Positions 1 to 64,000 of a DNA stretch of 64,000 nt are shown piece after piece; the stretch's first letter is position 1, and each line of letters starts with the position of its first letter. The position numbers were made by a program, and so were the translations under genes. The stretch comes from an uncultured Eubacteriales bacterium (GTDB lineage: Bacteria; Bacillota; Clostridia; Oscillospirales; CAG-272): contig CATKFO010000046.1 in assembly GCA_949747515.1 (NCBI GenBank), forward strand, positions 1 through 64,000, given 5' to 3'. The notes beneath the pieces were generated by a model. It searched no databases and was not told the DNA's origin. It saw only the letters and a program-made list of their open reading frames with translations.

Positions 1-27
1 AACAGCCGCCTTTAATGGCGGCTGTTT
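1..27 (-). terminator. Intrinsic terminator hairpin at window edge
   Basis: A perfect 10-bp inverted repeat (AACAGCCGCC / GGCGGCTGTT) with a 6-nt loop lies 13 bases past the stop of the zinc-ribbon gene on the minus strand. The T-tract that would complete the terminator lies outside the window, so termination is inferred from the stem and its position. Confidence 0.65.
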
Positions 28-39
28 GTCAAGTATATT

Positions 40-519
40 TTATTCGTTATCTTTTCCGTCGTCATTATCTTCTTCAACGCAGTCGCACCCGCGCGAATCT
101 CCGCAGCAACAGGATTCGTCGTTTGAATTGCAATCGCAGGAATCGGCGCAGTCGCTGTTCTTCTCCAGCTTTGCTCCGCACGACGGGCAGAAAGCAAAGT
201 CTTTCGCCACCTCCGCGGAACAGGCCTTACAAATCACCGTTTTTTTTAGACGAGAAAGCTCGTCGCGGTATCCGTCGATATTCGCGCGTATTTTGTCTAC
301 CTGCATAATAAGAGCCGCGATTTCAGCCGTTCTGTCGACGCCTTCGCGCTCGGCGGTATAAAACAGTTTGCCTATATCGGCGAAACATTTTTCCAAATTC
401 GCCTCTTCGCTTCTGATATTAAATTTCAGTTTTGCGATACCCGAAAACTCAGTCGCCTTCTTTGCGGTATAATTCGCAGCGTCGGTCACGCTCTTCTGAA
501 GTTCGTCGAAAAAAGCCAT
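40..519 (-). CDS. Zinc-ribbon protein with cysteine-rich acidic tail
   Basis: This encodes 159 aa of unknown function. Residues 1-92 are predicted helical and probably coiled coil (charged, heptad-like). Residues 97-114 form a zinc ribbon with two CxxC knuckles (C97/C100 and C111/C114). The last 35 residues are acidic and hold eight more cysteines, which is unusual and could bind extra metal. The start is set by a GGAGG five bases upstream. A promoter (TTGACT, 17 bp, TAAAAT) precedes it and a hairpin follows its stop. Small zinc-ribbon proteins of this kind are common in Clostridia and have no assigned role. No transmembrane segment or signal peptide is visible. Confidence 0.8.
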   Translation of the reverse strand: MAFFDELQKSVTDAANYTAKKATEFSGIAKLKFNIRSEEANLEKCFADIGKLFYTAEREGVDRTAEIAALIMQVDKIRANIDGYRDELSRLKKTVICKACSAEVAKDFAFCPSCGAKLEKNSDCADSCDCNSNDESCCCGDSRGCDCVEEDNDDGKDNE

Positions 520-564
520 AAATTCCTCCGTCCCGCCGCTTACGCGGCTTTTGAATTACGTACT

Positions 565-593
565 ATTTTACCATTACATATGGGAAAAGTCAA
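565..593 (-). promoter_or_regulatory. Promoter of the zinc-ribbon gene
   Basis: On the minus strand a TTGACT -35 box (588-593) is followed after 17 bp by a TAAAAT -10 box (565-570) preceded by TGG, an extended -10. A short GCCGC-GTAA-GCGGC hairpin lies between this promoter and the ribosome binding site. Confidence 0.6.
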
Positions 594-638
594 ATGTATT
601 TTCGTTAAATTATTCCGTAACTTTTCCTAAACTATTCG

Positions 639-1994
639 TTAAAGTCCGAGCACGACGCTGGCAATCTTAAAATATACCATAAGGGACAAAGCGTCGACTA
701 TGGTAGTAATAAAGGGGCTGGCCATAACGGCAGGATCAAATCCTATACGCTTAGCCAATATAGGCAGCGATCCTCCGATTAACTTGGCTATCATAACCGT
801 TACTACCAACGTCGTACATACTACCGCGGCCGTGGCAATACCCACGTCGTCTATAAGCGCCATTTTACCGAAATTAACAACGGCAAGCGTCACGCCGCAA
901 AATAGAGCTACTCTAAACTCCTTCCATAATACTCTAAATACGTCGCGCATTTCTATTTCGCCAAGACTGAGACCGCGTATTATAGTAACCGACACCTGAC
1001 CTCCCGCGTTTCCTCCCGTATCCATCAGCATTGGAATAAAAGCGATTAAGGCGGTCTGAGCCGCGAGCGCGTTTTCAAAATGCTGAAGTATCTTGCTTGT
1101 GAAGGTAGCCGACACCATAAGAAGCAAAAGCCATGGAATACGCTTGATCCATGTTTCAACTACGCCGGTTTGCAGATACGGATGATCAGTAGGCGTAATC
1201 GCCGCCATGATCTCTATGTCTTCCGTATCCTCCCTTTCCATAACGTCCATGGCGTCGTCGTACGTTACGATTCCCACAAGCCGATTTTCATTATCCACCA
1301 CGGGAATTGCAAGAAGGTCGTATTTCGAAAGCATTTTCGCTACGATCTCTTTATCTTCGGCCGTAATGACTCTGATTATCTGGGTCTCCATTAAATCTCC
1401 GACCGTAGCGTCGTCGTCCGCCGTAATAATATCTTTAACGGTAATTACTCCGATAAGCCGCCGAGATTCGTCCGTAACATAACAAGTATATATTGTCTCC
1501 TTGTCAACGCCCGTACGTTTTATATTTTTAAATACGTCCTCCGCCGTCATAGAAGCCTTTAGTTCCACAAACTCCGTCGTCATTATCGTACCCGCGCTGT
1601 TTTTCGGGTAATCGAGAATCTGGTTTATTATCATACGTTTTTCAGGTTCCGCATGACTTAATATTCTCTTCACTACGTTCGCAGGCATTTCTTCTATAAG
1701 ATCAACCGTGTCGTCCACAAATAATTCGTCTATGACCTCGTTAAGCTCCGTGTCGCTGAACGCCGATATCAAAATTTCCTGATGGTCGCTGTCAAGCTCG
1801 ACAAAACATTCGGCGGCAAATTCTTTCGGCAATATTCTGAAAAGGAGCGGTATTTTCTCTTCCGATATCTCGTCGAGTATTCCGGCGGCGTCAACAGGTT
1901 CATAATCGCACATAATACTTCGCAACTCGCGATATCTCTTTTCGTTAAGCAGTTCTTCAATCTTTTCCGCAGCTTGTCTGATATCGGTTATCAT
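639..1994 (-). CDS. mgtE: Magnesium transporter MgtE
   Basis: This is an inner-membrane Mg2+ channel of the MgtE/SLC41 family, 451 aa from the chosen start. The N-terminal superhelical domain (about 20-130) is followed by two CBS domains (about 135-255), the Mg2+-sensing gate in this family, and five transmembrane helices (about 285-450). The pore motif MDTGGNAGGQ and the last-helix DPAVMASPF motif are present. The start at 1994 is preferred to an ATG at 2015 because AAAGGAG sits 8 bases upstream of it and no site precedes the longer form. It lies 48 bp downstream of rpe, probably in one transcript. No M-box riboswitch fits in that gap. Confidence 0.95.
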   Translation of the reverse strand: MITDIRQAAEKIEELLNEKRYRELRSIMCDYEPVDAAGILDEISEEKIPLLFRILPKEFAAECFVELDSDHQEILISAFSDTELNEVIDELFVDDTVDLIEEMPANVVKRILSHAEPEKRMIINQILDYPKNSAGTIMTTEFVELKASMTAEDVFKNIKRTGVDKETIYTCYVTDESRRLIGVITVKDIITADDDATVGDLMETQIIRVITAEDKEIVAKMLSKYDLLAIPVVDNENRLVGIVTYDDAMDVMEREDTEDIEIMAAITPTDHPYLQTGVVETWIKRIPWLLLLMVSATFTSKILQHFENALAAQTALIAFIPMLMDTGGNAGGQVSVTIIRGLSLGEIEMRDVFRVLWKEFRVALFCGVTLAVVNFGKMALIDDVGIATAAVVCTTLVVTVMIAKLIGGSLPILAKRIGFDPAVMASPFITTIVDALSLMVYFKIASVVLGL

Positions 1995-2042
1995 CAGTCT
2001 CGCTCCTTTCTTCATTGTTTTTATTTTAATTTATAATATATG

Positions 2043-2717
2043 TTACCGACTTTCCGCCAGCCTCCTTAATTCGGCGCAGGCGGATTTTCTGTTCTCTGCT
2101 CCGAAAAACGCGGTGCCGATTACGAAATTATCCGCTCCCGCCTCGGAGCATAGCCGGATTGTAGAAGGAGATATTCCCCCGTCGACCTGAACTGAAACGA
2201 ATCTGTTCTCTCCGTCGGCCATGCGCCGCAAATCGCTTATTTTAGACAACATGTCGGACATAAATTTCTGTCCGCCGAAGCCAGGCTCCACGGTCATACA
2301 AAGAAGCATATCGCAAACGTCGAGGTATTCTTCCGCCGCCGAAGCCGAAAATTTAGGCCTTAGGGCTATTCCGGCTTTCATTCCGGCCTTTTTTATACGC
2401 TCTAACGTATCCCGAACTATGGACGGTTCGTCAAAATCCGTATGGACTGTTACCGATTCCACTCCGGCGGCGGCAAGAACGTCTATATACGAGTACGGCT
2501 TCTTTATCATAAGATGCGCGTCGACAGGTATTGCGCTAATAGATTTTATTTTTTTTATGATGTCAAATCCAAAGCTGATATTGGGAACGTATACGCCGTC
2601 CATAACGTCGGCGTGAAATACGTCGGCTCCGGCTTCTACAGCCGAAGAAATTTCATCCTCAAGGCAAAGAAAATCACATGCTAAAAGGGACGGCGATATT
2701 GTTATTTTTCTATTCAT
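2043..2717 (-). CDS. rpe: Ribulose-phosphate 3-epimerase
   Basis: Interconverts ribulose 5-phosphate and xylulose 5-phosphate in the pentose phosphate pathway. The 224-aa protein is full length for this TIM barrel. Recognisable motifs are SPSLLACDF at the N-terminus, the metal and catalytic segments HADVMDGVYVPN and DAHLMI, the phosphate loop PGFGGQKF, and VDGGI near the C-terminus. A longer open frame to 2879 exists, but GGAGG is 5 bases upstream of the ATG at 2717 and conserved sequence begins there. It is followed by mgtE on the same strand. Confidence 0.95.
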   Translation of the reverse strand: MNRKITISPSLLACDFLCLEDEISSAVEAGADVFHADVMDGVYVPNISFGFDIIKKIKSISAIPVDAHLMIKKPYSYIDVLAAAGVESVTVHTDFDEPSIVRDTLERIKKAGMKAGIALRPKFSASAAEEYLDVCDMLLCMTVEPGFGGQKFMSDMLSKISDLRRMADGENRFVSVQVDGGISPSTIRLCSEAGADNFVIGTAFFGAENRKSACAELRRLAESR

Positions 2718-3146
2718 TTTTTCCTCCGTTTCGATTTCGTCTTCAAAATTATTAAGGATTAAACAGCGTGCAAAAATAAAACGCAAAAACTTTTTCTGCT
2801 TGTTTGTCGTTGGATTCAAGCCAAAAGAGCTTATGTTTTTTAGAACTAACGGAGCCGCTCGGCGCGCAACTTTCCGCATGAATATTTCGGCCAGTGTCCG
2901 ATTAAATATTTCGTCATATTATATTATTGAGCGGTCGACGCTCTCAAACCAGTACTCGCCGTGAAGAAAAGCGCAAGGAAGATCAAAATAAAGGACGTAT
3001 GGATATCGCGCGGCCTTCACGGCTTTATATATTCGGACGTTTCCGTTTCTCAGAAGCGTCCGATTTGTTTTTTGGTAAAACAAGGTAAGCGAGCGCGATC
3101 GTGATTTTGACGTCTTAGAGCGGCGTTTTTATGTCTGTTCCGATTC
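2718..3146. other. Gene-free region with structured DNA
   Basis: No supported gene lies between rpe and ispF. On the plus strand a 9-bp perfect inverted repeat (GCCGTGAAG 2958-2966 / CTTCACGGC 3015-3023) is followed by a hairpin with TCGGACG / CGTCCGA arms (3033-3062) and a T-rich tail. This resembles a small structured RNA with a terminator, but no promoter was clear, so it is listed only as structure. Confidence 0.35.
3033..3072 (+). terminator. Terminator-like hairpin without an upstream gene
   Basis: A 7-bp stem (TCGGACG / CGTCCGA) is followed by TTTGTTTTTT on the plus strand. There is no plus-strand gene upstream. On the minus strand, where ispF ends, the tail is not T-rich. It may end an unannotated plus-strand transcript. 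Confidence 0.4.
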
Positions 3147-3617
3147 TTATTCTTCTAGCAAAACTACGGCGTGCGCCGATATTCCCTCGCACCGGCCTGT
3201 AAAACCCATCTTCTCTTCCGTCGTAGCTTTGACGTTAATTCTGTCCCGCTCGACGCCGAGTATCTCCGCCAGAGAAGCTCTCATGTCGTCAATATATGAC
3301 GATAGTTTCGGACGCTGAGCAATAACGGTGCAATCTGCAAAGGATATTTTCAGTCCCCGCTTTTCAGCCATCTCAGCCGCGCTCTTTAATATCTCGGAAC
3401 TGTCCATATTCAAAGTCTCATCAGACGTGTCGGGAAAATAAAATCCTATGTCGCGCAGTCCGGAGGCTCCGAGAATCGCGTCGGCAAGCGCGTGAATAAG
3501 AACGTCGCCGTCAGAGTGAGCTTTCAGACCAAAGTCAGAGCTTATCTTAACTCCTCCGAGCGTCATTTTTTTTCCGGGCTCAATTCTATGAGCGTCGTAG
3601 CCGTGACCTATTCTCAT
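3147..3617 (-). CDS. ispF: 2-C-methyl-D-erythritol 2,4-cyclodiphosphate synthase
   Basis: Catalyses the fifth step of the MEP isoprenoid pathway, converting CDP-methylerythritol 2-phosphate to the cyclic diphosphate with release of CMP. The 156-aa length is typical. The zinc ligands D8 and H10 lie in the N-terminal GHGYDAHR, and the third in the AHSDGDVLIHAL segment. The TTEEKMGFTGRCEGISAHAV motif near the C-terminus is characteristic. It overlaps ispD by 4 bases, so the two consecutive or adjacent pathway enzymes are translationally coupled. Confidence 0.97.
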   Translation of the reverse strand: MRIGHGYDAHRIEPGKKMTLGGVKISSDFGLKAHSDGDVLIHALADAILGASGLRDIGFYFPDTSDETLNMDSSEILKSAAEMAEKRGLKISFADCTVIAQRPKLSSYIDDMRASLAEILGVERDRINVKATTEEKMGFTGRCEGISAHAVVLLEE

Positions 3618-4351
3618 ACGTTATCCTCCTCTATTTCGCCGCGCTTCATTATATCGCGATACCTAAGTATTGCCTCCGCGATTATCCTATCCTCGGGATA
3701 CGTAAGCTTAATATTTTCGCGCCCGCAGTCTACGGCTTTAACCTTAAATCCAAGTCTCTCTACAAGCATGCAATCGTCCGTGACCGTAACGCCGTCTTTT
3801 TCAGCAGAATAAACTCCCGCTCTGTACATATCGGCCATAAACGCCTGTGGAGTTTTCATAAGCCACGCAGTATCCCTGTCTATCGTATTTATTATCATAC
3901 CGTCGCAGTCCGCTTCCTTAATTGTATCGACAGCCCTCTCCGCCGCCGCGGCCGCTCCATTCGCAAACGCTTCTCTAAGCACGCTTTCAATTATATCGGC
4001 AGTCACAAGACAGCGCGCGCCGTCGTGCACCGCCACGAAATCAGAGGACTCGTCTACAAGATCAAGTCCGGCCATAGCCGACTTTTGCCTTGTTTCGCCA
4101 CCGGCCGTCACATGAGTCAATTTTTTTATGTTCCCTTCGAGTAAACGTCGGCAATATTCTATGTCCTCCTCTCCGGTAACTACAATGATCTCATCGACAA
4201 GAGCGCACTTTTCAAATTCGGCGGCGCATCTGACTATCGCCGGTATTCCGCCGACAGAAATAAACTGTTTTTTTATAGTTTCTAACCTATCTCCGGTTCC
4301 AATCCGGAACCTATCTCCGGTTCCGGAGGCTAAAATTATAGCGCTAACCAT
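3614..4351 (-). CDS. ispD: 2-C-methyl-D-erythritol 4-phosphate cytidylyltransferase
   Basis: Transfers CMP from CTP to methylerythritol 4-phosphate in the MEP pathway. The fold starts with VSAIILASGTG, the CTP-binding loop, and includes VAVHDGARC and the C-terminal TDDCMLVERLG. The start is uncertain. Homology favours the ATG at 4351, which has only a weak AGAGAG upstream, whereas an in-frame TTG at 4405 has a good GGGAG and would add 18 residues. The CTP loop carries an in-frame 8-residue duplication (GTGDRFRI then GTGDRLET) from a 24-bp tandem repeat at 4284-4324. With one unit removed, the spacing to the KKQF motif matches the family. Whether it affects activity is unknown. Confidence 0.93.
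   Translation of the reverse strand: MVSAIILASGTGDRFRIGTGDRLETIKKQFISVGGIPAIVRCAAEFEKCALVDEIIVVTGEEDIEYCRRLLEGNIKKLTHVTAGGETRQKSAMAGLDLVDESSDFVAVHDGARCLVTADIIESVLREAFANGAAAAAERAVDTIKEADCDGMIINTIDRDTAWLMKTPQAFMADMYRAGVYSAEKDGVTVTDDCMLVERLGFKVKAVDCGRENIKLTYPEDRIIAEAILRYRDIMKRGEIEEDNV
4284..4324 (-). repeat. 24-bp in-frame tandem duplication inside ispD
   Basis: A 17-bp sequence occurs twice without mismatch at 4284-4300 and 4308-4324, separated by 7 bases, giving a 24-bp period. It falls in the glycine-rich CTP-binding loop of ispD and adds eight residues without shifting the frame. Replication slippage is the simplest origin. Confidence 0.85.
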
Positions 4352-4408
4352 TTTTTTTCTCTCTAAAGCGGCCGAAGCCCGCTTGAATATTTCAGAAATT
4401 CTCAAATA

Positions 4409-4575
4409 AATGCTCTCCCTCGTACAAAAAACGTCGTCTGTAAAAATATATCGCTCTCGAAAATCAACGCGTTTTTAAGCGATAACTTCATCGTATGCGA
4501 TCAAATTGACTCTCACGGCAAACTCGATTATCTTGTAGGAAAATTATATTTTTATCGTCTGACATCGTTATTTTA
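4409..4575. other. Leader between repeat copy 1 and ispD
   Basis: This is AT-rich sequence with no supported gene. If transcription begins at the -10 box ending repeat copy 1, it would be the ispD 5' leader. No riboswitch or strong hairpin was recognised. The stretch from 4709 to 4804 upstream of the oxidoreductase gene also shows no convincing promoter. Confidence 0.3.
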
Positions 4576-4708
4576 ATTATATCATAAAGAAAAAATGTTT
4601 GATCGCAACGGAGTTTTTTCGAAACCGCCAATTATGCCGCCGCGCTCTGCGCTGGAGCGGCGAAGACGCGAAACTTACGCGGTAATGTTTCCTCGAAATA
4701 TTATACCA
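4576..4708 (-). repeat. Dispersed intergenic repeat, copy 1
   Basis: This is one of three copies of a 129-133 bp element in the window (others at 13609-13737 plus and 52360-52492 minus). Read on the minus strand it begins TGGTATAAT, continues through GAAACATTACCGCGTAAG, a GC-rich block with CGCCGC / GCGGCG arms, GGCATAATTG and GAAAAAAC, then CAAACATTTTTTCTTTATGA, and ends at a second TATAAT. Both TATAAT boxes are preceded by TG-type extended -10 bases. This copy lies upstream of ispD in the same orientation and so may supply its promoter and leader. Confidence 0.7.
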
Positions 4709-4804
4709 CAAATAATGTTAATAATAAAGTATATTTTACGTATAGCTGACATAATCGGCATATAGTCTGGAAACAATAACAAAAAAGTAATGGAGAAGTA
4801 AGAA

Positions 4805-6247
4805 ATGAATACGATTTGGAACACGACGGCTGAAAGACCGGAATTTTCTCCGCTCAGAGGAGACGTTTCCGCAGACGCGGCCGTTATAGGAGGGGGACTT
4901 TGCGGCGTACTTACCGCATATATGCTGAAAAAGAAAGGCTTCGACGTCGTATTGCTTGAAGCGGATCTTATAGGACGCGGACAGTCTTCCGCCACGACTG
5001 CGAAAATAACCGTAGCGCAGGGACTAACTTACAGCCGTCTTGAAGACGCTCTTGGAGAAGAATTTTCGCGTGCGTTCGCGCTTATATCTGCGGCGGCTAT
5101 AGAAGAGTACGACGATTTGATAAAGCGGGAAAACATCGACTGTGAATTTGAAAGAATTCCCGCATATCTTTACGCCGTACACGGAGAAAGGTTGATTAAT
5201 AAAGAAATAGCCGCGGCTCGAAGAGCCGGTCTCAACGTAAAACCAGCCGACGTATCAAAGCTAGAGATTCCAGCTTACGCCGCCGCTGAATTTCCGTCTC
5301 AGGCGCAGTTTCATCCTCTAAAATTTATATACGCTCTTGCAAACAGACTTAAAATATATGAAAAAACGCGAGTTGAAAAAGTCGAAAATGGAAAGCTCGT
5401 AACAAACGGAGGATTGGTTTCGGCAAAATATATAGTATGCGCGACTAATTTTCCCGCTTTAGGAACTCTTAGAGGAGGCTACTTCGCTAAGCTTCACAGA
5501 GAAGTAGCCCATGCAGTCTCGCTTTCCGCGACAAGTTCGCTCGACGGAATGTACGTTGGAGTAGACGGCGGGTACAATTATCGAAGTTTCGGCGATCATA
5601 TCATCGTATCCGGAGAGAGCCATGTCAGCGGCCTCGGCGTAGGCGGAGCGTATGAAAAACTCATATCCTCGGCTAAAAAAATCTTTCCCGACGCAAAAGA
5701 AGAGCTGTCCTGGTCGGCGGAAGATTCGGTAACTCTCGACGGTATTCCCTATATAGGAAAATATAACTCCCGAAGCTCTTCAGTATATACCGCGGCGGGG
5801 TTTGGAAAATGGGGAATGACGGCGTCAATGTCGGCCGCCGTAACTGTTACAGATCTGATATGCGGCAAGAAAACTCCTGCTTCTGTTCTCTTTGATCCGT
5901 CGAGAAAGACGCTCCGAGCGTCCGCAGAAGAATTTTCCGCTATGTCCGCCAGAACGGCTAAAGGTATATCCTCCAGATACTTCAAGGTTCCCGAAAGAGA
6001 GCTGTCCGAAATCGGAAAAAACGACGGCGGAATAGTAAAGTATCTCGGAAGAAAGGCAGGAGCGTACAGGGACGAGGACGGAAAAATATATTTGGTGGAT
6101 CCCAAATGCCCTCATTTAGGATGCGAGTTAAGCTGGAACGGCGACGACCGCACCTGGGACTGTCCATGTCACGGATCGCGTTTTACTTTTGAAGGAAAAA
6201 TGATAACCGGTCCCGCCGACGCGTCGATAAGTATTAAAAAAATATAA
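4805..6247 (+). CDS. FAD-dependent oxidoreductase fused to a Rieske domain
   Basis: The 480-aa protein joins a DAO-type FAD oxidoreductase (about 1-370; Rossmann motif AAVIGGGLCG) to a C-terminal Rieske [2Fe-2S] domain. The cluster ligands are visible as C435-P-H437 and C453-x-x-H456, with the canonical 15-residue gap. The substrate is unknown. Related proteins in Bacillota and Actinobacteria have the same domain order and are usually called FAD-dependent oxidoreductase with Rieske domain. No signal peptide is present, so it is probably cytoplasmic. GGAG lies 9 bases before the ATG. It stands alone, with a promoter for the next gene immediately downstream. Confidence 0.9.
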   Translation: MNTIWNTTAERPEFSPLRGDVSADAAVIGGGLCGVLTAYMLKKKGFDVVLLEADLIGRGQSSATTAKITVAQGLTYSRLEDALGEEFSRAFALISAAAIEEYDDLIKRENIDCEFERIPAYLYAVHGERLINKEIAAARRAGLNVKPADVSKLEIPAYAAAEFPSQAQFHPLKFIYALANRLKIYEKTRVEKVENGKLVTNGGLVSAKYIVCATNFPALGTLRGGYFAKLHREVAHAVSLSATSSLDGMYVGVDGGYNYRSFGDHIIVSGESHVSGLGVGGAYEKLISSAKKIFPDAKEELSWSAEDSVTLDGIPYIGKYNSRSSSVYTAAGFGKWGMTASMSAAVTVTDLICGKKTPASVLFDPSRKTLRASAEEFSAMSARTAKGISSRYFKVPERELSEIGKNDGGIVKYLGRKAGAYRDEDGKIYLVDPKCPHLGCELSWNGDDRTWDCPCHGSRFTFEGKMITGPADASISIKKI

Positions 6248-6256
6248 CTATAGCGC

Positions 6257-6285
6257 TTGACATTTTATTTTCCTAATAGTATAAT
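6257..6285 (+). promoter_or_regulatory. Promoter of the AbrB-like/ABC operon
   Basis: A consensus sigma-A promoter: TTGACA (6257-6262), 17 bp, TATAAT (6280-6285). It starts within 10 bases of the preceding gene's stop. Confidence 0.85.
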
Positions 6286-6305
6286 TTATTATATAAGTTA
6301 TATTA

Positions 6306-6321
6306 GTATGATTTGTCATAC
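6306..6321 (+). promoter_or_regulatory. Candidate operator palindrome
   Basis: A perfect 6-4-6 inverted repeat (GTATGA-TTTG-TCATAC) lies just downstream of the -10 box and 18 bases before the regulator gene. Its position fits a repressor site, possibly for autoregulation by the adjacent AbrB-like protein. Binding is inferred only from the location and symmetry. Confidence 0.45.
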
Positions 6322-6338
6322 GGATTGGGAAATTAAAA

Positions 6339-6563
6339 ATGAAACGCGACGGAAAACTTATGTCTACCGTTAAAGTAGGCGAAAAAGGACAATTCGTAAT
6401 TCCAAAGGAAATGAGAGAGATGTTCGGCATAGAAGCCGGAGACACGTTACTGCTTTTAGCGGATAGAGAACGCGGAATAGCCATCGTTAGAAACGAGGAT
6501 TATCTAAACTTTGCCGAAGCGATATTTAAAGCTCAAAACGACGGAGAGGGCGCTAAAAGATGA
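6339..6563 (+). CDS. AbrB/MazE/SpoVT-family DNA-binding protein
   Basis: The 74-aa protein has a single swapped-hairpin AbrB domain (about 8-55), with the family signature VKVGEKGQFVIPKEMRE and GIEAGDTLLLL. It most likely binds DNA as a dimer or tetramer and regulates its own operon. The first ATG is used because related proteins begin with a similar MK-x-x-GK segment. It overlaps the downstream ABC ATPase gene by 4 bases, and both sit behind a strong promoter and a palindrome. Such small regulators are often found with ABC exporter pairs in Clostridia. Confidence 0.88.
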   Translation: MKRDGKLMSTVKVGEKGQFVIPKEMREMFGIEAGDTLLLLADRERGIAIVRNEDYLNFAEAIFKAQNDGEGAKR

Positions 6564-7297
6564 ACGCTGTTGAAGTAACCGGACTAACAAAACGGTTCAG
6601 AGATAAGCTCGCTGTAAACGGTATTTCCTTAAGCGTAAAAAAAGGCGAAATACTTGCTTTGCTGGGCGTCAACGGAGCCGGAAAAACTACTACGATAAAT
6701 ATTTTAACAGGCCTTCTTTCACCGGAAAGCGGAGATGTAAAAATTCTCTCCTGTCCTCTAAGTAAGCTCCGCGAAATAAAAAAGAAAATAAACGTTTCAA
6801 CGCAGGAAAGCGCGGTATCGCCCTCTCTTACAGTAATTGAAAATTTAACGTTTATGTGCGGAATATACGGTCTTGACAAAAAAGAAGCAAAAAAACGAGT
6901 CGATCGTCTTATAGACGAATTTAATATGAAAGAATTTGAAAAAAGGCGAGCAAAACGACTATCGGGCGGAGAATTGAGAAGACTGTCTATCGCAATGGCT
7001 CTCGTCAACGAACCGGAGCTTTTATTTCTCGACGAACCAACTATTGGAGTCGACGTTCTGTCGCGCCGAGAATTGCATCGATCTATTAAAGCGCTCAAAG
7101 GAAAGACAACGGTGATTTTGACGACTCATTACATCGAGGAAGCTGAGGAATTGGCGGACAATGTTTTTGTTATGTCGAAAGGACGGAGCGTCGCGGAAGG
7201 CTCTCCCGCCGAATTGATAAAGCGCGTCGGCGCTTCGTCGCTCGAAGAAGCATTTGTTACTTTGGTCGAAAGCTATGAAAAGGAGTTTTCAATATGA
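6560..7297 (+). CDS. ABC transporter ATP-binding protein
   Basis: This is a 245-aa nucleotide-binding subunit of an ABC-2 type exporter. Visible motifs are Walker A (LGVNGAGKTTT), a Q-loop around STQES, the signature LSGGELRR, Walker B (LLFLDEPTIGVD) and the switch histidine in LTTHYIEEAEEL. The GVD after Walker B is typical of the drug/daunorubicin exporter class. It overlaps the regulator upstream and the permease downstream by 4 bases each, so the three genes form one coupled operon. The substrate cannot be read from the sequence. Confidence 0.95.
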   Translation: MNAVEVTGLTKRFRDKLAVNGISLSVKKGEILALLGVNGAGKTTTINILTGLLSPESGDVKILSCPLSKLREIKKKINVSTQESAVSPSLTVIENLTFMCGIYGLDKKEAKKRVDRLIDEFNMKEFEKRRAKRLSGGELRRLSIAMALVNEPELLFLDEPTIGVDVLSRRELHRSIKALKGKTTVILTTHYIEEAEELADNVFVMSKGRSVAEGSPAELIKRVGASSLEEAFVTLVESYEKEFSI

Positions 7298-8061
7298 AAA
7301 GGACCTTTAGCTTCGCTTTACGGTGCATGAAGGAATTATTGAGAGACCCCGTCGGATATATTTTCTGCATCGGACTTCCGGCGGTTATGATGCTTGTTAT
7401 GACGGCAGTCAATAAAAGTATACCGGAGCAGGCTCATATGACTCTATTTGAGCCCGATCTTCTTACTCCCGGGATAACCGTGTTTTCATTCTCTTTCACT
7501 ATGCTGCTCGCCGCTATTTCCGTTTCACGCGACCGCGCGTCTTCTCTTATTTCACGACTTGCCGTAAGTCCTATGAGAGGGATAGATTTCTGCGCCGGAT
7601 ATACGATCCCGTGTCTCGTCGTATCCGTTTTACAATGGATAATCGTTACCGTCTCGGGCTGCGTAATAGCTGCGATTACAGGATACGATACTCCGTCGAT
7701 AATCGGAATTCTACTATCTCTTCTGTGCTCGGCGCCAGTCTCGGCTATTTTTATATTTATGGGAATACTTTTAGGAGCTTTTCTTTCTGAAAAGGCCGCG
7801 CCGTCCGTCTCCTCCGTTTTTATAACCACATCCGGAATACTTGGCGGAATCTGGATGGACGTAGACGCGGTAGGCGGAATTTTCCTGAAAATATCCGAGT
7901 ATACGCCGTTTCTTCACTCAGTTCGTTTATTACGTTCCGCATATGCCGCGGACGTCGCCGGAATCGTAGCGAGCCTTCCATACGTCTGCGCTTTCTCCGT
8001 TATTTTCTGCATCCTATCCATAGCGGCTATATATCGACGAGTGAAACGTCCGCGGCGTTAA
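7294..8061 (+). CDS. ABC-2 type transporter permease
   Basis: This 255-aa integral membrane subunit partners the preceding ATPase. About six hydrophobic segments are visible: near residues 20-40, 60-80, 105-130, 140-165, 170-190 and 225-245. The middle region resembles ABC2_membrane permeases, with the typical conserved stretch around SVSRDRASSLISRLAVSP after the second helix. It ends the three-gene operon. The next gene starts behind its own promoter. The exported compound is unknown; peptide or drug export is the usual role of this family. Confidence 0.9.
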   Translation: MKRTFSFALRCMKELLRDPVGYIFCIGLPAVMMLVMTAVNKSIPEQAHMTLFEPDLLTPGITVFSFSFTMLLAAISVSRDRASSLISRLAVSPMRGIDFCAGYTIPCLVVSVLQWIIVTVSGCVIAAITGYDTPSIIGILLSLLCSAPVSAIFIFMGILLGAFLSEKAAPSVSSVFITTSGILGGIWMDVDAVGGIFLKISEYTPFLHSVRLLRSAYAADVAGIVASLPYVCAFSVIFCILSIAAIYRRVKRPRR

Positions 8062-8109
8062 ATACGCGCCGTATTTCGATACATATCGTCATAATTTTTA
8101 AAATGAGTA

Positions 8110-8138
8110 TTGAACAATCGCATTTTTTAATGTATAAT
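8110..8138 (+). promoter_or_regulatory. Promoter of the DUF1846 gene
   Basis: TTGAAC (8110-8115), 17 bp, TATAAT (8133-8138). Transcription would begin near 8145, giving a leader of about 115 nt that contains the hairpin at 8164-8198. Confidence 0.8.
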
Positions 8139-8163
8139 ATTTCTATATATTATTGCGTTTCCG

Positions 8164-8198
8164 CAAGCTGTTTCCTTTACGGTATGTGAAACAGCTTG
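8164..8198 (+). promoter_or_regulatory. Strong leader hairpin upstream of DUF1846 gene
   Basis: An 11-bp perfect inverted repeat (CAAGCTGTTTC / GAAACAGCTTG) with a 13-nt loop is followed by TTTTCG. It lies between the promoter and the start codon, so it is more likely a leader element or weak attenuator than the terminator of the upstream operon, though it could serve as both. Confidence 0.5.
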
Positions 8199-8260
8199 TT
8201 TTCGTGGAAAAATACCATTTACTATACTATAGCCCAGCGGCAAGAAATCGGAGTACCATA

Positions 8261-9745
8261 ATGCTAAAGATCGGTTTTGATAATGAAAAATATCTGAAAA
8301 TGCAGTCGGAGCATATTCTCGAACGCATCAACGGATTCGGTGGAAAGCTATACCTTGAATTCGGAGGAAAGTTGTTCGACGACTACCATGCCGCGCGCGT
8401 ACTTCCCGGCTTCGCTCCAGACAGTAAAATTCGGATGCTGATGAAGCTTAAGGATCAGGCTGAAATAGTGATCGTTGTATCGGCAATCGCTATGGAAGCC
8501 AACAAAATGCGCGCGGATCTGGGCATAACATACGATATGGACGCTTTACGACTGATAGACGCGTTTTCTGAAATCGGACTATACGTGGGTTCAGTAGTTA
8601 TTACTCACTACACGGCGCAGCCGGCAGCCGACGCTTTCATAAAGAAGCTGAACAACTTAGGCGTAAAAGTATTCCGCCATTACCCGATTCCTGGATATCC
8701 CTCAAATCCAAAGTTGATCGCCAGCGAAGAGGGATACGGAAAAAACGAATATATAGAGACCGAACGTTCTCTTGTAGTAGTCACCGCGCCGGGTCCGGGA
8801 AGCGGAAAAATGGCCACTTGTCTTTCTCAGCTATATCATGACAACAAACGCGGCATAAAGTCCGGATACGCTAAGTTTGAGACGTTTCCTATATGGAATC
8901 TTTCTCTGTCGCATCCGGTCAATATTGCGTACGAGGCCGCTACGGTTGATCTCGGCGACGTAAATATGATCGATCCATTCCATCTTGAAGCATATGGAGA
9001 GACGACCGTAAACTACAACAGAGACGTAGAAATATTTCCGGTACTTAAGCTGATTTTTGAAGAAATATACGGCGAATGCCCTTACAAATCGCCTACGGAC
9101 ATGGGCGTAAATATGGCCGGACGATGCATAACGGACGACGCGGCCGTAAGAAACGCGGCCAATTCTGAAATAATCCGCAGATACTACTCCACTTTATGCA
9201 AAAAGAGAAAAGGCGAAACAGATTCTGAGGAGGTATACAAAACAGAGTTATGCATGAATCGCGCCGGAATCAATACGTCCGACCGCCAAGCGGTAGCCGC
9301 GGCGCTTTCCAAGGCTGAAGAAACAGAAGCTCCCGCCGTTGCAATAGAACTTCCGGACGGACGCATAGTAACCGGTAAAACGTCGGAGCTTCTCGGCTCC
9401 TCCGCGGCCGCGTTGCTGAACGCGCTGAAAGAGCTTGCCGGTATCAGAGACAGAATACATCTTATACCTCCTGTGGTAATAGAGCCGCTTTGCCGTCTTA
9501 AAACAGAAAGTCTCGGAGGACATAATCCGCGACTTCATGCCGACGAAATACTTATCGCTCTCGCTTTATCTGCCGCCACCAATACTATCGCGTCTCTCGC
9601 TATGGAGCAGCTTCCAAAACTTAGAGGGTCTGAAGCTCATTCCACCGTTATAGTTTCTAACGTTGATTCAGTTACATACAGGAAGCTTGGAATAAATATG
9701 ACGACTGAACCGGAGTACCAAACAAAAAAATTATTCCATCGATAA
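8261..9745 (+). CDS. DUF1846 (UPF0371) family protein
   Basis: The 495-aa protein is full length for the DUF1846 family, which is conserved in Bacillota and for which I know of no established function. The N-terminus begins with IGFDNEKYLKMQSEHILERI, and the central segment has APGPGSGKMATCLSQLYHD, a P-loop-like stretch. No signal peptide or membrane segment is seen, so it is cytoplasmic. The frame is open from 8153, but the ATG at 8261 has GGAG 7 bases upstream and starts the conserved region. It is a single-gene unit with its own promoter and a terminator at 9828-9868. Confidence 0.9.
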   Translation: MLKIGFDNEKYLKMQSEHILERINGFGGKLYLEFGGKLFDDYHAARVLPGFAPDSKIRMLMKLKDQAEIVIVVSAIAMEANKMRADLGITYDMDALRLIDAFSEIGLYVGSVVITHYTAQPAADAFIKKLNNLGVKVFRHYPIPGYPSNPKLIASEEGYGKNEYIETERSLVVVTAPGPGSGKMATCLSQLYHDNKRGIKSGYAKFETFPIWNLSLSHPVNIAYEAATVDLGDVNMIDPFHLEAYGETTVNYNRDVEIFPVLKLIFEEIYGECPYKSPTDMGVNMAGRCITDDAAVRNAANSEIIRRYYSTLCKKRKGETDSEEVYKTELCMNRAGINTSDRQAVAAALSKAEETEAPAVAIELPDGRIVTGKTSELLGSSAAALLNALKELAGIRDRIHLIPPVVIEPLCRLKTESLGGHNPRLHADEILIALALSAATNTIASLAMEQLPKLRGSEAHSTVIVSNVDSVTYRKLGINMTTEPEYQTKKLFHR

Positions 9746-9827
9746 AGCATATATTTTTCTTTAGGTAGAAGTCAGATTTTATAATCTTTTCAAAGCTAAT
9801 AAACGTCAATAGGTCTTCAAACTAAAC

Positions 9828-9868
9828 AAAAGGAGGAGCTGCGCTCAAAAGCGTCAGCCCCCTTTTTT
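9828..9868 (+). terminator. Intrinsic terminator after DUF1846 gene
   Basis: A GC-rich stem-loop (AAGGAGG and AGCTG-CGCT pairing with AGCG-CAGC and CCCCTT) is followed by a run of T residues. It lies 80 bases past the stop. Confidence 0.8.
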
Positions 9869-9929
9869 ATATTATATTTTCTCAATGTATCCTATCTGTA
9901 AAGATTCTGTTCATCTTCAATTTAGACAG

Positions 9930-9958
9930 TTGACAAATCAATTTTCCTATGCTATACT
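9930..9958 (+). promoter_or_regulatory. Promoter of nrdR
   Basis: TTGACA (9930-9935), 17 bp, TATACT (9953-9958), located 44 bp before the nrdR start. Confidence 0.8.
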
Positions 9959-10001
9959 TTCTACAAAAATCTTCCATGTTGAAAGGCAGGTCTCTTTCCG
10001 T

Positions 10002-10454
10002 ATGAAATGTCCCTTTTGTTCCTCTTCCGACAGCAAGGTTATCGATTCCAGACCGGCTGAAAACAATAGTATCAGGAGGCGACGCGAATGTCTTGAGTGC
10101 AAAGCGCGCTTCACTACATACGAGGTTATCGACATTTCCAAGCCGCTCGTTATTAAGAAGGACGGATCAAAAGAGTTATTTGATAAAAACAAAATTCTTT
10201 CCGGTCTTATGAAGGCGTGTGAAAAACGCCCGGTCAATGCGGAAGCAGTGGTTAACGAAATTGAACAGGAAATCTACAACGCTTTAACTCGAGAGATCAC
10301 GTCGAACACGATCGGAGATATGGTTATGGAAAAGTTAAAGCGCCTTGACGACGTGGCGTACGTACGTTTTGCATCCGTACATCGTGAATTTAAAGATATA
10401 GATTCATTTATGAATGAATTGACGCGTCTCAAAAATACAAAGGGAGACGTATAA
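10002..10454 (+). CDS. nrdR: Transcriptional repressor NrdR
   Basis: NrdR represses ribonucleotide reductase operons in response to ATP/dATP. The 150-aa protein is the usual size. It has an N-terminal zinc ribbon (C3, C6, C30, C33) followed by the basic RRRREC segment, and an ATP-cone domain (about 46-136) with VIKKDGSKELFDKNKI at its beginning. The start at 10002 matches the family MKCPFC opening; the open frame further upstream is not conserved. No ribonucleotide reductase gene is in the window. A strong promoter precedes it and a terminator follows. Confidence 0.97.
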   Translation: MKCPFCSSSDSKVIDSRPAENNSIRRRRECLECKARFTTYEVIDISKPLVIKKDGSKELFDKNKILSGLMKACEKRPVNAEAVVNEIEQEIYNALTREITSNTIGDMVMEKLKRLDDVAYVRFASVHREFKDIDSFMNELTRLKNTKGDV

Positions 10455-10498
10455 AAAGCTTTCAATAACTCCGCAACTACTAAAATAATAAAATTTTA

Positions 10499-10531
10499 CC
10501 CGCTGACATAATCTATCAGCGGGCGTTTTTT
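10499..10531 (+). terminator. Intrinsic terminator after nrdR
   Basis: The inverted repeat CCCGCTGA / TCAGCGGG with a 9-nt loop is followed by CG and six T residues. It may also end the convergent AI-2E family gene. Confidence 0.88.
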
Positions 10532-10625
10532 CATTTATGCCGCGGTATGAAGTCAATATTTAAAATTTAAAGAATACGTTGGTCTGCTCTTTTACCAGAT
10601 GAAAATTGCAAGCTGAAATGACTTT

Positions 10626-11927
10626 TTATTTTTCAGTGTTTTTCTCATCAGTTTCGACTCGCTCGCCGTTGTTTTTTGCAATCGCTTCAGATCTGTCCGA
10701 CGGCGAAACAGATTCCGCCTTTCCGGAATTTGCGTCGGACAAAAAATATTCGATATCTATAGGCGCGTTTTGTTTTTTGAGCCGGCGTTCTATCAAAGCT
10801 TTAACGACGGCGCATATTACGGCGCCTGCCGGCACTCCGAAAATCATCCCTGGAATGCCGAAAAGTCCTCCTGCGACGGTAATAGATATAAGTACTGCGA
10901 GAGAGCTCATTCCCGTAGTGTTGCCAATGATTTTGGGACCTATTACGTTTCCGTCGAGCTGCTGGATTACAAGGATAATAATCAAAAACCAAATGGTCTT
11001 TTCAGGCGACGCTATAAATATGATAAAAGCGCTTGGTATAGCTCCGATAAACGGCCCAAAAAAGGGAATTATATTTGTAACTCCGATAATAACGCTTATA
11101 AGAGGAGTAAATGGGAATGAAAAAACGCTTAAAACAATAAAAGTCAACACGCCGATAATCGCGGAATCAATAATTTTACCCGTTAGAAATCCTCCGAAGG
11201 TTTTATCCGTATAATCTCCAAGTCTAAGAATGTTCGTATATCTTTCTTCTGAAAATATAGAACGAAGCATTTTTTTTATACCCCCGCAAAGACGTTCCTT
11301 GGAATACAGGAAATATACGGAAATAATGAGTCCCATAACTACGTTTTTTAATTCGACGACAATATCTCCGGCATACGACAGTATGTAGTTGGCCGTGCTT
11401 TCGAGAATCGTATACGAGCTTGATATCAGCCGTTTAACGTCGCTCGTAAGGTCGTTTACGTCGATAAGCTCGGCCAAGCTCTCGTATTTACCGTTAAATA
11501 TCGGGAAATCCCTAACCAAAGAATCCGCAAAATTCTGCGCGGCCGTCACATAATATCCTATCTGACTTTCAAGATCCTCATAGCTCGCCGCAATTTGTGG
11601 GAGAACGATTATAAAAAACAATGTGATCAGAAAGATCACAGATGTAACCGTCAGCATAAGCGCAAGCGGACGACGCAGTTTTTTTCCAAGCTTTTCGCGT
11701 TTTTTAAAGCGAAACAGAGTACGTTCGTAAAGATTCATAAGCGGGCTTAGAATATAAGCAAAAATAAACCCGTATACAATAGGCGACAATACTGACAGAG
11801 CCGCTCCGACCGCGCCGGATATTACCCCGATATTAGTAAGCGTCAAGTAAAGCAACACTGCGGAGCATAACGCCAAAGACGCATATATGGCCGCGGTCTT
11901 ATATTTATCATTTTTCGGAATTTTCAC
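10626..11927 (-). CDS. AI-2E family (PerM/YtvI-like) membrane protein
   Basis: The 433-aa integral membrane protein of the AI-2 exporter/permease superfamily has about eight hydrophobic segments. There are two or three near the N-terminus (15-60, 90-115), one near 205-225, and a C-terminal cluster (250-380) with the conserved GVTNIIPFFGPFIGAIP and QQLDGNVIGPKI motifs. The start codon is GTG with GGAGG 8 bases upstream. A hydrophilic tail of about 55 residues follows the last helix. Members export AI-2 or act as Na+/H+ antiporters; which applies here cannot be told. Confidence 0.92.
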   Translation of the reverse strand: MKIPKNDKYKTAAIYASLALCSAVLLYLTLTNIGVISGAVGAALSVLSPIVYGFIFAYILSPLMNLYERTLFRFKKREKLGKKLRRPLALMLTVTSVIFLITLFFIIVLPQIAASYEDLESQIGYYVTAAQNFADSLVRDFPIFNGKYESLAELIDVNDLTSDVKRLISSSYTILESTANYILSYAGDIVVELKNVVMGLIISVYFLYSKERLCGGIKKMLRSIFSEERYTNILRLGDYTDKTFGGFLTGKIIDSAIIGVLTFIVLSVFSFPFTPLISVIIGVTNIIPFFGPFIGAIPSAFIIFIASPEKTIWFLIIILVIQQLDGNVIGPKIIGNTTGMSSLAVLISITVAGGLFGIPGMIFGVPAGAVICAVVKALIERRLKKQNAPIDIEYFLSDANSGKAESVSPSDRSEAIAKNNGERVETDEKNTEK

Positions 11928-12162
11928 ATTCTGTTCCTCCGTTTGGTATTCTTTGCGGACAACTTAAAACGACTGTTTTTCTCTTGTCTTTTCTATAAAT
12001 AAATACTTAAAACCACCGTTCGACCGGTGAAAAACGGTAATCTGAGTATTACGGCAAATCGCCGCGTTATCATACTTCTTTATCTATGTATGTAATTATA
12101 AATATTGCTGACATAATTATACATCAGAGCCTTTTCGAGCGCAATAGGAAAACGAATTTTAG

Positions 12163-12191
12163 TTGACAGCGCGAGCGGCGTATGTTATAAT
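12163..12191 (+). promoter_or_regulatory. Promoter of the phosphofructokinase gene
   Basis: TTGACA (12163-12168), 17 bp, TATAAT (12186-12191), a full consensus. The transcript would have a leader of about 110 nt. The stretch from 11928 to 12162 behind the AI-2E gene holds no gene and no clear regulatory element. Confidence 0.88.
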
Positions 12192-12211
12192 TTTCGTATC
12201 TATTATTAACT

Positions 12212-12260
12212 ATGCGGACGCGCGTGAAATAATATGTTTTTGAAATAAGCGCGTCCGTAT
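12212..12260 (+). promoter_or_regulatory. Leader hairpin upstream of phosphofructokinase
   Basis: A 12-bp stem with one G-U pair (ATGCGGACGCGC / GCGCGTCCGTAT) and a 25-nt AT-rich loop lies in the predicted 5' leader. A second small GCCGC / GCGGC hairpin follows at about 12261-12273. No U-tract follows, so it does not look like a terminator. A role in mRNA stability or translation is inference. Confidence 0.5.
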
Positions 12261-12307
12261 GCCGCGACGCGGCGACTATAAATAAGTGTAAAGGTTTGGT
12301 ATATTTT

Positions 12308-13567
12308 ATGTCATTGTTAAAAGGCGCCGCTATAGTCGGGCAGTCCGGAGGCCCAACCGCAGCTATTAACGCCACCCTCGCCGGAGTAATAAGCGGAGTT
12401 CTGTCGTCAGATCGTGAAGCTATATCCGAACTATATGGAATGAGAAATGGAATCGACGGACTTCTTGAAGAGAATCTCGTGTCTCTTACAGATATCTTTT
12501 CAAAAAATGGAAAAACGGACGAGGACAAGCTTAAGCTTCTCTGTCAAACCCCTGCCGCCGCTCTTGGATCATGCCGAAGAAAACTGCCGGATCCTGATAA
12601 GGACCCCGATTTTTTTAGAAGTATCATTGAAATTTTTAAACGCCGAGGAATAAGATACTTCTTTTATATAGGCGGCAACGATTCAATGGACACTGTGGCG
12701 AAGCTTACTAAGTATCTTAAATCCTGCGATTACGAAATGAGATGCGTCGGAGTTCCTAAGACGATCGACAACGATCTTGTAGGAACCGACCATACGCCGG
12801 GATTTGGATCGGCCGCTAAATACATAGCCTGCACAATGCAGGAAATTGTGCGAGACTGCTCGGTTTACAAGATTCCCGCCGTTACTATAGTAGAAATAAT
12901 GGGCCGAGACGCGGGATGGCTTACGGCTTCCGCAGCTCTTTCCGGAACTGAAAACAACGGACAAGGAGCGCCGGATCTCATATATCTTCCTGAAAGAACA
13001 TTTGACAACGATAGGTTTATCTCGGACGTAAAAGAGGTTCTTGAAAAAAAGAGCGCCGTCGTCGTAGCCGTATCGGAAGGAGTACGTTATAAAGACGGAA
13101 CCTATGTAGGAGAAGGAACTCAGAGCGGCGCGCTCGACGTATTCGGTCATAAATATCTGGCGGGTACCGGAAAGGCGCTGGAGCAGCTTGTAAAGGAAAA
13201 AGTCGGATGCAAGGTGCGCTCGGTCGAGCTAAATATATGCCAAAGATGCGCCTCTCATATCGCCTCTAAAACCGATATCGACGAATCTGTACAAACCGGA
13301 CTCTCCGCCGTCTCTTCCTCCGTTCAGGGTTCTACCGGAGTCATGATCTCCGCAGTGCGTACGGGAAACGGCGATAATTACGGAATTAAATTTTCCGCGG
13401 AAGAAATATCGAAAATCGCAAACGCTATAAGCGCGGTTCCAGACGAATTTATAACGGACGACAATAATTACGTAACCGACGCTTGTATCGACTATCTTAA
13501 GCCTCTAATCTGCGGAGAATGCGATATAATATACAAGGGAGGTATGCCGGTCCATCTTATAATATGA
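12308..13567 (+). CDS. pfp: 6-phosphofructokinase, pyrophosphate-type signature
   Basis: The 419-aa protein phosphorylates fructose 6-phosphate in glycolysis. The motifs point to PPi rather than ATP as phosphoryl donor: the site that reads GGDGS in ATP enzymes is GGNDS here, and the PGTIDND motif reads PKTIDND, with the lysine typical of PPi enzymes. Other family segments are GQSGGPTAAINA at the N-terminus and EIMGRDAGWL. The ATG at 12308 is preferred to an upstream TTG that lacks a properly spaced ribosome binding site. It is monocistronic with its own promoter and leader hairpin. Confidence 0.93.
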   Translation: MSLLKGAAIVGQSGGPTAAINATLAGVISGVLSSDREAISELYGMRNGIDGLLEENLVSLTDIFSKNGKTDEDKLKLLCQTPAAALGSCRRKLPDPDKDPDFFRSIIEIFKRRGIRYFFYIGGNDSMDTVAKLTKYLKSCDYEMRCVGVPKTIDNDLVGTDHTPGFGSAAKYIACTMQEIVRDCSVYKIPAVTIVEIMGRDAGWLTASAALSGTENNGQGAPDLIYLPERTFDNDRFISDVKEVLEKKSAVVVAVSEGVRYKDGTYVGEGTQSGALDVFGHKYLAGTGKALEQLVKEKVGCKVRSVELNICQRCASHIASKTDIDESVQTGLSAVSSSVQGSTGVMISAVRTGNGDNYGIKFSAEEISKIANAISAVPDEFITDDNNYVTDACIDYLKPLICGECDIIYKGGMPVHLII

Positions 13568-13608
13568 TATGTTCTTTCGTAAGTAAAATTCCATTATCTT
13601 TTATGGTA

Positions 13609-13737
13609 TGGTATAATAAACGCGGAAACATTACTTCGTAAGTTTTTGCGGCTTCGCCGCGCCCGCGCCGAGTGCGGTTAATTGACGACTTCGCAAAAAC
13701 GTCCTTGCAAGCAAACATTTTTGCTTCATGGTATAAT
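13609..13737 (+). repeat. Dispersed intergenic repeat, copy 2
   Basis: This plus-strand copy of the 129-133 bp element begins TGGTATAAT and contains CGCGGAAACATTAC, GTTTTTGCGGCTTCGCCGC, TAATTGACGACTTCG and CGCAAAAAC. It ends CAAACATTTTTGCTTCATGG followed by TATAAT. GTTTTTGCG and CGCAAAAAC form a 9-bp inverted repeat that encloses the middle, and AAGCAAA / TTTGCTT form a hairpin before the last -10 box. No plus-strand gene follows, so this copy is not simply a gene promoter. Confidence 0.7.
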
Positions 13738-14052
13738 GTAGGCGATCCGTATTCATCCAAATAATAAAATAATCTATGGCGGGGGATTTGCATTTCCGTT
13801 TGCTCATGGACAAAAAGATATTTTTCTAAGTTGAGAAATTATACTTAAATAGGCTATACCTCAATATCTGTATAAACATAAAATCAAAGCGGTAAATGGG
13901 CGGGAACGGCGCGACGGCTAAACCGCCCTTCTACATTAGATGCGTTTATATTTGTAAATAGACAAAATTGAAATCGAGCGTAAAAGTTATTATCGTTATC
14001 GCTTTATATTTCATCAAATTCACTATTTCGCATGAGAATATGAAGGAAAGTC
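13738..14052. other. Gene-free stretch downstream of repeat copy 2
   Basis: No supported gene. A GGGCGG / CCGCCC stem with a 19-nt loop at 13898-13928 could end the minus-strand polymerase operon, although its tail is poor in T. Nothing else was recognised. Confidence 0.3.
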
Positions 14053-14472
14053 TTATATATCCATAAATATATCTCCGTCTAAGCCGTATACGTCGTTCAC
14101 TGGTATCTTAAGACCGCTTTCCATAACGATCGTTTTGTTTACGTCGTCGATAAATTTAACGTATCCTCTTATTTTTATATATGATCCGCCGTCTTTTTTT
14201 TCGTCGTGACGAAAATATTTTAAATCGACTTTACCGCTATGATATCCATTTTTTCGTATCATATCGAGGCGTATGTCGATTTTTTCTTTTTCATATTCGT
14301 CAAGCTCTGATTTTTTGTCTGTAAATCTTGCGGATTCTTTTATTTCCTCATCGTATCCTGCCAGAGCTGAAAAAGGCGCGAACTGCGCCGCGCGATTTCT
14401 AACTGGCATTGAAGGATGAGCGGCAGATATATGACGAGGAAAATTTAGTATGTCGTCATATGTTCGCTTCAT
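14053..14472 (-). CDS. YolD-like protein paired with Y-family polymerase
   Basis: The 139-aa protein is of the YolD-like type, which in Bacillota is encoded directly after or before a Y-family polymerase. The N-terminal segment RNRAAQFAPFSALAGYDE is typical, and the middle is rich in lysine and glutamate. It overlaps the polymerase stop by 4 bases (ATGA), with AGGAGG about 9 bases before its ATG, so the two are co-translated. Its function is not established; a role as accessory factor in translesion synthesis or SOS mutagenesis is inferred from the pairing. Confidence 0.85.
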   Translation of the reverse strand: MKRTYDDILNFPRHISAAHPSMPVRNRAAQFAPFSALAGYDEEIKESARFTDKKSELDEYEKEKIDIRLDMIRKNGYHSGKVDLKYFRHDEKKDGGSYIKIRGYVKFIDDVNKTIVMESGLKIPVNDVYGLDGDIFMDI

Positions 14473-15995
14473 GCTTTGTGTCCTCCTATTTGGCTGTTTC
14501 TATCGACGGCGGTAGCTCCGTCTTCAAGATCTCGGCCCTTTAATATTGCGTTTTTGCCAAATTTCTTTTTTATATCTATAACGGCTCGCTGTATCTTTTT
14601 TTCGTTGTTAAGAGCCTCTTGATCTCTTGCTCTTTTACGTTCAATATGTTCGTAATCTGTGAAAAGGCCGAGCTGCTCTGAATATTCGTTTTTAATTCGA
14701 ACGTTTTCTTCATTTACTAAGTGACAAACGGTAAGAGTAAGCCTGCGTACAAGCAAGCTCCTATCGACTATGCGTTCAAAGAGCGCGACGGATGAGTCCG
14801 TTATAAGCTTTGTCGACGACGTAAAGCGCCCGATATTTTCCGTACCGTGAGCGTGCTTCGGCAGCAGTCTTCCATAATAATCCCTCGTCGTTGCTCCGCG
14901 ATAAGAACTCTTTATTTTAGAATCTGATAAGCACCGTGCGTCATATCCTACGTCGAGCGTTATCTGATCTGTAGCCAATCCCTTGTCTACTAAATCAAGA
15001 GCTGTCGATTCGGCCATCTCCTTCAATACTAACAATGCTTTGTCGAAGGAATACGGACTTTTAAGAACCTGCCCCGAACAGGAGCTGCTTGATTCGGGCT
15101 TATACGCTTTAATATCCGCCATACCGCATGGCTCCCATCCCCACGCGTGGTCGATGAGCAGTTCGGCGTTTACTCCGAATAGCTTATAAAGCAGTTCTTC
15201 ATTGTAATATTCATGAGGTTCTCCAATGGAACACCTTGCTATATCTCCCATCGTATATATGCCGTGCTTTTCCAGCTTTGCGGCGTATCCGCATCCTACG
15301 CGCCAAAAATCTGTGAGAGGTCTGTGAGACCAAAGTTCGCGTCTGTATTTTATTTCGTCAAGCTCGGCTATGCAAACTCCGTTTTTGTCGGCGGCTTCGC
15401 GCTTTGCCATTATGTCCATAGCTACCTTGCACAGATACATATTCGAACCGATTCCGGCGGCGGCCGTGATCCCCGTAGTCTTCATAACGTCGGATATCAT
15501 GATCGTCGCCAGCTCTCGTGGCGTTGTTTTATAAAGCGGCAGATAAGCCGAGGCGTCTATAAATACCTCGTCTATGCTGTAAACGTGTATGTCCTCCGGA
15601 GCAACGTATTTTAGATACGTTTGGTATATCTTAACGCTTATTTGTTTATAAAGGGCCATCCTCGGAGCCGCGACTAAGTACGATAGTTCGAGAGACGGAT
15701 TTCTCTTAATTTCGTCGGCTTTATAAGATTTTCCTGAAAAACGCTTATTCGGCGCGGCATAGCGGCGACGAGCGTTGATTTGTCTTACTGTTTGTGAAAC
15801 TTCAAATAGCCTCGCCCTCCCGGAGATGCCATATTCTCGCAATGAAGGAGATACGGCGAGGCATATAGTTTTTTCCGTGCGGGCTTCGTCCGCAACCACA
15901 AGGTTAGTAGTCATTGGGTCAAGTCCGCGGGATATGCATTCCACGGACGCGTAAAAAGACTTAAGATCAATTGCGATGTATGTTTTGTTACTCAT
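14469..15995 (-). CDS. Y-family DNA polymerase (UvrX/ImuB/UmuC-like)
   Basis: The 508-aa translesion polymerase begins with the family motif YIAIDLKSFYASVEC, which supplies the first catalytic aspartate. The second acidic site is in VYSIDEVFIDAS (near residue 140), followed by GIGSNMYLCKVAMD. The C-terminal half holds the little-finger region. It resembles the plasmid/SOS-type UvrX group rather than DinB, which is shorter. It is the first gene of a two-gene operon with the YolD-like gene. No LexA box was recognised upstream. Confidence 0.92.
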   Translation of the reverse strand: MSNKTYIAIDLKSFYASVECISRGLDPMTTNLVVADEARTEKTICLAVSPSLREYGISGRARLFEVSQTVRQINARRRYAAPNKRFSGKSYKADEIKRNPSLELSYLVAAPRMALYKQISVKIYQTYLKYVAPEDIHVYSIDEVFIDASAYLPLYKTTPRELATIMISDVMKTTGITAAAGIGSNMYLCKVAMDIMAKREAADKNGVCIAELDEIKYRRELWSHRPLTDFWRVGCGYAAKLEKHGIYTMGDIARCSIGEPHEYYNEELLYKLFGVNAELLIDHAWGWEPCGMADIKAYKPESSSSCSGQVLKSPYSFDKALLVLKEMAESTALDLVDKGLATDQITLDVGYDARCLSDSKIKSSYRGATTRDYYGRLLPKHAHGTENIGRFTSSTKLITDSSVALFERIVDRSLLVRRLTLTVCHLVNEENVRIKNEYSEQLGLFTDYEHIERKRARDQEALNNEKKIQRAVIDIKKKFGKNAILKGRDLEDGATAVDRNSQIGGHKA

Positions 15996-16052
15996 CTTTA
16001 TTTTAAGCCTTTTCCGGCGTTATATTTTTAGTTTCGCGGCGTAGAGTTTATA

Positions 16053-16526
16053 TTAATCGTTTCGCGAGCATTTTTCGGCGTCGATTGCGAGAACGAGCAT
16101 CAACGCGCTCAGCGCGTCCTTAGGATTTGCGACGTCTACTACGTACGTGTCGGTTAATCTGAGAACTTCTTTCGATATAGTCGCGATTTCTTCACTATAC
16201 TGAGATACCACGGTATAATCCCATTCAAAGAAATCTCCTTCTATATGCCATCCGTTATAGTCGATGTTGTATTTTGGACGAAAAAGTGAGAATTCTTTGC
16301 TTATGCAGCCAACGTACGCGTCGTCGCGGTAGATTTCAAACTTGGGCATGAGCGTGAGAATTTTTTCTTTTACCGTTCCTGTTTCTCGTCCGCCGGAGTC
16401 AAATATTCTCAGGCAGTGTCCCCATGAAAGCTCTCCCTTTACTTCATACAATACATTTCCAGCCTCGTCGTATATATCGTAGCTGTCAAACCATGAAAAA
16501 AATCTTTGCTTGAAAATCAGCTTCAT
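16053..16526 (-). CDS. LURP-one-related (YxjI-like) family protein
   Basis: The 157-aa protein has the LURP-one-related/scramblase-like beta-barrel pattern: repeated short strands with the opening FKQRFFSWFDSYDIYDEAG and, later, the conserved IEGDFFEWDYTV segment. The role in bacteria is unknown. It has no signal peptide or membrane helix. AAAGG lies 12 bases before the ATG, and a good promoter is at 16671-16699. It appears to be a single-gene unit. Confidence 0.82.
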   Translation of the reverse strand: MKLIFKQRFFSWFDSYDIYDEAGNVLYEVKGELSWGHCLRIFDSGGRETGTVKEKILTLMPKFEIYRDDAYVGCISKEFSLFRPKYNIDYNGWHIEGDFFEWDYTVVSQYSEEIATISKEVLRLTDTYVVDVANPKDALSALMLVLAIDAEKCSRND

Positions 16527-16670
16527 TTTAAAACCAAGCCTTTCTTAGTTTTTTATAAAGGAGGATAAGAGAGTGAAGAAAGATATTTGAATTTAATCGC
16601 TCTACATTTTTCACGATAATATATTCTCTTTTATCCTTGGCCGTTTGGACTGAATTTTTTATCTTAATCT

Positions 16671-16699
16671 ATTTTACACGTTTATAATGAGAATGTCAA
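16671..16699 (-). promoter_or_regulatory. Promoter of the LURP-one-related gene
   Basis: On the minus strand TTGACA (16694-16699), 17 bp, TAAAAT (16671-16676). The rest of the 16527-16834 region holds no gene. The leader would be about 140 nt. Confidence 0.7.
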
Positions 16700-16786
16700 T
16701 ATAAAAAATGATCAAATGTTCTGATTAATTGCGAACTAAATTTCTGTATAATTGGATATTTTACCCGTTAATTTTAGTATGTAAGT

Positions 16787-16816
16787 AAAAGGAGCCGTCG
16801 TTTCTCGGCGGCCCCT
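16787..16816 (-). terminator. Intrinsic terminator of the lipoprotein operon
   Basis: On the minus strand AGGGGCCGCCG pairs with CGACGGCTCCT around a short GAAA-type loop and is followed by TTTTACTT. It lies just past the stop of the second lipoprotein gene. Confidence 0.7.
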
Positions 16817-16834
16817 ATGCTGCGTGGGTGCATA

Positions 16835-17755
16835 TTAAGAATATTTTTTCTTTTGCGCTTCGATAACTGAGTCTATTGATGGAAGAAAATCTTCTATGCG
16901 TATCCGATCAAATCCTTCAGGCACGTTGACGGTTAGCGTAACGGGATTGGAACCAAAGTAATAATCGTCGAACGCTTGGCTACCGTATATTTCTATATCT
17001 ATCTTCTCTGCGCCTTTAACATAACTTCCGTTCTCATTGGTGGAAAACGTAACCTCCCCGTTAACTATACTGTTTACACGAACGCTGCTTACATATGGAG
17101 TGAGCAAATATTCTATTTCGTCAATCGGAGAGATAATGTCGGTGACAATGGTTGTATAGTTTATATTTTCTCCTCTAATTATGACGCTGTTATCCTTCAT
17201 AATAAAATTGATTTCAATCGGATTTTCGCTTGAGCATTGTATAATATATTCAACGTCTTCTTTTGCGTATCCGCTCAATACGCCAATTTGAATTTCACCG
17301 TAATCTGTATAAGCCCTAAAGCTTTCGCTGTTTTGGGTAGATATAAAAGCTTTTGCCAGACCGCTTGCCATTGGAACACTGTATTCAATTTCCATGTCTC
17401 CGCTAAATATATTGTCAAAATATTCAGAGCCCGTGACGTCGTAAAATAATTTTTCACCTTCAGCGTTTTCTATAACTCCGGTTCCCTTCAAATAAAGTAC
17501 AATTGTAGCGTATTCCTGAAGAATAGGCTCAGGCGGAACTTCGTTTTCCTGAGGAAGCGTTTCATAGGATGTCTCGGATTGAAGCTGCGTTTCAAGTCCG
17601 CCTGTTTTTGATTTGTTCGTCGCGTCTTTGTCGGAGGCAAATCCGCTTGAGTCGGCGGAATTCAGTCCGGCGAATTCGTCTCCGCATGAGAATAAACCTA
17701 ACGTAAGGAAAAGCGTTAGAAGCAGCGTTGCCGACAATGTCGTTTTATTTTTCAT
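16835..17755 (-). CDS. Putative lipoprotein of unknown function
   Basis: The 306-aa protein has a lipoprotein signal peptide: hydrophobic residues 8-21 and a lipobox ending LFSC with C24 as the predicted lipidated cysteine. A serine/threonine/glutamate-rich linker (about 25-75) precedes a beta-rich domain. I do not recognise the domain. It lies 45 bp downstream of the SLH lipoprotein gene on the same strand, and both begin MKNK with the lipid cysteine at position 24. They probably form an operon of related surface proteins. A terminator follows. Confidence 0.75.
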   Translation of the reverse strand: MKNKTTLSATLLLTLFLTLGLFSCGDEFAGLNSADSSGFASDKDATNKSKTGGLETQLQSETSYETLPQENEVPPEPILQEYATIVLYLKGTGVIENAEGEKLFYDVTGSEYFDNIFSGDMEIEYSVPMASGLAKAFISTQNSESFRAYTDYGEIQIGVLSGYAKEDVEYIIQCSSENPIEINFIMKDNSVIIRGENINYTTIVTDIISPIDEIEYLLTPYVSSVRVNSIVNGEVTFSTNENGSYVKGAEKIDIEIYGSQAFDDYYFGSNPVTLTVNVPEGFDRIRIEDFLPSIDSVIEAQKKKYS

Positions 17756-17800
17756 GTTAACTCTCCTTTTAATAAATAAGTAAATTAAATTAAATGAAAA

Positions 17801-18862
17801 TTATGTTTCCGGCGATATATGTTTTTCGTAAGTGTCAAGCGAAAAACGTCCGTTTACGTAATTATATACTCTATCTATTATGACGGCCAATTCAGCTTTA
17901 GTAAACGTACGCGATTCAGTTTCATATTTTCCTATGCCAAGCGTTCCATCCGGATATCCATTAATAATTCCACTTTTTACAGCCCAATTACAGGCTTTGT
18001 AAAAATCTTCATCGGTACATCCGTCATAATGAATATCATTAGAAAAATCGAAACTTTTGTAATCTGAAATATCTTCCTGTATTCTTTCGTCAGGCAAGGC
18101 CTGTGCAAAAAGAAAATAAAGGTAAATAATTGATTCATTTTTTGAAAAATAGCGCTCATTATCTTCAAATGCAGAAGAAATTATATACCATGGAGTCTCT
18201 AAGAGACTAATGGTAAATTGTTTTTCATCAGAGCGTTTTTTTGCTTCTCTATATTCTTCCATATAGTCGAAACCCGTCTTGAAACTGTATCTAGCATATC
18301 CAATATATGATGCAATTCTTTCTGTCGATCCGGCGTCATAGCTGAGTTCTATTACGCCCTCATAAGCAGCCCAAGTAACGGCGTCCGAATACCATTTATT
18401 TTGATATTCGTCAGGAAGAGGTCGTATATCTTCGTCGGTTACATAGATTGGAGGTCGCTCGCAAAGGTTATAAATTGTAGCGATAACTTCAATAGGAGCG
18501 ACGGGATCGTCTAAGCCGAAGCGCGTTCCGCCGGATTCCTCCGTCCCCTTCATAAAGCCGAGTTCCGTAACCGTATTTATCGACCTGCAAGCCCAGTGAT
18601 CGACAGGCACGTCTTCATAATACGTTTTATCCGCTGGGGGAACTGGTTCGTTTTGCTCGATTGGTTTTGTAGTTTCCTCCGTAGGATCAGTTTCAGTCGC
18701 GCTCGTTTCTGTTGGCGGCTCTGTTTCGTAAACCTCGTAATAAAAATCGTACGTCTCGAGAGTTTCAGATTCAAGTCCCGGCGAAGCGTCGCATGAAAAC
18801 ACACAGAATAAGACGGAAATCAAGAGCAGCGAAGCCGCATATGTAGTTATTTTATTTTTCAT
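17801..18862 (-). CDS. Lipoprotein with S-layer homology (SLH) repeats
   Basis: The 353-aa surface protein has a lipobox at LLISVLFCVFSC (lipidated C24 predicted) and a threonine/glutamate/proline-rich linker at about 30-75. SLH-like repeats follow: one near 80-135 (YYEDVPVDHWA and ITELGF-like turn), a second near 155-180 (NKWYSDAVTWAAYEGVIE), and a third near 285-345 (FYKACNWAVKSGIINGYPDGTLG). SLH domains bind secondary cell-wall polymers, so the protein may link membrane and wall. A promoter at 19096-19124 gives a leader of about 225 nt that contains an 18-bp perfect inverted repeat. Confidence 0.85.
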   Translation of the reverse strand: MKNKITTYAASLLLISVLFCVFSCDASPGLESETLETYDFYYEVYETEPPTETSATETDPTEETTKPIEQNEPVPPADKTYYEDVPVDHWACRSINTVTELGFMKGTEESGGTRFGLDDPVAPIEVIATIYNLCERPPIYVTDEDIRPLPDEYQNKWYSDAVTWAAYEGVIELSYDAGSTERIASYIGYARYSFKTGFDYMEEYREAKKRSDEKQFTISLLETPWYIISSAFEDNERYFSKNESIIYLYFLFAQALPDERIQEDISDYKSFDFSNDIHYDGCTDEDFYKACNWAVKSGIINGYPDGTLGIGKYETESRTFTKAELAVIIDRVYNYVNGRFSLDTYEKHISPET

Positions 18863-18898
18863 AAGATATCCCCCTTGAAGAATTGATTCGAAGAAAGA

Positions 18899-18960
18899 TA
18901 TTAGGACGCAAACGGAAAACGCTTCTTAACTTAAGGGTTATCTCCGTTTGCGTCCTAATA
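18899..18960 (-). repeat. 18-bp perfect inverted repeat in lipoprotein leader
   Basis: The arms TATTAGGACGCAAACGGA (18899-18916) and its exact complement (18943-18960) flank a 26-nt loop. It ends 36 bases before the SLH lipoprotein start codon, inside the predicted 5' leader. No T-tract follows on either strand, so it is not a standard terminator. Confidence 0.85.
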
Positions 18961-19095
18961 AAGTCGCATGGCGAGGTCTTTTTTTGCGAAATAATGTAGA
19001 CGTCGTTCTTACCAAAAGACTTACAATATACGCAACTATTATTGTTTTAACAATATCAATGATAGACTAATCGACATTATTTTCTTTATATTTAC

Positions 19096-19124
19096 AGTAT
19101 ACGACATTTAATATTTTATGTCAA
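19096..19124 (-). promoter_or_regulatory. Promoter of the lipoprotein operon
   Basis: On the minus strand TTGACA (19119-19124), 17 bp, TATACT (19096-19101). The 18863-19380 region otherwise holds the inverted repeat at 18899-18960 and the his terminator, with no gene. Confidence 0.78.
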
Positions 19125-19335
19125 TATATTTTTACAATAAATATATTTTTGTTAAATGAATATATATAACTTGAACGTTCTTTGTATTAAAATAATATTT
19201 TTGACGACAAAAGTATATAGATAAAAGCAATGCTTCGCCCATTTCATTTTGCGGCGTACAAATTTTTGACACTGCCCGACGGCTTTTTTCGTCTTGACGA
19301 TTACCGAAACTTCGTCGCGTAGCGTCGGAATTTAT

Positions 19336-19360
19336 AAAAAAAGCCGCGCAAAAACGCGGC
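19336..19360 (-). terminator. Intrinsic terminator of the his operon
   Basis: On the minus strand GCCGCG, a 6-nt loop, CGCGGC and seven T residues. It lies about 20 bases past the hisIE stop. Confidence 0.88.
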
Positions 19361-19380
19361 AATCTATCAAACATATTTTA

Positions 19381-20031
19381 TTACTTGGTCATTTTTTCCT
19401 GTTTAACCTTGTGGTCTATAATGTGACGCGACGCTAGCTCGCGGTGAACGTCTTCGACGGTAATGCCCATTTGAACCATGAGAACCATGGCGTGATACGC
19501 GAGGTCCGCAAGCTCATAGACCGTTTCGTTTTTGTCGTTTGCTTTACCGGCGATGATTACCTCTGTACATTCTTCTCCCACTTTTTTCAGGATTTTATCA
19601 ATTCCTTTTTCAAAAAGGTACGTGGTGTACGATCCTTCGGGCTTATCGCTTTTTCTTCCGATCAGTAAGTCGTACAATCCCTGAAGGCTAAATTCCTGAC
19701 GTTCGTCGCTTTGCCACACTGGATTTGTAAAGCACGAATCCGTCCCCATATGGCATGCCGGTCCGTCTTTTTCTACAACGACTACAAGCGCGTCCTTATC
19801 GCAGTCTGCTGTAATGGAGACGATGCGCTGATAATTCCCGCTCGTCTCTCCCTTGAGCCAAAGCTTTTGTCTTGAGCGGCTCCAGAAACAAGTAAGCCCT
19901 TTTTCCATGGAAATTTTAAGGCTTTCCTTATTCATATAAGCTACCGTAAGTACTTTTTTATCTATAGAATCTACTACTACAGCCGGTATCAGCCCGTTTT
20001 CGTCAAATTTGAGTTCTTCTATATTAATCAT
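19381..20031 (-). CDS. hisI: Phosphoribosyl-AMP cyclohydrolase / phosphoribosyl-ATP pyrophosphatase
   Basis: This 216-aa bifunctional HisIE carries out steps 2 and 3 of histidine synthesis. The N-terminal HisI domain (about 1-110) shows WSRSRQKLWLKGETSG and the metal-binding cysteines in the GPACHMGTDSCF region. The C-terminal HisE domain (about 115-205) shows GSYTTYLFEKG and KVGEECTEV. It is the last gene of the operon, 2 bp after hisF, with GAGG from the end of hisF as its ribosome binding site. Confidence 0.96.
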   Translation of the reverse strand: MINIEELKFDENGLIPAVVVDSIDKKVLTVAYMNKESLKISMEKGLTCFWSRSRQKLWLKGETSGNYQRIVSITADCDKDALVVVVEKDGPACHMGTDSCFTNPVWQSDERQEFSLQGLYDLLIGRKSDKPEGSYTTYLFEKGIDKILKKVGEECTEVIIAGKANDKNETVYELADLAYHAMVLMVQMGITVEDVHRELASRHIIDHKVKQEKMTK

Positions 20032-20033
20032 AA

Positions 20034-20792
20034 TTAAATCCTCGCAATTATATTGTTTTTCTTCATTTCTTTTTTTAGATCCGGTATAGCTATTTCTCCG
20101 AAATGGAAGACCGAAGCCGCAAGTCCCGCGTCTATATTCGGAATCTTTTTAAAAAGATCTATAAAATCGCCGACGCACCCCGCTCCTCCTGAAGCGATAA
20201 CCGGTACGTTTACCGCCTCGCATACCGCCTCCAGCATAGGAATGTCGAAGCCGCCCTTAACTCCGTCCGTGTCGATAGAGTTTACGACGACCTCTCCGGC
20301 TCCCATACCGACGCATTTTTTTATCCAGCTTATAGCCTCCATGCCGGTATCCTCGCGTCCGCCCTTTGAGAAAACACGAAATTCTCCGCCTACTCGCTTT
20401 ATGTCGGCGGAAAGCACTACGCATTGATCGCCGTATTTCTTCGCGGCTTCTCTTACAAGCTCCGGATTCCGTATCGCTCCCGAATTTACGCTGACTTTAT
20501 CCGCTCCGCATTTCAACACTCGGTCGAAATCGTCCGTAGTGTTTATTCCTCCTCCGACGGTAAGAGGAATAAATATAGCGCTCGCCACCTCTCGCAGAAT
20601 TTCTGTAAATAGCCGTCTTCCTTCAAACGAGGCGGTGATGTCGTAAAATACCAGTTCGTCCGCTCCGCTCTCGGAATAAAAGCGCGCCAACTCAACGGGA
20701 GAGGATACGTCGGACACTCCTTCGAAGTTTACTCCCTTGACTACTCGTCCGTTCTTTACGTCGAGGCATGGAATTATTCTTTTTGTAATCAT
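20034..20792 (-). CDS. hisF: Imidazole glycerol phosphate synthase cyclase subunit
   Basis: HisF uses the ammonia delivered by HisH to form imidazole glycerol phosphate and AICAR. The 252-aa protein starts MITKRIIPCLD, with the first catalytic aspartate in CLDVKNG and the second in SIDTDGVKGG. The start at 20792 is set by GGAGG inside the end of hisA; the longer open frame upstream only shadows hisA. It overlaps hisA by 4 bases. Confidence 0.97.
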   Translation of the reverse strand: MITKRIIPCLDVKNGRVVKGVNFEGVSDVSSPVELARFYSESGADELVFYDITASFEGRRLFTEILREVASAIFIPLTVGGGINTTDDFDRVLKCGADKVSVNSGAIRNPELVREAAKKYGDQCVVLSADIKRVGGEFRVFSKGGREDTGMEAISWIKKCVGMGAGEVVVNSIDTDGVKGGFDIPMLEAVCEAVNVPVIASGGAGCVGDFIDLFKKIPNIDAGLAASVFHFGEIAIPDLKKEMKKNNIIARI

Positions 20793-21502
20793 TTCGCCGC
20801 CTCCAAAGCTTCCTTGAGATTGATAGCTCCAGTATAATATGCCTTGCCGATTATCGCGCCGTAAACATTCATCCTTCGGAGAGCGACTACGTCGGATAAC
20901 GTCGACACGCCTCCTGAAGCCGTTATGTCGATAGAATATGTTTCCGACAGCTCCTTGTACAGGGCGAGATTCGTACCCTTCATTGCTCCGTCCCTCGAAA
21001 TATCGGTGCATATAACGTTAGTCGCGCCTATTTTAGTCATTTTTTCAAGAAATGCGTTCAGAGTTAGAGCAGATTTTTCCGTCCATCCCTTTATGGCGAC
21101 AAAACCGTCTTTCACGTCCGCGCCTACGGCGATTTTGTCGCCGTGCTTCTCTATAGCGGAGACGAGAAATTTCTCGTCGTTTACAGCCGCCGTGCCTAGG
21201 ATTACCCGTGATACTCCGGCGGAGAGATATCTCTCAACCGTTTCCATACTGCGAATTCCTCCTCCGATTTCAATGAAAAGGGAAGTGACGGAAGCGATCT
21301 TTTCTACGACGGATATATTAGGAGTAGTTCCTTCTTTAGCGCCTTCGAGATCTACCATATGTATGTGGCCGGCTCCAGACTTTTCAAAATCTTTCGCGAT
21401 ATCCGGAGGATTATCGCCGTATACGGTCATATTATCATAGTCGCCTTTGTACAGACGCACTGCTTTTTTATCGTATAAATCAATAGCGGGAAACAAAATC
21501 AT
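20789..21502 (-). CDS. hisA: ProFAR isomerase
   Basis: HisA isomerises the aminoaldose ProFAR to the aminoketose PRFAR by an Amadori rearrangement. The 237-aa TIM barrel starts MILFPAIDLY, with the catalytic aspartate in PAIDLYDKK and the second in TDISRDGAMKGTN. The 21502 start is preferred to 21538 because the latter has no ribosome binding site and conservation begins at MILFPAI. Position in the operon is between hisH and hisF, as in most Bacillota. Confidence 0.96.
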   Translation of the reverse strand: MILFPAIDLYDKKAVRLYKGDYDNMTVYGDNPPDIAKDFEKSGAGHIHMVDLEGAKEGTTPNISVVEKIASVTSLFIEIGGGIRSMETVERYLSAGVSRVILGTAAVNDEKFLVSAIEKHGDKIAVGADVKDGFVAIKGWTEKSALTLNAFLEKMTKIGATNVICTDISRDGAMKGTNLALYKELSETYSIDITASGGVSTLSDVVALRRMNVYGAIIGKAYYTGAINLKEALEAAK

Positions 21503-21587
21503 AGCTGTTTTTCGCCTTTCTTTTTCGTAAATTATCATGCTGTTGCGCGCGCAACTTTTTTTACATGCTCTCGCCGGCGCCGCAGGA

Positions 21588-22202
21588 CTATATGTCGCCC
21601 TCGCAGAACGCGCGGAGAATATTAAGTCCCACGCTCCCGCTTTTTTCAGGGTGAAATTGACATCCCATTACGTTGTCCTTCTGAACGGACGCTGTGATCG
21701 GAATTCCGTATTCGGCGGTTGCGGTAACGCTGTCGTCGCAGTCCGAGGCAAAATAGGAGTGCACGAAATATACGAAATCGTTTTCTTTTATGTATTTGAA
21801 GAGGCGGCTATCCTTCGAAAATTTAAGCGCGTTCCATCCTATATGCGGAATTTTAAGCTCCGTAGAAATTGCTCCTTCCATCGGAACTACATTGCCGTGA
21901 AGCAGTCCCAAGCCTTGATGCTCGCCGTACTCGTAGCTCTTTTCAAATAAAAGCTGCATGCCGAGACATATTCCCATAAGGTCTTTTCCAGCGCTTGCCT
22001 GAGTTTTTATTACCTCGTCCATGCCGCTGATCTTTAATTTGCGGGCCGCGTCTTCAAAAGCTCCGACTCCAGGAAGTATCAGCTTGTCCGCGTTTTCAAT
22101 AGTTTGAACGTCTGAGGTCACGACGGATTCGGCTCCTATACTTTTTAGCGAGGAGCAGAGCGAAAACAAATTTCCGACCCCGTAATCAATAATAGCTATC
22201 AT
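21588..22202 (-). CDS. hisH: Imidazole glycerol phosphate synthase glutaminase subunit
   Basis: HisH hydrolyses glutamine and channels ammonia to HisF. The 204-aa class I amidotransferase has the nucleophile elbow GICLGMQLLF and the C-terminal histidine/glutamate pair in QFHPEKSG. It begins AIIDYGVGN as usual. It overlaps hisB by one base. It is one of five or more glutamine amidotransferases in the window. Confidence 0.97.
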   Translation of the reverse strand: MIAIIDYGVGNLFSLCSSLKSIGAESVVTSDVQTIENADKLILPGVGAFEDAARKLKISGMDEVIKTQASAGKDLMGICLGMQLLFEKSYEYGEHQGLGLLHGNVVPMEGAISTELKIPHIGWNALKFSKDSRLFKYIKENDFVYFVHSYFASDCDDSVTATAEYGIPITASVQKDNVMGCQFHPEKSGSVGLNILRAFCEGDI

Positions 22203-22789
22203 CAGAGCATCCCCTTTGTAGACGGTATTTCGTCGGCGTGAATCGCGTCGATGGAAAGCGCGGTTCCAAGGCTTCGCGCGACCGATTTAAACGCGCCTTC
22301 AATAATATGATGAGAATTAGAGCCGGCGAGGGAACGTATGTGCAGCGTTATTCCCGCGTCTCTGGCGAAAGCTCTCCAAAATTCTTCGCACAGCTCTGTG
22401 TCGAAGTCGCCGACCTTTTGCGTAGGTATATTAAGAGAATAATAAAGTTCTCCTCTTCCAGAAACGTCTATAGCGGACAGTATCAGCGCTTCGTCCATCG
22501 GGAGAAGCATATTTCCATAACGAATTATTCCTCTTTTGTCTCCCATAGCTTCCGCAAAGGCTTTGCCGAGGCAAATTCCGATATCCTCCACAGTATGGTG
22601 ATAGTCTACGTCAGCGTCGCCGCGGCATTTTACATTCAGATCAAATCTTCCGTGCCGTGAGAAGAGAGTAAGCATATGATTGAGAAATCCGCATCCCGTG
22701 TCGATTTCGGATTTTCCTTCGCCGTCGAGGTTAACGTTAAGCAAAATATCGGTTTCGGCGGTCGTTCTTTTTATTTCGGCTTTTCTCAT
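22202..22789 (-). CDS. hisB: Imidazoleglycerol-phosphate dehydratase
   Basis: A monofunctional 195-aa dehydratase for step 6 of histidine synthesis. The two metal-binding repeats are visible: HHTVEDIG with an upstream GCGFLNHMLT, and SNSHHIIEGAFKSVARSL near the C-terminus. It lacks the phosphatase domain found in enterobacterial HisB, and no histidinol-phosphatase gene is in the window. It overlaps both neighbours by a single base. Confidence 0.97.
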   Translation of the reverse strand: MRKAEIKRTTAETDILLNVNLDGEGKSEIDTGCGFLNHMLTLFSRHGRFDLNVKCRGDADVDYHHTVEDIGICLGKAFAEAMGDKRGIIRYGNMLLPMDEALILSAIDVSGRGELYYSLNIPTQKVGDFDTELCEEFWRAFARDAGITLHIRSLAGSNSHHIIEGAFKSVARSLGTALSIDAIHADEIPSTKGML

Positions 22790-23853
22790 TAACTTAACTC
22801 CTTAAGTATTTCGTCTACGGCGCGTATCAGAGAGTCCATTTGTTCGGGAGTCCCCACCGTTATTCGATTGTAATTTTTTATTCTTTCATTGTCAAAGTGG
22901 CGGACGAGAATACCTCTTTTTTTCAGTTCCCGATACAACGCGCCGCCGTCGATACGATCGGATTCTGCAAACAGAAAGTTTGCGCTTGAATCTGTTAGCT
23001 TAAAGCCCATTTCGCGAAGCTTCCTCGCAGTTAAGTCTCGGGTTTCGGCAATCTTTCGGCAATTTTCCATATAATAATCGTTTTCTTTAATCGCGGCCGC
23101 TCCGGCAGATGCGGTCATACGATTTATGTTATATGGATTAGTAGAGTATTTTATGGCGTTCAGGTCTGCGATAAGTTTTTCGTTTCCGATTCCAAAGCCT
23201 AATCTGGCGCCAGCCATAGACCGTGATTTCGAGAAAGTTTGGGTTACGAGCAGATTGTCGTATTTGTCGATAAGAAAAGCCGCGCTTTCTCCGCCGAAAT
23301 CCACGTAAGCTTCGTCTATGATTATTACGTTGTCCGGATTGCTTTTTATTATTTCCTCAATAACGTTTAGCGGAAGACTGATTCCAGTCGGAGCGTTAGG
23401 GTTTGCGATCACGATGTTTTTTCCGGCTCCTATGTAGTCGTTTGGGTCGATAGTGAAGTCGTCTGTCAAAGGAATTTCGGCATACGGTATGCGGTTTAGA
23501 TCTGCGTATACAGTGTAGAATCCGTAGGTAATGTCTGGGAAAATCAGAGGATGATCTTCGTCTCCGAACGCCATAAACGCAAAATTAAGTATTTCATCTG
23601 AACCGTTGGTCATGAGGAGCTGTTCGGGTTTAATTCCGTATAGCGAGGAGAGCTTCCCACGCAGTTCTGCGCATTCGGGATCGGAATATAGACGAAGCTT
23701 TCCAGCTTCTTCGGAAGCCGCCGCGATTACCCCCGGAGACGGAGGATACGGAGATTCGTTCGTGTTAAGCTTTATGTACGAGGCGTCATTCGGCTGCTCG
23801 CCCGGAACGTATGGAACGAGGGAAGAATACCGCTTTGTGAAAAATCTGCTCAT
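22789..23853 (-). CDS. hisC: Histidinol-phosphate aminotransferase
   Basis: A 354-aa PLP-dependent class I/II aminotransferase. Visible motifs are LNTNESPYPPSP at the start, NPNAPTG, IIDEAYVDF, and the PLP lysine in TFSKSRSMAGARLGF. It also acts on related amino acids in some species. It sits between hisD and hisB in the operon. AAAGGA is 13 bases before the ATG, a somewhat long spacing. Confidence 0.96.
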   Translation of the reverse strand: MSRFFTKRYSSLVPYVPGEQPNDASYIKLNTNESPYPPSPGVIAAASEEAGKLRLYSDPECAELRGKLSSLYGIKPEQLLMTNGSDEILNFAFMAFGDEDHPLIFPDITYGFYTVYADLNRIPYAEIPLTDDFTIDPNDYIGAGKNIVIANPNAPTGISLPLNVIEEIIKSNPDNVIIIDEAYVDFGGESAAFLIDKYDNLLVTQTFSKSRSMAGARLGFGIGNEKLIADLNAIKYSTNPYNINRMTASAGAAAIKENDYYMENCRKIAETRDLTARKLREMGFKLTDSSANFLFAESDRIDGGALYRELKKRGILVRHFDNERIKNYNRITVGTPEQMDSLIRAVDEILKELS

Positions 23854-23888
23854 GTCGGTATTAGTCCTTTCTTAGTAGATTATTCGTT

Positions 23889-25169
23889 TTATTTTTCATC
23901 GAAGCGGACTACGGCGCTTTTCGCGTGAGCGTCAAGTCCTTCTTTAGAAGCAAAATACGCGACCTTATCCGCGACGGCGGACAGCGCTTCTGGAGTATAG
24001 TATGTAAACTGAGTTTTTTTCACAAAATCGTCCACGGAAAGGGGAGACGAAAAACGCGCGGTACCGCTGGTCGGGAGGGTGTGGTTAGGACCGGCGAAAT
24101 AATCGCCCAGTGCCTCGGGACAATACTTGCCCATGAAAACCGACCCGGCGTTGCGAATCTTGTCGAGATAATCGAATGGATTGTCGACGCAAAGCTCCAA
24201 ATGTTCGGGCGCGATCTCGTTCGCAATGTCGATCGCGAGGGATAAATCGTTTTCCGCTACTATGATTTTTCCGTTATTATCAATAGAAGCTCTGGCTATT
24301 TCCGCTCTTGGCAGATTGGGAATTTGCTCTTCTATCTCCGCGCCGACGGCTTCCGCAAATTTTTTGTCGTCGGTTACAAGAACCGCGCTCGCCATTTTAT
24401 CATGCTCGGCCTGGGAGAGCAAATCGGCCGCCACAAACTTGGGATTACAGGTGGAATCGGCGACCACAAGTATTTCGCTTGGTCCTGCGATCATATCGAT
24501 AGATACTTTGCCGAAAACCTGCTTCTTGGCTTCCGCTACGAACGCGTTGCCGGGACCTACTATTTTATCGACTTTCGGAACGCTTTCAGTTCCGTATGCG
24601 AGCGCCGCCACAGCCTGAGCGCCGCCTACTTTAAATATGCGATCTACTCCCGCTATTTTTGCCGCGGCGAGTATAACGGGATTTACTCGTCCGTCGGCTC
24701 CCGGAGGAGTTACCATTACGATTTCACGGCATCCTGCGATTTTCGCGGGAATGCTGTCCATCAGAACAGTAGAAGGATACGCCGCCGTGCCGCCGGGAAC
24801 GTAAAGACCCACCTTTTCAATAGGCATGATCTTCTGACCTATCATAACGCCGGGCTTATCGTTGATTACAAAATTACTTCTTACTTGTTTTTCATGAAAG
24901 GCCCGGATATTGACGGCCGCTTCTCTAAGAATCGACAGAAATTCTTCTTCGCAGGCGCCGAACGCTTCCTCGATTTCCTCGTCTCCGACTTCAAGAGAAG
25001 ACAGAGCGGCTTTATCAAACTTTTCAGTATACGAGTAGAGCGCGCGATCTCCGTCTTTTACAACGGTGGAAATTATATCCGCGACTATTCCTTCTACGTT
25101 TGACGAAATATTTTCTCTTGCGAAGATCTCGTCGTTTGAGACTTCTCCGTAATTATATATCTTGATCAT
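23889..25169 (-). CDS. hisD: Histidinol dehydrogenase
   Basis: HisD oxidises histidinol to histidine through histidinal, with two NAD+ and one zinc. The 426-aa protein is full length, with VGLYVPGGTAAYPSTVLM, VDKIVGPGNAFVAEAK, the zinc and catalytic region SQAEHDKMA, and EIAPEHLEL. It overlaps hisG by 4 bases. Confidence 0.97.
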   Translation of the reverse strand: MIKIYNYGEVSNDEIFARENISSNVEGIVADIISTVVKDGDRALYSYTEKFDKAALSSLEVGDEEIEEAFGACEEEFLSILREAAVNIRAFHEKQVRSNFVINDKPGVMIGQKIMPIEKVGLYVPGGTAAYPSTVLMDSIPAKIAGCREIVMVTPPGADGRVNPVILAAAKIAGVDRIFKVGGAQAVAALAYGTESVPKVDKIVGPGNAFVAEAKKQVFGKVSIDMIAGPSEILVVADSTCNPKFVAADLLSQAEHDKMASAVLVTDDKKFAEAVGAEIEEQIPNLPRAEIARASIDNNGKIIVAENDLSLAIDIANEIAPEHLELCVDNPFDYLDKIRNAGSVFMGKYCPEALGDYFAGPNHTLPTSGTARFSSPLSVDDFVKKTQFTYYTPEALSAVADKVAYFASKEGLDAHAKSAVVRFDEK

Positions 25170-25792
25170 TTTTTATCCACCTGTTCTTTTATGCTCCGCA
25201 TAATTTTCTCAATGCTCTCGCTATTGAATTTGAAGGACGATTTGTTAGCTATCAGGCGCGCGCTGATTGGAAGTATGACGCTTACGACTTCAAGGTCGTT
25301 TTCTTTAAGCGTGGTTCCGGTTTCCACGATGTCTACAATAACGTCGGAGAGCCCGAGTATCGGCGCGATTTCTATTGATCCGTTCAGCTTTATGATGTCG
25401 ATGTCCCGACCGAGCCCAGCGTAATAGTCGGACGCGATGGAGCAGAATTTCGTCGCGACGCGGAGAGTTCTATCGCCGTCGTCGTAAAAATTTTTAGGAG
25501 CGGCTACCGCCATGCGGCATTTACCCAGATTAAGATCCAGCAGTTCGTAAACGTCCGGAGAATATTCGAGAAGAATATCCTTTCCGGCGACTCCTATATC
25601 CGCCGCTCCTCTTTCGACATATATTGAAACGTCGGAAGGCTTTACCCAAAAGTATCTTACGCCTTTCTCTGCGTTTTCAAAAATCAGCTTTCGGTTGTTT
25701 TCTTTTATAGACGGGCATTCGTATCCCGCGGCTTCGAACATTGCGTATACTTTTTCTCCAAGACGTCCCTTGGGAAGGGCTACGTTCAGCAT
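25166..25792 (-). CDS. hisG: ATP phosphoribosyltransferase, short form
   Basis: The first committed enzyme of histidine synthesis joins ATP and PRPP. At 208 aa it is the short form, lacking the C-terminal regulatory domain, and therefore needs HisZ, which is encoded immediately upstream. Motifs include ALPKGRLGEKV at the start, DIGVAGKDIL, and the PRPP-binding VDIVETGTTLKEN. There is no gap between hisZ and hisG. Confidence 0.97.
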   Translation of the reverse strand: MLNVALPKGRLGEKVYAMFEAAGYECPSIKENNRKLIFENAEKGVRYFWVKPSDVSIYVERGAADIGVAGKDILLEYSPDVYELLDLNLGKCRMAVAAPKNFYDDGDRTLRVATKFCSIASDYYAGLGRDIDIIKLNGSIEIAPILGLSDVIVDIVETGTTLKENDLEVVSVILPISARLIANKSSFKFNSESIEKIMRSIKEQVDKK

Positions 25793-26911
25793 TTATATCT
25801 TCTCCTCTCCGCTATCCATACGTACAAGCTCTTTATAACGGAGTCTCGGCGGCTCCTTTTTCTGCGCGCTTACGGTTTTTCCGTCCGCTATAATTTTGTT
25901 AACCTTCTCCGCTACACGCGCCTTCCCGTCTTGTTCGTCGTAAATTAGCAAAACGTCGACGTCGCAGTCCGGCTTTGAAGCGTTAAGCTGCTCGAGAAGG
26001 TCGAGATACAAAGCGAATCCGACGGCTCCGGATTTACGCCCCATTTTTTGCACCAGCTTGTCGTAACGGCCTCCTGCGAGTATACCTTCGCAAATTCCGT
26101 CTACAAAACCCTTGAAGACTATTCCGTTGTAATAATTCATGTCGTTTACAACTGAAAAATCGTATATTATACGGTCGCTCATAGAAGATTTTTTAAGCAT
26201 CTCGGAAAGCTCCTTAAATTCTATGAGGGCGCTTTTAGCGTTATCTCCTTTGCAGGAAGAGCAGATTGACTTGAGATTTTCCAGCACCTTGTCTCTGTCT
26301 CCGTATACCGTAATAAAGGACGTAAGTATATCCGTATTTTCTCCGTCTATACCGTATTCGCGGCATAGCGCTGCAAGGTCGTGCGCGTTTTTTTCGGAAA
26401 TAAATCCGATCGCTTTCTTTTTAAAGGCTTCATCGGAGCATATTTCATCTAATACCTCCGACAAAATACCTACGTGAGAAATTTCTAACACGAATGAATC
26501 TGAAATCAGCGAAAGACTTTTAGCCGCAAGGTACGCCGCTTCATAAACGTCGTATAGGTCGACGTCGCCGATACATTCGAGCCCTGCTTGCATAATTTCC
26601 TTATAATTATGAGTGCTGTCGGATACTCTGTAAACGTTTTCGTTGTAATATAACTTTTGTTTATATCCCGGAATATCTTCGCCGTTTTTTATTATTGACA
26701 AGGTAACGTCCGGCTTCAGCGCCATAAGCTTTCCGTTGGTGTCGTTAAAGGTAATTATTCTGTCGCTGACCAGGAAATCCTTATTTCGTATGTATATCTC
26801 ATATTCTTCGAATTTGCTCATCTTGTACGGCAGATATCCGTATTTTTTATATAGTGATCGAAGTGAAAAAATAGCCTTTTCTTCGCTTTTCAGCAGTCGT
26901 TCGTCAATCAT
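25793..26911 (-). CDS. hisZ: ATP phosphoribosyltransferase regulatory subunit
   Basis: HisZ is a histidyl-tRNA synthetase paralogue that activates short HisG and confers histidine feedback. The 372-aa protein keeps the class II synthetase-like core, with NDTNGKLMALKPDVTLSI, YYNGIVFKG and GILAGGRYDKLV. It lacks the HisRS anticodon-binding domain. It heads the enzyme part of the operon, 25 bp downstream of the TrpR-like regulator. Confidence 0.95.
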   Translation of the reverse strand: MIDERLLKSEEKAIFSLRSLYKKYGYLPYKMSKFEEYEIYIRNKDFLVSDRIITFNDTNGKLMALKPDVTLSIIKNGEDIPGYKQKLYYNENVYRVSDSTHNYKEIMQAGLECIGDVDLYDVYEAAYLAAKSLSLISDSFVLEISHVGILSEVLDEICSDEAFKKKAIGFISEKNAHDLAALCREYGIDGENTDILTSFITVYGDRDKVLENLKSICSSCKGDNAKSALIEFKELSEMLKKSSMSDRIIYDFSVVNDMNYYNGIVFKGFVDGICEGILAGGRYDKLVQKMGRKSGAVGFALYLDLLEQLNASKPDCDVDVLLIYDEQDGKARVAEKVNKIIADGKTVSAQKKEPPRLRYKELVRMDSGEEKI

Positions 26912-26936
26912 TGGTTGATGGAGCCCTTTCTATTTA

Positions 26937-27254
26937 TTATATATCGCTTAAGTCTGAAGCGTCTTTATTTGCGGAAAGCCTTGGAAGTATTTGTTTGTAT
27001 CCTCCGGCCCCGTATTCGTAGCACTTGCTTACGCGGCTGATCGTCGCGGCGCTGGCTCCTGTTTCACGGCTTATCGCCGAGTAGCTTTCGCCATTGCTCA
27101 GCATTTCCGCTACCGCAAGTCTTTGGGACATATCGATAAGCTCCTTGATAGTGCAGATATCTTCAAGAAACGCGTAGCATTCGTCCGTATTTTTCAGACA
27201 CAGAATCGCGCGGCACAGTTCGTCTGTGCGGCGGCTATGCCAACTGTTGTTCAT
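26937..27254 (-). CDS. yerC: TrpR-family regulator (YerC/YecD, HisR-like)
   Basis: The 105-aa protein has the TrpR-like helix-turn-helix fold: the core LKNTDECYAFLEDICTIKEL is followed by the recognition helix region YSAISRETGASAATISRV. This is the YerC/YecD family, some members of which have been proposed as histidine-responsive repressors (HisR). Being the first gene of the his operon supports that role. GGAG lies 8 bases before the ATG. An imperfect 18-bp palindrome overlaps its own -10 region, so autoregulation of the whole operon is plausible. Ligand binding is not shown by the sequence. Confidence 0.9.
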   Translation of the reverse strand: MNNSWHSRRTDELCRAILCLKNTDECYAFLEDICTIKELIDMSQRLAVAEMLSNGESYSAISRETGASAATISRVSKCYEYGAGGYKQILPRLSANKDASDLSDI

Positions 27255-27364
27255 AATTGAATCTCCGTTATTAAGCGAGCGGCGTTGAATTCGTAGGCGA
27301 AGGCCTCGACTGTCCGCTTCGCTAAAACTTTATTATTTTATCGCTTTATCATAGCAGAGCGATT

Positions 27365-27401
27365 ATGTTATTATATTACCATACATGAGCGCGATTGTCA
27401 A
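27365..27401 (-). promoter_or_regulatory. Promoter and candidate operator of the his operon
   Basis: On the minus strand TTGACA (27396-27401), 17 bp, TAATAT (27373-27378). An imperfect palindrome (14 of 18 positions symmetric) from 27365 to 27382 covers the -10 box, as expected for a TrpR-type repressor. The leader to the regulator gene is about 110 nt and contains a GCGAAG / CTTCGC stem. Confidence 0.6.
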
Positions 27402-27431
27402 TAATTATTTTAAAATTATATCCTATAAAGG

Positions 27432-27454
27432 AAAAACGGCAGTACGAGCTGCCG
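27432..27454 (-). terminator. Intrinsic terminator downstream of carB
   Basis: On the minus strand CGGCAG, a 6-nt loop, CTGCCG and TTTTTCC. It separates the carAB unit from the his promoter only about 30 bases further on. Confidence 0.82.
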
Positions 27455-27521
27455 CCTTAGCTTTTAGACATGAAAAATATTTATTTGAATTCTTTATAGT
27501 TTTCAGGTGGTTTTAAGATAG

Positions 27522-27571
27522 TTTATTCAGAGCGCGCTTTAAAATAATATTATGCGTCGGCTCTGAATAAA
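27522..27571 (-). repeat. 12-bp perfect inverted repeat after carB
   Basis: TTTATTCAGAGC and GCTCTGAATAAA flank a 26-nt AT-rich loop, starting 20 bases past the carB stop. The following bases are not T-rich, so it is probably an mRNA 3' structure rather than the terminator, which lies further on at 27432-27454. Confidence 0.7.
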
Positions 27572-27590
27572 TAATTTTATCTCAGGCTTT

Positions 27591-30500
27591 TTACATGTCG
27601 ATAGTAGAGATTTCCGGGATTGTTTCTTCGAGCACGTCGAGGAGTATTCGCACAGTGTCTAGGGAAGTGAATATGGTTACTCCGTTCTGCACCGCGCAGC
27701 GCCTTATAGCTACTCCGTCTTCATAATGAACTCCTGAAAGAATCGCGCGCGTATTAAGAATATAGCTTACGTATCCGGCGCGAATAGATTTCAGTATTTC
27801 GTCGCTTCCTTCGCTTAACTTTCCGCGTACTCTGGTTTTTATTCCTCGTTCCTTAAGAAACGTCGCGGTGCCCGCCGTAGCCTCAATATTGAATCCAAGC
27901 TTATAAAAGCGTTCTACGAGCGGAAGGGCCTCTTCCTTGTCTTCGTCTGCTAGAGTAACGATTACCGTCCCGTAATCCTTCATCTTTATACCGGACGCCT
28001 GAAGAGCCTTGTACATCGCGCGGTTAAGTTTTTTGTCATAACCTATCGCTTCTCCAGTGGACTTCATCTCCGGAGACAGATACGAGTCCATTCCGGTCAG
28101 CTTTTCAAAGGAGAATGCCGGAGCCTTGACATACCAGCGGTCTTTATTTGCGGGAACCATGTCGGTTATTCCTTGGCTTTTCAGGCTTATGCCGAGCATC
28201 ACGTTCGCGGCGATTCCGACAAGATTATATCCCGTCGACTTCGACAGAAAAGGAACGCTTCTGGATGCCCTTGGATTTACTTCGATTACAAATACGTTTT
28301 CGTCTCCGTCAACGATGAATTGGATGTTGAACAGTCCTACGATTCCGATTCCAATCCCCAGCTTTGTCGTAAATTCGGCGACGGCGTCTTTAACCTTTTT
28401 AGATATGGAGAACGGAGGATAAACGCTTGTGCTGTCTCCGGAGTGAACTCCTGTGCGCTCTACCAGCTCCATTATTCCTGGAATGAATACGTCCTCTCCG
28501 TCGCATATAGCGTCGACCTCCACCTCTTTGCCGACGAGATATTTGTCGACGAGAACTGGTTTGTCAACGTCTACCTTAACCGCGTTGTTGAGATAGTGGC
28601 GGAGCATTTTTTCATTGGCGACGATCTCCATTGCCCGTCCGCCGAGGACGAAGCTCGGACGTACCAGCACGGGATATCCTATTCTCCGGGCGGCTTCGAC
28701 GCCTCCTTCAATATCCGTTACGGCTTCACCCTTGGGATTTGGAATTTCAAGATCCTTGATTAGCGCGTCGAACGCGTCTCGGTTTTCGGCCTTTTCAATG
28801 GCGTCGCAGTCGGTTCCGATAATTTTGACTCCGCGTCTCGTCAGCGGCTCGGCTAGGTTGACGGCCGTCTGACCTCCGAGAGTCGCGACGACTCCTTCCG
28901 GATTTTCAAGGTGAATTATGTTCATAACGTCTTCTACCGTCAGCGGCTCGAAATAGAGCTTGTCGGCGGTATTGTAATCGGTGGAAACGGTCTCGGGATT
29001 GTTGTTTATGACGATCGCTTCATAACCTGCTTCACGTATGGCGCGAAGCGCGTGCACGGTAGAATAATCAAATTCAACTCCCTGTCCTATTCTTATAGGT
29101 CCGGAGCCTAGTACCACGATTTTCTTTCTATTTGAAACGATCGATTCGTTTTCATCCGCGTATGTGGAATAGAAATACGGAACATAGCTGTCGAATTCGC
29201 TGGCGCAGGTGTCTATCATTTTATATACGGGGAAAATTCCGTTTTTAATACGACGCTCGTATATGTCGGTCTCAGTAGTATCCCACAGTTCGGCGATGTA
29301 TGAATCAGAGAAGCCCATGCGCTTTGCTTCTATAAGAAGCTCGGACGCGTCTTTGTTCGCTTCCATTTCTTTTTCAAAATCAACGATTTTTTTAATTTTA
29401 TCAAGGAAAAACATATCTATCTGCGTAATATTGCAGATGCGCGAGTGATCGACCCCCATCCACATAAGCTGGGATATGGCGAAAAGCCTGTCGTCAGTTC
29501 CTTCCTTTATGTATTCGAGAAGCTCGTCCTCCGTCATATGTTCGGAATCGAATTTTTCAAGGTGAATGTGATTTTTTCCGTCTTCCAGAGAACGAATTGC
29601 TTTAAGCAGACTTTCTTCAAACGTGCGTCCGACGCTCATAACTTCTCCGGTCGCTTTCATTTGAGTTGAAAGGACGTTTGAAGCCGATGGGAATTTATCG
29701 AAAGGGAAGCGGGGCATTTTTGTCACGACGTAATCAAGCGTCGGCTCGAAGCAGGCCGGGGTGTTGGCGAGCTCTATTTCGTCAAGATTCATTCCTACCG
29801 CGATTTTTGCGGAAACTCTCGCGATGGGGTATCCGCTTGCCTTGGATGCGAGCGCGGAAGAGCGAGAAACGCGTGGATTTACCTCAATTACGTAATATTT
29901 GAAGGAATGCGGGTCAAGCGCAAACTGAACGTTGCATCCGCCCTTTACGTTAAGAGCTCGAATAATTTTCAGCGCGCTGTCGCGCAGCATGTGATATTCT
30001 TTATTGGTAAGGGTTTGGCTCGGAGCCACGACTATGGAGTCGCCGGTATGGATTCCAACCGGGTCGAGGTTTTCCATATTACATACGGTGATTGCTGTGT
30101 CGTTGGCGTCGCGCATAACCTCGTATTCAATTTCTTTATATCCTTTGATGCTCTTTTCTACAAGAGCCTGATGAACGGGAGAAAGCGCGAGCGCGTTTTT
30201 CATAATTGAGCGCAGTTCTTCTGGATCGTTGGCGAAGCCACCGCCGGTTCCCCCAAGAGTAAACGCGGGTCGGATAATAACGGGATATCCGATCGTGCGA
30301 GCTGCCTCGAGCGCCTCTTCCATGCAGTATGTAATCTGAGACGGAACCACGGGCTCTCCGATTCGTTCGCACAGCTCTTTAAACAGATTTCTGTCCTCCG
30401 CACATTCGATGCTTTCCGCGTCGGTACCGAGCAGTTCGATCTCGCATTCTTCCAGCACTCCCTTTTTGGAAAGCTGCATGGCCAAATTGAGTCCCGTTTG

Positions 30501-30776
30501 ACCGCCGATACCAGGAACAATGGCGTCTGGACGCTCATGCCGGCATATTCGCGCTACGTATTCGAGCGTCAGCGGTTCCATATAAACCTTATCCGCTATG
30601 GATGTGTCGGTCATGATGGTTGCGGGATTAGAATTGGCGAGGATAACTTCATATCCTTCTTCTTTAAGAGCAAGGCAAGCCTGCGTGCCGGCGTAGTCAA
30701 ATTCAGCCGCCTGCCCGATCACTATAGGACCGGAGCCTATGACGAGCACCTTTTTTATGTCCGTTCTCTTAGGCAT
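27591..30776 (-). CDS. carB: Carbamoyl-phosphate synthase large subunit
   Basis: CarB makes carbamoyl phosphate from bicarbonate, two ATP and ammonia delivered by CarA, feeding pyrimidine and arginine synthesis. The 1061-aa protein has two homologous ATP-grasp halves (about 1-400 and 550-935), each opening with a GSGPI-x-IGQ motif, and a C-terminal MGS-like allosteric domain (about 940-1061). The start at 30776 is preferred over an ATG at 30785, because AGGAGG lies 9 bases before the former and directly abuts the latter. It overlaps the end of carA by a few bases. Confidence 0.97.
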
Positions 30777-31863
30777 TGTTTCCATCCTCCTTCATCATCC
30801 GTATAAAATTCTCGAATAAATATGAGCTGTCTTGCGGGCCGGGAGCGCTTTCCGGGTGATACTGAACGCTGAATATACGGTCATCGGCGCATTCGAGTCC
30901 TTCTACCGTGTTGTCTAGAAGATTCATGTGAGTTATATCCAGCGGCGTATTCTTCATACTGTCCGGATCGACGGCGTAGCTGTGATTCTGAGACGTTATT
31001 TCAATTTTTCCGGTAGTCATATTCTTAACCGGATGGTTGCCGCCTCTGTGTCCGAATTTTAATTTATATGTTTTCGCTCCGTATGCGAGAGATATTATCT
31101 GATGTCCTAAGCATATTCCGAAAATAGGATACTTACCGTGAAGCTTTTTAACTAGTTCGATAACGGGAACCGCGTCCTCCGGATCTCCGGGACCGTTGGA
31201 AATAAATATCCCGTCCGGACGCATAAATTCAACTTCTTCGGCCGACGCGTCGTACGGAACTATCGTTACGTTGCATCCGAAACGGTTGAGACTGCGTATA
31301 ATATTAAGTTTGATTCCGCAGTCTATCGCGACTACGTTAAATCTGGGATTTGGGGTGCGGGAATACCAACGTTTTTTGCAGCTGACCTTCTCTACCGCGT
31401 CGTGCGGAATAGGAGTTCGCTTTATAATCTCAAGGCCATCCTCAATAGTTGTTGAAATATCGGTGATAAGAGCCCGTCTTGATCCCTTATCGCGAATACT
31501 TCGGGTTAGCTTTCTCGTATCTACTCCGAATATGCCGGGAATATCGTTTTCCTCAAGAAGCTCTGAGAGGGTTTTAGTATATCGGAAATTTGACGGCATA
31601 TCGTTGTAGTCGTGAACGACGAGCGCTCCTATACTTGGATTTTTACATTCGAAATCATCGTCCGTAATTCCATAGTTTCCTATAAGGGGATAGGTCATGA
31701 CTACCGCCTGATATGTGTAGGACGGATCGGAAACGATCTCCTGATATCCAACCATAGACGTGTTGAATACGATTTCGCATACCTTGTCGCTGAAGCTGCC
31801 GAATCCGTATCCGGAGTATTCGGTTCCATCCTCTAAAATTATTTTTCGATCAAAATATTTCAT
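30769..31863 (-). CDS. carA: Carbamoyl-phosphate synthase small subunit
   Basis: CarA is the glutaminase subunit. The 364-aa protein has the N-terminal CPSase_sm domain (about 1-135, with [11 protein letters not shown]) and a C-terminal class I amidotransferase domain with SNGPGDPED, nucleophile motif [10 protein letters not shown] and histidine/glutamate pair in [11 protein letters not shown]. It is translationally coupled to carB. A 165-bp hairpin-rich region separates it from purA. Confidence 0.97.
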
Positions 31864-31921
31864 AATTTCCGCTATACCTCGTTAATTTAAAAGTTGAGAG
31901 GGAACGGCTCCGCCGTAAAGG

Positions 31922-32016
31922 CCGGCGCGTTCAGCCGAGCGCCGGATATAAGTTTCAGCGCGTTTTAAAGGTCGGGGAGCGAAGAGAGAACGTAAGTCTC
32001 GCCCACTCCCCGAACC
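31922..32016 (-). promoter_or_regulatory. Two hairpins between purA and carA
   Basis: On the minus strand the first hairpin (31970-32016) pairs GGTTCGGGGAG with CTCCCCGACC around an inner CGAGA / TCTCT region, followed only by TTTAAAA. The second (31922-31944) pairs CCGGCGC with GCGCCGG. The first may end purA weakly. Together they could form a carA leader. No PyrR-type conserved loop was recognised. Confidence 0.45.
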
Positions 32017-32028
32017 CGACGGGATTAT

Positions 32029-33297
32029 TTATTTCAATTCAATGTACGCGTCGCGCTCCGCTCCTACGGAAACGTATTTGACGGGACAACCTACGGCTCG
32101 TTCAATGAACTCGATATATTTTTTCGCCGCTTCGGGAAGCTCTTCCGCAGATCGGCATGAGGAAACGTCGCCGAAACCGTCAAGATATTCAACGACCGGT
32201 TTCGCTCTTTTCAGTCTGTCGCCCGAAGGGAATTTATCGGTCTTTTCACCGTCGATTTCATACGCTGTGCACACCGGAATTTTATCAAGATAGGAGAGCA
32301 CGTCCATCTTTGTCAGAGCTATATAGTCGGAGCCCTGCACGCTTACTCCGTATTTTGACGCGGGAACGTCGAACGGACCGACTCTTCTCGGCCTGCCGGT
32401 CGCGGCTCCGTATTCTCCGCCAGCGGCGCGGAGTTCTTCCGCTTCGTCGCCGAACATTTCCACTGTAAACGGTCCCTCGCCTACGCAGGTTGAATACGCT
32501 TTCATGATGCCTATGGAAAGATCAAGCTTATATCCCGGGATTCCCGCGCCGATAGGAGCGAAGGAAGCAAGAGTCTGAGACGAAGAAGTATAAGGATATA
32601 TCCCGAAGTCGATGTCTCTGAGCGCGCCGAGCTGGGCTTCGAACATGATGTCCTTTCCGGCGTCCGCGGCGCTTGCCAAATAATCGGAAACATCCGTAAC
32701 GTAAGGAGCGATGATTTCGCCGTACTTTGTCAGCCACTCCATTATGTCCTCTTCTTGAATCGGCGCATGACCGTACCCGGACACGACTATGTTTTTCCAC
32801 TCGAGAATATCGCGTACTTTGCTTCGGAGAATGTCGGGACGGAGGATATCTTCCATCCTGATACCCTTTTTCATGTATTTGTCGGAATATACGGGAGCGA
32901 TTCCTCTTCTTGTAGAGCCGAATTTTTTGTCTGCAAGCCGTTCCTCTTCAAGAATGTCGAGCAGTTTATGATAAGGTAAGCAAACTATCGCTTTTTCACT
33001 TATTTTCAGGTTGTCCGGGGTAATGTTTATCCCTCTGTCGGTCAGCGATTTTATTTCACCGGCAAGATGCTCCAGATCTATTACCATTCCGTTTCCCATT
33101 ACGTTTACCGTAGTTTCGCGAAGGATACCTGACGGAAGAAGATTAAGTATGAATTTACCTTTGTCGTTTATGACCGTATGACCGGCGTTATTTCCGCCCT
33201 GATAACGGCAGATGACGTCGTAGTCCGACGACAGAAGGTCAACCATTCTGCCTTTTCCTTCGTCGCCCCAGTTGATGCCGACTATTGCTGTAAGCAT
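32029..33297 (-). CDS. purA: Adenylosuccinate synthetase
   Basis: PurA condenses IMP and aspartate with GTP, the first step from IMP to AMP. The 422-aa protein is full length. It begins AIVGINWGDEGKGRMVD, the GTP-binding loop with the catalytic aspartate, followed by GGNNAGHTV with the catalytic histidine, and KFGSTRRGIAP. The start codon is unambiguous by homology, although AAAGG lies a rather long 14 bases upstream. Confidence 0.97.
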   Translation of the reverse strand: MLTAIVGINWGDEGKGRMVDLLSSDYDVICRYQGGNNAGHTVINDKGKFILNLLPSGILRETTVNVMGNGMVIDLEHLAGEIKSLTDRGINITPDNLKISEKAIVCLPYHKLLDILEEERLADKKFGSTRRGIAPVYSDKYMKKGIRMEDILRPDILRSKVRDILEWKNIVVSGYGHAPIQEEDIMEWLTKYGEIIAPYVTDVSDYLASAADAGKDIMFEAQLGALRDIDFGIYPYTSSSQTLASFAPIGAGIPGYKLDLSIGIMKAYSTCVGEGPFTVEMFGDEAEELRAAGGEYGAATGRPRRVGPFDVPASKYGVSVQGSDYIALTKMDVLSYLDKIPVCTAYEIDGEKTDKFPSGDRLKRAKPVVEYLDGFGDVSSCRSAEELPEAAKKYIEFIERAVGCPVKYVSVGAERDAYIELK

Positions 33298-33367
33298 AAG
33301 TAAATTTATTTCCTTTCAGATTTCTAATTGACTTCCAAATTCAGACGCGGAGTATAAAGGACTAAAA

Positions 33368-34063
33368 TCAGCCCTTGATTCTTGCGAGAACGTCGCTGTA
33401 TCCTCCGAGCACGTTGCCGAGATCGCGGCGGAAACGGTCTTTGTCAAGTTTCTCATTGGTCTTCGCATCCCAGAAACGGCATGAGTCGGGAGAGATTTCA
33501 TCGCAGAGAAGCAGCTCTCCGTCTGCACGGCCGAATTCCAGTTTGAAATCGATAAGACGAATTCCGGCTTTGGAGAACATTTCAACCATAAGGTCGTTTA
33601 CCTTGAGCGCGGCGGCTTTCATTTCGTCAAGCTCTTCCTGAGTAGCAATGCCGATAGCGGTAATCTGGCTGTCGTTTATCATTGGATCGCCGTATTCGTC
33701 GCTCTTGTAGCTGAACTCAACTACGGTGTTTTTCAGAGGAGAGCCCTCGGGTACGCCGTATTTTTTAGAGAAGCTTCCCGCCGCCACGTTACGAACGATG
33801 ACTTCAACCATAACGATATCGGCTTTTTTTGCAAGAACGGTGGTGTCGTCGATAACTTTAAGAAGATGAGTTTTTACGCCGTTTTCCATTAAATGATTGA
33901 AAATAATATTTGAAATCTCGGCGTTGAGTTTTCCTTTTCCGGGGAGATCTTCTTTTTTTACTCCGTTTCCGGCGGTAGCCGTATCCTTATACTTTATTAT
34001 GCATGTGCCCGGTTCTTCTCCTTCGTATACGATTTTGCTTTTTCCTTCATACAGTTTTTCCAT
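33368..34063 (-). CDS. purC: SAICAR synthetase
   Basis: PurC ligates CAIR and aspartate with ATP in purine synthesis. The 231-aa protein begins KLYEGKSKIVY and contains VRNVAAGSFSKKYGV, IDFKLEFGR and DEISPDSCRFWD, all typical. AAAGGG lies 9 bases before the ATG at 34063; the longer open frame upstream overlaps purF and is not conserved. It follows purF on the same strand. Confidence 0.97.
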   Translation of the reverse strand: MEKLYEGKSKIVYEGEEPGTCIIKYKDTATAGNGVKKEDLPGKGKLNAEISNIIFNHLMENGVKTHLLKVIDDTTVLAKKADIVMVEVIVRNVAAGSFSKKYGVPEGSPLKNTVVEFSYKSDEYGDPMINDSQITAIGIATQEELDEMKAAALKVNDLMVEMFSKAGIRLIDFKLEFGRADGELLLCDEISPDSCRFWDAKTNEKLDKDRFRRDLGNVLGGYSDVLARIKG

Positions 34064-34085
34064 TTTAAAAGACCCTTTCTTTATT

Positions 34086-35510
34086 TTAATTATTTTTACG
34101 CTCTGATAGCTTAGCTTCAAAGCGGTCCTTATTGGTTTGTTTTGGTATGGCGGTAGGATAAGTTCCGCTGAAACATGCGGAGCAAAACTCTTCGGTTCCT
34201 ATAAGCTCTCCCAACTCTTCAGGGGGAAGAAATCCAAGGCTGTCCGCTCCTATGATTTCCGCAATTTCTTCCGTGGAATAACGACATGCGATGAGATTTT
34301 CTTTAGAGTCTATATCCGTTCCGTAATAACAAGGATTCAGAAAAGGAGGTGCGGAGACGCGCATATGTATTTCCTTTGCGCCGGCGTCTCTCAGAAGACT
34401 CACTATCTGCCGGCTGGTGGTTCCTCTTACGATAGAGTCGTCTATCAGCACCACTCTCTTACCCTTTACAGTTTCACTGATCGGATTAAGCTTGATTCTT
34501 ACTTTATTTACTCTATCTTCCTGTCCCGGAGATATAAAGGTTCTGCCTATATATTTGTTTTTTATAAGTCCGATACCGTAATTTATGCCGGACGCCTTAG
34601 CGTATCCCAAAGCCGCGTCAAGCCCGGAGTCGGGCACTCCTACTACGACGTCGGCCTCTGCAGGACGGCGCGAGGCCAGTATTTCACCCGCCCGCATTCT
34701 TGCTCTGTGAACCGAAACTCCGTCTATAACGGAATCGGGGCGTGCAAAATAAATATATTCGAAAATGCAGGTTGTTTTTTTTGCTTTTTGTCTGCGGCCG
34801 GTAATAAAATGTATTCCGTCCTCGTCTATGGCGATTATTTCTCCGGGTAGAAGGTCGCGTTCAAACCGCGCTCCCACAGCCTCCAGCGCGCAGCTTTCAG
34901 ACGCTACGACGTACGCTCCGTCGGACGTTACTCCGTAGCATAGCGGACGGAAGCCGCGCGGGTCTCTGGCGGCGATCAATTTTGCGGAGGACATAAATAT
35001 CAGCGAATACGCTCCGTCTAGCTTGTCCATCGCGCGGCTTATCGCTTCTTCAATAGAAGGGGTGTGAATGCGCTCTTGAGTTACGATGTAAGCTATTATT
35101 TCCGTGTCGCTGGTCGTATGAAAAATCGCTCCGTTCATCTCCAGTTGGCTGCGAAGCTCGAACGCGTTTGTCAAGTTTCCATTGTGCGCCAGAGCTAGTT
35201 TTCCTTTTTGATGATTTACTTCAATCGGCTGACAATTGCTGCGGTTAGCGCTTCCGGTGGTGCAGTACCGAACATGTCCTACGGCCATATTTCCATATGG
35301 GAATTTTTTCATAACGTCCTCGGAGAACACGTCGTTTATAAGTCCGAGGTCTTTATGAGAAGTAAATACTCCGTCGTCGCATACGACGATTCCGCAGCTT
35401 TCCTGTCCTCTGTGCTGCAGGGCGTATAATCCATAGTAAACAAGTCCCGCCGCGTTAAGCGGTTTTGGTGAATATACTCCAAATACTCCGCATTCTTCGT
35501 GCAAGCTCAT
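34086..35510 (-). CDS. purF: Amidophosphoribosyltransferase
   Basis: PurF transfers glutamine nitrogen to PRPP, the first step of purine synthesis. The 474-aa protein is of the B. subtilis type: a short propeptide precedes the N-terminal nucleophile C7 in EECGVFGVYS. The class II glutaminase domain (about 7-235) is followed by a phosphoribosyltransferase domain with the PRPP loop VVLIDDSIVRGTTS. Downstream cysteines (for example in the last 60 residues, EFCSACFSG) fit the Fe-S cluster of that type. Confidence 0.97.
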   Translation of the reverse strand: MSLHEECGVFGVYSPKPLNAAGLVYYGLYALQHRGQESCGIVVCDDGVFTSHKDLGLINDVFSEDVMKKFPYGNMAVGHVRYCTTGSANRSNCQPIEVNHQKGKLALAHNGNLTNAFELRSQLEMNGAIFHTTSDTEIIAYIVTQERIHTPSIEEAISRAMDKLDGAYSLIFMSSAKLIAARDPRGFRPLCYGVTSDGAYVVASESCALEAVGARFERDLLPGEIIAIDEDGIHFITGRRQKAKKTTCIFEYIYFARPDSVIDGVSVHRARMRAGEILASRRPAEADVVVGVPDSGLDAALGYAKASGINYGIGLIKNKYIGRTFISPGQEDRVNKVRIKLNPISETVKGKRVVLIDDSIVRGTTSRQIVSLLRDAGAKEIHMRVSAPPFLNPCYYGTDIDSKENLIACRYSTEEIAEIIGADSLGFLPPEELGELIGTEEFCSACFSGTYPTAIPKQTNKDRFEAKLSERKNN

Positions 35511-35519
35511 ACTAATCTA

Positions 35520-37130
35520 TCACCCCTTCTTCTCTGAGACGTCGATAGCCGCGCCTATAAAACCTATGAACAGCGGATGAGCCTTGTTAGGTCTTGACTT
35601 GAATTCAGGATGGAACTGTACTCCTATATAGAATGGACGAGAAGTAATTTCAACCGTTTCAACAAGTCTGCCGTCCGGAGACAATCCGGAAAGCGTAAGC
35701 CCGCTTTTTGTCAGAACATCTCTATAATCATTATTGAACTCGTAACGGTGGCGGTGACGTTCCGAAATCTGCCTGTTTCCGTAAATCCTTTCCATGGCGG
35801 TTCCTTCGCCTATCGAGCATGGATACGCGCCGAGTCTGAGCGTGCCTCCTTTGTCTATGCCGTCGCTTTGCCCGGGCATAAAATCTATGACCTTATGAGC
35901 GCACAGCTCGTCGAACTCTCCGGAATTCGCGTCGGATATTCCGGCTACGTTACGCGCGTACTCGATAACGGCGGTCTGCATACCTAAGCATATGCCGAAG
36001 TATGGAACGTTGTTTTCACGCGCGAATTTTGCCGCGAGAATCATTCCTTCAACGCCACGGTCGCCGAAGCCTCCGGGAACGATTATTCCGTCAAGATCTT
36101 TAAGGACGGATTCGTACGTCGACGGCGTAAGCGTCTCAGAATCTATCCATCGTATTTGAACAATGGCGTTTTTTTCATATCCCGCATGGCGCAGAGCTTC
36201 CGCGACCGACAGGTACGCGTCGTGGAGCTGAACGTATTTTCCGACAAGTCCGACGACGACTTCTACGGAGCGATTTTTTATACGGTCTACTAAAGCTTTC
36301 CATTCCGTAAGATTAGCGTCCGGAGCGTCGATTCCAAGCTCGCGGCACACTACTGAGGAAAAATCGGCTTTCTCAAGCATTAAAGGAGCTTCATATAAAT
36401 TAGGAAGAGTTATGTTTTCTACTACGCAGTCCTGCTTTACGTTGCAAAATAACGATATTTTCTTAAATATTGATTCTTCGAGGGGCTCGTCGCACCGCAG
36501 AACGATAATATTCGGGTTGATTCCCATTCCTTGAAGTTCTTTTACCGAATGTTGGGTAGGCTTTGATTTATGCTCGTCCGAACCACGTAAAAACGGCACT
36601 AGGGTGACATGGATAAAGAGGCTGTTGCTTCGTCCCACTTCAAGGGAAACTTGTCTTACAGCCTCAAGAAACGGTTGAGATTCTATGTCGCCGATGGTGC
36701 CGCCGATTTCAGTTATGACTACGTCGGCTGACGTCTGTTTTCCGACGCGGTATATGAAATCCTTTATTTCGTTTGTGATATGCGGAATTACCTGAACGGT
36801 GGAACCGAGGTATTCTCCTCTGCGTTCCTTGTTAAGAACGTTCCAGTAAACTTTTCCCGACGTCAGGTTAGAGTATTTATTTAAGTCCTCGTCTATAAAA
36901 CGCTCGTAGTGTCCGAGGTCAAGATCCGTTTCCGCTCCGTCTTCAGTAACGTATACCTCGCCGTGCTGATACGGACTCATAGTTCCGGGATCTACGTTTA
37001 TATAAGGGTCGAGCTTTTGCGAAGCTACCTTTAACCCTCTTGATTTCAGCAGTCTGCCGAGGGAGGCGGCCGTAATTCCTTTTCCAAGGCCCGATACGAC
37101 GCCGCCCGTCACGAATATATATTTAGTCAT
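35520..37130 (-). CDS. pyrG: CTP synthase
   Basis: PyrG aminates UTP to CTP with glutamine and ATP. The 536-aa protein has the N-terminal synthetase domain (about 1-265; [32 protein letters not shown]) and a C-terminal class I amidotransferase domain with [10 protein letters not shown] and [14 protein letters not shown] lies 8 bases before the ATG at 37130; the frame open to 37196 overlaps the regulator gene and is not conserved. It follows the ANTAR gene by 14 bp, so it is probably co-transcribed with the nitrogen operon. Confidence 0.96.
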
Positions 37131-37144
37131 TCCGATTTCCTCTG

Positions 37145-37729
37145 TTATTTGTATGTTGCGATAATATTTTCCGCGACTCTCCTTCGCGTAACGCATCTGT
37201 CCATGGCCTGTTTTTCAATGTATCTGTGCGCTTCCGATTCGGTCATTTTAAGCTGGTCGATCAGCAGCCACTTCGCCCGGTTTACAATACGGATTTCTTC
37301 CATTTTTTCTTCAATGGAGGCCGTTTTTTCTTCCATTCTGCGAAGCCGTTCTCTTGTTCCGCACAAAAGCAGCATAGATTGCTGAATCATTTGAGCCGAA
37401 GTCGGCTTAGACACGGTGAGAACCCCATGCTGCATGACTCTTGCGTTTATATCCGGATAGTGTTCCGCGGCGACGAGAAGAAGAACTCCCGAGCCGCTGT
37501 CCGAACAAATATCGAGAGCCAACCTTGTTCCGAATTCGTCTGGAAGAGGAGTATTTATAAGGGCGATATCATATCTGCGTTCCAAAAAGGCTCGCGTAGC
37601 GCTTCCCGCGTCCCTTACCACGGTAATAGGATCGTATTGATTTGCAGGAAGCAGATCTGTGAGAGATTTATTGAGCTTTTCGGCGTGCGATACGATCAGC
37701 ACGCTGTATAAATGTTCGCTGAGATCCAT
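37145..37729 (-). CDS. ANTAR-domain regulator with degenerate receiver
   Basis: The 194-aa protein has an N-terminal receiver-like domain (about 8-120), a coiled-coil linker (120-145) and a C-terminal ANTAR domain (about 145-192; [20 protein letters not shown] and the [16 protein letters not shown] segment). ANTAR domains bind paired RNA hairpins and prevent transcription termination. The receiver's phosphorylated aspartate is replaced: the motif reads ALINTPLP, with N where D is expected, and the acidic pocket is also lost. Signalling must therefore differ from a normal response regulator. GAGG lies 8 bases before the start. It sits between glnA and pyrG. Confidence 0.92.
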
Positions 37730-37755
37730 CTTTGCAGCCTCTTTTTACGGTTAGC

Positions 37756-38970
37756 TTATTTGTTCTCACAGTAGTCGTTTATTACGGACGCCGGCAGAAC
37801 GTCGGCGATAAAGCGACTTGATTCGGCCATTTTAGCCGCTTCTGTTCTATCTGTTGGAAGGGAAGTATAATTTGAGATAATTTCAGCGGAAGCGGCGTTA
37901 AGATTTACGTTCGAAGCGGGAGGCGGAGTAAGTCCTCTTTTAATTCCGTCGAGTCCCGCTCGTATCAAAAGCGCGAAGGCAAGATACGGATTGCAAAGCG
38001 GGTCGGGAGAACGCAGTTCGGCTCGTCTGTGATCGGCTGGAGCGTAAGGAATACGAATAAGCTGAGATCTGTTTTCAGCGCCCCATGATATATGCGTCGG
38101 CGCTTTAAATCCGCCGAAGCGTCTGTACGAATCGACGGATGGGTTTAGAAAAACAGTCATGTCTGAAATATGTTCCATTATCCCCGCTATCGCCTGAGGA
38201 AGAACGTCTACTCCTCCCGCTTTTTTTACCGAAATATTTATATGCATGCCGTTTCCGGGATGTCCTTCGAGCGGTTTGGGAGAAAAGTCGGCGAATAATC
38301 CGCTGCGAGCGGCGATCGTGCGGACTACCGAACGAAAAGTGATAGCGTTATCGGCGGCTTCGAGAGCGTCCGAATATCTGAAATCGATTTCGTTCTGTCC
38401 CGGTCCTTCCTCATGATGGGACCTTTCGGGCTTTATACTCATTCTTTCAAGGGTCAGGCATATTTCGCGACGCACGTTTTCACCTTTATCCTCGGGAGCT
38501 ATATCCATATAGCCCGCATTGTCGTACGGAATTTTTGTCGGCTCTCCGTTTTCATCTCTTTTGAATAGATAAAATTCGGTTTCCGTCCCGAACTCAAAGC
38601 TTATTCCTTCTTTCGCAGCGTCTTCTGCGGCGAGTTTAAGAATGCTTCTGGTATCGGCTTCGAACGTGTTTCCTTCCGGCGTTTTTACGGAGCAATACAT
38701 GCGAACGACCTTTCCGTGCTCCGGCCTCCAGGGTAGAACGGATATAGTGGAAGGATCGGGATAGAGAAGCAGGTCTGAACGTATGCTTCCGCCAAAGCCG
38801 GGTATTGCCGAAGCGTCGATCGCTATTCCGGATTCGAAAGCCCGGGCAAGTTCTTCCGGCATGACCGATATATTCTTTTGTTTGCCGTATACGTCGCAGA
38901 ACGCCAGTCTTATAAACTTAACGTCCTCTTCCGCGATATACTGCATACTTTCGCTTGCTGAATATTTCAT
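37756..38970 (-). CDS. glnA: Glutamine synthetase, short type I-like
   Basis: Makes glutamine from glutamate, ammonia and ATP. At 404 aa it is shorter than the usual type I enzyme (about 445), and of the clostridial class found downstream of split glutamate synthase genes. Catalytic and metal-binding motifs are present: FEFGTETEFYLF, EEGPGQNEIDFRY, HPGNGMHINIS and ENRSQLIRIPY. It lies 17 bp after the GXGXG gene and 27 bp before the ANTAR gene. Together with GltS it forms a GS-GOGAT cycle in one operon. Confidence 0.95.
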   Translation of the reverse strand: MKYSASESMQYIAEEDVKFIRLAFCDVYGKQKNISVMPEELARAFESGIAIDASAIPGFGGSIRSDLLLYPDPSTISVLPWRPEHGKVVRMYCSVKTPEGNTFEADTRSILKLAAEDAAKEGISFEFGTETEFYLFKRDENGEPTKIPYDNAGYMDIAPEDKGENVRREICLTLERMSIKPERSHHEEGPGQNEIDFRYSDALEAADNAITFRSVVRTIAARSGLFADFSPKPLEGHPGNGMHINISVKKAGGVDVLPQAIAGIMEHISDMTVFLNPSVDSYRRFGGFKAPTHISWGAENRSQLIRIPYAPADHRRAELRSPDPLCNPYLAFALLIRAGLDGIKRGLTPPPASNVNLNAASAEIISNYTSLPTDRTEAAKMAESSRFIADVLPASVINDYCENK

Positions 38971-38986
38971 GTTCGACCTGCTTTCG

Positions 38987-39706
38987 TCAATTTGCTACGT
39001 ACATTTGCTTATACGGATTTTTACTGTCGGGGGTTACTACTGTGAATTTTTCACCGAGTATTTCGTCGGCTTTACATCCGAAAAGAGCGCAGTAATTCGT
39101 TATAAAGGGAGCAAACTCCTCAATATCGTCCTCGGTCGCCTCTCTGACCGAGGTTTGACCCGGAAAATCTATTCCGCCGACAGAACCGCGCAGTACCATT
39201 TTTCCTCCGTGCATGCCTGCGCCGGGAAAATTTCCGACGATCGGCTTTCCATCAGTGTGAAGACCGAGAACTATAATAAGTCCTCCCGCTTGGTACTCGC
39301 CCAAAAAGCTGCCCGCGCGGCCTCCGATCACGATGACCGGTTTTTTCTCTTTATATTCCTTCATGTGTATTCCGGCCCTGTATCCCGCGTTGCCTTTTAC
39401 ATAAATTTCGCCGCCGCGCATGGCGTAGCCGGGAGCGTCTCCTATATTTCCGTGAACGACGATTCTTCCCGCGTTCATGGTGTCTCCTACGGCGTCCTGA
39501 GCGTTTCCTCGCGTCGTTATTTCCGCGCCGTTAAGATAAGCGCCCAGCGCGTTTCCTGGAATACCGTCTATAGTAACTGAAACGCCGTTCATGCCCGCGG
39601 CGATAAAACGCTGTCCGCAGCACTGTTTAATCAGACAATCGCTCCCCGCGCGTCTGATTTTTTCGTTAAGCTCGGCGAAACCTAATTGTTTAGCATCAAT
39701 CAGCAT
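38987..39706 (-). CDS. Glutamate synthase GXGXG-domain subunit
   Basis: The 239-aa protein is equivalent to the C-terminal beta-helix (GXGXG) domain of glutamate synthase large subunit, here a separate polypeptide as in archaeal-type enzymes. Repeated G-x-x-x-G units are visible from about 50 to 190 (for example GNALGAYLNGAEITTRGNA and MRGGEIYVKGNAGYRAG). The domain is structural and couples the glutaminase and synthase sites. The ATG at 39706 starts just after the stop of the oxidoreductase gene. The GGAGG 14 bases upstream suggests translational coupling. Confidence 0.9.
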   Translation of the reverse strand: MLIDAKQLGFAELNEKIRRAGSDCLIKQCCGQRFIAAGMNGVSVTIDGIPGNALGAYLNGAEITTRGNAQDAVGDTMNAGRIVVHGNIGDAPGYAMRGGEIYVKGNAGYRAGIHMKEYKEKKPVIVIGGRAGSFLGEYQAGGLIIVLGLHTDGKPIVGNFPGAGMHGGKMVLRGSVGGIDFPGQTSVREATEDDIEEFAPFITNYCALFGCKADEILGEKFTVVTPDSKNPYKQMYVAN

Positions 39707-39710
39707 AATA

Positions 39711-40958
39711 TTATACCACACCTCCAAGCGCTTTTCTACGGTAATCTGCATCAAAAGCTGATAATTTCGGTGAATTTTTTAGTATTTCATAGTCAACGGA
39801 GGCGATTGGAGTCCGATTTCGTATCATGGACGTATAAATTCCCGCTCTTTCCGTCTCCCCTATAAGTATAAATCCCGTTAAATATCCGTCCTTGGTGAAA
39901 AGACGTTTTATGGACTTTCCTTTCTTAATTTCAAACGTTTCGCCACCGTCTTTTTCAGAAAAATAAGATCCGGCCGTCATGGCGTGAAGACCAAAGAATC
40001 CGATAGAGTTCATCGGGAAGGCGTCGTCGAACCTGCAGTCTCCTCCCGCCATATTTATTCCCGCGCATCTCCCTTCCATATATGCGTTAGGAAGAAGCGC
40101 CATAATTTTAACGTCTCCGCAGGACGCGTCTCGACTTTCTATACAGTCTCCGGCGGCGTAAATACTGTCGATGGAGGTCGCCATGCGGCCGTCTACCGTT
40201 ACGCCCCTTCCGCATTTTCCTCCGGCGTCCTTTACAAGCGAAATATTGGGACGGACGCCCACCGCCGTTACCAACGCGTCGAAATCCACCGTCTTTCCGC
40301 TTTTCATATAAGCGGCGTTTCCTTCAAAACGAACCGCCGAATCTCCCAGCATGAACGAAACGCCGTTGTCTTCCAGATGGGACTGCATTATCGCCGCGCA
40401 TTCGTCGTCGAGAATACTTGACAGGACTCTGTCTGCAAGATCGCATACGACGACGCTTTTTACTCTGTCCTTAAGTCCTTCCGCGCACTTCAGCCCGATA
40501 AGGCCCGCGCCTACGATAAGAACTCGGCTTTCTTTGTTTACCGATTTTTCAATTTTCAACGCGTCGTCGAGAGTCATAAAGGAAAACTTTGACTTTACGG
40601 AATCCGCTCCTTCAATAGGCGGAACAAATGGAGAGGACCCGGTTGCGACGCAAAGCTCGTCGTATTCGATCGTCTCTCCTCCGTCGAGCTCTACGGAGGT
40701 CGCGTCCGAGTTTATGGACACGGCTTTTTTTCCGTATAAAACCTCGCATTTATTGTCTGAGTAAAAATTGTCGGGTCGGTAATTTATACGCTCAAGATCT
40801 GTCTTTCCTTCTAAATAATACGAAATCAGAGGCCTGCTGTAGACGCGCCGTTCCTCGGCTGAAATCACGACGATTCGTCCGTCGGTATCTGCCGATCGAA
40901 TACCTTCGATGCATCCGACCGCGGCCGTTCCGTTTCCTATGATTACATAACGCTTCAA
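39711..40958 (-). CDS. NAD(P)/FAD-dependent oxidoreductase of the glutamate synthase cluster
   Basis: The 415-aa pyridine nucleotide-disulphide family flavoprotein has two Rossmann motifs (VIIGNGTAAVGC near the start and VLIVGAGLIGLKCAE near residue 148) and the FAD-binding SIYAAGDCIE. It has no redox-active CxxxxC. Its place between the ferredoxin and GXGXG genes suggests that it passes electrons from NAD(P)H to the iron-sulphur subunits. The start codon is TTG, supported by AGAGGTG 8 bases upstream. Confidence 0.92.
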   Translation of the reverse strand: MKRYVIIGNGTAAVGCIEGIRSADTDGRIVVISAEERRVYSRPLISYYLEGKTDLERINYRPDNFYSDNKCEVLYGKKAVSINSDATSVELDGGETIEYDELCVATGSSPFVPPIEGADSVKSKFSFMTLDDALKIEKSVNKESRVLIVGAGLIGLKCAEGLKDRVKSVVVCDLADRVLSSILDDECAAIMQSHLEDNGVSFMLGDSAVRFEGNAAYMKSGKTVDFDALVTAVGVRPNISLVKDAGGKCGRGVTVDGRMATSIDSIYAAGDCIESRDASCGDVKIMALLPNAYMEGRCAGINMAGGDCRFDDAFPMNSIGFFGLHAMTAGSYFSEKDGGETFEIKKGKSIKRLFTKDGYLTGFILIGETERAGIYTSMIRNRTPIASVDYEILKNSPKLSAFDADYRRKALGGVV

Positions 40959-40964
40959 ATTTTT

Positions 40965-41399
40965 TCACCTCTCTTCGAATACGATGGCTTTGTTCGGGCA
41001 TCCGCCGACGCACGCCGGCTCTCCGGATGAATTCGAGTTTCCGATGCAAAGCTCGCATTTTTGCGCGGTTCCGTTTTCTCCCGGGGCTATCGCTCCGTAC
41101 GGACATACGAGAACGCATGTTAGACACCCTACGCATTTTTCTTGATCGACGCGAACTATTCCGTCTTTTTTTGTGATCGCGCCGGCGATACAGCTTTTAG
41201 AGCACATAGGATCCTCGCAGTGCCGACAGGATACGGCGAACGTCGTATCGCCTTTTTCTTCCACTCGGATTCTGGGATAAATTTTCTTACCCTTTAAGGC
41301 TTTCGACATGCCGACTACTCCCGAATTGGAATAGGCGCAGTTGTATTCGCAGAGACGGCATCCCAAACACCATTTTTCATCGACAAATATCCGTTTCAT
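40965..41399 (-). CDS. 4Fe-4S ferredoxin-type subunit
   Basis: The 144-aa polyferredoxin-like electron carrier has sixteen or so cysteines arranged in HycB/DmsB-like clusters: CLGCRLCEYNC near the start, CRHCEDPMC, CVGCLTCVLVC, and CELC with a late CVGGC. Such proteins carry four [4Fe-4S] clusters in related complexes. It probably links the flavoprotein to the FMN-containing synthase subunit. It overlaps the upstream gene by 4 bases. Confidence 0.92.
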   Translation of the reverse strand: MKRIFVDEKWCLGCRLCEYNCAYSNSGVVGMSKALKGKKIYPRIRVEEKGDTTFAVSCRHCEDPMCSKSCIAGAITKKDGIVRVDQEKCVGCLTCVLVCPYGAIAPGENGTAQKCELCIGNSNSSGEPACVGGCPNKAIVFEER

Positions 41400-42901
41400 T
41401 CTCCCGCGTGCGAGATACCGAGTATCTCGAGCTCCTTTTCCGTCATATTTATTCCGCGCAGCATAAGTCGATTTCCGCGCAGAGTTTCAATGGAGTTAAT
41501 TCCCATGCCGCCCATGAGCTCTTTTATTTCATGCTTCCATGCGGTCATAAGATTTACGAGCCGCTCCCGTCCTATATTTGGATTAAGTCTTTTTACAAGC
41601 TCGGGGCGCTGAGTCGCGATTCCCCAGTTGCATTTTCCCGTTTGGCAGGTGCGGCACAGGTGGCATCCGAGCGCGAGCAGAGCGGCGGTGGCTACGTAGC
41701 ACGCGTCGGCTCCGAGAGCGATCGCCTTTACTACGTCCGAGGCGCAGCGTATGCTTCCGCCGACTACGAGAGAAACGTCGTTTCGTATCCCTTCGTCCCG
41801 CAGCCTTTGATCGACCGCGGCGAGGGCGAGCTCAATAGGTATGCCCACGTTGTCGCGTATTCTTGTGGGAGCCGCGCCAGTGCCTCCTCTGAATCCGTCG
41901 ATAGCGATAATATCCGCACCGCTTCTCGCGATGCCGCTTGCGATAGCCGCGATATTATGCACCGCCGCTACCTTTACTATAACCGGCTTTTTATATTGGG
42001 TCGCTTCTTTGAGCGAATATACGAGCTGTCTCAGATCTTCAATCGAGTATATATCGTGATGAGGGGCGGGGGAGATGGCGTCCGATCCTTCCGGAATCAT
42101 GCGGGTTCTCGATACGTCTCCAACGATTTTCGTACCGGGCAGGTGTCCGCCGATGCCGGGCTTCGCGCCTTGCCCCATTTTTATTTCTATAGCCGCTCCG
42201 GCGCTGAGATATCCCTCGTGAACGCCGAATCGTCCCGAGGCCACCTGAACGATCGTATTCGGACCGTACGCGTAAAAATCTTCGTGCAGACCTCCTTCGC
42301 CCGTGTTATAGTATATCCCAAGCTCGGCCGCCGCGCGCGCAAGGCTTTCGTGAGCGTTGTAGCTGATGGAACCGTAGCTCATCGCCGAGAACATAACGGG
42401 CATGGAAAGCTCAAGCTGCGGAGGAAGATCTGTTTTGAGAGAGCCGTCGGCGTTTCTTTCGGGCCTCGACGGCTTTTTCCCGAGAAACACTTTGGTTTCC
42501 ATCGGTTCGCGCAGGGGATCGATAGGAGGATTTGTGACTTGAGACGCGTTAACGAGCATTTTATCCCAGTATACCGGAAGCGGCTTCGGGTTTCCCATTG
42601 ACGAAAGCAGAACTCCTCCGCTCGACGCTTGTTTGTATATTTCTTTTATAGTATCGCTCTGCCAGTTGGCGTTTTCACGGAAAGCGCACTCGTTTTTTAC
42701 AATTTTTAAGGCGTGAGTGGGGCAGAGCGATACGCATCTTTGACAGTCCACGCACTTCGACTCGTCGGCGAGCATTATTTTAGAGTCCTCGTCGTAGATA
42801 TGCGCTTCGTTCGCGCATTGTCTTTCGCATACGCGGCACGATATGCACCGATCGTAGTTTCTCTTGATTTCAAATTCCGGCGTTATGTAGTTTAGCGACA
42901 T
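41396..42901 (-). CDS. Glutamate synthase FMN subunit, archaeal type
   Basis: The 501-aa protein holds an N-terminal 2x[4Fe-4S] ferredoxin domain (CISCRVCERQC and CVDCQRCVSLC, about 18-60) and the FMN-binding synthase TIM barrel (about 90-480), which combines ammonia and 2-oxoglutarate to make glutamate. The 3Fe-4S-type cysteine segment CHLCRTCQTGKCNWGIATQR is present. It corresponds to the central part of bacterial GltB split into its own gene. AAGGAGG lies 10 bases upstream, and it overlaps the glutaminase gene by one base. Confidence 0.95.
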   Translation of the reverse strand: MSLNYITPEFEIKRNYDRCISCRVCERQCANEAHIYDEDSKIMLADESKCVDCQRCVSLCPTHALKIVKNECAFRENANWQSDTIKEIYKQASSGGVLLSSMGNPKPLPVYWDKMLVNASQVTNPPIDPLREPMETKVFLGKKPSRPERNADGSLKTDLPPQLELSMPVMFSAMSYGSISYNAHESLARAAAELGIYYNTGEGGLHEDFYAYGPNTIVQVASGRFGVHEGYLSAGAAIEIKMGQGAKPGIGGHLPGTKIVGDVSRTRMIPEGSDAISPAPHHDIYSIEDLRQLVYSLKEATQYKKPVIVKVAAVHNIAAIASGIARSGADIIAIDGFRGGTGAAPTRIRDNVGIPIELALAAVDQRLRDEGIRNDVSLVVGGSIRCASDVVKAIALGADACYVATAALLALGCHLCRTCQTGKCNWGIATQRPELVKRLNPNIGRERLVNLMTAWKHEIKELMGGMGINSIETLRGNRLMLRGINMTEKELEILGISHAGE

Positions 42902-43992
42902 TAGAACGCGCCCTCCTTTACTTTAACTATGACAGGTTCTCCTCCTGCGGGAGCGTATATGTTTTCCGCGTTCGGCTCCATTACTCTTATCGCCGCCTCT
43001 TCGCTGCCGATAAATACTTTATCGTCTTTTTCAGCGCATACCATTGACCTTAACTTGAGCCTGTCGTTCAGAGCCATAAGACCGCCCTCAAATCCGAGGA
43101 TAATAGAGAAGGGGCCGGTAATAAGCAGACTTGGGTATACCGTTCTTAGGTAGCTCAGAGTTTTCCGCTCCGTTTCGTCCTTGCCGTTTATCGTACTCCA
43201 GAATGGAGCCGCTATGACCGAAGCGGTTTCTTCAAGGGTAAGCCCCTGCCTGCGAAGCAGATAGTCCGCGATATAAGTTATTACTTCGGTGTCCGTTTGC
43301 AGGGTGCATTTATAACCGTACATTTCAATGCAGCGTCTGTTGGCGTCGTAAGAGGAAATTTCTCCGTTATGTACTATAGAATAGTCGAGCAGCGCGAACG
43401 GGTGGGCGCCTCCCCACCATCCGGGCGTATTCGTAGGATAGCGTCCGTGAGCGGTCCATGAGTACGCTTCATATTCTTCAAGCCGGTAAAAGCGTCCTAC
43501 GTCTTCTGGGAATCCTACGGCCTTGAAAACGCCCATGTTTTTACCGCTGGAAAAAACGTAAGCTCCGTTTATTTTTGTGTTTACGGCCGTTACCGCTCTG
43601 GCTACGTATTCCTTTTCGTCGAGCTGCCGGCGCGACAGAACGGATTTCAGCGGGTCTAAAAAATATCTCCATATAAGCGGCACGTCGGTAATTTCGGGAA
43701 TTTTTCTGATAGGAATTATTTCGGCGTTTACGATTTCAAAGCTTTCTTTTAGAAAGTTTTCGCATTCGGATTTAGCGGCCGAGTCGTCATAGAATATATG
43801 AAAAGCGTAATAATCGCGGTATTCCGGATATATTCCGTAAGCTGCGAATCCTCCTCCCAGACCGTTGGATCGATCGTGCATAGGAATCATACTTTCTATG
43901 ATTTTTTCACCGGTCATGCGGCGCCCCTCTTTCGAGATAACGGCCGAGATCGCGCAGCCGGACGGTATGCGAACCTGACCTTCTAATTTCAT
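42901..43992 (-). CDS. Glutamate synthase glutaminase subunit (class II amidotransferase)
   Basis: The 363-aa glutaminase domain releases ammonia from glutamine for the split glutamate synthase. The expected nucleophile is C13, exposed after removal of a short propeptide (SGCAISAVI). The conserved SWTAHGRYPTNTPGWWGGAHP and VHNGEISSYDAN segments are typical of GltB-type glutaminases. GGGGGAG lies 7 bases before the ATG. It is the first gene of the operon, behind a consensus promoter and a hairpin leader. Confidence 0.94.
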   Translation of the reverse strand: MKLEGQVRIPSGCAISAVISKEGRRMTGEKIIESMIPMHDRSNGLGGGFAAYGIYPEYRDYYAFHIFYDDSAAKSECENFLKESFEIVNAEIIPIRKIPEITDVPLIWRYFLDPLKSVLSRRQLDEKEYVARAVTAVNTKINGAYVFSSGKNMGVFKAVGFPEDVGRFYRLEEYEAYSWTAHGRYPTNTPGWWGGAHPFALLDYSIVHNGEISSYDANRRCIEMYGYKCTLQTDTEVITYIADYLLRRQGLTLEETASVIAAPFWSTINGKDETERKTLSYLRTVYPSLLITGPFSIILGFEGGLMALNDRLKLRSMVCAEKDDKVFIGSEEAAIRVMEPNAENIYAPAGGEPVIVKVKEGAF

Positions 43993-44025
43993 AGTGCGTC
44001 TCCCCCTGTAAATTGTTTATAAAAA

Positions 44026-44080
44026 GAAAGACGTTCATTCAAACGGAGGGACTAATCCCTCAATATGAATGAACGCCTTT
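44026..44080 (-). terminator. Terminator-like hairpin in the glutamate synthase leader
   Basis: On the minus strand CGTTCATTCA pairs with TGAATGAACG (extended by AAAG / CTTT), enclosing a second GAGGGA / TCCCTC hairpin, and is followed by CTTTTT. It lies between the promoter and the first gene, so it can work as an attenuator. The inner loop could be read as a hexaloop ATTAGT, but this lacks the G at position 4 expected for ANTAR targets. Confidence 0.65.
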
Positions 44081-44098
44081 GCTCATCTATTGTTTTAC

Positions 44099-44127
44099 AT
44101 TATATCATGTTCCGCGGTATTTGTCAA
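44099..44127 (-). promoter_or_regulatory. Promoter of the glutamate synthase operon
   Basis: On the minus strand TTGACA (44122-44127), 17 bp, TATAAT (44099-44104), a full consensus. It is divergent from the glnN promoter, with 38 bp between the -35 boxes. Confidence 0.88.
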
Positions 44128-44165
44128 TCGTTATTCAAAAAAACGTGAAAAAATAAAAAAAGGTA

Positions 44166-44193
44166 TTGACAAATCGAAAAAAAGGAGTATAAT
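44166..44193 (+). promoter_or_regulatory. Promoter of the glnN operon
   Basis: TTGACA (44166-44171), 16 bp, TATAAT (44188-44193). Transcription should begin near 44200, giving a leader of about 148 nt. Confidence 0.85.
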
Positions 44194-44211
44194 GGAACGC
44201 GTAAGGCAAGG

Positions 44212-44251
44212 GCGTCTTAGAGGTTTAACTCTTTGACGCTTTTTATTTTTT
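44212..44251 (+). terminator. First terminator-like hairpin in the glnN leader
   Basis: GCGTC-TT-AGAG, loop GTTTAA, CTCT-TT-GACGC is followed by TTTTTATTTTTT. It starts only about 12 bases after the predicted transcription start, so it can act as an attenuator or produce a very short RNA. Confidence 0.7.
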
Positions 44252-44267
44252 CTTGTCAATAAAACTA

Positions 44268-44332
44268 AAACGAGGCAACGACGTCTTGAAGAAAAACTTT
44301 TTTCTCGACGCGCAGTCTCGTTTAATTTTTTT
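44268..44332 (+). terminator. Second terminator-like hairpin in the glnN leader
   Basis: AAACGAG (44268-44274) pairs with CTCGTTT (44317-44323), followed by AATTTTTTT. Inside, CGTC / GACG and GAAGAAA / TTTTTTC form a second arm with an AAC loop. The T-run ends one base before the AAGGAG ribosome binding site. Confidence 0.55.
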
Positions 44333-44347
44333 AAGGAGTGGATTTCT

Positions 44348-46444
44348 ATGAACACAGTATCGGATTATTTCGGCAGCCTCGTATTTGACGACCGGGTAAT
44401 GAAAGCTAATCTTTCCGCCGACGTTTACAAGTCTTTGAAAAAGACGATAGACGAGGGAGCTCGGCTTGACGATAAGGTGGCTGACGCGGTGGCGACGGCC
44501 ATGAAGGATTGGGCGATCAGCAAAGGAGCCACTCACTTTACCCATTGGTTTCAGCCTCTTACCGGAATTACCGCTGAAAAACACGACAGCTTTATTACGC
44601 CGGCTCCGGACGGACGAGTGATTATGGAGTTTTCCGGAAAAGAGCTTATAAAGGGAGAACCGGACGCGTCCTCGTTCCCGTCGGGTGGGCTTCGCGCGAC
44701 ATTCGAGGCGAGAGGATATACCGCGTGGGATCCTACCTCATACGCGTTTATTAAAGGTAAATCGCTTTGCATTCCCACGGCGTTCTGCTCATACGGAGGA
44801 GAGGCGCTGGACAAAAAGACGCCGCTGCTCCGCTCGATGGAGGCTCTTAACAAACAGGCGATGCGGATTCTTCGTCTTTTCGGCAACACGGGCGTAAAGT
44901 GCGTTCGTACGTCGGTCGGACCGGAACAGGAGTACTTCCTTGTGGAAAAGGAAATGTTTGACCAGCGTAAGGATCTTATATTTACCGGCCGCACGCTCTT
45001 CGGGGCTAAACCTCCTAAGGGGCAGGAAATGGACGACCACTATTTCGGCGTTATCAAGCCGAGAGTGGCGGCGTATATGGCGGAGCTTAACGAGGAACTT
45101 TGGAAGCTTGGGATTCTCGCTAAAACAGAACATAACGAAGTAGCGCCGGCGCAGCATGAGCTCGCTCCTATATACGGTACTACTAACATAGCGACCGATC
45201 ATAACCAGCTCACTATGGAGATAATGCAGAAGGTCGCGAGAAAACACGGACTTGTTTGCCTTCTTCACGAAAAACCGTTCGCGGGAGTAAACGGCAGCGG
45301 TAAGCACAACAACTGGTCTATCGCTACGGACACCGGCGTAAATCTTCTTACTCCCGGTGAAACTCCGTATGAAAACGCGCAGTTCCTGCTGTTCCTTTGC
45401 GCCGTTATCAAGGCGGTTGACGATTATCAGGATCTTCTGAGACTTTCGGTGGCTACGGCGGGCAACGACCACAGACTCGGCGCGAACGAGGCTCCTCCGG
45501 CGGTTGTTTCCATATTCCTTGGAGACGAGCTGAACGCTGTTCTCGACGCCATTGAGAATGACGCTCCGTACAGCGGAGCTGAAAAGACCGTTATGAAACT
45601 GGGCGTTCACGTGCTCCCAAGATTTACACGCGACACTACGGACAGAAACCGCACGTCTCCATTCGCTTTTACCGGAAACAAGTTTGAATTCCGTATGCTC
45701 GGTTCGTCGAACAGCATTGCGTGCGCGAATATTATGCTGAACGCCGCTGTCGCCGAGTCTCTTAAAATATACGCCGATCGTCTTGAAAAAGCCGATGACT
45801 TTGAATCGGCTCTTCACGATATGATTAAGAAAACTATAAAAGATCATAAGCGTATTATTTTCAACGGCAACGGATACGACGATTCATGGATTAAGGAAGC
45901 GACGGAAAAGAGAGGACTTCTTAACCTTAGAACGACTCCGGACGCTCTGCCCGAGATCCTGAATCCAAAAAATGTTAAGATGCTTACTTCGCATAAGGTA
46001 TTCTCAGAGGCCGAGATCAGATCGCGCTACGAGATAACGCTTGAAAACTATTGTAAATCAGTCAATATTGAAGGACTCACAATGGTAGATATGGCGAAGA
46101 AGGAGATTCTTCCGGCTATTGAGACGTATGCGTCTGAGCTCGCGACGTCTTACGGTGTAAAGAAGGCGGCTGTTCCAGAACTCGGCGGAAAATATGAGAA
46201 AAAGCTCGTCGCCAAACTGTCAGCGTTGATAGACCAGATAGACGAGGCGGCCGAAGCTCTTGAAAAAGCTCTAGTCAAGCTTCAGACCGTCGAGGATATT
46301 ACGGAAGAGTCGGTTATGATAAGAGACGAGATACTTCCTCTTATGGCGGCTCTAAGACTTCCGTGCGACGAAGCCGAGACTATGACGTCGGAAAAATATT
46401 GGCCGTTCCCAACATATGAAGATTTGCTGTTCGGCGTAAGATAA
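44348..46444 (+). CDS. glnN: Glutamine synthetase type III
   Basis: The 698-aa type III glutamine synthetase is full length for this large dodecameric class. Type III motifs are visible: [11 protein letters not shown] near residue 60, [56 protein letters not shown] and [15 protein letters not shown]. It is the second glutamine synthetase in this region and is followed by the ammonium transporter 13 bp later. AAGGAG lies 8 bases before the ATG. The leader has two terminator-like hairpins. Confidence 0.97.
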
Positions 46445-46457
46445 GGAGAACTGTACG

Positions 46458-48185
46458 ATGACTATAGAATTCTGGTTTTTGATAGGCGCGGCTCTTGTGT
46501 TTTGGATGCAGGCCGGCTTTGCAATGGTTGAAACGGGCTTTACAAGAGCTAAAAACGCCGGCAATATAATAATGAAGAATTTAATGGATTTCTGTATCGG
46601 CACGGTTGTTTTTTCGCTTCTCGGATATACGCTTATGATGGGCGAAGACGCGTTGTTCGGGCTTATAGGACTTCCGAATATGGATCTGTTCGCTAATTTT
46701 AAGGAATTTATCGCAAGTCCGGCCGACGGAAGCTTTACCGGAGCTTCTACGTTCGTGTTTAACTTAGTGTTCTGCGCTACTACCGCGACTATAGTATCCG
46801 GCGCTATGGCGGAAAGAACCAAGTTCTCTGCGTATTGCATCTATTCCGGCGTTATTTCTCTCGTAGTATATCCCATCGAGGCTCACTGGATATGGGGCGG
46901 CGGATGGCTCTCTTCTCTCGGGTTCTATGATTTCGCCGGCTCCTGCGCCATACATATGGTGGGCGGTATAGCCGCTCTGGTAGGAGCTATATTCCTCGGT
47001 CCCCGTATTGGAAAGTACGTTAAGGATCGTAACGGAAAGGTGACTAAAGTCAACGCTATTCCGGGTCACTCTATAACTATCGGTTCGCTAGGAGTATTTA
47101 TACTCTGGCTCGGCTGGTATGGATTTAACGGAGCCGCGGCGACGAGCGCGTCCGAGCTTGCTTCCATTTTCCTGACCACTACGGTCGCTCCGTCCGTAGC
47201 TACCGTTACCACGATGATTTACACATGGATCAAAAACGGCAAACCTGACGTATCCATGTGCCTCAACGCGTCTCTCGCAGGGCTTGTAGGCATTACGGCG
47301 GGCTGCAACGCAATGGACGCGGTCGGCTCCGCCGCGGTCGGAGTAGTATCTGGAATATTGGTCGTAGCAGTCGTCGAACTTCTCGATCTTAAGCTTCATA
47401 TCGACGATCCCGTCGGCGCGGTCGGAGTACATATGGCGAACGGACTTTGGGGTACGATAGCGGTTGGACTTTTTGCAAATCCCGACGCGCCGGCTGGACT
47501 TTCAGGGCTTTTATATACGGGTTCCGCAAAGCAGCTCGGGGTTCAGCTCCTAGGAGTTCTCTCCGTATCCGCTTACGCGACGGTTATGATGATATTAACC
47601 TTTGCCGTGATTAAGAAAGTGCACGGACTAAGAGCAGATCCTGAGGACGAGCTTGCCGGACTCGATATTACCGAACACGGCTTGCCCAGCGCGTATCCGG
47701 ATTTTATGCCAGCGGTCGACAAATATTCCTCATACGCTCCGGAAGAAGGGATCGTAGCGGCTCATGCGGACGTTCCGGTAGCCGAGGCTATTCCTGTTAA
47801 GAGAGTTCCGTCGTTCGACGAAGGAACCGTAAAATTCACTAAAATTGAAATCATATGCAAAGAGGCTCGCTTCGACGCGCTGAAGACCGCTATGAGCAGA
47901 CTTGGTATTACGGGCATGACGGTGTCTCACGTTCTTGGATGCGGACAGCAGGGAGGCAGACCAGAGTATTACCGCGGAGTTCCCGTAGAGACGAATTTGC
48001 TGCCTAAGGTGCAGGTGGACGTCGTGGTCAGCAAGATTCCCGTAAGAGACGTTATAGAAACGGCTAAAAAGGCTCTTTATACCGGCCATATCGGAGACGG
48101 AAAGATTTTTGTATACGACGTTGAAAACGTAATAAAGGTTCGTACGGGCGAGGAGGGCTACGACGCGCTTCAGGACGTAGAATGA
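46458..48185 (+). CDS. amt: Ammonium transporter fused to a PII domain
   Basis: The 575-aa protein joins an 11-helix Amt/Mep/Rh channel (about 1-395) to a linker and a C-terminal PII (GlnK-like) domain at about 460-575. Amt motifs include WMQAGFAMVETG, YPIEAHWIWGGGWL and DFAGSCAIHMVGG. The PII part has FTKIEIICKEARFDALKTAM, a T-loop with tyrosines at 504/505, and TGHIGDGKIFVYDVE. PII normally plugs the channel when nitrogen is plentiful; here the regulator is tethered. It lies between glnN and asnB, in one transcript. Confidence 0.95.
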   Translation: MTIEFWFLIGAALVFWMQAGFAMVETGFTRAKNAGNIIMKNLMDFCIGTVVFSLLGYTLMMGEDALFGLIGLPNMDLFANFKEFIASPADGSFTGASTFVFNLVFCATTATIVSGAMAERTKFSAYCIYSGVISLVVYPIEAHWIWGGGWLSSLGFYDFAGSCAIHMVGGIAALVGAIFLGPRIGKYVKDRNGKVTKVNAIPGHSITIGSLGVFILWLGWYGFNGAAATSASELASIFLTTTVAPSVATVTTMIYTWIKNGKPDVSMCLNASLAGLVGITAGCNAMDAVGSAAVGVVSGILVVAVVELLDLKLHIDDPVGAVGVHMANGLWGTIAVGLFANPDAPAGLSGLLYTGSAKQLGVQLLGVLSVSAYATVMMILTFAVIKKVHGLRADPEDELAGLDITEHGLPSAYPDFMPAVDKYSSYAPEEGIVAAHADVPVAEAIPVKRVPSFDEGTVKFTKIEIICKEARFDALKTAMSRLGITGMTVSHVLGCGQQGGRPEYYRGVPVETNLLPKVQVDVVVSKIPVRDVIETAKKALYTGHIGDGKIFVYDVENVIKVRTGEEGYDALQDVE

Positions 48186-48309
48186 TAATGATCCGATCGC
48201 GAAGCGTATTTGATAAACATAGTAACAACGACAGCGTTTGAGGATAAAAATAGGCGCCGCCGATAGACGCAGCGCTTGCCATGCTGAAAATTTACCGGAG
48301 GTAACGTTT

Positions 48310-49893
48310 ATGTGTTCAATAATGGGATACTGCGGCAGAGGCGCCGCCTATTCAGAATTTAAGAAAGGCTTTGACAGAACAGCGTCCAGAGGTCCGGACG
48401 ACAGCAGGATAATCGATACGGGCAGGGGACTGCTTGGATTTCATCGTCTCGCGATTATGGGATTGACTCCAGACGGTATGCAGCCGTTTGAGCTCGACGG
48501 CAGCTACGTAGTATGCAACGGGGAAATATACGGGTTTGAGAAATTAAAGGCTGAGCTTGAAAAAAGCGGGAAATATGCTTTCCGCAGCGACTCGGACTGC
48601 GAGATACTTCTGCCGATGTACAGAGAATACGGCGTCGATATGTTTCGTATGCTGGACGCGGAGTTCGCTCTCGTTATCTACGACGCGGAGTCCGGGGAAT
48701 ATATTGCGGCGCGCGACCCGATCGGTATTCGCCCGCTTTATTACGGTTACGCCGAAACAGGAACGGCCGTCTTTGCAAGCGAAGCGAAAAATCTCGTAGG
48801 ACTGTGCGAAAAAATTCTTCCGTTCCCCCCGGGACATTATTATAAAGGCGGAGAATTTATTCCGTATTCCGTGATATATGAGGTCGAAGAAGTATGCCGC
48901 GACGATCTTGAAACAGTATGCCGCTGTATCCGCGAAAAACTTGTCTCCGGAATTGAAAAAAGGTTGGTAGCGGACGCCAAGGTTGGATTCCTTCTATCGG
49001 GAGGGCTTGATTCGTCTCTTGTGTGCGCCGTCGCGGCTAAAAAAAGCGACAAACCTATACGAACCTTCGCTATTGGTATGAGCGAGGACGCGATAGACCT
49101 CAAATATGCAAAACAGGTTGCGGATTACATAGGCTCCGATCATACCGAGGTCGTTATGACTAAAGAAGAAGTGATAGAATCTCTCGAAAGCGTCGTCGCT
49201 TTGCTCGGAACTTATGACATTACTACTATCCGCGCAAGCATGGGCATGTATCTTCTGTGTAAATGGATACATGAAAACACCGATATCAGGGTTCTCCTTA
49301 CCGGAGAGATATCCGACGAACTGTTCGGATATAAATATACCGATTTCGCTCCATCCGCCGAGGAATTTCAAAAGGAGTCCGCTAAACGTGTGAAAGAGCT
49401 GCATATGTACGACGTGCTCCGCGCGGACAGATGTATATCCGTCAATTCTCTGGAGGCGCGCGTGCCGTTTGGAGATCTTGACTTTGTAAGATACGTAATG
49501 TCTGTGGACCCTGAAAAAAAGATTAATACATATGGAAAGGGGAAGTATCTGCTTCGCCGAGCTTTCGAAGGAAATTATTTGCCTCATGAAATCTTGTATC
49601 GCGAAAAGGCGGCGTTTTCAGACGCGGTAGGTCATTCCATGGTGGACTACCTTAAGGATTACGCCGACGGATTATATACCGAGGCGGAGTACGAAGCAAA
49701 ACGTGAAAAATATATCCATGCGCGTCCGTTTACTAAGGAATCTCTTCTTTACAGAGAAATTTTTGAAAAATATTACTCCGGGCAGTCTGAAATGGTCGCT
49801 GATTTTTGGATGCCAAACAAGGATTGGGAGGGCTGCGACGTAGGCGATCCTTCCGCAAGAGTTCTCGCCAACTATGGCGACAGCGGAAAATAA
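48310..49893 (+). CDS. asnB: Asparagine synthase (glutamine-hydrolysing)
   Basis: The 527-aa enzyme transfers glutamine nitrogen to aspartate. The N-terminal class II glutaminase uses C2 (MCSIMGYCG; the usual third residue G is S here), with RGPDDSR and FNGEIY-like CNGEIYGFEKL. The synthetase domain has the pyrophosphate loop LLSGGLDSSLVCA and TGEISDELFGY. The start at 48310, with GGAGG upstream, is required for the cysteine to be N-terminal; an open frame from 48238 is not used. It closes the glnN-amt-asnB unit, and a terminator follows. Confidence 0.95.
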   Translation: MCSIMGYCGRGAAYSEFKKGFDRTASRGPDDSRIIDTGRGLLGFHRLAIMGLTPDGMQPFELDGSYVVCNGEIYGFEKLKAELEKSGKYAFRSDSDCEILLPMYREYGVDMFRMLDAEFALVIYDAESGEYIAARDPIGIRPLYYGYAETGTAVFASEAKNLVGLCEKILPFPPGHYYKGGEFIPYSVIYEVEEVCRDDLETVCRCIREKLVSGIEKRLVADAKVGFLLSGGLDSSLVCAVAAKKSDKPIRTFAIGMSEDAIDLKYAKQVADYIGSDHTEVVMTKEEVIESLESVVALLGTYDITTIRASMGMYLLCKWIHENTDIRVLLTGEISDELFGYKYTDFAPSAEEFQKESAKRVKELHMYDVLRADRCISVNSLEARVPFGDLDFVRYVMSVDPEKKINTYGKGKYLLRRAFEGNYLPHEILYREKAAFSDAVGHSMVDYLKDYADGLYTEAEYEAKREKYIHARPFTKESLLYREIFEKYYSGQSEMVADFWMPNKDWEGCDVGDPSARVLANYGDSGK

Positions 49894-49917
49894 TATTTTA
49901 ATGAAACAAGTACGAAG

Positions 49918-49964
49918 AGCCTGTTTGATTGTCCTCTTGAAGGAATGATCAGTCGGGCTTTTTT
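49918..49964 (+). terminator. Intrinsic terminator after asnB
   Basis: AGCC and GGCT form the base of a longer imperfect stem with inner TGAT / ATCA and CCT / AGG pairs. A run of six T residues follows. Confidence 0.75.
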
Positions 49965-50056
49965 GTTATAGCAAATTGGATTTTGAGTAAACGTGTACAA
50001 TAAGCAGTTGATGTTTTGTGCAGACTGCATAGAAATTGCGCGGATTTTAAAAAGTA

Positions 50057-50100
50057 TTGATTTTAATTTCAATATTATGTATAATAAAAACAAAGGAGGT
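50057..50100 (+). promoter_or_regulatory. Promoter and ribosome binding site without an intact gene
   Basis: TTGATT (50057-50062), 17 bp, TATAAT (50080-50085), then AAAGGAGG at about 50092-50099. The first ATG downstream is followed directly by a stop codon, which suggests that these are the remains of the start of a decayed gene. Confidence 0.5.
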
Positions 50101-50148
50101 AAAGTTAGGACGGATATAATATGTAAATTTATCTGTGCAAGTTTTCGT

Positions 50149-50670
50149 TAAATTGAGAAAATATTCGAGCGACGTAATATTCGGCAACTAAAACGGCGTT
50201 TGTCTAAAAATGTTATCATAGTTTTGATCTTCTTGTTCTGAAGAGTAGCAACAGGCAGTACATATTTATACGCTAAATCAGTAAGCGGAATGTCAAGCGA
50301 CGATCGAGCTATTTCATCATATTCAGCCGACGCGCTTAAAAACGTATCCGTAGCTGTTTTTTTATCTCCTTGCAGCGGAGCTACCGATACGTCCAGGGGC
50401 AATCTTGTGGACATAGCTTTAGAAAAAGGCGTTATGTGCAGTATAGGATGGAAAGAAAAAATATATGGCGGAGAATTTTATTCAGACGCATGGATAACAG
50501 ATTTTTTCAGACAATGCGCTCTAGGTTATTCAGTTGAGCAGGCTGCTTTAAATGCCGATGCAACGCTAAAGATTGTTAACAGTAATCCCGACGCGATGGC
50601 TTTAACACGTCCATACCGATATTGCGGAAAAAACGATAACACTTCGTCTACGTGCTTAAAAGCCAAATAA
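50149..50670 (+). pseudogene. Decayed caspase/CHAT-like protein gene
   Basis: The open part (50290-50670, 126 aa) contains AVFLSPCSGATDTSRGNLVD and VEQAALNADATLKIV, which resemble the cysteine and C-terminal parts of CHAT or gingipain-type peptidase domains (S-x-C-x-G, NL, then an alanine-rich helix). There is no ribosome binding site before its first ATG. The same frame continues upstream through a TGA at 50239-50241 to about 50149, where a hydrophobic segment (KNVIIVLIFLF) is encoded. A promoter and GGAGG lie further upstream. I read this as a 5'-degraded gene; the family assignment is tentative. Confidence 0.45.
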
Positions 50671-50719
50671 AAGAGTCGTCGTATAGTTTTGTAGAAATTA
50701 TCTGTTAGGAGAAAGTATC

Positions 50720-51646
50720 ATGAAAAACAAGAAAATTGTCCTTATAACATCAGCCGCGGCGGTATTCGCAGCGACCGCGACGGCTTCAATTTACGCCGCG
50801 TTCAATTCAACTCCCGTTGAGACGATCCCGGACGATAATATCCTCGAAGAGAATTTGCAGACTCCGGTCATCCAGGAAGAAACTCTTGATAGAACCCTTT
50901 TCCCAATACGTGAAGGCGCTGAAGCCGTGCGTATGTATGAGGCAGAGGATGGAAAAGAGGAAAAGCTATCGTACAGCTATACGCGAACCATAACTGAAGA
51001 CGCCAAGTTCGACGTGTATTATGATATTCACAATAATGAGTACACATATAACGCCGAGGGAGAACTTTTAGGCGTTAAAAATAATATCGACGTTTTTAAG
51101 GCTGACGAGGCAAGCGGCAAGGCTAAAAAAGTTACCGAGAGCGAGGCGGAGGAGCTCGCAAGGCAATATGCGTCAAAAGTTGTCGGAGATTCTTTTGACG
51201 GTATGAAGCTGTTCGACGTTATAAAGACGGACGATTGTCCATTTTACACAATGCGTTTCAAAAGAACTTACGGCGAGGGAGACTTTGCAGACAGTCGATT
51301 CGTGACTATAGACGTCGCCTTTGACGGAAGAATTATGGGATGCTATATGCCTGGAGTTGAAAGTTCCGCCGCTTTCGACGGATCGCTTCTTGAAGGCGTT
51401 ACCCGAGAGGATGTCGTAGCTTTTGCCGAAGCTGAAGCGCACGAGAGATTTCCCGATGTGACGAGCATGACTATTTTAGGAATATTCGCCGACGTTGTCG
51501 ACGGAAAATCTGTTTTGACTGTCAGAGTAGAACATGAAGCGGAGTCTCGGCCGTCGGCTGAAGTAAAAGATAAATATGACATTGCTATCGCTAAGACTGA
51601 AGAACCAATTTTTTCTTGCGACTACATCTACGAGCTCGAAGGCTGA
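50720..51646 (+). CDS. Putative exported protein, PepSY-like
   Basis: The 308-aa protein has an N-terminal signal or anchor (basic KNKK then hydrophobic residues 6-27) and an acidic extracellular region of alternating strands and helices. Segments such as VTESEAEELARQYASKVVG and TREDVVAFAEAEAHERF, each followed by strands, resemble PepSY/peptidase-propeptide units, but the match is weak. AGGAG lies 8 bases before the ATG. It follows the decayed gene and is followed by a strong terminator. Function unknown. Confidence 0.72.
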   Translation: MKNKKIVLITSAAAVFAATATASIYAAFNSTPVETIPDDNILEENLQTPVIQEETLDRTLFPIREGAEAVRMYEAEDGKEEKLSYSYTRTITEDAKFDVYYDIHNNEYTYNAEGELLGVKNNIDVFKADEASGKAKKVTESEAEELARQYASKVVGDSFDGMKLFDVIKTDDCPFYTMRFKRTYGEGDFADSRFVTIDVAFDGRIMGCYMPGVESSAAFDGSLLEGVTREDVVAFAEAEAHERFPDVTSMTILGIFADVVDGKSVLTVRVEHEAESRPSAEVKDKYDIAIAKTEEPIFSCDYIYELEG

Positions 51647-51655
51647 TAAAGCGTA

Positions 51656-51700
51656 AAAATAGCCCGCTTCCATTTCCGGAGGCGGGCTATTTTGTGTTTT
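51656..51700 (+). terminator. Bidirectional terminator between exported protein and udg
   Basis: AAAATAGCCCGC-TTCC and GGA-GGCGGGCTATTTT form a long stem with A- and T-rich flanks on both sides, followed by GTGTTTTT on the plus strand. It separates convergent genes. Confidence 0.88.
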
Positions 51701-51713
51701 TACTTTATCGTAT

Positions 51714-52265
51714 TTAGACATTGTCAAGTATTTCCTTGATTTTCTTCATATCCGCGTACATGTCTTCCTTTTTTCTAGGGTCCCTGAGGAGAGCAGCCGG
51801 ATGGTATACCGCTGTCAGGGTGAATCCGCCGCGCTCTACAAATGTTCCGTGTTCTTTTGTAATTTTATAGTTTGGGTCGATTAATCTCATGGCGGATATT
51901 CGGCCGAGACACGCGATTATTTTCGGACGTATCAGACGAACCTGTTCTCTCAGATATTCGATACAGCAGTCTTGCTCCGAAGGGAGAGGATCTCTGTTTT
52001 TCGGAGGCCGGCACTTTAATATATTGGCTATATATACGTCGTCTCTGTCTATGCCTACTGCTTCCAGATATTTATCAAGAAGCTTGCCCGCGGCCCCTAC
52101 GAATGGAATTCCGGTGGCGTCCTCGCGCTCTCCCGGAGCTTCTCCTACGAACATTAGTCTTGCGCCGCGGTTTCCGGCTCCGAATACGCAGTTCGTTCTC
52201 GTCTCGTGAAGCGGGCAGGCGGAACACTCCCGACATTTTTTTTCGAGTTCTTCCCATGTAATCAT
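51714..52265 (-). CDS. udg: Uracil-DNA glycosylase, family 4
   Basis: The 183-aa iron-sulphur uracil-DNA glycosylase removes uracil from DNA. The N-terminal CRECSACPL holds two cluster cysteines, and CRPPKNRDPLPSEQDCC the others. The catalytic motif FVGEAPGEREDATGIPFVG and the late VYHPAALLRDP are typical. The ATG at 52265 begins the conserved region; the longer open frame upstream runs into repeat copy 3 and is not coding. A -35/-10 pair inside that repeat points towards this gene. Confidence 0.95.
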   Translation of the reverse strand: MITWEELEKKCRECSACPLHETRTNCVFGAGNRGARLMFVGEAPGEREDATGIPFVGAAGKLLDKYLEAVGIDRDDVYIANILKCRPPKNRDPLPSEQDCCIEYLREQVRLIRPKIIACLGRISAMRLIDPNYKITKEHGTFVERGGFTLTAVYHPAALLRDPRKKEDMYADMKKIKEILDNV

Positions 52266-52359
52266 ATAGGAGGTTTGATCCTTTCTTTTTTCAAACAAGA
52301 TCGCCGCATACGCTCGCCGAACTTTTCGCCGTAATATACGCGGGTAGTATGCTGGAATG

Positions 52360-52492
52360 TTTATACGGTGAATACAAAATGATTGCCGGCGACGACGTTT
52401 TTCGATGTCGTCGATTATGCGGCGGCGCTCGGCTCGGATGTTGCGAAGCCGCAAAAACTTACGCGGTAATGTTTTCCGCGTTTATTATACCA
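52360..52492 (-). repeat. Dispersed intergenic repeat, copy 3
   Basis: Read on the minus strand the element begins TGGTATAAT and contains CGCGGAAAACATTACCGCG (a 5-bp hairpin), TAAGTTTTTGCGGCTTCGC, GCCGAGCGCCGCCGCATAAT, and a GACGAC / GTCGTC hairpin. It ends at CCGTATAAAC, where the other copies have TATAAT. A TTGAAC -35 box (52507-52512) lies exactly 17 bp before the first -10 box, making a good promoter directed at the uracil-DNA glycosylase gene, about 90 bp beyond the repeat. Confidence 0.72.
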
Positions 52493-52587
52493 TACGAACG
52501 ATCTGAGTTCAACGTTTTTCGCTTGATAATAAGTTGTGAATTCATTGTTTTTTCTTGATGGAAACGCGCAGTAGTCCGACAAAGCTA

Positions 52588-52617
52588 TTGACAAATAATC
52601 TTTAAATATAGTATAAT
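52588..52617 (+). promoter_or_regulatory. Promoter of trpS
   Basis: TTGACA (52588-52593), 18 bp, TATAAT (52612-52617). It lies 33 bp before the start codon, so there is no room for a T-box leader. Confidence 0.85.
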
Positions 52618-52649
52618 ATTCCCGTATTGTTGCTTGATTGGAGTTTGTT

Positions 52650-53654
52650 ATGTATAAGGATAAAAAGGTGGTGTTTTCCGGCGTTCAGCCGTCGGGCGTG
52701 CTCACTCTTGGCAATTATCTTGGAGCAATAAAAAATTTTTCTGCTTTTTCAGACGAATATAAATGCTATTATTGCGTAGTTGACGAGCACGCCATCACGG
52801 TTAGGCAAAATCCGGCGGAGCTGCGCCGCCGCACATACGAGACGTTGGCTCTGTATATTGCGTGCGGACTGGATCCGGAAAAGAACACGTTGTTTGTGCA
52901 AAGTCATGTTCCGGCGCACGCGGAACTGTGCTGGATTCTCGACTGTTATACCATGTTCGGCGAGCTCTCCAGAATGACGCAGTTCAAGGACAAGTCGCAA
53001 AAAAACGCGGATAACGTGAACGCGGGTCTTTTCACATATCCTACTTTGATGGTAGCTGACATTTTGCTTTACCAGACGGAGCTTGTTCCCATCGGAGCAG
53101 ATCAAAAGCAGCATTTGGAGCTGACACGCGACGTTGCCAACCGGTTTAATACAGTGTGCGGAGACACGTTCGTTATTCCCGAGCCTTATATTCCTACTAA
53201 TACGGCTAAAATTATGTCTCTGGCGGAGCCTGCGAAAAAAATGTCGAAATCCGACGAAAACGAGAACGCGGTCGTTCGTATTCTCGACTCAAAAGACGTT
53301 ATAATCAAAAAGTTTAAGCGCGCCGTTACCGATTCTGGATGCGAGATTGCGAGAGGCGAAGGAAAAGAAGGCGTGTCTAATCTCATGACTATATACTCCG
53401 CTTTTACCGGTAAGAGCGACGACGAAATAGTAGACGAGTTTAACGGAAAAGGATACGGCGATTTCAAATTGGCCGTTGGAGAGACCTGCGCCGACGCGCT
53501 CGCTCACGTAAGAGAAGAATTCGACAGACTTGTGAAGGATAAGGCTTATCTTGAAGACGTAATGAAGAAGGGCGCCGAGGACGCGAGCCGTTCAGCGGCG
53601 AGAACAATGTCTAAAGTCCGCCGAAAGATTGGGTTCACAGAGCTGAAAGGCTGA
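52650..53654 (+). CDS. trpS: Tryptophanyl-tRNA synthetase
   Basis: The 334-aa class I synthetase charges tRNA-Trp. The HIGH-equivalent lies in the LTLGNYLGA segment, and the KMSKS motif is intact (AKKMSKSDEN). Other motifs are FSGVQPSG at the start and PIGADQKQHLELTRD. GGAG lies 6 bases before the ATG at 52650; an in-frame TTG at 52638 is not needed. The DUF3006 gene follows within 4 bp. Confidence 0.97.
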   Translation: MYKDKKVVFSGVQPSGVLTLGNYLGAIKNFSAFSDEYKCYYCVVDEHAITVRQNPAELRRRTYETLALYIACGLDPEKNTLFVQSHVPAHAELCWILDCYTMFGELSRMTQFKDKSQKNADNVNAGLFTYPTLMVADILLYQTELVPIGADQKQHLELTRDVANRFNTVCGDTFVIPEPYIPTNTAKIMSLAEPAKKMSKSDENENAVVRILDSKDVIIKKFKRAVTDSGCEIARGEGKEGVSNLMTIYSAFTGKSDDEIVDEFNGKGYGDFKLAVGETCADALAHVREEFDRLVKDKAYLEDVMKKGAEDASRSAARTMSKVRRKIGFTELKG

Positions 53655-53658
53655 TTCC

Positions 53659-53892
53659 GTGAGGCTGACACTGGATAGATTTGAAGGAGAGTTCGCGGTT
53701 TTGACGGACGAAAATCTCCATGTATACGATATTGAGAGAGGTCGTCTTCCGACAGATTCGCGTGAGGACGACGTATTTGAAGCCGAAATAAGAGACGGGG
53801 CCGTCGAGTCTATAAAGCGAGTAGCTTCATACGAGGGTAAGGGGAAGAACTCCGAAAGGCTTCGTTCGTTGTTCGACAAAAAATCGGATTAG
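53659..53892 (+). CDS. DUF3006 family protein
   Basis: The 77-aa protein is of the DUF3006 type: LTLDRFEGEFAVL at the start, a strand-rich middle with the RGRLP turn, and a basic C-terminal helix (SERLRSLFDKK). The function is unknown; these proteins often accompany metallo-beta-lactamase or other small genes. The start codon is GTG with AAAGG 8 bases upstream. It is co-transcribed with trpS. Confidence 0.85.
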   Translation: MRLTLDRFEGEFAVLTDENLHVYDIERGRLPTDSREDDVFEAEIRDGAVESIKRVASYEGKGKNSERLRSLFDKKSD

Positions 53893-54008
53893 CCGCGTTT
53901 TTTCAGTACGGTTTAAGGTTTAGCATATAACCCGCGACGAAACACGGCGTAAGTAAAATTAGTAAATCTGCATAAAAGTGCGGTAGATATTAGGATAGGA
54001 GAGTCGCT

Positions 54009-55286
54009 ATGAAAAACAAAGCGGTTAGACTTTACGGAAAAATGGATCTTAGACTCGAGGAGTTCGATCTTCCCGGGATAAAAGACGACGAGATACTGGC
54101 GTGCGTCGTGTCCGACAGTATTTGCATGTCGTCTTATAAGGCGTCTTCGCAGGGATCCGCTCATAAAAGAGTGCCTGACGACGTTGAGAATAATCCCGTT
54201 ATAATCGGTCATGAGTTCTGCGGTAAAATTATTGAGGTTGGATCAAAGTGGAAGGATTCATTCAAAGCCGGCGATAAGTTTGTTATTCAACCGGCGCTTA
54301 ATTATAAAGGATCTCTGGCCGCTCCCGGATATTCGTACAAATATTGCGGAGGCGCGTCTCAGTACGTTATTATGCCGAACGAAGTAATGGAGTGCGGTTG
54401 TCTTTTGCCGTACGACGGCGACGCGTATTTTTATGGAAGCCTAGCGGAACCTATGAGCTGTATAGTGGGGGGATATCACGCCAACTATCATGTACAGCCG
54501 GGCGTGTATTCTCATGAGATGGGTATTACCGAAGGCGGCGACGCCGCTATTCTGGCGGGAGCGGGCCCTATGGGGCTTGGCGCCGTAGACTACGCTATTC
54601 ACGCGTCTCGCCGTCCGTCCCTCCTTGTAGTAACGGACATAGACGACGCCAGACTTGAGAGGGCGGCCGAGCTCGTAACCGTAGAAGAAGCGGAGAGAAT
54701 GGGCGTGAAGCTCATGTATGTAAACACGGCTTCCATTGAAAATCCCGTTGAATATCTTCGTTCCCTTACCGACGGACGCGGATTTAACGACGTGTTTGTA
54801 TACGCGCCCGTAAAGGGAGTAGTAGAGCAGGGAGACGCTATTCTCGGACGCGACGGATGCCTCAATTTCTTCGCGGGTCCTACAAATCCCGAATTTTCCG
54901 CAATGTTTAATTTCTATAACGTACACTATGGCTCTACTCATATCGTTGGCACCAGCGGAGGCAATACGGACGATATGAAGGAATCTATTTCTATGATGGA
55001 AAAGAAACAGCTTAATCCCGCCGGAATGATCACTCATGTAGGCGGATTGGATTCCTGCGCGGAAACTACGCTGAACCTCCCCAATATCAAGGGAGCTAAG
55101 AAACTGGTCTACACGCACGTGTCGATGCCTATGACGGCTATCGAAGATTTTTCCTCTAAGGCCGAGGAATACAAGGGACAGCCTTTGGGCGAACTTTTCG
55201 CCGACCTTTCCGCTATCTGCGAGCAGGCGGGAGGGCTTTGGTGTCCGGCTGCCGAAGAGCGCATACTTCGCGGTATAAAATTGTAA
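54009..55286 (+). CDS. Zinc-binding dehydrogenase, sorbose-1-phosphate reductase-like
   Basis: The 425-aa medium-chain dehydrogenase has a GroES-like N-terminal domain with GHEFCGKIIEVG (catalytic zinc ligands) and a Rossmann domain with AILAGAGPMGLGAVDYA. It is longer than typical alcohol dehydrogenases (about 350 aa). The length and layout fit the L-sorbose 1-phosphate reductase/sugar dehydrogenase group. The substrate cannot be assigned. AGGAG precedes the ATG. It stands alone, with a terminator after it. Confidence 0.85.
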   Translation: MKNKAVRLYGKMDLRLEEFDLPGIKDDEILACVVSDSICMSSYKASSQGSAHKRVPDDVENNPVIIGHEFCGKIIEVGSKWKDSFKAGDKFVIQPALNYKGSLAAPGYSYKYCGGASQYVIMPNEVMECGCLLPYDGDAYFYGSLAEPMSCIVGGYHANYHVQPGVYSHEMGITEGGDAAILAGAGPMGLGAVDYAIHASRRPSLLVVTDIDDARLERAAELVTVEEAERMGVKLMYVNTASIENPVEYLRSLTDGRGFNDVFVYAPVKGVVEQGDAILGRDGCLNFFAGPTNPEFSAMFNFYNVHYGSTHIVGTSGGNTDDMKESISMMEKKQLNPAGMITHVGGLDSCAETTLNLPNIKGAKKLVYTHVSMPMTAIEDFSSKAEEYKGQPLGELFADLSAICEQAGGLWCPAAEERILRGIKL

Positions 55287-55294
55287 AAAAATTA

Positions 55295-55335
55295 GCTGCC
55301 GTCGGATAACCGGCGGCAGTTTCTATGCCTTTTTT
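55295..55335 (+). terminator. Intrinsic terminator after zinc dehydrogenase
   Basis: CTGCCG-T-CGG, loop ATAA, CCG-G-CGGCAG is followed by TTTC and a later run of six T residues. Confidence 0.75.
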
Positions 55336-55409
55336 GCATCCGTATAATAAGGAGAGGAAAATCGGAGATTATTTGTGAAGGTTTACGACAAAAAAACGTT
55401 TTGTCCGAC

Positions 55410-55438
55410 TTCAAAAAATGTCGAAAATATGGTATACT
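55410..55438 (+). promoter_or_regulatory. Promoter of prs
   Basis: TTCAAA (55410-55415), 17 bp, TATACT (55433-55438), with TGG before the -10 box. The -35 match is moderate. The leader is about 70 nt. Confidence 0.55.
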
Positions 55439-55517
55439 ATTTATGTGCGTCTGTTTTCGCTTAAAATGGCGGCAGACTGTCGAACGGAAAAACAAAATAT
55501 AAAAAGGGGAATACAAA

Positions 55518-56669
55518 ATGATTGAGAGTATGTACGGCGATCTCAGCGTAATCGGGATGCGGGGATGCAGTAAATTCGTGAGCCAGGTAGATTTTTACCT
55601 GAAGGAATGGCGGAGCCATGACACGGAAGAATCCTACGTTATCGACGCGGAGTGTCCGCGCTTTGGTTCCGGAGAGGCGAAAGGGCTTCTTCATACCACG
55701 ATGCGCGGAAGAGACGTATACATTATCTCCGATTGCTTCAATTACGGCGTTACTTACAAGATGTACGGTCAAGAGGTTCCAATGAGTCCCGACGATCACT
55801 ATCAGGATCTTAAGCGTACGATCGCCGCTATCGGCGGCAAGGCGAACAGAATCACAGTTATTATGCCTATGCTTTACGAAGGACGGCAGCACAAGAGAAC
55901 GTCGCGAGAATCGCTCGACTGCGCGCTGGCTCTTCAGGAGCTTGTTAATATGGGCGTCAGCAACATTATTACGTTTGACGCTCACGACCCGAGAGTGCAG
56001 AACGCGATACCGCTGACGGGATTCGACAATATCCGTCCCACATATCAGATGCTGAAGGCTCTTGTTCGCAACATACCTGATATATCCCTTGATCACGACG
56101 ATACGATCATCATTTCCCCAGATGAGGGCGCGATGTCGAGGACAATGTACTATGCTTCCGTTCTCGGACTAGAGCTTGGTATGTTTTATAAGCGCCGCAA
56201 TTATTCTGTGATCATCGACGGAAAGAATCCTATCGAGGCTCACGAGTATCTTGGACGGGACGTAAACGGTCGAGACGTTATCGTCGTCGACGATATGATA
56301 GCTTCCGGCGATTCTATACTCGACGTATCAATGCAGCTCAAGGCGAAGGGAGCCAAGCGTATATTCCTATTCGTTACCTTCGGACTCTTTACTTCAGGCC
56401 TTGATGCGTTCGATAAAGCTTATGAAGACGGCATTATAAATAAATGCTTTACGACTAACCTTATATACCATAGAGAAGGACTTATGGATAGGGAATGGTA
56501 CGCGGAGGTAAACATGTGCAAGTATGTCGCGTTGCTTATCGATACTTTAAACCGTAATAAATCCATAGGAACCCTTCTCAACCCTGTGAAGAAAATACAT
56601 ACTATTCTCGACGCGCAGAACAAAAAAAATCTAAGCGAACGCGGAGAGCAGATAGCTCTTGGCGAATAA
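55518..56669 (+). CDS. prs: Ribose-phosphate pyrophosphokinase
   Basis: Makes PRPP from ribose 5-phosphate and ATP, the shared precursor for histidine, purine and pyrimidine synthesis. At 383 aa it is longer than the classical enzyme (about 315) and of the divergent clostridial type with an extended N-terminus. The ribose-phosphate-binding VIVVDDMIASGDSIL and TFDAHDPRVQNA are clear. The classical flexible-loop motifs are only partly kept, as is typical of this class. AAAGGGG precedes the ATG. Confidence 0.92.
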   Translation: MIESMYGDLSVIGMRGCSKFVSQVDFYLKEWRSHDTEESYVIDAECPRFGSGEAKGLLHTTMRGRDVYIISDCFNYGVTYKMYGQEVPMSPDDHYQDLKRTIAAIGGKANRITVIMPMLYEGRQHKRTSRESLDCALALQELVNMGVSNIITFDAHDPRVQNAIPLTGFDNIRPTYQMLKALVRNIPDISLDHDDTIIISPDEGAMSRTMYYASVLGLELGMFYKRRNYSVIIDGKNPIEAHEYLGRDVNGRDVIVVDDMIASGDSILDVSMQLKAKGAKRIFLFVTFGLFTSGLDAFDKAYEDGIINKCFTTNLIYHREGLMDREWYAEVNMCKYVALLIDTLNRNKSIGTLLNPVKKIHTILDAQNKKNLSERGEQIALGE

Positions 56670-56687
56670 GCCTAACGTCCTCGTAGT

Positions 56688-56727
56688 AAATACCCGCTGA
56701 GAGCCAGCTGTCCGGCGGGTATTTTCG
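56688..56727 (+). terminator. Intrinsic terminator after prs
   Basis: AAATACCCGC / GCGGGTATTT with a 17-nt loop, followed by TTTTCG. The T-run is short. Confidence 0.65.
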
Positions 56728-56828
56728 ATAATACTGCGAATTGTTCTGAAGTCGAATATTTTATACTTACCTTATTTTCAACTACGAGCTCCCGGTCTCT
56801 CTCGAAGCTCGGCATTATGGAGAAATAT

Positions 56829-58541
56829 ATGCAAAAATTTAAAAAGATCGCCGCGGAAAAAATATGCGCGGCGACGAAGAAAATATGGGATTACGGCGAT
56901 CTTGATCCTACGGAGCTCGCCGGCGCGCTGGAATATCCGCCGGACGGCGATATGGGAGACGTTGCGTTCCCATGCTTCAGGCTGTCGAAGGTTCTCAGAA
57001 ACGCTCCTCCGAAGATTGCGGCGGCTCTTGCAGAAGAAATTTCAGGAGATGAATTTTCTTCCGTAACCGCGGCCGGAGGATATCTTAATTTTAAAGTTTC
57101 AAGCGCGGCGCTTCTCTCAATTCTAAGCGAAATTGAGGAAAAAGGAGAAAGCTACGGATCAAGCGGCTGCGGAAGCGGCAAAACGGTGGTTTTCGACTAC
57201 TCTTCTCCTAATATTTCAAAGCCGTTCCATATCGGACACCTGGGGACTACCGTAATCGGTCATTCGCTTAAGCTGCTTCACGAATTTTGCGGATATAAAT
57301 GCGTTGGCGTAAACCACCTTGGAGACTGGGGAACCCAGAACGGTAAGCAAATAGTTGCGTTTAAGCGGTGGGGAAACAGGGAAAAGGTCGAAAAAGAAGG
57401 GATAGACGCTCTCGTTGAGCTTTATGTGAAATTCCATGAGGAGGCCGAAAAGGATCCGTCTCTTAACGACGAGGCGAGGGCCGAGTTCAAGAAGTTGGAA
57501 GAACATGATCCGGAGAACATCGAGCTTTGGAAATGGTTCATCGACGTAAGCTTCAAAGAGTACGAAGTAACCTACAAGCAGCTTGGAATTACATTTGACA
57601 GCTATAACGGCGAGAGCTTTTACTCTGATAAGATGGCGCCTCAGATTGAAAAAATGCGAGAGATGAATCTTCTTAAGTTGGACGACGGCGCCTCTATCGT
57701 AGACCTTGAAGAATACGGAATGCCTCCGTGTTTGATTTTAAAGAGAGACGGTTCCACTCTTTACCCTACAAGAGATATCGCAGCCGCCGTATATCGTAAA
57801 AATACCTATAATTTTGATAAATGCGTATATGTGACGTCTTCCGCTCAGAGTCTGCATTTTGCTCAATGGTTCAAAGTTGTAGAACTTATGGGATACGATT
57901 GGCACGGAGATCTTGTGCACGTGCCTTACGGAACGGTGAGCATCGGAGGCGCAAAGCTCGCTACGAGAAGCGGAAACGTAGTTCTGCTGAAAGATCTGTT
58001 CGCTCAGTCTATTGAGAAAGTAAAAGGAATCATTGAAGAAAAGAGCCCCGATCTTGAAGAAAAGGACTCCGTTGCGGAAGCCGTCGGCGTAGGCGCGATA
58101 ATATTCAAATATTTATTTAACAGCCGTATTAAGGACATTGATTTCAGCCTCGATTCGGCGCTTAGCTTTGAAGGAAGCACGGGTCCTTACGCTCAGTACA
58201 CGTACGCCCGCACCAGAAGTATCCTCTCAAAGGCTGAAAACGAATCCTTCATAGCTGAAGGCGGCGATCTTACTGCTTCGGAGGAAGAGGAACTGCTTCG
58301 CGTTCTTTCACGTTTCCCAGAGGTAATCGGCGAGGCTCTTGAAGATTACGAGCCTTCCGACATTACGAGATATATTATAGACCTTTGCACGGCGTTTAAT
58401 CGCTTCTATCATAATTGTCCTATTATATCGTCCGACGATGCGGAAGTCAAGTCCATGAGACTCCGCTTGACTTCGGCGACGAGCTCCGTGCTTGGAACGG
58501 CTCTTCGCCTCATCTGTATTAAAACTCCGGAAAAGATATGA
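56829..58541 (+). CDS. argS: Arginyl-tRNA synthetase
   Basis: The 570-aa class I synthetase charges tRNA-Arg. The HIGH motif is KPFHIGHLG. The KMSKS position reads AKLATRSGN, as is common in ArgRS. The N-terminal additional domain (about 1-110) and the C-terminal DALR anticodon domain (about 450-570, with GSTGPYAQYTYAR before it) are present. GGAG lies 6 bases before the ATG at 56829; an ATG at 56817 has no ribosome binding site. No T-box leader is visible. Confidence 0.96.
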   Translation: MQKFKKIAAEKICAATKKIWDYGDLDPTELAGALEYPPDGDMGDVAFPCFRLSKVLRNAPPKIAAALAEEISGDEFSSVTAAGGYLNFKVSSAALLSILSEIEEKGESYGSSGCGSGKTVVFDYSSPNISKPFHIGHLGTTVIGHSLKLLHEFCGYKCVGVNHLGDWGTQNGKQIVAFKRWGNREKVEKEGIDALVELYVKFHEEAEKDPSLNDEARAEFKKLEEHDPENIELWKWFIDVSFKEYEVTYKQLGITFDSYNGESFYSDKMAPQIEKMREMNLLKLDDGASIVDLEEYGMPPCLILKRDGSTLYPTRDIAAAVYRKNTYNFDKCVYVTSSAQSLHFAQWFKVVELMGYDWHGDLVHVPYGTVSIGGAKLATRSGNVVLLKDLFAQSIEKVKGIIEEKSPDLEEKDSVAEAVGVGAIIFKYLFNSRIKDIDFSLDSALSFEGSTGPYAQYTYARTRSILSKAENESFIAEGGDLTASEEEELLRVLSRFPEVIGEALEDYEPSDITRYIIDLCTAFNRFYHNCPIISSDDAEVKSMRLRLTSATSSVLGTALRLICIKTPEKI

Positions 58542-58733
58542 TCGTGTTTGAAGCGAGATTTTCAACTCAGTTTTTAGTCGGCGTCCCAAACTGAATAATG
58601 AGCTGCTAACCGAATCCAAAACAAAAACAATGTTCAAAAACTCCGGCGTCTTAGATTTTTTTAAGTGTGTAAGCCGCAGGAGGCAAAAAAGCAAAAATTA
58701 TAATAAATACTCTAAGTAAAGCAGGTGTTTTTT

Positions 58734-59462
58734 ATGTCAGGACATAGCAAGTGGAATAATATAAAAAATAAAAAAGAGAAAACCGACGCTCAAAAGGCGA
58801 AGGTGTTCACTAAAATCGGCAAGGAGATCGCAATCGCGGTCCGCGAGGGCGGAGGAGATCCGAACGTCAATAGAAAGCTCCGCGATCTTATCGCTAAGGC
58901 TAAGGCGAGCAACGTGCCTAACGACAATATAGAACGGGCTATAAAGAAAGCTATGGGCGGCGACGGAACCGTATACGAGGAAATTACCTACGAAGGCTAC
59001 GGTCCCTCGGGAGTAGCGGTTATTGTCGAAACCGCGACGGACAGCAGAAACAGAACGGCTTCCGACGTGAGACATTATTTTGATAAATACGGCGGAAATC
59101 TTGGTTCTTCCGGCTGCGTCAGCTACCTTTTCGAGGATAAGGGAATAATCGTAATTCTTAGGGAGAACGCGCCGGACGAGGACAAATTGTTTGAGTTTGC
59201 TATTGAAGCCGGCGCCGACGATATAGAGGGTGACGAGGAGAGTTATCAAATCCTCACCGAGTCGAACGCTCTCGCGTCGGTTAGAGACGCCTTGGAAGCC
59301 GAAGGATATAAGATTGAAAGCGCGGAAGCCGATAAGATTCCTTCTTCATATGTTACCCTTGAAAGCGAGGACGATATCAAAAATATGAACCTTCTTCTCG
59401 AACATCTTGAAGACAGCGACGACGTGCAGGAAATATATCACAACTGGGAGAACTGCGACTGA
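58734..59462 (+). CDS. yebC: YebC/PmpR family protein
   Basis: The 242-aa protein begins SGHSKWNNIKNKKEK, the family signature, and has the three-domain YebC layout with RNRTASDVRH and a late acidic region. Family members were annotated as transcriptional regulators; more recent work links some to translation of proline stretches. The start at 58734 matches the MSGHSKW opening; a GTG at 58725 is also in frame. It lies 190 bp after argS, in a gap with no recognised gene. Confidence 0.95.
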   Translation: MSGHSKWNNIKNKKEKTDAQKAKVFTKIGKEIAIAVREGGGDPNVNRKLRDLIAKAKASNVPNDNIERAIKKAMGGDGTVYEEITYEGYGPSGVAVIVETATDSRNRTASDVRHYFDKYGGNLGSSGCVSYLFEDKGIIVILRENAPDEDKLFEFAIEAGADDIEGDEESYQILTESNALASVRDALEAEGYKIESAEADKIPSSYVTLESEDDIKNMNLLLEHLEDSDDVQEIYHNWENCD

Positions 59463-59583
59463 TTCGTGGCTGTTATAGAGTTTTTCCGTGCATTTAACAT
59501 ATATAAAAAACAGGCGTGACCGTACGCTCTATATAAATACGATCGTTATATAATATAATGAAAAGCAAAGAACGGAGAATATT

Positions 59584-60609
59584 ATGACGTATGTTTCATT
59601 TCCGGGACTTGGAATAGAGCCTTTCCATATGGACAAGATCGCGTTTACCATTTTCGGACGGGACGTGGCGTGGTACGGCATCATAATATGCGCAGGCATT
59701 ATCCTCGCCGTGCTGTATTCTATGTGGAGGGCTCAGCGTACCGAAGGAATAGACGGCGATCATGTGGTCGATATCGCGTTGTTTCTGATTATCTTCGGAG
59801 TTATAGGAGCAAGACTTTATTACGTAATTTTTGAGTTCGATAAATATTTGGTAACCGGCAAGGGTTTTTTGACTAATTTAAAGGAGACGGCGCTCAACGT
59901 TATAGGAATATGGAACGGAGGATTGGCTATATACGGAGCGATAATCGCGGGATTTTTCACTCTTTTCGCCGTATGCCGCTTTAAAAAAATCAGTTTTGTT
60001 AAAATGCTAGACGTCGCGTCTCCGGCATGTTTAATAGGACAGCTTATCGGCAGATGGGGAAATTTTGTGAACGTTGAGGCGTATGGATCGGAGACGGCGC
60101 TTCCATGGAGAATGGGCATAAGTTACGGAAATTTTCAAAATTCCGCCGAAATGGGAGCGTGGACGGACGTTACGTGCGTTCACCCTACTTTTCTTTATGA
60201 ATCTATTTGGAACCTTTGCGGATTTATAATCGCGAATATAATATACAAAAAGAAAAAATTCGACGGGCAGATTTTCCTGTTTTACGTTTCATGGTACGGC
60301 TTTGGTCGTATGTTTATAGAAGGACTGAGAACAGACAGCCTTATGCTGGGCCCGATCAGGATTTCACAGCTTGTCGGTTTCGTCTCTTTTGCCGTAGGCG
60401 TTTCGCTGACTGTCGCGGCTTTGAAAATAAAGAAAAAAAACGCGGCTTTTGAAGGAATCCAAGAAATCGTCGATTCTGCAGAAAGCGAGAACGAAGACGA
60501 TTTTCACGGGATTAAAGACGAACCAGCGGCCGCCGACTATTCAGATTGTCCGGACACTGCCGATGCGGAAGTAAAAAAGAGCGAAGATGAGGAGAAAAAA
60601 GATGGCTAA
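59584..60609 (+). CDS. lgt: Prolipoprotein diacylglyceryl transferase
   Basis: Lgt attaches diacylglycerol to the lipobox cysteine of prelipoproteins in the membrane. The 341-aa protein has about seven transmembrane helices, the Lgt signature LIGRWGNFVNVEAYG (near residue 156), and the HPTFLYESIWNL motif. A charged cytoplasmic tail of about 50 residues follows the last helix. It would process the two lipoproteins at 16.8-18.9 kb. It overlaps folD by 8 bases, and GGAG lies 6 bases before its ATG. Confidence 0.96.
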   Translation: MTYVSFPGLGIEPFHMDKIAFTIFGRDVAWYGIIICAGIILAVLYSMWRAQRTEGIDGDHVVDIALFLIIFGVIGARLYYVIFEFDKYLVTGKGFLTNLKETALNVIGIWNGGLAIYGAIIAGFFTLFAVCRFKKISFVKMLDVASPACLIGQLIGRWGNFVNVEAYGSETALPWRMGISYGNFQNSAEMGAWTDVTCVHPTFLYESIWNLCGFIIANIIYKKKKFDGQIFLFYVSWYGFGRMFIEGLRTDSLMLGPIRISQLVGFVSFAVGVSLTVAALKIKKKNAAFEGIQEIVDSAESENEDDFHGIKDEPAAADYSDCPDTADAEVKKSEDEEKKDG

Positions 60610-61465
60610 GCTAATAGACGGAAAAAAGATCGCCGCCGAAGTAAGGGCGGACATAGCGCGGCGCGGAGCAGAATTCGCCCGTGAAACCGGAGTTGTTCCG
60701 GGGCTTGCCGTTGTGATAGTCGGCGAGAATCCCGCGTCTCAGGTATATGTAAGAAATAAAAGAATCGCTTGCGAGAAAGCCGGTTTTTATTCCATAGTAG
60801 TCGAGATGCCCGAGAGCTCTTCTGAGGAAGAACTACTCGGGAAACTGGAAGAGCTGAAAAACGACGAGCGTATTCATGGAATTTTAGTGCAGCTTCCTTT
60901 ACCGAAGCATATAAACGAGTCTTCCGTGCTGGCGGCTATACCTCCGGAGAAGGACGTGGACGCTTTCCATGTTGTAAATACGGGAAGGATTATGCTCGGC
61001 GATTACAGCTTCTTACCATGCACGCCAGCGGGCGTTATGAAAGCGCTGGAGTACGAAAATATAGACGTATCCGGAAAGGAATGCGTGGTAGTAGGGCGCA
61101 GCAACATTGTCGGCAAGCCTATGGCGATGCTACTGCTGCACGCTAACGGAACCGTGACCGTATGCCATTCGAGAACGGCAAATCTTGCCGAGGTTACGAG
61201 AAGAGCCGATATCCTTGTCGTAGCTATAGGGAAGGCAGACTTCATAACCGGGGATATGGTAAAAGAAGGAGCCGTGGTTATAGACGTCGGTATGAACCGC
61301 AGAGACGACGGAAAGCTTACCGGGGACGTGGATTTCGCTTCAGTCGAACCTAAGGCTTCAGCTATTACTCCTGTTCCGGGAGGCGTCGGTCCTATGACTA
61401 TAACGACTCTTCTCGAAAACACTTTAACTGCGGCGAAGGAAGCTGTAAAGGCTAAAAAACAGTAG
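60602..61465 (+). CDS. folD: Methylenetetrahydrofolate dehydrogenase/cyclohydrolase
   Basis: The bifunctional 287-aa enzyme interconverts 5,10-methylene-, methenyl- and 10-formyl-tetrahydrofolate, supplying formyl groups for purines. Motifs include VGENPASQVYVRNKRIAC with the catalytic lysine, QLPLPKHI, CVVVGRSNIVGKPMAMLL and TPVPGGVGPMT. GAGGAG lies 7 bases before the ATG at 60602, inside the end of lgt. Confidence 0.97.
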   Translation: MAKLIDGKKIAAEVRADIARRGAEFARETGVVPGLAVVIVGENPASQVYVRNKRIACEKAGFYSIVVEMPESSSEEELLGKLEELKNDERIHGILVQLPLPKHINESSVLAAIPPEKDVDAFHVVNTGRIMLGDYSFLPCTPAGVMKALEYENIDVSGKECVVVGRSNIVGKPMAMLLLHANGTVTVCHSRTANLAEVTRRADILVVAIGKADFITGDMVKEGAVVIDVGMNRRDDGKLTGDVDFASVEPKASAITPVPGGVGPMTITTLLENTLTAAKEAVKAKKQ

Positions 61466-61494
61466 CTGCAAGAGTTTTATTATGTATGAAAATG

Positions 61495-61523
61495 TTGAAG
61501 CAATAATTTTCCGCCGATAAAAT
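61495..61523 (+). promoter_or_regulatory. Promoter of the CofE-like gene
   Basis: TTGAAG (61495-61500), 17 bp, TAAAAT (61518-61523), 38 bp before the start codon. Confidence 0.6.
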
Positions 61524-61561
61524 ATTACGCTTAATAAAAAATAATAAAGGAAGTGTCAAAA

Positions 61562-62752
61562 ATGGAAAGAAGAACAGGCACAGTATCGAGAGGCATCAGA
61601 TGCCCGATTATACGAGAGGGAGACGATCTTCCAAAAATAGTTTGCGACAGTATAACCGAAGCCGCGAATATAGACGGCTTTGAACTTCACGATAAAGACG
61701 TGGTCGCGATTACCGAGTCTATAGTTGCGAGAAGTCAGGGAAACTATGCGGAAACAGACGCTATCGCCGCGGACGTTAAGGCTAAGCTTGGAGGCGAAAC
61801 CATAGGAGTCATTTTTCCTATACTTTCGCGAAATCGTTTCGCAATATGCTTAAGAGGAATCGCTAAAGGCGCGAAAAAAATAATTCTCATGCTTAGCTAC
61901 CCCAGCGACGAGGTTGGCAATCATCTTCTCACTTACGATCAGCTTGACGAAGCCGGCGTAAATCCATACGGCGACGTGCTCAGCCTTGAAAAATATCGCG
62001 AACTGTTCGGAGAAAATAAACATGAATTTACCGGAGTAGATTACGTAGAGTATTACGAGAGCCTGATCCGCGAAGAAGGAGCTGACTGCGAGATTATATT
62101 TGCGAATCAGCCCTCGAGCATTCTTCGGTATACTGACACAGTTCTTACCTGCGACATACATACGAGAGCAAGAACAAAGCGGCTTCTTAAGGCGGCTGGA
62201 GCAAAGATAGTTCTCGGCCTTGACGATATTCTCACGTCTTCTGTAAACGGAAGCGGATTTAACGCGGAGTTCGGCCTTCTCGGATCCAATAAATCTACTG
62301 AGAGCGCCGTTAAGCTTTTCCCTAAGGATTGCGGCGAATTCGTTAGAAAAACTCAAAAGCTTCTTGTGGAAGCTACCGGAAAACAAATTGAGGTGATGGT
62401 GTACGGCGACGGCGCGTTTAAAGACCCGCAGGGCAAGATATGGGAGCTCGCGGATCCGTGCGTGTCTCCCGCTTATACAGACGGTCTGCGCGGCACTCCG
62501 AACGAGCTTAAGCTTAAATATCTCGCCGACAACGACTATGCGGATCTTAAAGGCGAAGCTCTTAAATCAGCTATTTCAGAAAAAATACGGGAGAAAGACG
62601 GGAGCCTTGTCGGAAATATGGTTTCAGAAGGAACTACGCCGCGCCGCTATACAGATTTGATCGGATCCCTCTGCGATCTTACGAGCGGATCGGGAGATAA
62701 GGGAACTCCTATAGTTCTTGTACAGGGATATTTTGACAACTATACGAACTGA
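61562..62752 (+). CDS. Coenzyme F420-0:L-glutamate ligase (CofE-like) family protein
   Basis: The 396-aa protein is of the CofE-like type: GTVSRGIRCPIIREGDDLP at the N-terminus, KDVVAITESIVARSQGNY with metal/GTP-binding residues, and MVYGDGAFKDPQGKIWELAD in the C-terminal half. CofE adds glutamate to F420-0, but members of this longer form occur in Bacillota with no other F420 genes, and none is seen here. Its substrate is therefore unknown. The ATG at 61562 has AAAGGA 10 bases upstream; a GTG at 61553 is too close to it. Confidence 0.85.
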   Translation: MERRTGTVSRGIRCPIIREGDDLPKIVCDSITEAANIDGFELHDKDVVAITESIVARSQGNYAETDAIAADVKAKLGGETIGVIFPILSRNRFAICLRGIAKGAKKIILMLSYPSDEVGNHLLTYDQLDEAGVNPYGDVLSLEKYRELFGENKHEFTGVDYVEYYESLIREEGADCEIIFANQPSSILRYTDTVLTCDIHTRARTKRLLKAAGAKIVLGLDDILTSSVNGSGFNAEFGLLGSNKSTESAVKLFPKDCGEFVRKTQKLLVEATGKQIEVMVYGDGAFKDPQGKIWELADPCVSPAYTDGLRGTPNELKLKYLADNDYADLKGEALKSAISEKIREKDGSLVGNMVSEGTTPRRYTDLIGSLCDLTSGSGDKGTPIVLVQGYFDNYTN

Positions 62753-62794
62753 ATTAGTATTAAAAATAAAAAGTGGGAATAAAGAAAATTTTTC

Positions 62795-62823
62795 TTGCGT
62801 TTTACTTCTTTTTATGATATAAT
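62795..62823 (+). promoter_or_regulatory. Promoter of rplS
   Basis: TTGCGT (62795-62800), 17 bp, TATAAT (62818-62823), with TGA before the -10 box. The leader is about 73 nt and holds a GGACG / CGTCC stem (62847-62879) that could be an L19 autoregulatory element; this is only suggested by its position. Confidence 0.65.
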
Positions 62824-62902
62824 TCTATTCGTGCGTTAAATAATTAGGACGGTCCTCTGTAAGCTCTGCATGAACGTCCGTAAATCAAAGGAGGAAATCG
62901 AA

Positions 62903-63244
62903 ATGAATAAGATCGATGCTTTTGTTAATGAGCAGCTTAAGGAAACAGTTCCCGCGTTTAATATCGGAGACACAGTAAGAATCCACAATAAAATTAAAGA
63001 GGGAACGAGAGAAAGAATCCAAATGTTTGAGGGTACCGTTATCGCTCGTCATGGCGGCGGTATTTCTGAAACGTTTACCGTTCGCCGAGTAGCTTACGGA
63101 TGCGGAGTTGAAAAAACCTTCCCGCTTCATTCTCCCCATGTTGTTCAGGTAGACGTTATCAGACGCGGTAAAGTCAGACGTTCTAAGCTTTACTATCTCC
63201 GCGACAGAGTCGGAAAGAGATCTAAGGTTAAGGAACTTATCTAA
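62903..63244 (+). CDS. rplS: Ribosomal protein L19
   Basis: The 113-aa L19 protein lies at the 30S-50S interface. Family motifs are [34 protein letters not shown] and [26 protein letters not shown] lies 8 bases before the ATG at 62903; an upstream ATG at 62870 lies in the leader and is not conserved. In many bacteria rplS follows trmD; here it stands alone behind its own promoter. Confidence 0.97.
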
Positions 63245-63266
63245 GCCTGTTCTGCAAATGAATATG

Positions 63267-63306
63267 AAAAGACGCCGTCCGAGGATTTATAGGGCGGCGT
63301 CTTTTT
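63267..63306 (+). terminator. Bidirectional terminator after rplS
   Basis: AAAAGACGCCG-TCC and GG-GCGGCGTCTTTTT form a strong stem with an AT-rich loop, followed by TTTTTCTG. A-rich flanks make it usable by the convergent minus-strand gene as well. Confidence 0.9.
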
Positions 63307-63341
63307 CTGTTTGTTTATATTTGCGTTCAAATAAAGTTAAA

Positions 63342-64000
63342 CTATTTTAGATTCACAAGCTCCACGTCGTATCCAAGACCGCGCAGACTTTCTACTATTC
63401 CGTTGTCTCCGAGCATATGAGCAAGTCCCACGATGTAGAATACGTCGTAGCCGTTTTTTATATAAGAGTCCGCCTTTTCCGTCATTATTATATTTCTATC
63501 GTCAAGCATTACCGCGTTGTATTCTTCCTCGCATTGTATCTCTTCGTCTGCAGAATCAATATCAATATCTGTATCGTTAATAAAAATTTCTTCGAGGTAT
63601 TCTATGTCTCCGCTTTTCCACGCCGAATAAAGACGTTCTACGTCCGCTTCGTAATTTTCAGCGTATTCGTCGTCGATATATGATTCCAAAAGAAGCTTTT
63701 GAGTTAATTCTGAAAGAGAAGCCAGTCCTTCGTATGTATCAAGGTAATCTTCAACTTCAAGAATCTGTTTGCCGTTTTCTTTAGCGTCGCTTAAAAAATA
63801 TCTATCGACGCCGTTGCTTATGTCGAATTTTGTTTCCGATAGTAGGCAGTCTTCTATAAATTGAGTCCATAGAACAGGCATGTAATAATCGAGAAATGAA
63901 TTGTATATTTTATATCGTTTCAGAATATCGACCGATTTTGAGTATGTATCGTCTTCTATGTGATCGTAAATTTTTGTTCCGTCGGCGTATACAAGTTTCG
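63342..64000 (-). CDS. TraB/GumN family protein, 5' end outside window
   Basis: The frame stays open to the window edge, so at least 218 residues are encoded and the start is missing. The C-terminal part has VFYIVGLAHMLGDNGIVESL and the GYDVELV ending typical of TraB/GumN (Tiki-like) proteins, with the histidine of the second motif. The middle is very acidic (residues DTDIDIDSADEEIQ region). The family includes membrane-linked metalloprotease-like proteins; the role in bacteria is mostly unknown. Earlier ATGs in the frame, for example at 63881, are internal. Confidence 0.82.
   Translation of the reverse strand, partial: KLVYADGTKIYDHIEDDTYSKSVDILKRYKIYNSFLDYYMPVLWTQFIEDCLLSETKFDISNGVDRYFLSDAKENGKQILEVEDYLDTYEGLASLSELTQKLLLESYIDDEYAENYEADVERLYSAWKSGDIEYLEEIFINDTDIDIDSADEEIQCEEEYNAVMLDDRNIIMTEKADSYIKNGYDVFYIVGLAHMLGDNGIVESLRGLGYDVELVNLK

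Follow-up and report, generated by a model that had tools for sequence, protein, structure and literature searches.

The repeat present in three copies in the 64,000-nucleotide stretch analysed here (the window) is most probably a non-autonomous mobile element of about 120–124 bp. It appears to insert 3′ of the extended -10 box of promoters, always along the direction of transcription, and its 3′ end, TTCATGGTATAAT, would provide a new -10 box. Across copies we observed precise insertion, fixed orientation, a target preference, dispersal, mixed stacking and covarying palindromes without strand preference.

Copy 1 (4576..4699, minus strand; covariance model 75.6 bits) comprises a cloverleaf, a tail hairpin and its own -10 box, the right box TGATATAAT (4576..4584, minus strand). 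It faces ispD (3614..4405, minus strand; PF01128), and the host extended -10 box of the ispD promoter, TGGTATAAT (4700..4708, minus strand), is the presumed insertion target outside the element. The ispD reading frame itself contains a short tandem-like repeat, CCTATCTCCGGTTCC, at 4288–4335. Copy 2 lies on the plus strand (13618..13737; 107.8 bits) behind a left, target box TGGTATAAT (13609..13617); it ends in TTCATGGTATAAT, which contains a right box of the same sequence as the left one (13729..13737). No codirectional gene of at least 80 aa was found within about 315 bp downstream of it; copy 2 faces a 315-bp stretch (13738–14052), and the next open reading frame (14053–14472) is on the opposite strand and has no Pfam match. 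Copy 3 (52360..52483, minus strand; 63.2 bits) has a decayed tail with TATAAA as right box within the element (52360..52365, minus strand). It faces udg (PF03167 match), whose promoter supplies the extended -10 box TGGTATAAT (52484..52492, minus strand) and, 17 bp ahead of it, the -35 box TTGAAC (52507..52512, minus strand). The original prediction had described two -10-type boxes of the same direction about 120 bp apart in each copy, a TTGAAC that precedes the first box of copy 3 by exactly 17 bp, and an orientation of copies 1 and 3 towards ispD and udg. All of this was confirmed, the box-to-box distance being 120–124 bp in the three copies.

In the window's own genome, BLAST DNA search returned nine matches and the covariance model 11 full-length copies; a further copy (L008) is truncated. 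Within the order, the tail pattern occurred in 14 of 394 genomes, spread over 11 of 168 genera, while the reversed control gave 0 matches. These counts confirm that the repeat is not due to chance. All 47 stretches of the GTDB contig collection with the exact tail pattern were titled Clostridia or Eubacteriales, among them Oscillospiraceae, Ruminococcus and Neglectibacter, and many were of gut origin. All carriers observed were MAGs or uncultured assemblies. A phage-borne source is unsupported, as viral contig, phage and plasmid collections contained no element matches.

The two boxes differ in their surroundings. A TTG -35 element at 16–18 bp accompanied 26 of 53 left boxes and one of 53 right boxes, compared with 20% of all TATAAT sequences of the same loci and 57% of TGNTATAAT. 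TGN preceded TATAAT in 46 of 48 left boxes (background 58/372, p=1e-29), and a G immediately before TATAAT was more frequent in left boxes (36/46) than in ordinary TGN promoters (18/54, p=8e-6). These two enrichments indicate that the target is the extended -10 of a promoter, TRTGGTATAAT, with a preference for the sequence carried at the element's own end. In each copy, the first box is thus best read as the -10 of a pre-existing host promoter and not as part of the repeat. TATAAT occurs on both flanks; the preceding TTCATGG is constant on the right and variable on the left, most copies having been recovered by a pattern that requires GGTATAA on the right side. Within this limit, carriage of the right box by the element is favoured over a target duplication of 6–10 bp by the constancy of TTCATGG and G on that side, and by cases in which a left TACAAT or TATAAC is paired with a right TATAAT. 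At five loci (L164, L168, L169, L045 and L151) TTCATGG precedes the left box without an upstream element, above the expectation from base composition, and the preferred target may reach further in the upstream direction.

With several genes beginning 24–44 nt after it, the second box could plausibly act as an extended -10 promoter. Downstream genes were codirectional with the element in 31 of 40 cases. A scan of 20 downstream neighbours revealed unrelated housekeeping and regulatory genes, one of them a serine recombinase, which speaks against a conserved neighbour gene as partner. At one locus (L016:5826-6797) an element copy adjoins an OLE RNA gene (391 bits). The proposal that the copies are bounded by both boxes holds for the second, which would travel with the element, and fails for the first, which would belong to the host. 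Likewise, a mobile promoter-plus-leader module had been suggested; mobility is borne out below, whereas the leader module gives way to a different description. Only the second box, TTCATGGTATAAT, appears to travel, and the repeat is therefore more aptly seen as a promoter-inserting element that restores a -10.

Evidence for movement came from empty sites. The alcohol-dehydrogenase promoter of genome G432 reads TTGAAAAAGGACGAAAATTATGGTATAATAAGGTATCG, with TTGAAAAAGGACGAAAATTATGGTATAAT joined directly to AAGGTATCG; at this junction, between TATAAT and AAGG, genome G403 carries an insert of exactly 124 bp. A response-regulator promoter carries the element in G403 and at locus L019, whereas in many species of the genus, for example G441, the site is empty. 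In same-genus relatives of the window genome, ispD has plain TGNTATAAT- or TGTGGTATAAT-type promoters without the element, and relatives that keep the gene order around udg show TGGTACAAT or TGATACAAT at about the place of copy 3, again without it. At one site in genus g51, the filled and the empty form differ by a unit with a 23-bp direct repeat on either side, and here the empty form could have arisen by deletion. Two copies in genome G032 (L023 and L026) have interiors that are 100% identical between flanks of 45–49% identity on both sides, which corresponds to random identity. Other copies in G032 are 95–100% identical, and interiors in genome G000 reach 97% identity with random flanks. 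Clean empty sites and identical copies between unrelated flanks indicate that the element is mobile.

The element is non-coding, begins directly after TATAAT and finishes in its own TTCATGGTATAAT. An outer stem (e.g. ACGCAG/CTGCGT) surrounds three short hairpins and thereby forms a cloverleaf, which is followed by a conserved TTGACGG, the tail hairpin GCAAAAATGC/GCATTTTTGC and the end motif. Of the hairpins, a plain MAFFT alignment with RNAalifold recovered just the third and that of the tail, and a hand-set structure with a covariance model was needed for the remainder. In the resulting alignment of 59 sequences 89.8% of the cells were paired, against 74.2% in shuffled and at most 52% in slid structures, percentages that are inflated by fitting the alignment to the structure. 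Changes on both sides occurred in 33 of 36 pairs, and doubly changed cells numbered 326 compared with 91 (shuffled) and at most 81 (slid). At locus L152 the entire tail stem is swapped for a different complementary pair of arms. Comparing the outer-stem arms of each copy with those of other copies was a weak test, ACGCAG being common to many copies. Exceptions to pairing were G-T in 65 and A-C in 56 cases (p=0.47), an equality that the fitting of the alignment does not create. Since both exceptions are equally common, no strand is marked as a functional RNA, pointing to folded or palindromic DNA over a small RNA. On inspection, the 5′ end (ATACGCAG...) did not match the reverse complement of the 3′ end (ATTATACCATGAAGC...) in any family, so that terminal inverted repeats were not found.

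Several of these features recall elements derived from IS200/IS605, such as PATEs and REPs, which have subterminal palindromes, lack inverted repeats and insert beside a fixed short sequence. A non-autonomous element of this type, with subterminal hairpins and moved as single-stranded DNA by a Y1 HUH transposase to a position 3′ of a fixed target, is the strongest of the alternatives and still an unlikely one. Tests for subterminal palindromes and for insertion 3′ of a fixed target were both positive; the target stays intact on the 5′ side, terminal inverted repeats are missing, no clear target duplication is seen, and Y1 genes occur in six of the 14 carriers. In the other eight, including G032, G000, G019, G403, G177 and G020, Y1 was undetected, and Y1 as driver was rejected on this ground. 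G032, which is 98% complete, holds the identical, most recent copies. Moreover, the hairpin sequences covary freely, whereas Y1 enzymes read specific hairpins, and the target is repeated at the element's own 3′ end, a further difference from the IS200/IS605-derived elements.

A little less probable is a small RNA gene, or a structured, riboswitch-like 5′ leader, that has a promoter of its own and precedes a second one, with the cloverleaf acting as RNA. The very strong covariation and the excess of codirectional downstream genes would fit, and transcription from the first box would begin at about the outer stem. At two loci (L041:6940-7130 and L050:5455-5655) the first hairpin resembles a canonical terminator directly after the promoter, which is also in favour of an RNA; at both, the right box is followed by a second promoter-terminator unit. 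On the other hand, functional RNAs should favour G-U, in conflict with the equal G-T and A-C exceptions, and precise empty sites, unrelated downstream genes and first boxes that belong to pre-existing promoters also count against this reading. The element matched no Rfam family in 19 sources. The small RNA gene with a second promoter offered in the original prediction is disfavoured by this lack of an Rfam family, by the failure to find a terminator near copies 1 and 3 of the window, and by G-U showing no excess over A-C. Very improbable, finally, is an origin without mobility, in which ancestral repeated promoter-leader units would have multiplied by local tandem duplication alone and otherwise been passed on by vertical descent: tandem copies at many sites and a few filled sites common to species (L047/L019, L053/L059 and L041/L050) agree with this, but clean empty sites, identical interiors between unrelated flanks and the patchy occurrence in 14 of 394 genomes contradict it.

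The frame of the mobile element is shared by other families. The end motif TTCATGGTATAAT had 36 occurrences in 16 genomes, compared with one control match. A second unit (F2) in G032, AAAGAACAGCAAGCTGTTCTT...GAAATTCATGGTATAAT, is unrelated in sequence to the element described above (F1), also begins after TATAAT and has the same end motif. It was found chained with F1 (L202:500-780, L165, L098 and L102). A third unit (F3), ATCTTAAAGCTTACAGCTTTAAGAT..., in genome G020 begins after TATAAT as well and finishes in the common motif; its copies (L154, L164, L169 and L175) start with ATCTTAAAG... and end in TTCATGGTATAAT or close to it. The arrays in G032 are head to tail and present both orders, F1-F2 and F2-F1. 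Repeated insertion at the box can account for such mixed arrays, which local tandem duplication cannot produce. A frame shared across unrelated units points to a putative novel recombination system.

In the mechanism we propose, the mobile element would insert directly behind TRTGGTATAAT in the direction of transcription, and TTCATGGTATAAT at its 3′ end would become the new -10 in front of the host start region. The host -35 and -10 would be left driving the element, with transcripts starting inside it, and the gene would be served by an extended -10 without -35; both boxes may fire. Movement would proceed as folded DNA, circular or single-stranded, on which a putative site-specific recombinase or strand-transfer enzyme would act in trans, probably with TATAAT as shared crossover or cleavage core. 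Such in-trans, site-specific insertion of folded DNA is suggested by the missing inverted repeats, the fixed orientation, the core on both sides, the junction common to unrelated units and the conservation of structure over sequence. No consistent transposase was found among the carriers.

Integron gene cassettes are likewise unrelated units arranged head to tail in one orientation with a common junction, and folded single-stranded DNA is their substrate. The families described here stack in the same manner (F1-F2 and F2-F1 in G032). Unlike cassettes, they contain no ORF, and their target is promoters throughout the genome and not one attI. By analogy, the mechanism would resemble integron cassettes in its logic and IS200/IS605 elements in its choice of target. 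As a tentative extension, which we hold possible rather than probable, the families may represent a new, cassette-like kind of mobile DNA: unrelated structured units sharing only the 3′ motif TTCATGGTATAAT, inserted and stacked at -10 boxes by a putative recombinase that perhaps exploits the single-stranded -10 in open promoter complexes. Promoters would then serve as integration sites.

In broad terms, the element is one of the small non-autonomous interspersed repeats. The Correia elements (CREE/NEMIS) of Neisseria are short non-coding mobile repeats able to create promoters at insertion sites, as cited in PMC3049150. The element is similar in these respects, with the difference that the terminal inverted repeats of Correia elements, 26 bp long, are missing from it, and that it keeps a fixed orientation and targets a host -10 box. 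The BOX, RUP and SPRITE repeats of pneumococcus are described as small, highly folded, modular and non-autonomous; they are judged to be parasitic and occur in clusters and within one another (PMC3049150). The element shares small size, folding, modularity and non-autonomy with them. In contrast, terminal inverted repeats tie BOX and RUP to IS elements, and none of the three is reported, in the passages covered, as splitting promoters at the -10. A limited literature search on bacterial small repeats and promoter-targeted insertion, with most subscription papers outside its scope, revealed no -10-targeted element of one orientation.

The reading as a cassette system would be categorically new if the enzyme is found. 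Transcription-oriented insertion at the -10 would part a gene from its -35 and upstream regulation while rebuilding a -10. Such splitting of promoters would be a direct route to rewired expression in uncultured gut bacteria, and the clean pairs of empty and filled sites make the questions of expression and recombination testable in any cultured carrier.
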